A stretch of DNA of 33,100 bases from Alphaproteobacteria bacterium (GTDB lineage Bacteria > Pseudomonadota > Alphaproteobacteria > Paracaedibacterales > CAIULA01): NCBI GenBank assembly GCA_947475175.1, contig CANJLN010000011.1:1-33100 (forward strand). Direction: 5' to 3'. How positions within the stretch are numbered: the stretch's first letter is position 1; each line of letters begins with the position of its first letter. The notes beneath the pieces are model-generated. The model worked only from the letters and a program-made list of their open reading frames with translations. It was not told the DNA's origin and did not search any database. Positions 1 through 33,100 of this stretch are shown here, piece after piece. Position numbers and translations under genes: made by a program.

Positions 1-276
1 CAACGCTACCTGCATACCATTCCAATTACTTTTTTATAATCTCTAATCTACTTTTCAATGAGCGCCGCCCCACAACCAATCGGTCTAAGAGCATAAAAAC
101 AGTTATATCTAAATAGGGGCGATGCAGTCAACAACTAAATTGTTTTTTTTAATGTTTTTCAACTGTGGATTTTTTAGATGCGTTTATCCCTAATCCTTAA
201 CTGTTTTTTTACTTTAATTCATTAGAATGATGATATATTAAAGTAAGTACGCTGATTATTGAAGTTTGAATCCAAA
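1..276. other. AT-rich leading intergenic region
   Basis: No coding region is supported here. A weak A/T hairpin (AACAA, loop CTAAA, TTGTT at 130-144) runs into a T tract ending at 150 and could end a plus-strand transcript entering from the left, but the stem is only five A/T-rich pairs. A TATATT at 234-239 could serve as a -10 for the next gene, but no convincing -35 lies 16-18 bases upstream. Confidence 0.4.
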
Positions 277-1770
277 ATGAATAATATAAATAAAAAATAT
301 TCTGCTATTAAAAACAGCATCGTTTTTGCAATCGTTCTTATGATGGGCTTGATGGCCGAGGCTATGGATTTATCTGATAAAGATGATACGGTCGATAAAT
401 TTATTTTTGCCAGGCAACTCTATTATGGGGAAATTAATAGATCCTGGGAAGATGCCAACAAGCAGTACACTTCAAAAGACGAAATAAATACAGCAGTTGC
501 AGGTCTTTTGCGCGACGTATGTATGAAATTTACCTCTACTAATGTACGACGTGAAAACGCCGGAGAATTATACGCGCATATGGTTCTGAACTATGAGGTC
601 AACACCACCTTATTAGACGAGCCTTTTGCAAACAATGCGGCACGCCATATTTATGCTACAAATCTTTTTCAGAAAGCGCGTATTCAATCTCAGTATGCAT
701 GGATAGCTTTTGCCAATATACTTTATGAAGGCTGGATCAACCGGGGCATAGATGGAGAGCAATTTAAAGATAGAAAAGAACGTTTGGAATCAGTCATGGG
801 TATATGCGTGAAATTCCCCATTATTAGCAGCAGCAATGTCTTGAAAGCGAGGGTGCTTTACGAAGGAAATGGGGATCCGCTGATTGTCCCATATACAAAA
901 GACGATCCGGAACCATATGAGGTCGCTGCAGGGCTCTTGCGAGAAGTTGGAACAGCAGGCTTAAAAGGAGAAGCAATATTAGAAGAAAAAACAGCAGTTT
1001 TGGAAGCAAAGCTTCATTACGCAATAATGCTTCGTCGTGGCTTAACGAATGAAGGGTTTGAGAAGTACGAACCAGTCGACTCTTCGAATTCTGATGTACA
1101 ACGAAAGAGATATATGCATTCTGATCCAAAAAGCGCCGCTATTAAGCTTTTAGAAGAAGCCCAGGTGCTCCCTTTGGCACAGATAGAGTTAGCCGGTATG
1201 TTTCTCGAGGCGCGTAGAGATGTAGAGAAAAGTATGCAAACCTTACGAGACGTTGGAACCCCCGATGCAAAGGCCGTATTTGCAGAGAACCTCTATTACG
1301 GTTCTATCAAGGAACCCTGGGATACGGCAACCTGGGATAAGACGAAAAAATTTGATCCTGCTATGGAGAAGACAGCACGCTACAAAGAAGCTGTGAGGTT
1401 GGCCAAAGAAGCAGACACCCCGGTGGCGTGGGCGTTACATGCAGAAATGGCCTATGAAAGATACACCGATACCAGTTTCTATGATCCATCAAGGCAATAC
1501 GCTGACGAAAAGGAACGAATGGCAGAAGTGCTTGAACTGTTAAGACGGTCGGGCACCTTTCATGCAAAGGCCTTATTCGCAGACATGACTCGTGCGGGTT
1601 ATAACGAATGTACCTGGAATGATCCCTTAAAGAAATACGAAAACGGAGAGGAAAGAAAAGCTGAAATTGTGAATTTACTAAGGCAAGCTAATACAGGTGA
1701 GGCCCGTCGGATCTTGGAAGAGATGGGAGTAGGGTTAAGACCTACGAGCCACAAAATCGATCGCAAGTAA
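277..1770 (+). CDS. Secreted protein with degenerate Sel1/TPR-like helical repeats
   Basis: Protein of about 497 residues with an N-terminal hydrophobic segment (IVFAIVLMMGLMAEA) that looks like a Sec signal peptide, so export is likely. The rest is built from recurring units of about 35-60 residues, each with an Ala-rich helix such as 'AKAVFAENLYYG' or 'AKALFADMTRAG', a variable aromatic and charged loop often containing W/Y-D-P, then a helix ending in 'LLRxxxT'. This resembles Sel1/TPR solenoids, which bind other proteins, but the spacing is irregular and no unit is a clean consensus. The ATG at 277 is preferred over an in-frame TTG at 259 because it puts a basic n-region directly before the hydrophobic core; neither has a good Shine-Dalgarno. 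It stands alone, before the nuo block on the same strand. The partner and role are unknown; an envelope or host-interaction protein is an inference. Confidence 0.7.
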   Translation: MNNINKKYSAIKNSIVFAIVLMMGLMAEAMDLSDKDDTVDKFIFARQLYYGEINRSWEDANKQYTSKDEINTAVAGLLRDVCMKFTSTNVRRENAGELYAHMVLNYEVNTTLLDEPFANNAARHIYATNLFQKARIQSQYAWIAFANILYEGWINRGIDGEQFKDRKERLESVMGICVKFPIISSSNVLKARVLYEGNGDPLIVPYTKDDPEPYEVAAGLLREVGTAGLKGEAILEEKTAVLEAKLHYAIMLRRGLTNEGFEKYEPVDSSNSDVQRKRYMHSDPKSAAIKLLEEAQVLPLAQIELAGMFLEARRDVEKSMQTLRDVGTPDAKAVFAENLYYGSIKEPWDTATWDKTKKFDPAMEKTARYKEAVRLAKEADTPVAWALHAEMAYERYTDTSFYDPSRQYADEKERMAEVLELLRRSGTFHAKALFADMTRAGYNECTWNDPLKKYENGEERKAEIVNLLRQANTGEARRILEEMGVGLRPTSHKIDRK

Positions 1771-2116
1771 GAGGGGCGGCAAGTATGTGAGGTCAGTCAA
1801 ACCAAGCACAGACGCGGTCGCAAGTGCAGCTCATTAGAGAGTGTTTTTGTGGTTCTCGTAAAGGTTCCGTTGAATACAGACAAGACGAAAATTTTTTGAG
1901 TTTTTTCAACTGCGCCCTAGAAATCGGGCTTCATGGATCCAAAACCACAAAACAACTTCTGACTAAAAGGGAAACAATTCCCGAAAAGTCCTGACTATTT
2001 CGGAATATGTTCTATTATGGTCGTATTTTGTCACAGACATTATTCAACCTTTGCTTGACCACACCTCATATAGAGAGATACATTTAATTAGGTCATTAAA
2101 GTAGGAGTTGCTTTGC
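1771..2116. other. Intergenic region upstream of nuoC
   Basis: No gene is seen. Two short hairpins share bases: GGGAA-ACAA-TTCCC at 1969-1982 and CCGAAA/TTTCGG at 1981-2003, so only one can form at a time. They lie upstream of the promoter proposed at 2055 and would only matter in a longer transcript. A GCCC/GGGC hairpin near 1914-1929 has no T tract and is not a terminator. Confidence 0.4.
2055..2084 (+). promoter_or_regulatory. Candidate sigma-70 promoter of the nuo block
   Basis: TTGACC (2055-2060) matches the -35 consensus at five of six positions. An 18-base spacer leads to TACATT (2079-2084), a four-of-six -10. Transcription would start about 25 bases before the nuoC ATG, leaving a short leader that carries the AGGAG site at 2103-2107. 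Confidence 0.45.
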
Positions 2117-2761
2117 ATGAGCACCCCGCCGTTATCATCTCTTTTTAAATTATTGCATGAACTTTTTGGCCCAGACTTAATTGATCTGTCTTATCATTTT
2201 GACACGCCTGTTGCGACTGTTTATGCCGGCTCAGTTGTACGCGCCTTAACTCTTTTAAGAGATCACAAGAAATGCCAATTCAGACAATTGGTTGACATAA
2301 CTGCTGTTGATTATCCAGAACACGCTCAAAGATTTGAAATTATCTACAACGTATTAAGCCACAAGAACAACACACGATTGAGAGTAAAAATACGCACTGA
2401 TTGTGGCACTCCCATCAATAGCGTGACCGGTGTCTTTGCCTCTGCCAACTGGTACGAGAGAGAAATTTGGGACCTGTTCGGGGTTTTATTTGCCGATCAT
2501 CCTGATCTGCGCCGTATCCTAACGGATTATAATTTTTCTGGTCATCCTCTTCGAAAAGATTTTCCTTTGTCTGGGTTCACCCAAGTGGCCTATGATGAAG
2601 AACAGAAAAGAGTCGTTTATGAACCAGTCAAATTAGACCAGAATTACCGTTCCTTTGATTTTCAAAGTCCCTGGGAAGGCATTTTGGGGGAAGGTCTTTT
2701 GCAAAAGCCGCACCTTGTGAACAACCCTGATAAAAAACCGACAACAGTGACTCATGGTTGA
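2117..2761 (+). CDS. nuoC: NADH-quinone oxidoreductase subunit C (30 kDa)
   Basis: This subunit of the peripheral arm of complex I sits next to NuoD and helps hold the quinone-reduction module together. The family signature is clear in the middle: '[13 protein letters not shown]' followed by '[13 protein letters not shown]' and '[12 protein letters not shown]'. About 214 residues, in the normal range for a stand-alone alphaproteobacterial NuoC not fused to NuoD. The ATG at 2117 is chosen over an in-frame TTG at 2108 because AGGAG (2103-2107) lies nine bases upstream of it. It is the first nuo gene here; nuoA and nuoB, which normally precede it, are absent from the window. Its 3' side is separated from nuoD by a palindromic element instead of the usual tight spacing. 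Confidence 0.96.
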
Positions 2762-2767
2762 AATTTA

Positions 2768-3032
2768 GAACCTGTATTCACATAATTTATTCCGATCGAA
2801 AGAGCAAAAATCAAATGAATGCTAGGAACAAGGCGAAGAGCATAGCTATTCTACGGTCGAGACTTGTGACGACGCAGTCTTTGATTTTTGCCTTTCCATT
2901 TGGGTTGCGCTAAGATGACGTTCTACATCGTCAAAACCCTTGCCAATAGAATAGCTATTGCCTGCGGGCTTTTCCTTGTATTAACGTCATCTTAGCTGCA
3001 ACGATCGAAATGAATTATATGAATACAGGTTC
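2768..3032. repeat. Composite palindromic element (family E) containing the nuoD start
   Basis: The outer arms, 2768-2798 and 3002-3032, are inverted repeats matching at 28 of 31 positions. Inside are two hairpins. Hairpin 1 pairs 2799-2815 with 2880-2895 (16 pairs, one bulged A). Hairpin 2 pairs 2909-2922 perfectly with 2983-2996 (14 pairs) and extends outward past one bulged T to 2905/3001. The linker 2896-2904 joins them, so as RNA the whole would be a three-way junction. The right outer arm holds the nuoD ATG (3010) and its first seven or so codons. This could be a MITE-like repeat with terminal inverted repeats, or an inverted duplication of the nuoD 5' end. No other copy is in the window. 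Confidence 0.85.
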
Positions 3033-4188
3033 TTATACCCTTAATTTTGGTCCTCAGCACCCAGCTGCTCACGGTGTTTTAAGGCTTGTTATGGAGCTTG
3101 ACGGAGAAGTTGTCGTCCGCGCTGATCCTCATATTGGTTTTTTGCATCGAGGTACAGAAAAACTGATTGAACATAAAACCTATCTGCAAGCGCTCCCTTA
3201 TTTTGATCGACTTGACTATGTTTCACCCATCAGCCAAGAGCATGCTTATATATTAGCGATTGAAAAACTCTTGGGGGTAACGCCACCCATCCGCGCTCAA
3301 TACATTCGTGTTTTGTTTTCTGAACTCACACGCATTCTGAATCACCTTTTGAATATTGCCACTTTCGCCATGGATGTAGGAGCAATGACTCCTTTTCTTT
3401 GGGCTTTTGAAGAGCGTGAAATAATCATGGAATTTTACGAGCGTGTTAGCGGCGCACGATTACATGCCACCTATATCAGACCAGGTGGTGTTCACAAAGA
3501 TTTACCAGAGGGTTTGTTGGATGATATCAAAGTCTTCGCAGAGCGCTTTCCCAAAGTTTTAGACGATATTGAAAATGTGCTAACAGAAAACCGCATTTTC
3601 AAACAACGAACTGTTGATATTGGCATTGTAAGTCCTGAACAAGCCATTGAATGGGGCTTCTCAGGGCCTATGCTTAGAGCGAGCAACGTAGTTTGGGATC
3701 TTAGAAAATCTCAACCTTATGAAATTTATGAACATCTCGAATTTGATATACCCGTTGGAAAAAATGGCGACTGTTATGACCGTTATTTAGTTCGAATTGA
3801 GGAGATGCGTCAAAGTCTTCGGATGATTCATCAGTGTATTGATCAAATGCCAAAAGGACCCGTCTTGGCTGATAATCGTAAAATTGTACCACCAACACGT
3901 ACAGCTATGAAACAGTCTATGGAAGCCCTCATCCATCACTTCAAACTTTACACCGAAGGATTTCATGTTCCAGCTGGCGAGGTATATACAGCTATTGAAG
4001 CCCCCAAAGGGGAGTTTGGTGTTTTCTTAATCTCTGACGGAAGTAATAAACCTTATCGTTGCAAAATTCGCTCTCCCGGCTTTGCTTATCTGCAGGCCCT
4101 TGATGTTATATCAAAAGGGCATCTGTTATCAGATGTAGTTGCCATTATCGGTTCTATGGATGTTGTCTTTGGGGAGATTGATCGTTGA
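3010..4188 (+). CDS. nuoD: NADH-quinone oxidoreductase subunit D (49 kDa)
   Basis: This is the core subunit of complex I that forms most of the quinone-binding pocket with NuoB, at the junction of the peripheral arm and membrane arm. Near the N-terminus is '[14 protein letters not shown]', containing the conserved pocket histidine, then '[16 protein letters not shown]' and '[17 protein letters not shown]' with the conserved tyrosine region. The end 'DVVFGEIDR' is typical. Full length at 392 residues. The start is unusual: both possible ATGs (3010 and 3019) lie inside the right arm of the palindrome at 2768-3032 and no Shine-Dalgarno is visible. No later Met precedes the conserved '[10 protein letters not shown]', so the start must be in the element. 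The stop overlaps the nuoE start. Confidence 0.97.
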
Positions 4189-4727
4189 GTTTTGTTTTTA
4201 CAGATGAAAATCTCGAAAAAATTAAGGCACATGTTGCAAAGTATCCAAAAAACAGGCAGGCAAGCGCTGTATTGCCTTTATTAGATTTGGCTCAAAGACA
4301 ATGTGGTGGATGGCTTCCGCAACCAGCAGTTGAAGAGGTTTCTAAACTGCTTGATATGCCTTTTATGCGCGTTATGGAAGTAGCTAGTTTTTACACCCTG
4401 TTCAACTTAAAACCCGTAGGGGCTTTTCATGTACAGATCTGTGGCACAACGCCTTGCTGGCTAAAAGGTTCTGAAGAACTGAAAAATGCGTGTGAGCATC
4501 ATGCAGCCAAAGATCCATTATTTACCATTAGCGAAGTTGAATGTTTGGGGGCATGCGTGAACGCCCCTGTGGTTCAGATTAATGATGATTATTATGAGAA
4601 TTTGACTTCTGAAGAGTTGATTCAGATTTTAAAAGATATGAAAAAGACACTGGATGGCCACGCCCCTACGGGGCTCGCCATGACGACACATCTAAAAAAG
4701 GAGAAAGCTGATGCTGACTCCGAATAA
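4185..4727 (+). CDS. nuoE: NADH-quinone oxidoreductase subunit E (24 kDa, [2Fe-2S])
   Basis: This subunit is part of the NADH-oxidising tip of complex I and carries cluster N1a. The four ligands are visible as Cys86 and Cys91 (CGTTPC) and Cys120 and Cys124 (CLGAC, followed by [10 protein letters not shown]). The loop between the two pairs looks some residues shorter than in mitochondrial homologues. It starts with TTG at 4185, overlapping the nuoD stop in a TTGA junction. GGGGAG at 4171-4176 lies eight bases before it and the N-terminus '[21 protein letters not shown]' fits the family, so the TTG is well supported. The last 25 or so residues are odd: codons for [14 protein letters not shown] are supplied by a palindromic repeat (4650-4685). 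The 3' end overlaps nuoF by 17 bases. Confidence 0.95.
4650..4685. repeat. Family D palindromic repeat inside nuoE
   Basis: The segment has the same outer sequence, CTGGATGGCCACGC at the left and CTCGCCATGACG at the right, as the two repeat copies near 21240-21273 and 21360-21395. Only the central hairpin differs: here GCCCC-TAC-GGGGC (4662-4674) replaces the GCAAC/GTTGC of those copies. It sits in frame in the nuoE 3' end, just before the nuoF ribosome-binding site. Confidence 0.85.
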
Positions 4728-5991
4728 CAAAATCTTTACAAACCTAGACGGAAAGAATTCTCCGTTTTTGAAAGAAGCAAAAACCAGAGGGGACTGGGAT
4801 AAAATAAAAGACTTTATCGGAAAAGGCGCTGAATGGATTATCGAAGAGGTTAAGTCTTCTGGACTCCGGGGACGTGGAGGAGCAGGTTTTTCGACGGGAA
4901 CAAAGTGGTCCTTTATGCCAAAGACAACAGATGAACGTCCTCATTATCTGGTTATTAATGCTGATGAAAGCGAACCTGGAACCTGTAAAGACCGTGATAT
5001 TTTAAGGTTTGAACCTCACAAATTAATAGAAGGGGCTTTAATAGCCAGCTTCGCCATTGGTGCACACACCTGTTACATCTATGTCCGTGGAGAGTATTTT
5101 AGAGAAGCGATGTGTTTACAAAAGGCAATCGATGAGGCGTATGCCGCTGGTCTTTTAGGAAAAAATGCTGCGAAATCAGGATGGGATTTTGATCTTTATG
5201 TGCACCGAGGCGCCGGCGCTTATATATGTGGCGAAGAATCAGCTTTATTGGAAAGTTTAGAAGGCCGCAAAGGGATGCCACGACTAAAACCCCCCTTCCC
5301 TGCTCAAATGGGTCTCTATGGATGTCCAACGACTGTAAATAATGTGGAATCCATCGCGGTTGTCCCAACCATTTTAAGGCGCGGAGCCAGTTGGTTTTCT
5401 AGTTTAGGTCGCCCTAATAACACGGGAACCAAGATCTTTTGTATTTCTGGGCACGTCAATAAGCCGTGTAATGTGGAGGAAGAAATGGGTATTCCTCTTC
5501 GTGATTTAATTGAAAAGCATGCAGGAGGTGTCAGAGGGGGATGGGATAATTTAAAAGCTGTTATCCCGGGCGGATCTTCCGTGCCCATGATTCCAAAATC
5601 GATTTGTGATACGGTCCTGATGGATTTTGATAGCCTAAAAGAGGTTAAAACAGGACTTGGAACGGCCGCTGTTATTGTGATGGATCAGTCCACGGATATC
5701 GTCAAAGCGATTGCTATCTTAAGCAAATTTTATATGAATGAAAGCTGTGGTCAGTGCACCCCCTGTCGAGAGGGAACGGGCTGGATGTGGCGAATGATGG
5801 AACGTCTGGTCAAAGGTCACGCCCGAATTGAAGATATTGATTTATTAGAAGAAGTCACGCATCAAATTGAGGGGCGTACAATTTGTGCGCTTGGCGATGC
5901 CGCTGCTTGGCCAGTCCAGGGACTGATTAGACATTTTCGTCCGGAGTTAGAAGAACGTATCCATCGCCTCTCTGCCACAGATCAGGTATAA
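4711..5991 (+). CDS. nuoF: NADH-quinone oxidoreductase subunit F (51 kDa, NADH/FMN, [4Fe-4S])
   Basis: This is the complex I subunit that binds NADH and FMN and accepts the hydride, passing electrons to cluster N3. Visible in order are: the glycine-rich FMN/NADH motif '[16 protein letters not shown]', '[15 protein letters not shown]', '[19 protein letters not shown]', the N3 ligands in '[15 protein letters not shown]', and the fourth cysteine in '[16 protein letters not shown]'. Its 426 residues are the normal length. The ATG at 4711 follows AGGAG (4699-4703) at seven bases and lies inside the end of nuoE, so the two are probably translationally coupled. nuoG follows four bases after the stop. 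Confidence 0.97.
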
Positions 5992-5995
5992 ACAG

Positions 5996-8035
5996 ATGAT
6001 TAAACTCACCATCAACAATCATACGATCGAAGTTGAACAGGGCACAACCATCCTGCAAGCTTGTGAACAGCTAAACGTAGAGGTGCCTGTCTTTTGCTAT
6101 CATTCCAGATTATCGATTGCTGGTAATTGTCGCATGTGTTTGGTTGAGGTTGAGAAAACATCAAAACCTGTAGCCAGTTGCGCCATGCCTGTGACTGAAG
6201 GGATGGTTGTTCATACCGATAGCCCAATGGTTGAAAAGGCGCGCAAAGGGAATCTGGAATTTCTTTTGATTAATCACCCACTGGATTGTCCTATTTGTGA
6301 TCAGGGTGGTGAATGCGATCTGCAAGATATCACCATGGCGTATGGCAGTGGGGAGAGCCGGTTCGATTTGAACAAACGCGCCGTCAGCGATAAATACATG
6401 GGCCCTTTGATCAAAACAGTGATGACACGTTGTATCCACTGCACACGCTGTGTTCGCTTTGCTGATGAAGTCGCAGGGTCGCATGAATTAGGGACAACTG
6501 GTCGCGGCGAGCATATGGAGATCACAAGCTATTTGGAAACTGCTGTTTCTTCTGAATTATCGGGGAACATGATTGATCTGTGTCCTGTTGGGGCTTTGAC
6601 AAATAAGCCGTATGCGTTTCATGGGCGTTCTTGGGAACTGACCAAAACAGAAAGCATTGATGTAATGGATGCGGTTGGATCGAATATCCGAATTGACTCA
6701 CGCGGACGTGAAGTCATGCGTATTCTTCCAAGACTTAATGAAGACATCAATGAAGAATGGATTAGCGATCGCACGCGATTTGCTTATGATGGGCTAAAGC
6801 GTCAACGGTTGGATCAACCTTATAGGCGCGTTGATGGGAAATTGACCCCTTGTACATGGGATGAAGCTTTTGCCGTTATTAAAGAAAAATTAGCCGCCGT
6901 AAAAGGTTCTGAAATTGCAGCCATTGCCGGGGATCTGGCTGACTGTGAAAGCATGCTCACTCTCAAAGAATTAATGCTGGCTCTTAAAAGTCCTCATCTT
7001 GATTGTCGCCAAGATGGGACCATGATTTCAACTGCTAGTCGTAGCCATTACATTATGAATACCCCAATCGCCAGAATTGAAGAGAGTGATTGCATTTTAC
7101 TGATTGGCACCAATCCACGTCATGAGGCTCCCATCGTTAATGCGCGTATTCGAAAGCGTTATCTAAAGGGACACATATCGATTGGACTCATTGGTCAGCC
7201 TGTTGATCTTTCTTATAAATATGATCATTTGGGTGAAACGCCTGACGTGCTGTCGTCTTCGTTCAAAGACGCCCTAAAAAAAGCAGAGCGTCCTATGATC
7301 ATTTTAGGGCAAGCTGTTTTTAACAGACCTGACACAACGGCCATTCTTGCAGCTATTCAGCAGCTTATTAAAAAATATAAATTCATCCAAGATGATTGGA
7401 ATGGGTACAATGTTTTGCACATAGCGGCTGCTCGAGTCGGTGGTTTGGATGTTGGCTTTGTTCCACAAAAAGATGGTCTTGCAACCAAAGAAATTCTAAA
7501 AGCATGTCAGAAAAATAAGATTAAAGTTCTGTATTTATTAGGCGCTGACGAGATCCCTATGGATCAATTGGGATCAGCTTTTGTTATTTATCAAGGCCAC
7601 CATGGTGATGCCGGCGCCAACAGAGCGGATGTTATTTTACCGGGTGCGGCGTATACTGAAAAAATGGCCACTTATGTGAATACAGAAGGACGCGTGCAGA
7701 CAGCCCAACAGGCTTTAACGCCCCCTGGTGAGGCAAAAGAGGATTGGAAAATTATTCGGGCATTATCTGAGGCGATTGGTCATACGCTTTCCTATAATAC
7801 TTGGGAGGATATCCAATCTGCGCTTACAAAGATTCATCCTGCATTTGCATCAAGGGGAGAAATTATCGCTTCAGAATGGCAAGATTTTGATACAGCGAAT
7901 AGCTCATCAATTGAAGCAACACCGTTTAATCTGCCTATTTCTAATTTTTATATGACGGATGTCATAAGCCGTCATTCAGCAAATATGGTCGCCTGTGTTC
8001 AAGAAATTACGCAAGGGAAACGACCTCATGTTTGA
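5996..8035 (+). CDS. nuoG: NADH-quinone oxidoreductase subunit G (75 kDa, Fe-S)
   Basis: This is the largest peripheral-arm subunit of complex I, carrying the electron wire. The N-terminal ferredoxin-like part has [2Fe-2S] ligands Cys34, Cys45, Cys48 and Cys62. The His/Cys motif gives a [4Fe-4S] site from His94, Cys98, Cys101 and Cys107. A third set is Cys146, Cys149, Cys152 and Cys196 (DLCPVGAL). The remaining 450 or so residues are the molybdopterin-oxidoreductase-like fold without a cofactor site, as is normal for the mitochondrial/alphaproteobacterial type. 679 residues is typical. Only a weak AGG precedes the ATG, which is four bases after nuoF, so coupling is likely. The last eight bases overlap nuoH. 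Confidence 0.96.
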
Positions 8036-9032
8036 GACACTATGGCAGTACAGCTTAACTCTATTTTTCATCGTTATAAAGATTATCCCTTTTATTATTG
8101 CCCTTATTCTGGGCGTTGCTTATTTAACCTTGGCAGAGCGAAAAGTCATTGCGGCCATGCAATTGCGCGTGGGACCTAATATGGTAGGGCCTTTTGGGCT
8201 TTTGCAACCCATTGCAGATGGTATCAAGCTTTTGCATAAAGAAATTATTATCCCTCAAGAGGCAGATAAAATTCTTTTTATCTTCGCCCCTATTCTAACG
8301 TTTAGCCTCAGTCTTGCTGCTTGGGCAGTTATCCCTTTTGGTGAAAATTTGGTTTTTTCAAACATCAATGTGGGTATTCTGTATCTGTTCGCGATTTCTT
8401 CTTTGGGTGTTTATGGCATTATCATTGCCGGTTGGGCCAGTAATTCAAAATACGCCTTTTTGGGAGCCTTAAGATCAGCTGCACAAATGATTTCGTATGA
8501 AGTATCGATTGGGCTTGTCATCGTTTGTGTGCTTTTGTGTGCGGGTTCTTTGAACCTCAGTCAAATTGTTTTGGCACAATCTAATGGATGGTTTGCTTTT
8601 AAACTCCTCCCATTTTTTGTGATCTTTTTTATATCGAGCCTTGCTGAAACCAATCGCACCCCATTTGATTTACCGGAGGCTGAAGCAGAGCTGGTTGCCG
8701 GCTATAACGTTGAATATTCATCTTTTAGTTACGCCCTCTTTTATCTTGGTGAATACGCCAACATGATATTGATGAGCGCGATGAACAGCATTTTGTTTTT
8801 GGGAGGATGGTTACCACCGTTTGATCATCCTGTTTTGAATTTAGTGCCAGGACCAGTTTGGTTTATCGTCAAAATATGTTTGATGCTTTTCCTCTTTCTT
8901 TGGATACGAGCCACCATGCCACGTTATCGATATGATCAGTTGATGCGATTGGGGTGGAAAGTATTTTTGCCAGTCTCCTTAATTGGTGTTGCGGTTATCG
9001 GTGCGTTTATTACTTACGGAGATAAGCTATGA
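8028..9032 (+). CDS. nuoH: NADH-quinone oxidoreductase subunit H (membrane)
   Basis: This integral membrane subunit anchors the peripheral arm and lines the quinone entrance. It has about eight hydrophobic segments and the family motifs '[17 protein letters not shown]', '[26 protein letters not shown]' (given here in its conserved core; the acidic loop facing the quinone site) and '[18 protein letters not shown]' near the C-terminus. About 334 residues, full length. The ATG at 8028 is chosen over an upstream in-frame start at 7995 because AAGGGA (8013-8018) lies nine bases before it and the protein then begins directly with [10 protein letters not shown]. The stop overlaps the nuoI ATG in an ATGA junction. 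Confidence 0.96.
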
Positions 9033-9529
9033 TCCGCAAAGTGAGAAAAATAAAACAGCAAATCAGAACATGGTTTTTGTTAGAGATTTTAAAAGGCCTT
9101 TGGATCACTTTAAAATATTTCTTCAAACCAAAAGTAACAATTAAATATCCCAACGAAAAAGGCCCCTTAAGCGCACGTTTTCGTGGTGAGCATGCGTTAA
9201 GACGTTATGCCAACGGTGAAGAACGATGCATTGCCTGTAAATTATGTGAGGCTGTTTGCCCAGCACAAGCTATTACAATTGAAGCGGAAGAACGCGCAGA
9301 CGGTAGTCGTCGCACCACCCGTTATGACATTGACATGACAAAGTGTATTTACTGCGGTTTGTGCGAGGAAGCTTGTCCAGTTGATGCCATCGTCGAAGGT
9401 CCCAATTTTGAATTCGCAACGTATACGCACGAAGAGCTGATCTATAACAAAGAAAAATTGCTTTCTAATGGTGATCGCTGGGAACCAGAAATTGCCGCTA
9501 AGTTAGAGGCAGATGCGAAGTATCGGTGA
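9029..9529 (+). CDS. nuoI: NADH-quinone oxidoreductase subunit I (23 kDa, two [4Fe-4S])
   Basis: This ferredoxin-like subunit carries clusters N6a and N6b, the last steps before NuoB. Two complete motifs are present: Cys67, Cys70, Cys73, Cys77-Pro and Cys106, Cys109, Cys112, Cys116-Pro. An amphipathic N-terminal helix (residues 10-32) fits its position on the membrane surface. 166 residues is the usual length. The start ATG overlaps the nuoH stop, with GGAG at 9018-9021 seven bases upstream. nuoJ would normally follow; here the next gene, 16 bases on, is a GMC flavoprotein. Confidence 0.96.
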
Positions 9530-9545
9530 AGTTAAGGAGAGTTCA

Positions 9546-11504
9546 ATGCGTATTCTTTTTTTGTGTCTAACCTTCTTTATCAACATCCAAGTTTTTGCAA
9601 GCACAGCTGATACAACTGCTCTTCATGATAAAATCATAAAAGAACTCATTCCTGACAGTTTTCAAGATGTACAAGCAATTGATAGCTCTGTTCATGCTCA
9701 ACTATTAGGTTTCATGCTGTCCAATCCAAAGATTGTGTCAGCATTAGAACAACTAAAATCTTTTAACAATGATACATTTTCTCTAGATAATTTAATTCAC
9801 AGCTCTGATCCAAATATCGCCAAAGCAGCCGCTTATCTAAGGCGTTTTTATTTGTATGTGATTTATTCTCATCCCATCTTTTCAGTCATAACGGGCTATG
9901 TTCCTCCTAAGATCGTCATAAATAAAACGGATCAAACCTATCCTGAAAGTCACATCCAGTTAAAAGAAAATGAGCTGAAATTTGACGGAGATGAAATTGA
10001 TTATTTGGTCATTGGCAGTGGCCCTGCTGGAAGTTTAATCGCATCGCAGTTAGCACAAACGAAAAAAATCCTATTAATAGATGCTGGACCCTTTGTTAAG
10101 CCGGGAAGCGTTAGTACAGAATATGACACTGAATTAATGGAGTCTTTGAACCAACGGCATACACTATCAGGCGGCATTGCTATTCGAAATGGCAGAGCCA
10201 TTGGCGGAGGGACAACGGTTAACATTGATTTAGCCTTTTCGCCTGAGTTGCCTTCTATCAGAGAAGCTCTAAACCGATGGATTAAAGAAGGACGTCTTCA
10301 TCCCAATTTTGCTCCTGAAGTTGACAAAGCTTATGCATGGGTCAAGAAAACCATTGGCACAAGAACAGTTAATTACGACGAAGTTAATCTCAATAACAGA
10401 TTACTGTTAAAGGGTTCTCCAACAGCAAGACCTTATGAATTGAATGCTAAAGTGCCAACAGGTCTACGAGGGGAGATTCTTAAAATATCGGCCGTTGATG
10501 CCTTTTTGTGGCCGGCCATGACTAAACACTCTGAAACATTACAGGTCATTCCCAATCTACAGGTCGTTGACCTAAAACAAGAAAACAACAAAATTTCTGA
10601 AGTAACTGTCAAACCGACTGCAGCTATTGAAAAAGAATATATATTTAAAGATCCTCACAATTTACAACTGGATCCAACCAAAACCTATAAAATTCGAGCA
10701 AAAGATGTCATCTTATGCGCAGGTTCTTTGGGATCGCCTGAAATTTTATTAAGATCAAATATTCCCAATTCCAACATAGGTAGAGGCCTCGTGATGCACC
10801 CATCCATTGGCATTTTGGGTATGTTTAATCAACCTATCTGCAATATGGATGGTTTACTTGCTTCTGTGTATGCAACATCTGCCCCCTTATCAGACGGATA
10901 TTTTTTCGAATCCATGTCAGCCGATCCCAGTTTCATAGCCTCGATTCACCCAGGCACAAAAGAACATATCGCACAGAATCTTGCGTGTTTTCTTTATGTC
11001 GGCGGGTTTGGTGTTATGTTGGTTGATTCGGTATCAAACGACAACCGTGTCTTTGTAGATTCCAATGGTCAAGTCCAAGTTGATTACAATCTCTCAAAAG
11101 CTGACATGAAACGCTTTAGAAAAGCCATTTTAGAGGGCATTAAGATTTTGTTTGAACGGGGTGCCCTAGAGGTTTTCATCCCATCGATGGAACGTATTTA
11201 TAAAGACCCATTAAGCAGACGTTTTACATCTTACAAAGAAGCTAAAAAAGCAATTAGAAAGCTGAAATTCAAAGAAAACTTAACCGTGTTGTCTTCAGCT
11301 CATATGCAGGCAACGAACAAGATGGGAAGTGATTATAGATCTTCTGTTGTCTCCCTTGATTTCAAAGTGTGGAATCAAAAAACCGCTCAGGAATTCAGCA
11401 ACCTTTACGTGGTTGATAGCAGCATCTTTCCAACATCAATTGGCGCTAACCCGATGCAATCGATTTATACCTTTGCCAAGATTTTTGTGGATCGGTTGCG
11501 TTAG
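9546..11504 (+). CDS. GMC-family FAD-dependent oxidoreductase with signal peptide
   Basis: Members of the GMC (glucose-methanol-choline) family oxidise alcohols using FAD. The ADP-binding motif is 'DYLVIGSGPAGSLIASQLA' about 150 residues in, followed by 'GRAIGGGTTVNIDLAF', 'CAGSLGSPEILLRS', and the C-terminal domain motif 'LYVVDSSIFPTSIGANPM'. The first 19 residues (MRILFLCLTFFINIQVFAS) look like a Sec signal peptide; there is no twin-arginine. Between it and the FAD domain is an extension of roughly 130 residues with no motif I recognise. The ATG at 9546 is chosen because AAGGAG (9534-9539) lies six bases before it. It follows nuoI by 16 bases and is probably cotranscribed with nuo. The substrate is unknown and a functional link to complex I is not shown. 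Confidence 0.88.
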   Translation: MRILFLCLTFFINIQVFASTADTTALHDKIIKELIPDSFQDVQAIDSSVHAQLLGFMLSNPKIVSALEQLKSFNNDTFSLDNLIHSSDPNIAKAAAYLRRFYLYVIYSHPIFSVITGYVPPKIVINKTDQTYPESHIQLKENELKFDGDEIDYLVIGSGPAGSLIASQLAQTKKILLIDAGPFVKPGSVSTEYDTELMESLNQRHTLSGGIAIRNGRAIGGGTTVNIDLAFSPELPSIREALNRWIKEGRLHPNFAPEVDKAYAWVKKTIGTRTVNYDEVNLNNRLLLKGSPTARPYELNAKVPTGLRGEILKISAVDAFLWPAMTKHSETLQVIPNLQVVDLKQENNKISEVTVKPTAAIEKEYIFKDPHNLQLDPTKTYKIRAKDVILCAGSLGSPEILLRSNIPNSNIGRGLVMHPSIGILGMFNQPICNMDGLLASVYATSAPLSDGYFFESMSADPSFIASIHPGTKEHIAQNLACFLYVGGFGVMLVDSVSNDNRVFVDSNGQVQVDYNLSKADMKRFRKAILEGIKILFERGALEVFIPSMERIYKDPLSRRFTSYKEAKKAIRKLKFKENLTVLSSAHMQATNKMGSDYRSSVVSLDFKVWNQKTAQEFSNLYVVDSSIFPTSIGANPMQSIYTFAKIFVDRLR

Positions 11505-11510
11505 CACACA

Positions 11511-11620
11511 TTGTCATTCTCTCAAATATTCCGAGAATCTTAAGATCCTCGGAACAAGTCCGAGGATGACAGTGGAGATGAAAAGATGACACAGTGGAGA
11601 CGAAAAGATGACAGGGACGC
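11511..11620. repeat. Family A repeat pair with amplified tail
   Basis: A good family A unit (11544-11573) contains the hairpin TCCTCGGA-ACAAG-TCCGAGGA and ends in GATGACA. It abuts a degenerate inverted copy on its left, making a near-perfect palindrome at 11529-11554. After it, the GATGACA tail is repeated with similar spacers at 11565, 11585 and 11607. There is no T tract, so it is not a standard intrinsic terminator, although it lies between the convergent ends of the GMC gene and the next gene. Confidence 0.8.
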
Positions 11621-11626
11621 CATATT

Positions 11627-12805
11627 CTAAGAAGATTTCCGTTGACCCACGCTCGTCGTAACCAAATAAAGTGCCTGCCCCATATCAGCCATCGTTTCGA
11701 TAAGCCCAGCGTTGATAGTTTCACCTGACTGATAAACCTCTTCCATCAAAGGAGCCAAAAGCTGAGCGTATACATTCACCCAAGGATGATTGTACCAAAT
11801 CATTTTATAATTTTCTTGCTTGTATAAAGATGGGTTGAATTTCTTTAGGTATAAAGCTTGCCCCCAAACAACTGCTAAGGGCTCTTCCAGAATTTTAAGT
11901 TTTTCTACTTTCCCGGCACCCTTAAATTTCTCCAAAAACACCTTTGTCATCATTTGTTTTTGTTCCTGTGATTGACGCGCAGAGATGGTGTGAATGATTT
12001 CATGCACAATCACATCTGGGCCTGGAACTTTCTCAATTGGTGTATCAGGATGACACTGCATGATCAAAAAATCCCCTGCTGGAAAAGCATTGGTCTCTTT
12101 TCCTAAGGGTGCCCAAACATAGAGGACTGTATAATTTTCACCCAGTTTAGATTGATAAAAAAGAGCGACTTTTTTTAAATAGCTCACCAGTTTCTGATCC
12201 TGCATAGGGGCAGAAAAATCTTTTGCAACTTTAACGAGCTTCTTGCTTTCCTCTAGAATCGGTTGGTATTTTTTCTCAAAATGCTGATAAAATTCTTGAA
12301 GGAATTTCACCTCATCAGGCGTTAATAATCCTGATAGCTTATTAAAAGCCTCTTCTAAAGTTTCAGAAGAATAGAAAATTTTCCCCAATGGATCTTCTGT
12401 TAAAGCTTCAGTTTCCACAAACAAACCGGACTTAGCTTTAGTTACATCTGTGACGTTAGACTCTGGATTAACAAAATACTTTTCTCTCAGTTTTTTGTAC
12501 TGCGCAAAGTAGTTTTTGTCTTCTTTACTTAAAGGGTATTTTTCTCTCCAGTAATTTTTATAAGAAACTTTACAGAAATCTTTTTTCCATTCGCTCGCCT
12601 GGTCCATGACGGTAAAAACGTTAGCTGTTTCTTTGTATGCAACTTTGATGGAAAAATCCGTGCCCATTTTCAAAGACACCCCCATGACAAGACTAATCAA
12701 CATAATCACGCCAATGCTATAGAAGATGAAATGGTGATAGTGAGGTTCTGAGGCACGAAGACGTTTTATTATGTATTTTTTGATTGTTTCTAAAGATGTT
12801 TTCAT
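11627..12805 (-). CDS. Membrane-anchored putative zinc metallopeptidase (HEIIH)
   Basis: I do not recognise the family. The 392-residue protein has a short basic cytoplasmic N-terminus, one transmembrane helix at about residues 25-46 (FIFYSIGVIMLISLVMGV), and a large domain that should face the periplasm. His268-Glu269-Ile-Ile-His272 is a good HEXXH zinc-site motif, preceded by 'PDVIV' as in many such helices. Glu307 or Glu308 in 'LEEPLAVVWGQ', about 35 residues later, could be the third ligand of a gluzincin-type site. The middle is charged and helical. It is convergent with the nuo/GMC block. A peptidase function is inferred from the motif alone; a degenerate or non-catalytic relative is possible. 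The start ATG has no clear Shine-Dalgarno. Confidence 0.65.
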   Translation of the reverse strand: MKTSLETIKKYIIKRLRASEPHYHHFIFYSIGVIMLISLVMGVSLKMGTDFSIKVAYKETANVFTVMDQASEWKKDFCKVSYKNYWREKYPLSKEDKNYFAQYKKLREKYFVNPESNVTDVTKAKSGLFVETEALTEDPLGKIFYSSETLEEAFNKLSGLLTPDEVKFLQEFYQHFEKKYQPILEESKKLVKVAKDFSAPMQDQKLVSYLKKVALFYQSKLGENYTVLYVWAPLGKETNAFPAGDFLIMQCHPDTPIEKVPGPDVIVHEIIHTISARQSQEQKQMMTKVFLEKFKGAGKVEKLKILEEPLAVVWGQALYLKKFNPSLYKQENYKMIWYNHPWVNVYAQLLAPLMEEVYQSGETINAGLIETMADMGQALYLVTTSVGQRKSS

Positions 12806-12985
12806 GTTTTTAGCCTATCATTTAGCATTGTGGATAAAGATACGGAATTTCTGCAGAAGAGTCTATACCCAGCAAACTTCGATCATGTCTCAGGGCAACC
12901 TCATTAAAAAATAGCGTCCTTTAATTTTGACGGTAACTGTAAAAAGATAACCTTACGTAACTATTGTTGATTTTTTAACAAGATA

Positions 12986-13014
12986 TTAACTTTTTAATGC
13001 TAATTTAACATTAT
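12986..13014 (+). promoter_or_regulatory. Candidate promoter of an orphan small RNA
   Basis: TTAACT (12986-12991) and CATTAT (13009-13014) are separated by 17 bases, each matching four of six consensus positions. Alone this would be weak in AT-rich DNA. It gains support because the sequence turns GC-rich right after it and ends at a strong plus-strand terminator about 100 bases later. Confidence 0.35.
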
Positions 13015-13019
13015 GAGGG

Positions 13020-13157
13020 CGCGTTTATGGTGGAGACATCGGCTAGGTGTGGCTGGTGGACAATACCGAGTGAGCTTTGTTAAAAGTTTGCTTCCTTTCC
13101 CTCGGGGCCTAGCAGTGTATGCAATTGAACCGTACGATTCGATCGTATACATTTTTT
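13020..13157 (+). ncRNA. Candidate structured small RNA, about 138 nt
   Basis: This segment is GC-richer than its surroundings and holds nested complementary pieces: GCTAGG (13042-13047) with CCTAGC (13108-13113), and inside it CCGAG (13066-13070) with CTCGG (13101-13105). It ends in an intrinsic terminator. No plus-strand protein gene lies between 11504 and the terminator, so the terminator needs some other transcript. I compared it by memory with tmRNA, SRP RNA, RNase P RNA and common riboswitches and saw none of their signatures. A 6S-like RNA cannot be ruled out by length and shape. Identity unknown. Confidence 0.45.
13116..13157 (+). terminator. Intrinsic terminator of the candidate small RNA
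   Basis: A 14-pair stem (13116-13129 with 13138-13151; two wobbles, one mismatch) with an eight-base loop is followed at once by six T residues (13152-13157). No A tract precedes the left arm, so it acts on the plus strand. The nearest upstream gene is on the other strand. Confidence 0.75.
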
Positions 13158-13510
13158 GAGGTGCTGAGAAGCACTGATAACTTTTGATTTGACGTTTTTT
13201 AAACGATTAAACAAGAGGTCGGGTGAGTATTGTCTAGTGGCGTGAGGAGGCGGAGGCAAAGCACTTTTCGGGTCGTACGGAGGCCCATCAGACGGTCAAC
13301 TATGACCAAAATCTGAAAAATTCACTTCCAATTATTTTATAAAATCAACTTATCATAAAATCTAAAAAATGCTTTCTGTTTTTATACTAGATTCCACAAA
13401 TAGCAAGAAGCTGAATTGTATTTCACAAATTAAGTCATTTTTTATCTTTTAAGTGTATGATCAAGAGAATAACGAATACGAAACATAAAAAGCACCACAA
13501 GAGAGGCCCA

Positions 13511-14683
13511 ATGTTTTTAGCACGACTCTTTATCCTAATCGCTATCATTCAAGGTGTTTCTGCCCAAGATCAGCAAAAATCAAAGACTGTGTCTGTTGAT
13601 GATTCAGCTACTAAAGCGCTCATTTTAAGTGCTGCAGCTGCTAGTGATGAAAAAAAAATAGACCAACCTCAAAAAGTTTTAAACGAGGCTGAAGCTGAAA
13701 ATTTAGTAGAACTGCTAGAAGACTCAGGCAAGCGACAGAAATTCATTTCAGGTCTGAAGAAAGTTATAACGAGAAAAGATAAAGGTCTTTCTCCGGAGGG
13801 GATATTCTCCTCCGCCTTAGAATGGGTTCAGGTTGAAAATCTAACATTTGTGGTAGTTGCGATTTTACGCATCAGTTTTATTATTCTTGGATTTTGCATG
13901 CTCTGGCACTCGCTTAATAAATTTGTTGATTACTACGCTAAAAGAATTCCTGTGGTGAAACGTGTTGGTCTTAACAGCAAAGAAGGGGCTGCTGTTTTCA
14001 AAACGGTTGCTCCTATTATTCGCTCTACGTTTCATTGGATCCTTATCTTTCTTGGGACTCTTTTGGTTTTGAGCGAAATGAACATTAATATTATGCCTAT
14101 TATCTATAGCTTTAGCGTGATTACTTTAGCTGTTAGTCTTGGTTCAGCAACACTGGTTAAAGATATTATTAATGGCATCATGATGTTATTCGAAGGGAAT
14201 ATGGCCGTTGGAGACGTTGTCATTATTGGCAGCCATGCGGGTATTGTTGAAACTATTTCGCTTCGGTGTGTGCATTTACGCCATGGAACGGGAGAATTGC
14301 AAACAATCCCTTTCTCAGAGGTAAGCGATGTGATTAATTGCACACGTGACTATAACGTCGCTGATATTAGGTTTATTGTTGATTACCAAGCCGACCTTAA
14401 AGTCGTCGATAAGGCGCTTTTGGCTGTTTATGATTTATTGAAAAAGGATGCAAAATTCAAGAGTTACATCATGGGTGATTTGAATATTTATGGCGTCAGT
14501 GAACTGAATGAAAAAGGGGCTACGGTTCACGCTGGCATTAAAATTATTCCTGATCCCAAAAAGCTTTTCTTGAATGAATTTAACAGGCTTCTTTTATTGG
14601 AATTGCAAAACCGCCAGGTTCCCTTTCCGATGACAATGATTCTCGCATCTGATACAAAAGATCCAAAGCTTGCCGAGGCGTAA
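13511..14683 (+). CDS. MscS-family mechanosensitive ion channel
   Basis: MscS channels open under membrane tension to release solutes during osmotic downshock. A hydrophobic start (MFLARLFILIAIIQGVSA) looks like a signal peptide. A charged stretch follows, then membrane helices at about 'FVVVAILRISFIILGFCMLW' and 'WILIFLGTLLVLSEM'. The pore helix and its continuation 'AVSLGSATLVKDIINGIMML' lead into the beta domain 'GDVVIIGSHAGIVETISLRC'. The cytoplasmic vestibule follows. ATG 13511 has GAGAGG four bases upstream; an in-frame ATG at 13457 would add 18 basic residues but has no ribosome-binding site, so the longer form is possible but less likely. Its last 104 bases overlap the end of mutS on the other strand. 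Confidence 0.88.
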   Translation: MFLARLFILIAIIQGVSAQDQQKSKTVSVDDSATKALILSAAAASDEKKIDQPQKVLNEAEAENLVELLEDSGKRQKFISGLKKVITRKDKGLSPEGIFSSALEWVQVENLTFVVVAILRISFIILGFCMLWHSLNKFVDYYAKRIPVVKRVGLNSKEGAAVFKTVAPIIRSTFHWILIFLGTLLVLSEMNINIMPIIYSFSVITLAVSLGSATLVKDIINGIMMLFEGNMAVGDVVIIGSHAGIVETISLRCVHLRHGTGELQTIPFSEVSDVINCTRDYNVADIRFIVDYQADLKVVDKALLAVYDLLKKDAKFKSYIMGDLNIYGVSELNEKGATVHAGIKIIPDPKKLFLNEFNRLLLLELQNRQVPFPMTMILASDTKDPKLAEA

Positions 14684-17240
14684 GCTGATCCAGATCTTGG
14701 GCTCTTAAAAGCTGTTCAACTTTGGAATTCTTAGAAGGAATTGGTGCTGCCTTGGCCATTGGCAATGTGAGCTGTCTTTTGTTGGATGGCTGTTGTTTTT
14801 CAAAATGCACTAACAATTCGTCGGCTCGTTTGACAACATCAATCGGCAAACCTGCAAAAGCAGCGACGTGAACACCATAAGATTTGTCAGCACACCCTGG
14901 AATGACCTGGTGAAGGAAAATAACTTTTTCTTGCCATTCATGGATTTTCATCGTTAAGCATGCCATGTGCGGCAAATCATCCGCAAGACGCGTTAATTCA
15001 TGATAATGGGTTGCAAACATGGTGCGGCATTGATTGGTGTTATAAAGAGCTTCGGTGACAGCCCAAGCAATGGCAAGTCCATCATAAGTTGCTGTCCCGC
15101 GACCAATTTCATCCAAAATCACAAAGGAACGTTTGGTTGCTTGATGCAAAATGATAGCCGTTTCAACCATCTCAACCATAAATGTCGATCGACCTGATGC
15201 CAAATCATCTGATGCCCCAACACGGCTAAAGACACGATCGACAATCCCAATATGTGCTTTTTCAGCCGGTACATAAGACCCCATTTGCGCCATAATCGTG
15301 ATCAATGCATTTTGTCTGAGGTATGTACTTTTACCCGCCATGTTGGGCCCTGTTAACAGCAATATGTGGCGGTTTTCTTTCATCTCACAATCATTGGCAA
15401 CAAAAGGTGTTTCGCTGATAAGCAGTTGGGAGACGGTTGGATGACGCCCGCTTTTAATTGAAAATATCAGACTGTTGTCGACTTTTGGTCTTGCATATCC
15501 ATGCTTTTCAGCCAACTCTGCCAAGGCTGAACTCATATCAAATCGAGCAAGAGCTTGGCAAAGCCTGATCAGAAGGTCATAGTGTCCGTTGACTTGATCA
15601 ATAAGCTGTTCAAATAAGTTTAATTCTAGAGTCAGCGCTTGAGACGCAGCACTTTCTATTTCCCTTGCAAGCTCGGCCAATTCAACCGTGGTATACCGCA
15701 CGCTAGAGGCCAAGGTTTGCCTATGGATAAAGTCAGTGGTAACTTTGGGAGCATGACTCGGGCTGATATCAATGTGATACCCTAAAATATGATTGTGTCT
15801 GATTTTGAGGTTGGAAATCCCAGTCTTTTGGATATAGGTCTGCTGTAACTGATGGGTCAACTCACGACTGTTATCACGAAGCTTTTGAAAGTGGTCTAAC
15901 TCAGTGTTATAGCCAGATGCAATAAACCCACCATCACGGGCAAACAAAGGAAGCTCATCTTTCAAAGCTTGGTTTAAAAGAGCATAAAGATCTTCGTGAC
16001 CGTTTAAGGCATCAATCCATTGTGGAAATGAGGTGCTCTTTCCTTGCCATAGGTCTTTCAAAATCAGCGTTTGAGATAATCCCTGACGTAACGCTCCCAA
16101 ATCTCTCGGGCTGCCTCGTCCCATGCATAAACGTGATAAAGATCGTTCCATATCAGGACAGAGCTTTAATAATTCACGCACCTTTTGTCTCAGATCAACA
16201 TGGCTGACAAAAAAGGTTACCTGATCAAGGCGTTTATTGATCGACTGATCGTTCAATAAAGGAGCTGATAGACGATGCATCAAAAGCCTGGATCCTGCCG
16301 CGGTTACGGTTTGATCCATGCAAGCCAAAAGACTGCCTTTGTAATCACCACTTTGAGCACGTGTTAATTCTAAGCTTCGTCTTGTGGCAGGATCGATTGT
16401 TAAAAACATTTGCTCACGGATGACTTGCGGTCTTTGCAAATGCTTTAAATGCTGTTTTTGGGTGATGTAAAGATAATCAACGGCTGCTCCTGCAGCCCTT
16501 AATTCCGCTTCATTCAAATCACCAAAAGCATCTAGCGTTTTGATGGTATATAAATCCTCTAATCTCTTTCGGCCATTTTCCAAATCAAAGCGTGCTTGGG
16601 GCAGTGGGCTGAGCTGTTTTTTCCACGGACCAAAGGCATCATAAAGCTCAGGATTTTGAAGCAAAGGATCAGATACCACAATCTCAGCGGGATCGAGTCT
16701 GCCCAAAATAGCAGCTAAGTTTTGAGGAGATGTTGATTCAACAGTGAAATAGCCCGTTGAGACATCAACAGATGCCACACCAATTTGACCTTTGGTGATG
16801 GGTGATAAGGTGACTAAAAAGTTATGACGTTTGGCGGGTAATAACCCATCCTCTGTTATGGTACCTGGCGTTATGATGCGGATGACATCCCGTTGTAATG
16901 GCCCTTTGGCACCACGTTTTTTGGCTTCCTCCGGACTTTCCAGCTGTTCACAAACGGCTACCTTGTGACCTTTTTGAATCAGTTTTGCTAAATACAACTC
17001 GTGCGAGTGAACCGGCACGCCACACATAGGGATGTCTTCACCCTCTTGCTTGCCACGTTTGGTTAAAGTGATTTCAAGATCAGCAGCTGCAATGATAGCA
17101 TCATGGTAAAACAACTCATAAAAATCTCCCATCCGATAAAACAATAAATAATCGGAATGGCGATTTTTTACTTCCCAGTATTGCTGCATCATAGGGGTAG
17201 TTGTTGCTGGTTTGGTCTCAGTTTCCATCATTGTGTTCAT
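14580..17240 (-). CDS. mutS: DNA mismatch repair ATPase MutS
   Basis: MutS binds mismatches and starts mismatch repair with MutL. Phe40-Tyr41-Glu42 in 'RMGDFYELF' is the mismatch-contacting F-x-E motif. Near the C-terminus are the P-loop 'GPNMAGKST', Walker B 'FVILDEIGRGT' with the signature 'ATYDGLAIAWA', and 'ATHYHEL'. 886 residues is full length. After the conserved end 'LTPRQALDLLYQM' come about 20 extra residues encoded opposite the conserved 3' end of the MscS gene, so the tail is probably not functional. Start candidates are the Met codons at 17240, 17231 and 17228; no Shine-Dalgarno helps choose. It lies 57 bases after tlyC on the same strand and may be transcribed with it. Confidence 0.97.
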   Translation of the reverse strand: MNTMMETETKPATTTPMMQQYWEVKNRHSDYLLFYRMGDFYELFYHDAIIAAADLEITLTKRGKQEGEDIPMCGVPVHSHELYLAKLIQKGHKVAVCEQLESPEEAKKRGAKGPLQRDVIRIITPGTITEDGLLPAKRHNFLVTLSPITKGQIGVASVDVSTGYFTVESTSPQNLAAILGRLDPAEIVVSDPLLQNPELYDAFGPWKKQLSPLPQARFDLENGRKRLEDLYTIKTLDAFGDLNEAELRAAGAAVDYLYITQKQHLKHLQRPQVIREQMFLTIDPATRRSLELTRAQSGDYKGSLLACMDQTVTAAGSRLLMHRLSAPLLNDQSINKRLDQVTFFVSHVDLRQKVRELLKLCPDMERSLSRLCMGRGSPRDLGALRQGLSQTLILKDLWQGKSTSFPQWIDALNGHEDLYALLNQALKDELPLFARDGGFIASGYNTELDHFQKLRDNSRELTHQLQQTYIQKTGISNLKIRHNHILGYHIDISPSHAPKVTTDFIHRQTLASSVRYTTVELAELAREIESAASQALTLELNLFEQLIDQVNGHYDLLIRLCQALARFDMSSALAELAEKHGYARPKVDNSLIFSIKSGRHPTVSQLLISETPFVANDCEMKENRHILLLTGPNMAGKSTYLRQNALITIMAQMGSYVPAEKAHIGIVDRVFSRVGASDDLASGRSTFMVEMVETAIILHQATKRSFVILDEIGRGTATYDGLAIAWAVTEALYNTNQCRTMFATHYHELTRLADDLPHMACLTMKIHEWQEKVIFLHQVIPGCADKSYGVHVAAFAGLPIDVVKRADELLVHFEKQQPSNKRQLTLPMAKAAPIPSKNSKVEQLLRAQDLDQLTPRQALDLLYQMRESLSSEREPGGFAIPIKEAC

Positions 17241-17297
17241 TAAAAGTATTTGTTATTTATTTCTAGCATACTTAATTTAAACTTCGACAGAAGAAAC

Positions 17298-18191
17298 CTA
17301 TTGACCCTCAGGTAAATTTCTCAAACACAACCGCTTGACACGCCTAGGGTCGGCATCTAAAACTTCAAACTCAACACCAGATGGATGTGTAATGAGTTCC
17401 CCTCTGATAGGCACACGCCCCGCTAAAAAGGTAACCAACCCACCGATTGTATCAATATCTTCATCATGACCATTCAAAGGAAGCTTACGATCAAGCTTTT
17501 CTTCCAATTCTTCAAAAGTCGTTCGTCCATCGGTGACGATTGTTCCATCAGCTCGGATTTGAATTTGTGTCGATGGCACCAGATCATGGGCATCTTGGAT
17601 ATCACCAATAATTTCTTCAATCAAGCTAGCAAAGGTAACCAAGCCATCAACGCCACCGTATTCATCAACAACAATTGCCATTTTGCTACCTGTCTCACGC
17701 ATTTGCGGTAACAGGTCCAATGTACGCATTGCAGGTGAGATAAAAAGAACCTCTCGAAGGAGACTATTAACTTTCAAAGGCTTTTTGCTTTGCAACCAAC
17801 TTAAGACATCCTTGATATGGATCATCCCAACCACATTGTCCAGATTTTCACGATAGATAGGCATTCGTGTCACTCTAGTTTTAACGAACTGAGCAACCAG
17901 CTCTTGTTCGTCTATGGTGATAGGAACGGCCAGTATATCAGCACGTGGTGTCATGACGTCATAAGCGGTTAAATCTCTTAGGCTTAAGACATTGCCTAGC
18001 AGCTGCCGTTCGTCTGAATCAATAGACGGTTCTTCTTCTTCGCTTTCTTCGATTAATTCTTCGATAGTTTCCCGTAAGGTGCCATCGTTATCATAGTGGC
18101 GGTGAATTTTCCGCCATAAATTTCTAAAAAACTGCAGCATATGTGAGTAAAAAGGTTTGGTCCTGTTTAGAGTAAGTAATGGTTTCATCAT
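17298..18191 (-). CDS. CorC/TlyC-type CBS-domain protein
   Basis: The family has two CBS domains and a C-terminal CorC/HlyC domain; members are linked to magnesium/cobalt efflux or called hemolysin C. Here an acidic N-terminus (ELIEESEEEEPSIDSDE) leads to 'LRDLTAYDVMTPRADILAV' (start of CBS1), 'RMPIYRENLDNVVGMIHIKD', CBS2 with 'MAIVVDEYGGVDGLVTFASL' then 'EEIIGDI', and the CorC domain with 'DIDTIGGLVTFLAGRVPIRG'. There is no DUF21 membrane domain, so this is the short soluble form (297 residues). The start ATG overlaps the ybeY stop (ATGA), which fits the usual alphaproteobacterial miaB-phoH-ybeY-tlyC order. lnt, often next, is replaced by mutS. A hemolytic role is doubtful. Confidence 0.92.
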   Translation of the reverse strand: MMKPLLTLNRTKPFYSHMLQFFRNLWRKIHRHYDNDGTLRETIEELIEESEEEEPSIDSDERQLLGNVLSLRDLTAYDVMTPRADILAVPITIDEQELVAQFVKTRVTRMPIYRENLDNVVGMIHIKDVLSWLQSKKPLKVNSLLREVLFISPAMRTLDLLPQMRETGSKMAIVVDEYGGVDGLVTFASLIEEIIGDIQDAHDLVPSTQIQIRADGTIVTDGRTTFEELEEKLDRKLPLNGHDEDIDTIGGLVTFLAGRVPIRGELITHPSGVEFEVLDADPRRVKRLCLRNLPEGQ

Positions 18192-18676
18192 TGATAAGGA
18201 TTACTAATCCCCAAGTTGTCTAAAACATTAACTTCTAAACTTTCCATTGCTTCGGCTTCTTTATTTTCTTGATGATCATAACCTAACAAATGCAAAGTCC
18301 CATGTACAACTAAATGCGTAATATGATGAAGAAACGGTTTTTTTTGTTCTTCTGACTCATCTAACACTTTTTTAAGTGCTAAAACAATATCGCCGATGAT
18401 GAGCGGTGATTGAAGAGACGTCACTTTTTCTAATTCCTCTTTTGACAATGCAGGAAAAGAAAGAACATTCGTTGGCTCATCTTTTCCCCGGTAAGCATGA
18501 TTCAATTCTTGAGAATGAGGGTTATTTGTTAACAGAACACTAATTTCACTGGGATAGTCCCATTTTATATGCTTTAAAGTTCCATTGATAATTTGACTCA
18601 ACCGGTCTTGCCATTCCTCGGTTGTGTACCACGTTAACCAATCTTCATCAGCTATTTGAATAGCGACCTCATGCAT
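18188..18676 (-). CDS. ybeY: Endoribonuclease / rRNA maturation factor YbeY
   Basis: YbeY is a metal-dependent factor needed for 16S rRNA 3' end maturation and ribosome quality control. The zinc site H-x3-H-x5-H is complete in 'VVHGTLHLLGYDH', and upstream 'NHAYRGKDEPTNVLSFP' is the other conserved block. 162 residues is normal. ATG at 18676 overlaps the phoH stop by eight bases, with AGAGGG about 11 bases upstream. Position between phoH and tlyC is the standard one. Confidence 0.96.
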   Translation of the reverse strand: MHEVAIQIADEDWLTWYTTEEWQDRLSQIINGTLKHIKWDYPSEISVLLTNNPHSQELNHAYRGKDEPTNVLSFPALSKEELEKVTSLQSPLIIGDIVLALKKVLDESEEQKKPFLHHITHLVVHGTLHLLGYDHQENKEAEAMESLEVNVLDNLGISNPYQ

Positions 18677-19664
18677 TTTTTGGATTCACCCTCTTTTTAT
18701 CATTCTCATCATAAGCATGAACAATCTTACCAACCAGAGGATGACGCACTACATCTTTTTCATCAAAAATAATAAAACGAATCGCATCAACATTTTCTAA
18801 AATGTGCATCGCATCTTTCAAGCCAGAGGGAATACCACTCGGTAAATCAATCTGTGTCAGATCTCCGGTGATCACCATGCGAGAATGATTGCCCAAACGC
18901 GTTAAAAACATTTTCATTTGAACGGGCGTTGTATTTTGCGCCTCATCCAAAATGACAAAGGCATTGGCTAAGGTTCTCCCTCTCATAAAAGCAAGCGGTG
19001 CTACTTCAATTTCACCATTGCTCAGGCGTTTTAAAACTTGATCAGGAGGAAGCATATCATTGAGGGCGTCATACAAAGGACGTAAATAAGGATCAACCTT
19101 TTCCTTCATATCACCTGGCAGAAAACCAAGTCTTTCACCGGCTTCCACGGCTGGACGCGTTAGGATAATGCGCTCAATCTTTCCAGCTAAAAGCATGGAT
19201 ACGCCCTGGGCCACGGCTAAATAAGTCTTGCCGGTTCCAGCGGGACCAACACCAAAAACCATATCACACTTTTGCATGGCCTCGATGTAATCACCTTGAC
19301 GGCTGCTTCTTGGAAAAACAATACGTCTTTTGGTAACAATGGAAATTTCCGAGCCCGTTTCATCTGTATCTGATCCACCATTCAGGGCCGGAGAATTGAT
19401 CGTGGCCAACCGAATGGCAGCATCAACTTCAGCCATCTCAACAATGTGTCCTTTGGCGAGCTGGTTATAAAGAAACTGCAAGGCATTTTGGGCAAAGGTT
19501 GCCTCAGGTTCAGCGCCATTAATATTAACCCGGTTTCCTCTGAGCGCTAGAACAACACCAAGTCGTTGTTCTATCTGCAAAAGATATCGATCTTGAGGGC
19601 CAACCAATTGAGACAAAAGGTGATTATCTCTAAATTCTAAAAAATGATTAGGTTCTATACTCAA
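18669..19664 (-). CDS. PhoH-family ATPase (YbeZ type)
   Basis: A PhoH-like P-loop ATPase that works with YbeY in RNA metabolism. Walker A is 'GVGPAGTGKTYLAVAQ', Walker B is 'AFVILDEAQNTTP', and 'MVITGDLTQIDLP' is the further conserved block. 331 residues is typical. It begins with TTG at 19664, overlapping the miaB TGA by three bases. AGAGGA lies ten bases upstream and no other start precedes the conserved part. The TTG start and overlap mean translation probably depends on miaB. Confidence 0.94.
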   Translation of the reverse strand: MSIEPNHFLEFRDNHLLSQLVGPQDRYLLQIEQRLGVVLALRGNRVNINGAEPEATFAQNALQFLYNQLAKGHIVEMAEVDAAIRLATINSPALNGGSDTDETGSEISIVTKRRIVFPRSSRQGDYIEAMQKCDMVFGVGPAGTGKTYLAVAQGVSMLLAGKIERIILTRPAVEAGERLGFLPGDMKEKVDPYLRPLYDALNDMLPPDQVLKRLSNGEIEVAPLAFMRGRTLANAFVILDEAQNTTPVQMKMFLTRLGNHSRMVITGDLTQIDLPSGIPSGLKDAMHILENVDAIRFIIFDEKDVVRHPLVGKIVHAYDENDKKRVNPKNA

Positions 19665-21085
19665 ACCTCGTCTTTCCTCTCTAATAATTCGGACATAGGA
19701 TAGGGTATAATGGCGGAATCGGTTAACGAGCCAACCAAGCTGTTTTCATGCGCAGATTCAAGTCGCACTTCTACCAACTTTCCAAATAAATCGTCTGATG
19801 CAACAACAGGTACCGATTGCATATAAGGCGTTTTTCCTATCATTTGTCCTTGGTGTTTGCCTTTTCGATCCAGCAAAACCATTTGTGTTGTTCCAACCAT
19901 ACTTCTATTAAACGACAATTGTTGTTCATTCAGCAAGTCTTGTAATTCACGAAGACGTTTTGATTTTATCTCTTCATCCACTTGCAATTCCATCGCCCCT
20001 GCTGGTGTGCCTGGGCGCTTGCTATATTTAAATGAATAAGCTTGAGCGAATCCAACTTCTTTTATCAAAGTCAACGTTGCTTCTTGGTCTGTATCTTTCT
20101 CTCCTGGGAACCCGACAATAAAGTCCGATGAAAAAGCAATATCGGGACGAGCAATCTTAAGTTTTTCAATGATATTTAAATAATCTTTTGCTGTATGTTT
20201 GCGGTTCATCGCTTCTAAAATAGAATCGCTTCCTGATTGAACGGGCAAATGCAAAAATGGCATGAGTTGAGGAATTTCTCCATGAGCATTAATCAGTTCA
20301 TCATCCATATCGCGAGGATGCGACGTCATGTACCGAATACGCTCTAACCCTTTTATTTGGCTCAGCTCAAAAACCAATCTGCCCAATCCCCATTCTTTTG
20401 TTCCATGAGAGGAAGCATAAAGAGGTTGCCCGTGATAAGCGTTTACGTTTTGACCAAGCAAAGTAATTTCAAGCGCGCCTAAGCTAACCAGATGCTCAGC
20501 CTCTTTTAAAATGTCTGAAACAGGTCGTGAATATTCAGCGCCCCGTGTATAAGGAACAACGCAAAAGGTGCAGAATTTATCGCATCCCTCTTGCACCGAT
20601 AAAAAGACGCTGGAGGCTGAGCTTGTCGGTGCAGGTAGAGAATCAAATTTGCTTTCAAGTGGGAAATCAGTATCAATCAACCCTTTTGGTCTTTTGCCTT
20701 CTCTTTTTTCTTTCTCGCGATTCATTTGCGCAATCATTTCAGGCAAACGATGATAAGTCTGCGGTCCAAAGACCATGCTGACATAAGGTGCCTGACGGAT
20801 AATCTCTTTCCCCTCTGCTTGCCCCACACAACCGCCAACACCAATGACCATGTCATCACCATCATTGCGGCGATTGGTTTGGTGCCGTCTTAACCGACCC
20901 AAATCAGAATAGACTTTTTGTTCCGCTTTTTCTCGAATATGGCATGTATTTAAAATGGCCATATCGGCCTCTGCCGGATCCTCGGTGATGGAGTAACCCA
21001 ATGGCTTTAATAGATCAACCATTCTGTCAGAATCATAGACATTCATCTGACAGCCGTACGTTTTAATATAGAGTTTTTTGTTCAT
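19661..21085 (-). CDS. miaB: tRNA-2-methylthio-N6-dimethylallyladenosine synthase MiaB
   Basis: MiaB is a radical-SAM enzyme that adds the 2-methylthio group to i6A37 of tRNAs reading UNN codons. The N-terminal domain has Cys12 ('TYGCQMN'), Cys48 ('NTCHIREKA') and the third cysteine in 'GVGGCVGQ' for the auxiliary cluster. The radical-SAM motif C-x3-C-x2-C is in 'EGCDKFCTFCVVPYTRG', and a TRAM domain ends the protein. 474 residues is full length. No clear Shine-Dalgarno precedes the ATG. It is first in the miaB-phoH-ybeY-tlyC block, with a candidate promoter at 21175-21203. Confidence 0.97.
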   Translation of the reverse strand: MNKKLYIKTYGCQMNVYDSDRMVDLLKPLGYSITEDPAEADMAILNTCHIREKAEQKVYSDLGRLRRHQTNRRNDGDDMVIGVGGCVGQAEGKEIIRQAPYVSMVFGPQTYHRLPEMIAQMNREKEKREGKRPKGLIDTDFPLESKFDSLPAPTSSASSVFLSVQEGCDKFCTFCVVPYTRGAEYSRPVSDILKEAEHLVSLGALEITLLGQNVNAYHGQPLYASSHGTKEWGLGRLVFELSQIKGLERIRYMTSHPRDMDDELINAHGEIPQLMPFLHLPVQSGSDSILEAMNRKHTAKDYLNIIEKLKIARPDIAFSSDFIVGFPGEKDTDQEATLTLIKEVGFAQAYSFKYSKRPGTPAGAMELQVDEEIKSKRLRELQDLLNEQQLSFNRSMVGTTQMVLLDRKGKHQGQMIGKTPYMQSVPVVASDDLFGKLVEVRLESAHENSLVGSLTDSAIIPYPMSELLERKDEV

Positions 21086-21174
21086 TTTTTGAAAGCAAAT
21101 ATTCTTTAAAGGGCGTGAGAGATAGTACTCTATAAACGAGATAATTGCCTATAGTTTTGTTTTGGCAAGCAGCA

Positions 21175-21203
21175 ATTCTCAATTTTGGTTAAATCTCTGT
21201 CAA
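21175..21203 (-). promoter_or_regulatory. Candidate sigma-70 promoter of the miaB block
   Basis: On the minus strand there is a perfect TTGACA (21203-21198), a 17-base spacer, then GAGAAT (21180-21175), four of six matches. Transcription would start near 21168, leaving a leader of about 80 bases before the miaB ATG at 21085. Confidence 0.5.
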
Positions 21204-21211
21204 TCCTCACA

Positions 21212-21439
21212 CTGTCGTCCTCGGGCTTGTTCCATGCCGTCATGACGAGCAACGAAGTTGCGTGGCCATCCAGAAAAAGTGATACAGATGAAACACAAAA
21301 TAATGCTTATTGAGCGCACAAATCCTGAATAGAAAGATTTGTATGAAGACATTATTTGACTGGATGGCCACGCAACTTCGTTGCTCGCCATGACGGCGGC
21401 ACTTGTGAGATACCTATAGAACAAGTCCAAGGACGACAG
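21212..21439. repeat. Large inverted repeat built from family A and D units
   Basis: The left arm (21212-21273) is a partial family A unit followed by a family D unit; the right arm (21360-21439) is the same pair inverted. The D parts match over about 36 bases with one difference. The right arm has about 20 extra bases between its D and A parts. The loop between arms is 86 bases. The A parts are diverged and lack their second half. Confidence 0.85.
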
Positions 21440-21546
21440 AGGGTGGGAAATCACCTGTTTTTCTGCCCTCGCCAAATAAATCCCTTAACTTTTTCTCAAA
21501 AATCTGTTTAAACATATGTTAACAAATTTTCCTTATTCTAAATGAC

Positions 21547-22287
21547 ATGACTAGACGTATCGGGGCCTTTATGCTTTTCTTATTTTTATTTCTTTTATCC
21601 ATTGCATCACCGAGTCACGCCTTTATCTCGCCTGCAACTCGTCTTTTGGATCAATTGACTAATGATTATGAGCAAAGCCCAACAGATGTTAAAAGAAGCG
21701 CTATTCTTAAGTTTGTTGTTACAGGAAACTCGGGAGAGCACTTAGGAGAACATGGGCGGCCATATAAAAGACTGAGCAAGCGCATTGCCAATGCTGAAGA
21801 GCGTAAAATTATGTTCAGAGCATTGATAATAGCCAATCGTAGCGCGACTGTACGGGATGCAGAAGATGAAATTGCTGGTTTGTTAAATACTGTCCAAGCT
21901 TCTCCCACTAAAGAAGGTGATCGGCACAAACTGATAAGCTTTATGGTCGTTCATCTTGCTTTTGGTAAGGTCTCTCATTTTCTACTGGATCAAATTATTC
22001 GAAATTTTCGATCTCAATATTCAAAAAGAATAAGATTATCTTGTGATCTTGATGAAGAAGAAATTGACTCTATGTTTAAATCAATGGATGAGAGCCCGTC
22101 ATTTGAGAATGCATATGCAGATGTTTTCAAAAAAGATCTGGCAACTTTACGTATTCAAAGCGTTTATCGCGGACATGCCGTCAGAGAAAAAGGCAGAAAA
22201 GAATATGATAAAGTGATGGATGAATTAGAGGCGATGGTGGCTGAAGCACAAAGAAAGAGAGAGATGAATTTGAAGGGGTGGAGATAG
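21547..22287 (+). CDS. Secreted protein of unknown function with an IQ motif
   Basis: I do not recognise the family. 246 residues with a strong signal peptide (MLFLFLFLLSIASPSHA, ending near residue 26). The body is helical and charged. Ile203 to Arg213 reads IQSVYRGHAVR, an exact match to the calmodulin-binding IQ core (I-Q-x3-R-G-x3-R), followed by a basic and then coiled-coil-like tail (EYDKVMDELEAMVAEAQRKRE). In eukaryotes IQ motifs bind calmodulin or myosin light chains; in an exported protein of an intracellular bacterium this raises the possibility of a host-directed protein, but one short motif can arise by chance. The ATG at 21547 is used; 21571 is the alternative. Neither has a good ribosome-binding site. 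First of three secreted proteins in a row. Confidence 0.7.
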   Translation: MTRRIGAFMLFLFLFLLSIASPSHAFISPATRLLDQLTNDYEQSPTDVKRSAILKFVVTGNSGEHLGEHGRPYKRLSKRIANAEERKIMFRALIIANRSATVRDAEDEIAGLLNTVQASPTKEGDRHKLISFMVVHLAFGKVSHFLLDQIIRNFRSQYSKRIRLSCDLDEEEIDSMFKSMDESPSFENAYADVFKKDLATLRIQSVYRGHAVREKGRKEYDKVMDELEAMVAEAQRKREMNLKGWR

Positions 22288-22303
22288 GTAGGCTGCTCCT
22301 CTA

Positions 22304-22405
22304 CACTGTCATTCTCGGACTTGTTCCGAGAATCTTGGATCTTGTCAAGCCGAAGGAACGTTATGGTAGGAGAGAGATCCTCGGAACAAGTCCGAGGATG
22401 ACAGT
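22304..22405. repeat. Family A inverted pair
   Basis: Two 31-base family A units face each other: 22304-22334 (with TTCTCGGA...TCCGAGAA) and 22375-22405 (with TCCTCGGA...TCCGAGGA). Each is itself a hairpin with an ACAAG/CTTGT loop. About 40 bases of unique sequence lie between. Confidence 0.9.
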
Positions 22406-22429
22406 ATGGAGCCAAAACATGTCTACCTC

Positions 22430-22510
22430 CGTCATCGCGAAGCCCGCAGGGCTGTGGCGATCCAGTTGTATTTTCTGGATTGCCGCGTCGCTCCGCTCCT
22501 CGCAATGACG
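22430..22510. repeat. Family B inverted pair
   Basis: The left unit (22430-22465) begins CGTCATCGCGAAG and ends GGCGATCCAG; the right unit (22475-22510) begins CTGGATTGCCGCG and ends CTCGCAATGACG. They are related in inverted orientation around a nine-base spacer, with different central hairpins (GCCCGCAGGGC against GTCGCTCCGCTCC). Fragments of the same family occur near 23956 and 24930. Confidence 0.85.
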
Positions 22511-22548
22511 ATACGAGCTTCGAGACAACAACCAAAAAGGAATTTCGT

Positions 22549-22577
22549 TTGACGGATAGGAATTAATACTTTATTTA
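22549..22577 (+). promoter_or_regulatory. Candidate promoter of the 431-residue secreted protein gene
   Basis: TTGACG (22549-22554) and TATTTA (22572-22577) with a 17-base spacer, matching five and three of six positions. It lies 54 bases before the ATG and directly after the family B repeat, so the gene may have its own transcript. Confidence 0.35.
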
Positions 22578-22630
22578 ACTATTCCAACTACACTTATTTT
22601 TAAGAATGAATTTTACAAAGGAGTTTTTAC

Positions 22631-23926
22631 ATGAAAAAGATTATAAGCCTAAGTTTTGCAGTGTTGTTGCTGGGGACAAGTATTGGGAGCGCTACGGATC
22701 TTACTCAAGAGGAACAAGAGGAATATGGGAGGAGAACAGCAGGACAGAAAATGACAAAAGATGATTCTCAGAGAATTTTCGATGAAATAATTGCTGCAAG
22801 AACAGCGCCGCCTGTCGCTTCTAAAGATTATGTAAAAAGTTCTAAGGTGAGGGGGGCAGCAGCCAACGATAGCGACGGTGAAGATGGAGGGATGTTTACA
22901 ACTCACGTTACCAAATCAGAGCCTGTTGAAGTGCCTGATGTGATTGGTGACGGTAGAGGAACTCCGTTTTCTCTAGGCCCAATTTCTCAAGGAATACTGG
23001 CGAGTACCAAGACCCAACTTGCTCCTCGATATTTAGCAGAGCTTGCCGCTCATATATCTAATGCCGAGATTACTGATAAAGACAGCCTTCTTAGAAAAGC
23101 GCAAGAATTAGAAGCTCTGCAAGCTAAGAGAGAAGATTTTGCCAGTCGTAAAGCGGAAACGCTGAAGCATCTTGGCGTAGAACCCGTCACGACAGATAAT
23201 GACGATGGTGAAACAGTTCCGGATCTAACGGCAAAATCAACAGATGTGATGACAGGTTTTTACAAAGACGAAATGTTCAAGCCTAAGGTACCTGGCCCTG
23301 TTGGACCAAAAGCCCGTGTAAACCTTGGAGCGAGTGGCGCTCTTTTAGACTTTATGGGCACAGTCGTTGAGGGAATAAATCCTGCTGCACTGAAAGCTCT
23401 TTCTCTTGCTAAGCAAGTTGAAGCACTTACCCAAGCTCGTAATAAACTAAGTACAGCTAGCGGGAAGGCAGCATCATTATTAGCAGCTGCTGAACAACCT
23501 CAAAGATTAGCACGTGGCGAGCAAGCAAAATCATCGCCGGTATTGAATCCGCAACATATTGCTGCGATTGATGAGAAAATTGTTGAGATGGATGCAATGA
23601 TAAGTTCGATGCAGGAGGCTCTGGATGCTGAAAAGGATAAGATAGTACGTTGGACAGCAGCAGAAAAATTGGAAAAAGAAAAAGGATTTTTTTCCAAGAT
23701 ACAAGCTATCTATCGTGCTCTCAAAGAAAGACTGTCTGCTGCAAAGGATTATGCAGCGATGATGGCGGATCTTACTGGAGAAGAAGAAGTTCCTGTAGTT
23801 AATTCTGCTCGAGATGCATACGTAGCTGCAGAGCTTAAGAAAAAAGCTGTGTTAGAAGTTAGACGAGTTGCTCAAGCTCATGGTGCAGCTCATGATGGCA
23901 CAAGCAAAATAGCTCTTAAGAAGTAG
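22631..23926 (+). CDS. Secreted coiled-coil protein of unknown function
   Basis: I do not recognise the family. 431 residues with a signal peptide (MKKIISLSFAVLLLGTSIGSA). The mature part is acidic and low in hydrophobics up to residue 220. It then has a Pro/Gly hinge 'VPGPVGPKARV' running into 'NLGASGALLDFMG' (residues 231-243), and long Ala/Glu/Lys-rich helices likely to form coiled coils (about 265-380). The hinge and the N-x-G-x-x-G-A-x-L-D-F motif recur in the next gene, so the two are probably related. The start is firm: AAAGGAG (22617-22623) is seven bases before the ATG. Flanked by repeats on both sides. An exported structural or host-facing protein is an inference. Confidence 0.72.
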   Translation: MKKIISLSFAVLLLGTSIGSATDLTQEEQEEYGRRTAGQKMTKDDSQRIFDEIIAARTAPPVASKDYVKSSKVRGAAANDSDGEDGGMFTTHVTKSEPVEVPDVIGDGRGTPFSLGPISQGILASTKTQLAPRYLAELAAHISNAEITDKDSLLRKAQELEALQAKREDFASRKAETLKHLGVEPVTTDNDDGETVPDLTAKSTDVMTGFYKDEMFKPKVPGPVGPKARVNLGASGALLDFMGTVVEGINPAALKALSLAKQVEALTQARNKLSTASGKAASLLAAAEQPQRLARGEQAKSSPVLNPQHIAAIDEKIVEMDAMISSMQEALDAEKDKIVRWTAAEKLEKEKGFFSKIQAIYRALKERLSAAKDYAAMMADLTGEEEVPVVNSARDAYVAAELKKKAVLEVRRVAQAHGAAHDGTSKIALKK

Positions 23927-24298
23927 TCTAAAGCGAGAGAACGATTCAAGCCCTTCGTCATTGCGAGGAGGGGTCACTGATTTATGAACGTTAACGAAGA
24001 GGCGCCAATATTCCCTATTGTCGTCCTCGAGAGGCCGAAGGCCGAGTCGGGAATCCAGGAAAAATTATAACTGGATTCCCGCCTTCGCGCGAATGACACT
24101 GAATTGGCAAAAAGTTACTTTTCATTGTAGTTTAATTACGTTCGTACGGCTGTGGACTTGTTCCGAGGATCTCTTCGAGAGGTTCGTTAACTGTTTTCTT
24201 GAAATGCTTGAAATAACACCTCTATAAATTCCTCTTGACAAAACACCTCCACCATCCCATCTACAAGGTATACTGAACAAATCAGGAGTTTCATTTGC
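23927..24298. other. Repeat-containing intergenic region
   Basis: No gene is supported in these 372 bases. There is a family B fragment near 23956-23970, a complete family C composite at 24020-24097 and a half family A unit at 24154-24172. A perfect TTGACA at 24235-24240 is a possible -35 for the next gene, but the best -10 (TATACT, 24269-24274) is 28 bases away and nearer positions are poor. Confidence 0.55.
24020..24097. repeat. Family C composite repeat, copy 1
   Basis: 78 bases made of a GTCGTCCTCGAGAGGC...GAATCCAGG half and a CTGGATTCCCGCCTTCGC...GAATGAC half around an A/T spacer. The reverse complement of 32858-32936 has the same two halves in the same order, so the two are copies in opposite orientation. 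Confidence 0.9.
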
Positions 24299-24919
24299 AT
24301 GCAAAAGCTTATTCGCTTTAGTCTTTTCACATTTTTATTCCTTGGCGTTCTCTCCACTGGTTCTATGAGCATGGATGATGGGACGCCTGTAGTCGTGCCT
24401 GCTCAGAAACAAATGAGATCAGTTAAACTGCAACCTTCTCTAGATATTCGTCGTCAGAATTTTAATCTGGATCTAAAAAGAACAATGCAGATTTTTAAAA
24501 TAGCTGAAGGCGCAACGCCAAAGGAAACAAAGGCAAATCGTGCAGCATGTATGTCTGACCACTACACTTTAGAGATTCTGAAAGAAAAAAGAGACGCAGA
24601 TGGAAATGTTAAACCCCGTACAAACTTTGGTAAAGCTGGCGCTATTTTGGATTTTGCAGCTGGGGCTTATCAAAGGAAAAACCGTGACGTGCTAGGCAAA
24701 CTAATGGCAGTTTTTTCTCCCGTCGTAGGGCGCGAGCTAAATCGTCATTATGTGCTTCTCATTAGCAATGCGTTTTATCAGATAACGGGAGCACCTCAGC
24801 TAAGAGGACAAGGTAATGGTTTCGGGGCTAAACCTGTGCCAGGCCCAAAGCCCAAGAGGGGGGTAAATTTAACTGAAGTAAAACAACCCAAACCGAAAGA
24901 TGCCGGTTGCCCTTGTTAG
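24299..24919 (+). CDS. Small secreted protein related in part to the upstream one
   Basis: I do not recognise the family. 206 residues with a signal peptide (MQKLIRFSLFTFLFLGVLSTG). Residues 109-122 read NFGKAGAILDFAAG, matching the N-x-G-x-x-G-A-[IL]-L-D-F motif of the preceding gene. Residues 180-190 (VPGPKPKRGVN) resemble that gene's Pro/Gly hinge, but placed after the motif instead of before. The end is basic with a terminal Cys-Pro-Cys. AGGAG at 24284-24288 is ten bases before the ATG, supporting the start. Likely a paralogous exported protein; function unknown. Confidence 0.7.
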   Translation: MQKLIRFSLFTFLFLGVLSTGSMSMDDGTPVVVPAQKQMRSVKLQPSLDIRRQNFNLDLKRTMQIFKIAEGATPKETKANRAACMSDHYTLEILKEKRDADGNVKPRTNFGKAGAILDFAAGAYQRKNRDVLGKLMAVFSPVVGRELNRHYVLLISNAFYQITGAPQLRGQGNGFGAKPVPGPKPKRGVNLTEVKQPKPKDAGCPC

Positions 24920-25337
24920 TGAAGGTGCCGTCATTGCGAGTTTGGGATTAAAAATTTTCTCGATTGTTCTATGGAGCAGCCTAGATCCTCGGAACAAGTC
25001 CGAGGATGACAGTTGGGAGTCCGATGACGACAGTGGTGTGGTGAAAGATGACCAAGATTGAGAAGTTCGTGACAGTGTTTTATTTGCTTGTGCTGTATAT
25101 TTTAAAATTTTTAATTTCTCAATCATTAACCCCACATTGTCATCCTCGGACTTGTTCCGAGGATCTAAAACATAACTGATGACAGTGTGACTTTGGTATT
25201 AAGCAAAAAACTGGGGGGATGAGATCCTCGGAACAAGTCCGAGGATGACATTGGGGAGTCTGAGGATGACATTGGGGAGTCTGAGGATGACATTGGGGAG
25301 TCTGAGGATGACAATGTGTGGGATGAAGACGAAAGAA
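24920..25337. repeat. Repeat-only intergenic region (family A, tails and tandem units)
   Basis: 418 bases with no gene. Contents: a family B fragment near 24930; a family A unit at 24983-25013 with extra GATGAC tails at 25023 and 25047; a family A inverted pair (25136-25166 and 25222-25250); and a 21-base tandem repeat grown from the tail of the second unit (listed separately). Confidence 0.8.
25241..25313. repeat. 21-bp tandem repeat
   Basis: Three identical copies of GAGGATGACATTGGGGAGTCT start at 25241, 25262 and 25283, with a partial fourth from 25304. The first copy is the end of a family A unit, so the array arose by tandem duplication of the repeat tail plus flank. Confidence 0.95.
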
Positions 25338-25829
25338 CTAATTCTTGCCCGCAACAACAGCCATTTGGTTCTGGCCTTCCATATTGTTTTGTCCAACAAC
25401 AACCTTTAGGTTGCGACGACGGCGACCATTAACACCGAGACCTGTGTTCTTTGCGATCTGGCTACGACGACGTGCGTAGTTTGGTGAAACAACAGGATAA
25501 TCTGATGGCAGACTCCAACGCTCTTTATATTGCTCTAACGACATTTTATAAACAGTGTTTAGATGGCGCTTTAGCATTTGAAGTTTTTTACCATCTTCAA
25601 GACAGACAATGTATTCATCCGTAACTGATTCTGGGATTGGAACAGCAGGAACGAGAGGTGTTCTGTTCTTCAAACTGTTTGGGTTGCGATTGGCATCTGA
25701 CAAAGTTTGATAAACTTTCGCAATGACTGCTGGAAGGTCTTCTAGCTCTACCGTGTGATTGGAGACATACGCCCCTACAACTTGCGATGTGAAAGTAAGT
25801 AATTCAGCGTGTGTTAATGTGTCGGTCAT
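25338..25829 (-). CDS. MucR/Ros-family transcriptional regulator
   Basis: MucR proteins are AT-rich-DNA-binding global regulators of alphaproteobacteria that oligomerise and silence genes somewhat like H-NS. The N-terminal oligomerisation part is 'MTDTLTHAELLTFTSQVVGAYVSNH'. The finger-like domain is 'YIVCLEDGKKLQMLKRHLNT', then 'LPSDYPVVSPNYARRRSQIA' and a basic tail. Zinc-type positions are Cys76, Asp79 and His89, but the usual second His is Val93. The start at 25829 (163 residues) is preferred over the longer frame to 25973 because AGGA (25840-25837) lies seven bases before it and the extra residues are unlike the family. Neighbours are secreted-protein genes; whether it regulates them is unknown. 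Confidence 0.93.
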   Translation of the reverse strand: MTDTLTHAELLTFTSQVVGAYVSNHTVELEDLPAVIAKVYQTLSDANRNPNSLKNRTPLVPAVPIPESVTDEYIVCLEDGKKLQMLKRHLNTVYKMSLEQYKERWSLPSDYPVVSPNYARRRSQIAKNTGLGVNGRRRRNLKVVVGQNNMEGQNQMAVVAGKN

Positions 25830-26173
25830 TAGATAATCCTTAAAATACACTCTAGTTTGTATAAAGTTATAATTGCGTAAAGAGTTTTCGGCAATGATTT
25901 TATTTACATTTTTACAAAAAAAAAAATAATCATCGTTAAAAAGAGACACTTCTCTCAATATTTTCGTAACCACCCAGCTTAATCACACACTAAATGATAA
26001 CGATAAAAGCCAAGAACGATTATTTGCGAACAAAGATTATCTGGGTGATTTTGTAGTTGCCAAGCAAGAGCATTGCAAACTTCTTGCCATAAAATCAAAG
26101 ATTGTTGAGTCTGCTCACTCGATAGGTTAGGATTTGTCCCTGGACCTGTAATAAAGCACCAAGGATTTCTAAA
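25830..26173. other. Divergent intergenic region between mucR and the methyltransferase-like gene
   Basis: 344 bases with promoter-like sites on both strands and no gene. On the minus side there is an A11 tract (25916-25926) and AT-rich DNA upstream of mucR, the kind of DNA MucR proteins bind, so autoregulation is plausible. On the plus side TTGAGT (26105-26110) and TAGGAT (26128-26133), 17 bases apart, could serve the downstream gene. Confidence 0.45.
25866..25894 (-). promoter_or_regulatory. Candidate sigma-70 promoter of mucR
   Basis: On the minus strand TTGCCG (25894-25889), 17 bases, then TATAAC (25871-25866); four and five of six matches. The start would be near 25859, about 30 bases before the ATG at 25829. 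Confidence 0.55.
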
Positions 26174-26986
26174 ATGTCGCGTTTAAAAAAGTGGATGTAT
26201 GCTCTTATTGCCATTGCGGGTATTGTTTTTATCGTTCTTAAGCTCTCTTGTCATTGGCTACCTTCTTGCTGGATCAATAGCACCGGGATTACTAAAGAAA
26301 CGCACCCTTTTTGCAATCAATTTATGACTGAGTTTTACAAGCCGCTAAATGCCACACACCGCAAACGTGGCCCTAGCTTTTTAATTACTTTTTTCTTGCT
26401 TGAGCAAAAAGCCCTGAGAGGACAAAAGGATTTTTTAATTGTTGAAACAGGATCCCTTCGAACAGAGCCCATTAACATTCCGGCCGATGGTGCATCAACG
26501 ATTATTTTTGATGCTTTTCTCAAAATCCATAATGGAACATTGCGTACCGTTGATTTGGATCCAAAATGCCAAGGGGTGATAAGAAAATATTGTTCCGAAA
26601 AAGTAATCGCTTACACCTCTGATTCTGTTAAGTTTCTTGAGACCTTTAACGAAGCAGAAAAAATCGATGTTCTTTATTTAGATTCTTTTGATTTGGATGT
26701 GACCAACCCAGAGCCCAGCGCTGAACATCATTTAAAAGAAATCGAAATTATTTTTGACTGCCTGAAAAAAGGAACCATCATTATTGTTGACGACAACTTA
26801 GTCTATAAAGGCAAACCTGTTGGCAAAGGCTATCTTGTGGAGAAATTTTTAAAAGACAAAGGAGTTCCTATGATATTTGATGGATATCAAAAGGTATTTC
26901 AAATTGCTCCTGATCCAAAAGACATAGAGGGGGTTTCTAAAATTAGAGATCTTACATCTTCTCTTAAGATGCGTTTTTTCTTTTAG
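26174..26986 (+). CDS. Membrane-anchored class I SAM methyltransferase-like protein
   Basis: 270 residues. One transmembrane helix (about 8-25, ALIAIAGIVFIVLKL) near the N-terminus. The rest has the order of a Rossmann-type methyltransferase: 'LIVETGSLRT' (SAM-binding loop position, though E-T-G-S is a variant of the usual G-x-G), 'LRTVDLDPKC' (acidic residue for the ribose), 'KIDVLYLDSFD' and 'KKGTIIIVDDNL'. It is closest in feel to the Methyltransf_24 group found near glycan genes, but no glycan genes are here, so the substrate is open. AAGGA at 26161-26165 is eight bases before the ATG. An intrinsic terminator overlaps its 3' end, so it is likely a single-gene unit. Confidence 0.72.
   Translation: MSRLKKWMYALIAIAGIVFIVLKLSCHWLPSCWINSTGITKETHPFCNQFMTEFYKPLNATHRKRGPSFLITFFLLEQKALRGQKDFLIVETGSLRTEPINIPADGASTIIFDAFLKIHNGTLRTVDLDPKCQGVIRKYCSEKVIAYTSDSVKFLETFNEAEKIDVLYLDSFDLDVTNPEPSAEHHLKEIEIIFDCLKKGTIIIVDDNLVYKGKPVGKGYLVEKFLKDKGVPMIFDGYQKVFQIAPDPKDIEGVSKIRDLTSSLKMRFFF
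26955..26983 (+). terminator. Intrinsic terminator overlapping the end of the methyltransferase-like gene
   Basis: CATCTT-CTCTT-AAGATG (26955-26971) followed by CG and six T residues, then CTTTT. The T tract lies in the last codons before the TAG at 26984. The stem is A/T-rich with six pairs, so efficiency is uncertain. Confidence 0.5.
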
Positions 26987-27015
26987 GGAGATATATCTGC
27001 TGTCAACCATTTTTC

Positions 27016-27044
27016 TTGAAAAAAAAACCTATATTCATTACTAT
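27016..27044 (+). promoter_or_regulatory. Candidate sigma-70 promoter of rpsA
   Basis: TTGAAA (27016-27021), 17 bases, TACTAT (27039-27044); five and four of six matches. The leader of about 80 bases contains a small hairpin (GAGATGCC with GGCGTTTCTC, 27082-27105) close to the ribosome-binding site AAGGA (27121-27125). Confidence 0.55.
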
Positions 27045-27130
27045 GCAAAACTGAGTCATAGTATTAACCTCTAGCCCGTTTGAGATGCCCTCTGTGGCGT
27101 TTCTCTCGATTTTGAATTTTAAGGAAAAAC

Positions 27131-28843
27131 ATGTCAAAAGTATCCCCCGCCGTATTCCCACCAGTTGAAAAAGAAAGTTTTAGTGACTTATTAGAAAGTA
27201 CGCTCTCTAATCGTCAAAGTTTCGATGGAAAAGTTGTCAAAGGTATTATTGTTGCGATTCGTAATGATATGGCCGTCATTGATGTCGGTTTAAAATCCGA
27301 AGGACGCGTTGCGCTTAAAGAATTAAGTTCTCGCGGTCTTTCCGAAGAGCCGCGTGTTGGCGATACGGTTGACGTTTATGTTGAACGCATGGAAGACAAA
27401 AATGGCGAAGCAGTTCTCAGTATTGAGAAAGCACGTCGTGAAGCTGCCTGGACAGATCTTGAGACAGCTCATGAAACAGGCCAACTTGTTAACGGTGTTA
27501 TTTTTGGAAGAGTCAAAGGCGGTTTTGCCGTTGATTTGAATGGAGCGGTTGCGTTCTTGCCAGGTAGCCAGGTTGATATTCGCCCTGTCCGTGATGTCGG
27601 ACCACTGATGAATATCGTTCAACCCTTTAAACTTTTAAAGATGGATAAAGCTAGAAGCAATATCGTCGTTTCTCGTCGTTCTGTTCTTGAAGAATCCAGA
27701 GCGGAAGCTAGAACTGAGCTAGTTGCTCAATTGAATGAAGGTCAAGTGTTAAGCGGTACTGTGAAGAATATCACAGACTACGGTGCGTTTATTGATTTGG
27801 GCGGTGTAGACGGTCTTTTGCATGTAACAGATATTTCTTGGAAGAGAATCAATCATCCAAGTGACATTTTGAAAATTGGTGAGACTATTCAAGTTCAAGT
27901 TATTCGATTCAATAAAGAAACCCAACGTATTTCATTGGGCATGAAACAGCTTGAAGTTGATCCTTGGAAGGGTGTTGAGGAACGTTACGTTGTTACTTCT
28001 CGTCATAAGGGCAAAGTCACTAACATTACAGATTATGGTTCTTTTGTTGAGCTTGAGAATGGTATTGAAGGCTTGATTTATGTAACAGAAATGAGCTGGA
28101 CAAAGAAAAACATTCACCCAAGTAAGATTGTAACCTTAGGGCAAGAAGTTGAAATTGTTGTTCTTGAAGTTGATATGACAAAGCGTCGTATTAGTTTAGG
28201 TCTGAAGCAGTGTGTTGAGAACCCATGGAAGAGATTTATGGATCAACATCCAACGGGAAGCATTCTTGAAGGCACCATTAAAAACATTACCGAATTTGGT
28301 TTGTTTATTGGCGTTAGCGAAGAATTAGACGGAATGGTTCATTTGTCTGACGCTTCTTGGGAGAAGTCAGGTGAAGAAGCAATCTCCTCTTATACCAAAG
28401 GTCAAACTGTTCAAGTTAAGGTTCTTGATATCGATCCAGAGAAGGAAAGAATCAGTCTTGGAATCAAGCAACTTTCTTCTGATCCTTTTGAATCTGCAAC
28501 CAGTCAAGTTAAGAAGTCAGATATTGTGACCTGCACGGTAAGTCAAATTACCGACAAAGGCATCGAAGTTACTTTGGCTGATGGCTTAAGTGGCTTTATC
28601 AAAAAAGGTGACTTGTCTCGTGATCGCGCTTATCAACGCACAGATCGTTTTGCGATCGGTGAGAAAATTGACGCAAAAATCATGACTGTCGATAAGACAA
28701 CACGCAAAGTTAATCTCTCGATCAAAGTTCGTGAAATTGACGAAGAGAAAGAAGCTATGTCTGAGTATGGTTCTTCAGATAGCGGCGCAAGCTTAGGAGA
28801 TATTCTAGGTGCGGCTATGAAAAAGAAAGCATCAAAAGACTAA
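27131..28843 (+). CDS. rpsA: 30S ribosomal protein S1
   Basis: S1 binds mRNA on the 30S subunit and helps start translation of structured messages. Six S1/OB domains are visible: two diverged N-terminal ones (about 35-105 and 120-185) and four closer to consensus, each with a form of 'G(T/K)(V/I)xNIT(D/E)(Y/F)G' such as 'TVKNITDYGAFIDLGGVDG' and 'KVTNITDYGSFVELENGIEG', and ending 'RISLG'. 570 residues is typical. AAGGA lies five bases before the ATG. cmk, often upstream in alphaproteobacteria, is not here. ihfB follows, as usual, but beyond a terminator. Confidence 0.97.
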   Translation: MSKVSPAVFPPVEKESFSDLLESTLSNRQSFDGKVVKGIIVAIRNDMAVIDVGLKSEGRVALKELSSRGLSEEPRVGDTVDVYVERMEDKNGEAVLSIEKARREAAWTDLETAHETGQLVNGVIFGRVKGGFAVDLNGAVAFLPGSQVDIRPVRDVGPLMNIVQPFKLLKMDKARSNIVVSRRSVLEESRAEARTELVAQLNEGQVLSGTVKNITDYGAFIDLGGVDGLLHVTDISWKRINHPSDILKIGETIQVQVIRFNKETQRISLGMKQLEVDPWKGVEERYVVTSRHKGKVTNITDYGSFVELENGIEGLIYVTEMSWTKKNIHPSKIVTLGQEVEIVVLEVDMTKRRISLGLKQCVENPWKRFMDQHPTGSILEGTIKNITEFGLFIGVSEELDGMVHLSDASWEKSGEEAISSYTKGQTVQVKVLDIDPEKERISLGIKQLSSDPFESATSQVKKSDIVTCTVSQITDKGIEVTLADGLSGFIKKGDLSRDRAYQRTDRFAIGEKIDAKIMTVDKTTRKVNLSIKVREIDEEKEAMSEYGSSDSGASLGDILGAAMKKKASKD

Positions 28844-28850
28844 TTAACAA

Positions 28851-28879
28851 AGGGGAGGGGTTTGCCCTCCCTTTTTTTT
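28851..28879 (+). terminator. Intrinsic terminator between rpsA and ihfB
   Basis: GGGAGGG (28853-28859), loop GTTTG, CCCTCCC (28865-28871), then eight T residues (28872-28879), with A residues before the stem. This is a textbook strong terminator eight bases after the rpsA stop, so ihfB would depend on read-through or its own promoter. Confidence 0.9.
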
Positions 28880-28900
28880 AAGGAGCAAGTGGAAGGTGGC

Positions 28901-29188
28901 ATGACCCGATCCGAACTTGTCAAAAGTATTCTAAAGGGCAACGGTCATTTGAAAACAGATGAGGTTGAATCTGCTTTGGATTGTTTTTTCGAGACTTTCG
29001 AAAGCGCTTTGTCTCAAGATGGACGTGTGGAACTCAGAGATTTTGGAGTTTTATCTATTAGAAGACGTGCATCCCGACAAGCAAGGAACCCTCGCAATGG
29101 TCAGATTGTTTCCATACCAGAGAAGAGATATTTGCACTTTAAGATGAGTAAATATTTACGTCAGGTTCTCAACTGTACTTCTTTATAA
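28901..29188 (+). CDS. ihfB: Integration host factor subunit beta
   Basis: IHF-beta pairs with IHF-alpha to bend DNA sharply. The N-terminus 'MTRSELVKSIL', 'VELRDFGVLSIRRR' and the intercalating beta-arm 'ARNPRNGQIVSIP' are all characteristic. 95 residues is normal. The start at 28901 is used, since an in-frame TTG at 28862 lies within the terminator and its extra residues are unlike the family. AAGG is just upstream at 28893. The usual neighbour of rpsA. Confidence 0.95.
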   Translation: MTRSELVKSILKGNGHLKTDEVESALDCFFETFESALSQDGRVELRDFGVLSIRRRASRQARNPRNGQIVSIPEKRYLHFKMSKYLRQVLNCTSL

Positions 29189-29213
29189 ATCAACCTAATT
29201 CCGGAAAAAAATT

Positions 29214-30092
29214 ATGAACTGGCTTACCAATTTTGTTCGCCCAAAGATTCAAGCTCTTATCCGTAGACCTGAAATTCCTGATAATCTGTGGATAAAGTGT
29301 CCTGGTTGTGAGCACATGCTTTTTCATAGAGATCTCTTGGAGAATCTTTCTGTTTGCCATCATTGCAATCATCATTTGAGGTTGGAGATTGCTCAGCGTT
29401 TGGAAATGTTGTTTGATAATGGTCGCTATACAGAAACAGAGACTCCAAAAGTTCAAGCAGATCCTTTGAAGTTTAAAGATAGCAAAAAATATAGCGATCG
29501 TTTAAAAGACTATCGACAAAAAACAGAGAGAGACGACACAGTCGTTGTTGCTTACGGCCTTCTTGGAGGGCAATCTACTGTTGTTGCCGCATTCAACTTT
29601 TCCTTCATGGGAGGATCCATGGGGATGGCAGCAGGACAAGCTCTTTTAACGGCAGCTGATATGGCCGTTAAAACAAAATCACCTTTGATTGTCGTTACAG
29701 CATCTGGTGGTGCGCGTATGCAAGAGGGAATTTTATCATTAATGCAAATGCCACGTACAATTATTGCTGTTGAAAAAGTTAAAGAAGCTGGTTTACCTTA
29801 TATTACACTCTTAACGGATCCAACAACGGGCGGTGTTAGTGCTTCTTTTGCTATGTTAGGCGATATTGCAATTGCAGAACCGGGCGCTATTATTGGTTTT
29901 GCTGGAGCACGCGTTATTGAAGAAACCATACGTCAGAAATTGCCTGATAATTTTCAAAAGGCCGAGTATCTATTAGAGCATGGCATGATTGACATGGTTG
30001 TCCACCGTCATAAATTGAAAGAGACACTGAGTCAGATTTTGCAAATGATTGTTCCTGTACATAAACGCGTTAGTGTTGGTTCCGTGGCTTAG
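29214..30092 (+). CDS. accD: Acetyl-CoA carboxylase carboxyltransferase subunit beta
   Basis: Works with AccA to move the carboxyl group from biotin to acetyl-CoA, making malonyl-CoA for fatty acid synthesis. The N-terminal zinc ribbon has the Cys pairs 'CPGCEHML' and 'CHHCNHHL'. The carboxyltransferase core shows 'VTASGGARMQEGILSLMQM' and 'LTDPTTGGVSASFAMLGDIA', then 'PGAIIGFAGARVIEET'. 292 residues is full length. The acpS ATG follows directly after the stop, so the two are probably cotranscribed; both serve fatty acid synthesis. Confidence 0.97.
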   Translation: MNWLTNFVRPKIQALIRRPEIPDNLWIKCPGCEHMLFHRDLLENLSVCHHCNHHLRLEIAQRLEMLFDNGRYTETETPKVQADPLKFKDSKKYSDRLKDYRQKTERDDTVVVAYGLLGGQSTVVAAFNFSFMGGSMGMAAGQALLTAADMAVKTKSPLIVVTASGGARMQEGILSLMQMPRTIIAVEKVKEAGLPYITLLTDPTTGGVSASFAMLGDIAIAEPGAIIGFAGARVIEETIRQKLPDNFQKAEYLLEHGMIDMVVHRHKLKETLSQILQMIVPVHKRVSVGSVA

Positions 30093-30503
30093 ATGATTAT
30101 TGGGATAGGGACAGATCTGGTTGACTGTAGTCGTTTGCAAAAAGCAAATGAGAGAATTGGTCAACGTTTTTTGGACCGTGTCTTTACAAAAACTGAGCAG
30201 GAAAGATGTGATCTTCGGGCGCATCGTTTTCAAAGTTATGGAAAAGTATTTGCGGCTAAAGAAGCTGTCCTTAAAGCTTTGGGAGATGTTTCTGGTATTC
30301 AGTGGCAAGAAATTGAAATTACTCATTTACCAAATGGCAAACCAATTGTTACGCTCTCTGGAACAGCATTAAATAATTTGAGAAACTTATTAATGAAAGA
30401 TCAAACTGGAAAGATAGACCTGAGTATTACAGATGAACCTCCTTACGCACAGGCTTTTGTGGTTATTTCCGTATGTTTAGCTCAGAAAACTTTAAAAGGA
30501 TAG
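30093..30503 (+). CDS. acpS: Holo-[acyl-carrier-protein] synthase
   Basis: Transfers the 4'-phosphopantetheine arm from CoA to acyl carrier protein. The conserved 'IGIGTDLVDCSRL' (metal-binding Asp) and 'GKVFAAKEAVLKALG' (Glu for metal, Lys for substrate) are intact. 136 residues, slightly longer than many but in range. The ATG abuts the accD stop, suggesting coupled translation; lepB starts one base after its stop. Confidence 0.95.
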   Translation: MIIGIGTDLVDCSRLQKANERIGQRFLDRVFTKTEQERCDLRAHRFQSYGKVFAAKEAVLKALGDVSGIQWQEIEITHLPNGKPIVTLSGTALNNLRNLLMKDQTGKIDLSITDEPPYAQAFVVISVCLAQKTLKG

Positions 30504-30504
30504 A

Positions 30505-31269
30505 ATGATGAAGCTAGGATCTAACCGAAAGCTATTTGGAGCCAATCCAGATAAAGTCAAAAAAGAGATCAGAGGATTTGCCTTTGCTTTTGCTGTTGCA
30601 ATGATCATCCGAACGTTCTTCTTTCAGCCCTTTAATATACCTTCTGGCTCGATGATTCCAACGTTGCTTATTGGTGATTATCTGTTTGTGAATAAGTATT
30701 CTTACGGATATTCAAGACATTCCTTTCCTTTTGGTCCTAACATATTTTCAGGACGCGTTTGGGCAAGTGCTCCAAAACAAGGAGACGTGGTCGTCTTTTT
30801 TAATCCAAAACATAACAATTTGGATTATATAAAACGACTCATTGGTTTACCAGGAGACCGCATCCAAGTTATCGAAGGAATTTTACATATTAACGGACAG
30901 CCTGTCACATTGGAGCGTATCGAAGATTATCACACCAGCAAAGACGGGCACCTCCAGGTCATTCCGCAATATATTGAAATGCTTCCTAATGGTGTTAAAC
31001 ATCGTATTTTAAAAAGCGCTCCTTTCGGAAAAGGGCGGCTTGATAACACGCAAGTTTATGTGGTCCCAGAAGGACATTACTTTATGATGGGTGATAACCG
31101 AGATAGTTCAAGCGATAGTCGCGTCTTGGAAACGGTTGGTTATATACCAGAAGAAAATCTAATTGGGCGCGCAGAAATGTTGTTCTTTTCAACAGAGGCA
31201 AAATGGTATGAGCCCTGGAATTGGCCGTTTAGTCTTAGATACACGCGCCTTTTGAATTTGATTCGCTAG
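30505..31269 (+). CDS. lepB: Signal peptidase I
   Basis: Removes signal peptides from exported proteins at the outer face of the inner membrane; the secreted proteins in this window would be substrates. One N-terminal helix (FAFAFAVAMIIRTFFF), catalytic Ser49 in 'NIPSGSMIPTLLIGD', catalytic Lys110 in 'DYIKRLIGLPGDRIQ', and 'YFMMGDNRDSSSDSR'. 254 residues, typical of the alphaproteobacterial form. Two adjacent ATGs (30505 and 30508) are possible; AAAAGGA ending at 30500 better suits the second by spacing. Confidence 0.96.
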   Translation: MMKLGSNRKLFGANPDKVKKEIRGFAFAFAVAMIIRTFFFQPFNIPSGSMIPTLLIGDYLFVNKYSYGYSRHSFPFGPNIFSGRVWASAPKQGDVVVFFNPKHNNLDYIKRLIGLPGDRIQVIEGILHINGQPVTLERIEDYHTSKDGHLQVIPQYIEMLPNGVKHRILKSAPFGKGRLDNTQVYVVPEGHYFMMGDNRDSSSDSRVLETVGYIPEENLIGRAEMLFFSTEAKWYEPWNWPFSLRYTRLLNLIR

Positions 31270-31276
31270 TATTTTC

Positions 31277-31933
31277 ATGATTTTTTTGCCCTTGCTTGAA
31301 GAGAAAATTGGCTATTGCTTTAAAAGCAAACAACTCATTCAAAGCGCTCTGACTCATTCCAGCGTTCGTCATAAAGGCAGGCTATTCGAGCGATTGGAAT
31401 TCTTAGGGGATCGTGTCTTGGGGCTTGTGATTGCTGATCTTTTGTACAAACGTTTTCCAAAAGAAAACGAAGGTGATTTGGCCAAACGCTCAGCGGCGCT
31501 TGTTCGAAGAGAGGCTTGTGATAAGGTAGCAAAATCTTTATCTTTGCAAGACTATTTGGTTTTGGTTTCAACGGAAAAAGTTTCTAACAATGCCATTCTA
31601 GCCAATGCCATGGAAGCCTTGATAGGGGCCATGTATTTAGATGGAGGGCTTATGCCATGTCATCAGCTTATTCAGAAATACTGGGAAGACCTATTAACCG
31701 AAGATGTGCAACCTCCCAAAGATGCAAAATCCAGTCTGCAAGAATGGGCGCAAAGCAGAGGCAAACCCATCCCTGTTTATAAAATTATCGACTGCACAGG
31801 GCCAGGGCATGCCCCCTTTTTTCGCGTTTCAGTTTTAATTGAATCGTTACCAGAAGTCATTGGTGAGGGAGCGTCGAAACGCCATGCAGAACAAAATGCC
31901 GCTAAGATATTATTAGAAAGCTTTCAAAAATGA
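31277..31933 (+). CDS. rnc: Ribonuclease III
   Basis: Cuts double-stranded RNA in rRNA processing and mRNA decay. The signature 'ERLEFLGDRVLGL' gives Glu38, Glu41 and Asp45. The second catalytic stretch reads 'ILANAMEALIGAMYLDGG', with Glu113 present but Asn110 where Escherichia coli has the metal-binding Asp114. A double-stranded RNA binding domain fills about 148-218 ('SSLQEWAQSRG' to 'EQNAAKILLES'). 218 residues is normal. Standard position between lepB and era; its stop overlaps the era start (ATGA). Confidence 0.95.
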   Translation: MIFLPLLEEKIGYCFKSKQLIQSALTHSSVRHKGRLFERLEFLGDRVLGLVIADLLYKRFPKENEGDLAKRSAALVRREACDKVAKSLSLQDYLVLVSTEKVSNNAILANAMEALIGAMYLDGGLMPCHQLIQKYWEDLLTEDVQPPKDAKSSLQEWAQSRGKPIPVYKIIDCTGPGHAPFFRVSVLIESLPEVIGEGASKRHAEQNAAKILLESFQK

Positions 31934-32820
31934 CCCTTCAGTACTGTGGATTCGTAGCAATCCTAGGTGAACCCAATGCCGGCAAATCAACGCTTGTAAA
32001 CCAAATTGTTGGCAGCAAAGTTTCCATTGTCACCCCAAAAGTGCAAACCACAAGACGTCGTATTCTTGGCATTGCTCTCAGAGGAGATCATCAGCTGATC
32101 TTAATGGATACGCCTGGGATATTTACGCCCAATCGTCAGATGGAAAAGGCGATGGTGAAAACAGCCTATCAATCAGGTCGCGATGCTGATTGTGTGGTTT
32201 TGCTGATCGATGTTGCGCAAAAGAAATTTGATGGGTGTCATGAGATTATTAAGAAACTGGGTGGTAAACCCCTGATCCTGGCTTTAAACAAAGTGGATTT
32301 AATCGATCCGATAAGGCTCTTAAAAATCTCGGCTGATTTTGCTCAGTATCCCCAGATCACTGATACCTTTATGATCTCGGCTTTAACCGGAGATGGTGTT
32401 GACGACCTGACCAGCCATTTATGCAAGCAAATGCCGCAGGGGCCATGGCATTATCCAGAAGATCAAATCACTGATTTACCGATGCGTCTTTGGGCCGCTG
32501 AAATTACCCGCGAACAATTGGTTTTGCAATTGCGTCATGAATTACCTTATGAAACGTATGTTGAAACCGAGAAATGGGAACCATTTGATAATGGCAGTGT
32601 GAAAGTGAACCAAGCGGTTGTTGTCGCGCGCGATGCCCAAAAGCCAATTATTTTGGGCAAAAAAGGCCAGCAAATCAAAAATATCAGTATGAAAGCCCGC
32701 CTTGAAATGGAACGTCTGTTGGGGCATCCTGTTCACTTATTGCTGTTCGTTAAGGTCACAGACGACTGGATGAACAAAATCAATATTTGGCATGAGGCCG
32801 GGATTATTAGCGAGGGGTAG
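31930..32820 (+). CDS. era: GTPase Era
   Basis: GTPase that binds the 3' end of 16S rRNA during 30S assembly. G1 'GEPNAGKSTL', G2 region 'TTRRRILGI', G3 'DTPG', G4 'NKVD', then a C-terminal KH domain with 'ILGKKGQQIKNISMKARLEM'. 296 residues is full length. Translationally coupled to rnc. recO, which often follows, is not directly behind; a repeat is. Confidence 0.97.
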   Translation: MTLQYCGFVAILGEPNAGKSTLVNQIVGSKVSIVTPKVQTTRRRILGIALRGDHQLILMDTPGIFTPNRQMEKAMVKTAYQSGRDADCVVLLIDVAQKKFDGCHEIIKKLGGKPLILALNKVDLIDPIRLLKISADFAQYPQITDTFMISALTGDGVDDLTSHLCKQMPQGPWHYPEDQITDLPMRLWAAEITREQLVLQLRHELPYETYVETEKWEPFDNGSVKVNQAVVVARDAQKPIILGKKGQQIKNISMKARLEMERLLGHPVHLLLFVKVTDDWMNKINIWHEAGIISEG

Positions 32821-32857
32821 CGGGAAACTCCATTACTGTCATTCCCACCTCTCACAC

Positions 32858-32936
32858 GTCATTCCCGCGAAGGCGGGAATCCAGAATATTTTTTCCTGGA
32901 TCCCCGACTCGGCACTTCGTGCCTCTCGAGGATGAC
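32858..32936. repeat. Family C composite repeat, copy 2
   Basis: 79 bases after era: a GTCATTCCCGCGAAGGCGGG half, then a CTGGATCCCCGACTCGG...CTCGAGGATGAC half around a T-rich spacer. It is the inverted counterpart of 24020-24097. The hairpin CCCGC-GAAG-GCGGG is perfect here, while copy 1 has one changed base. Confidence 0.9.
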
Positions 32937-33003
32937 ACCACATTTATTCAAAACAAATATAAACCATAGAGCTATACTTAATTGATGGGCTTTTTTCGAA
33001 AAT

Positions 33004-33032
33004 TTGACTTTTATTGATTCTTTTGATACTCT
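33004..33032 (+). promoter_or_regulatory. Possible promoter of a gene running off the right edge
   Basis: TTGACT (33004-33009), a 17-base spacer and TACTCT (33027-33032) match five and three of six positions. It fits a gene starting at 33062. Confidence 0.3.
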
Positions 33033-33061
33033 AACCAAGAGTAGAGTTGTTAAAGTGCCCC

Positions 33062-33100
33062 ATGAATCTCAAAATGACCCAAGAGAAACCCTCTGAAGTC
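33062..33100 (+). CDS. Possible start of a gene cut by the window edge
   Basis: An ATG at 33062 opens a frame (MNLKMTQEKPSEV) that stays open for 13 codons to the edge. No Shine-Dalgarno is visible. A promoter-like pair lies 30 bases upstream. Too short to identify. Confidence 0.25.
   Translation, partial: MNLKMTQEKPSEV

Follow-up and report, generated by a model that had tools for sequence, protein, structure and literature searches.

A putative IS5-type MITE at the broken nuoC-nuoD overlap of an alphaproteobacterium and the start codons it offers to nuoD

Introduction

In the window, by which the whole analysed stretch of 33,100 nucleotides is meant, the palindrome lying between the complex I genes nuoC and nuoD is very probably a 265-bp non-autonomous IS5-type element (MITE), which, judged from its sequence, entered nuoD at a TTA within codons 4-5. 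This high confidence covers the identity of the element and its insertion in nuoD, and excludes the manner in which nuoD is translated. We infer that nuoD is now made from an ATG supplied by the element, its level being probably both lowered and altered. The source genome is a draft of 1,567,949 bases in 66 contigs, and the insertion is known from this one assembly.

In this natural and recent example, mobile DNA would have taken over the start of a core complex I gene while its reading frame stayed open. The states before and after insertion can be compared cleanly, which makes the fate of translation after a hairpin breaks an operon overlap testable with reporters. The class of element is known. 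What appears to be new, within the searches made, is the family with its three-way junction, as well as the donation of a start where an operon overlap has been broken.

Structure and Identity of the Element

The original prediction described a palindrome with 31-base outer arms at this site, and the palindrome is real: positions 2768-2798 and 3002-3032 of the forward strand are complementary at 28 of 31 positions. The RNA of 2740-3060 folds to -116.4 kcal/mol, whereas shuffled sequences average -69.05 (z -9.45, with none of 100 shuffles as good), and the predicted structure consists of the anticipated long closing stem and two inner hairpins, whose arms occupy approximately 2799-2894 and 2905-3001 of the forward strand. 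The DNA of 2768-3032 likewise folds with a z of -11.07, a value that none of 200 shuffles reached. What had been missed is that 2768 and 3032 are the exact termini of an element, to which no strand is assigned; it begins with GAACCTGTATTCA and finishes with the reverse complement, TGAATACAGGTTC, and is flanked on the forward strand by TTA at 2765-2767 and again at 3033-3035. The left outer arm comprises the terminal inverted repeat and a subterminal stem.

Several features are those expected of a MITE. The element is short, with identical ends of 13 bp inside its outer arms, and no open reading frame of at least 80 aa is listed within it, in keeping with a sequence that does not code for a transposase. 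The target site is duplicated in the window, and the other copies agree, as detailed below. Copies are dispersed in two related genomes, G001 (of the same genus) and G007, and comparison of the window genome with G001 reveals empty sites in both directions. Finally, the ends are shared, to within one base each, with an apparently autonomous IS5-family element (L223) that could presumably move the MITE and which comes from a different source and not from the window genome.

The state before the insertion can be reconstructed by taking out the element along with one copy of TTA. This yields ATG GTT GAA ATT TAT ACC CTT AAT, encoding MVEIYTLNFG, and an element-free nuoD that is open, in frame, 388 aa long, and overlaps nuoC by 8 nt; in G001, nuoD starts MTETYTLNFG with an identical 8-nt overlap. 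The nuoC gene itself is intact (2108-2761, forward strand; NCBIfam NuoC, PF00329). The ancestral nuoD start, placed as in G001, is reduced to a four-codon remnant, ATG GTT GAA ATT TAG (2754-2768, forward strand), whose last letter is the element's first. The insertion would thus have duplicated the TTA, severed the old start after four codons, and removed the overlap. That a repeat was wrongly joined into nuoD during assembly is conceivable for a member of a repeat family in a draft of many contigs, but the exact element ends, the 3-bp duplication, and the in-frame empty site, together with the lack of a second full-length copy in the window genome for mis-joining, make the probability of such an artefact next to negligible.

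Copies, Age, and Shared Fold

The window genome additionally contains two partial copies (C49, 90 bp, 87%; C14, 46 bp, 91%), and no second full-length copy was found in it. The search for the arms that had been proposed returned full-length copies in relatives, two in G001 and five in G007. Including the one in the window, all eight measure 265-269 bp, and six, again including the window, carry identical 3-bp duplications; the two exceptions are flanked by TTA/TAA and TAA/TTA. One of the G001 copies is 95.5% identical to the window element over 265 bp, the other being diverged, whereas nuoD of the window genome and of G001 are 82.8% identical over 1152 nt, with a dS of 1.15. The insertion therefore appears recent, in that it would be far younger than the split of the two genomes, or the element has moved between lineages.

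The 95.5% identical copy in G001 (L101:1244-1508) has entered the 3'-terminal part of a small gene, whose C-terminus and stop (EPVFT) it newly supplies; the gene is uninterrupted in the window genome. The six other copies lie between genes or near gene ends when ORFs of at least 80 aa are considered, and the small ORFs overlapping three of these six are taken as chance. A decayed right half of the element was also observed at L002:455-680, just 5' of a superoxide dismutase-like gene (named by eye), fused to a palindromic repeat of another kind, about 130 bp long, that has further copies in the window genome.

All eight full-length copies fit one three-way-junction structure, in which a 28-pair stem closes two branched arms. 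In this structure of 99 pairs, derived from the same eight sequences on which it was tested, five of them from one genome, 93.8% of cells are paired and both sides have changed in 47 of the 99 pairs. On each of five measures all 500 shuffles scored lower, and far lower values resulted when the structure was slid by 1 to 3 columns. Palindromes can stay paired through templated repair without selection, and the 47 doubly changed pairs raise the question of selection on the fold versus its upkeep by palindrome-repairing mutation. Judged from these copies, the element brings its strong fold with it, and the fold did not evolve for nuoD.

Distribution and Mobilising Enzyme

When 84,980 species genomes were scanned for the two ends spaced as here, 14 stretches were returned, six of which are the G001 and G007 copies; seven are titled Oscillospiraceae, Defluviitaleaceae, Acutalibacter, or Clostridia (Defluviitaleaceae and Acutalibacter belong to Clostridia), and one is titled uncultured bacterium. 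Six genomes reached through the scan contain 8 to 92 exact ends each (48 and 44 in G038), and a reversed-pattern control gave zero in all six. At the loci derived from the scan, identical 3-bp duplications flank 26 of 32 end-to-end elements, a set that counts six G001 and G007 copies again and includes one element nested within another. These ends are abundant in some Clostridia, and their recurrence there points to an insertion-sequence lineage that crosses phyla. No match to the element was found in plasmids, phages, or viral contigs.

The clue to the mobilising enzyme is provided by a 580-bp element of Acutalibacter, which has one changed base in one end and carries pieces of a decayed IS5-family transposase. 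One of these pieces led to L223, an 824-bp IS5-family element with ends GAACCCGTATTCA and TGAATACTGGTTC, flanked by TAA/TAA and differing from the window element by one mismatch per end. Its two overlapping frames correspond to the first and second halves of NF033580, each singly below the 110-bit cut-off, and match PF13340 and PF01609 as well; the two are presumably joined by a frameshift. Its host sequence is a contig from a viral collection, where the element occupies the end of a 314-aa frame (L223:167-1900), serine recombinase-like by eye. Assignment to IS5 is based on the NF033580 match and the TTA/TAA duplications, and within the family the element may belong to an IS427/IS1031-like group. 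Both groups are mentioned in PMC2516522 and PMC3196728.

An autonomous partner within this lineage was considered and rejected. None of 22 DDE_Tnp_1 matches in the window genome (G000), G001, G004, G005, and G007 is flanked by the end pair, with as many as 3 mismatches allowed at each end, and the L223 transposase has no match at E 0.001 in the window genome, G001, G005, or G007. It matches in 8 of 38 genomes, where the ends differ. Among six transposase matches in five genomes derived from the scan, one (L220) is bounded by the element ends; another (L222) has a weak end pair with 3 mismatches each and was not counted. As no transposase with these ends was found in the window genome or the four relatives searched, the mobilising enzyme can be proposed only from other bacteria.

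Searching the available literature for the end sequence turned up no description of the element. The sole match was incidental, in the primer list of PMC9000118, where a reverse primer for Kingella kingae pilC1 includes the end sequence. On this basis the element family looks undescribed.

Consequences for the Start of nuoD

The nuoC-nuoD junction was compared among relatives, as the original prediction had suggested. In all, 38 genomes have a nuoD match, and the fetched DNA was read at 30 nuoD loci, comprising the window, L032 (with no nuoC match), and 28 relatives with both genes. The two genes overlap in 23 of these 28 and are separated by gaps of 5, 10, 12, 23, and about 160 nt in the other five, and the element is absent from the junctions read. 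Among relatives an intact overlap is the norm. Relatives without the element that kept the same nuoD N-terminus with unchanged expression had been named as evidence against a role of the palindrome; the relatives do lack the element, but the residues preceding TLNFGPQHP are variable among those read and are not kept. The spacer of about 160 nt (L016:1346-1507), in an unrelated relative, is of another origin; the element ends are absent from it at up to 3 mismatches, and its fold is not unusual (z -0.20).

In the window, nuoC stops at TGA 2759-2761, and the first in-frame nuoD start is the ATG at 3010, 248 nt downstream, so that simple coupling between the two genes is gone, as had been noted. 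The last stop in the nuoD frame is TAG 2947, and no ATG, GTG, or TTG follows between 2947 and 3010. The only in-frame ATGs, at 3010 and 3019, both come from the right outer arm (3002-3032, forward strand), in agreement with the earlier view that the palindrome supplies the start. As currently readable, nuoD extends over 3010-4188 of the forward strand and encodes 392 aa, its N-terminus now reading MNYMNTGS where MVEI is presumed to have stood. Neither ATG has a Shine-Dalgarno sequence, the duplex with the anti-Shine-Dalgarno being +0.1 kcal/mol at each. In the predicted fold, computed in a 250+60-nt context, the region from -15 to +15 around 3010 is unpaired at a fraction of 0.11, the lowest of the 26 predicted starts in the window, compared with 0.18 for 3019 and 0.30 for the next gene; the start should indeed be buried, as originally proposed.

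Other genes started by an end of the element were also sought. Among 78 distinct outward ends of the element, 10, including that in the window, are followed by at least 50 open codons, and no clear second case of a gene started by an element end emerged from the other nine, five of which were scanned against Pfam. The single match among those five was Asp23, beginning at residue 22 of a frame that starts with CTG.

Possible Routes of nuoD Translation

The route favoured here, tentatively and as one possibility among several, is that the outer stem of the nuoC-nuoD mRNA would be cleaved, with RNase III as the natural enzyme, freeing a near-leaderless nuoD message. In the folding model the start region is 0.11 unpaired in the full transcript and becomes 0.62 unpaired with a 5' end at 3005 and 0.95 with one at 3010. 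With 5' ends between 2790 and 3000 it stays at only 0.22-0.34, so that cutting the outer stem would most simply yield a message that can be used. The presence in the window of rnc, the candidate processing enzyme (31295-31921, forward strand; TIGR02191, 220.2 bits against a cut-off of 166.25), is consistent with possible RNase III cleavage. The same model weighs against a hybrid promoter created at the left junction (TTGAAA at 2758-2763 and CATAAT at 2781-2786), from which a transcript starting near 2793 would lack most of the left arm. Despite 10 of 12 consensus matches and a 17-bp spacer, this promoter is quite improbable, as the one site found equals the 1.0 expected by shuffling and a 5' end at 2793 gives an unpaired fraction of only 0.27 at 3010 and 0.35 at 3019. 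It is also rather doubtful that ribosomes ending nuoC at 2761, or the remnant at TAG 2766-2768, halt at the foot of the stem, melt it, and begin again at ATG 3019. The remnant stop sits exactly at the base of the outer stem, and blocking pairing up to 2783 leaves ATG 3019 0.93 unpaired, but the effect is sensitive to the footprint assumed (0.34 if blocked to 2776, 0.44 if blocked to 2786) and no Shine-Dalgarno would assist. If reinitiation did occur, ATG 3019 would be used from the facing strand of the stem, and the fold itself would keep nuoC and nuoD coupled.

The original prediction also considered a switch gated by structure, and a regulatory RNA evolved at nuoD to respond to temperature, a protein, or a small RNA might seem attractive given how deeply the start is buried and how the fold is kept by paired changes across copies. 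This first reading was rejected and is extremely unlikely, since the kept fold travels with the element and recurs at unrelated loci in related genomes, the insertion is recent, the relatives' junctions that were read lack the element, and no Rfam family, whether riboswitch or other curated cis-regulatory RNA, matches anywhere in the window at gathering score. Very improbable, too, is the idea that selection has kept the element family as a folded three-way junction that makes insertions inside operons survivable, the fold bringing the nuoC stop beside an outward ATG in the element end so that ribosomes would cross the 265-nt insert; such a reading would extend to IS5-type MITE ends common to intracellular Alphaproteobacteria and Clostridia. 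It is unlikely, although less so, that nuoD is no longer usefully translated and that a damaging insertion, young or strain-specific, has been captured. A start that is the least accessible of 26 and has no Shine-Dalgarno, in an insertion that is young, would fit such a loss; against it, the remaining nuoD is an open frame reaching the NuoD and PRK06075 cut-offs, and the element offers in-frame starts, neither of which proves use.

Comparison with Known Elements

The element is closest to the IS5 family, perhaps to IS427/IS1031-like groups within it. It shares with L223 the ends to within one base each, a duplication of the TTA/TAA kind (TAA at L223), and the size class, the transposase halves of L223 matching the family models given above. 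It differs in measuring 265 bp without a transposase gene and in having an interior not visibly derived from an insertion sequence. The Correia/NEMIS MITEs of Neisseria are likewise small and palindromic with terminal inverted repeats, and the cutting of their transcripts by RNase III, which acts at the TIRs of Correia transcripts (PMC10969869; also PMC2229807), would by analogy be a precedent for the favoured cleavage; they have other ends and measure 107 or 155 bp (PMC2229807), and in the window, moreover, a start codon has been replaced by the insert. Rickettsia palindromic elements similarly occur inside conserved protein genes of an alphaproteobacterial intracellular lineage, but are 105-146 bp long and read through in frame (PMC2229807), whereas the larger window element has TAG 2947 in the nuoD frame and gives a start instead. 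The CIR elements of Caulobacter and Brucella also have two structured arms; these are joined by a linker without the usual 5'-3' closing stem, according to PMC2229807, while the arms described here stand on a closing terminal stem.

Other Repeats in the Window

A second repeat, ACTGGATGGCCACGCC...CGCCATGACG, is located at 4649-4685, in frame in the C-terminus of nuoE, with related copies at 21359 and 22474; nuoE of G001 terminates without it. An inverted repeat of the same family occupies 21236-21397, with 43-nt arms that are 93% complementary and lie 76 nt apart. Between 11508 and 25333, several interspersed intergenic copies of AGATCCTCGGAACAAGTCCGAGGATGACA and its inverse constitute another family of palindromic repeats.
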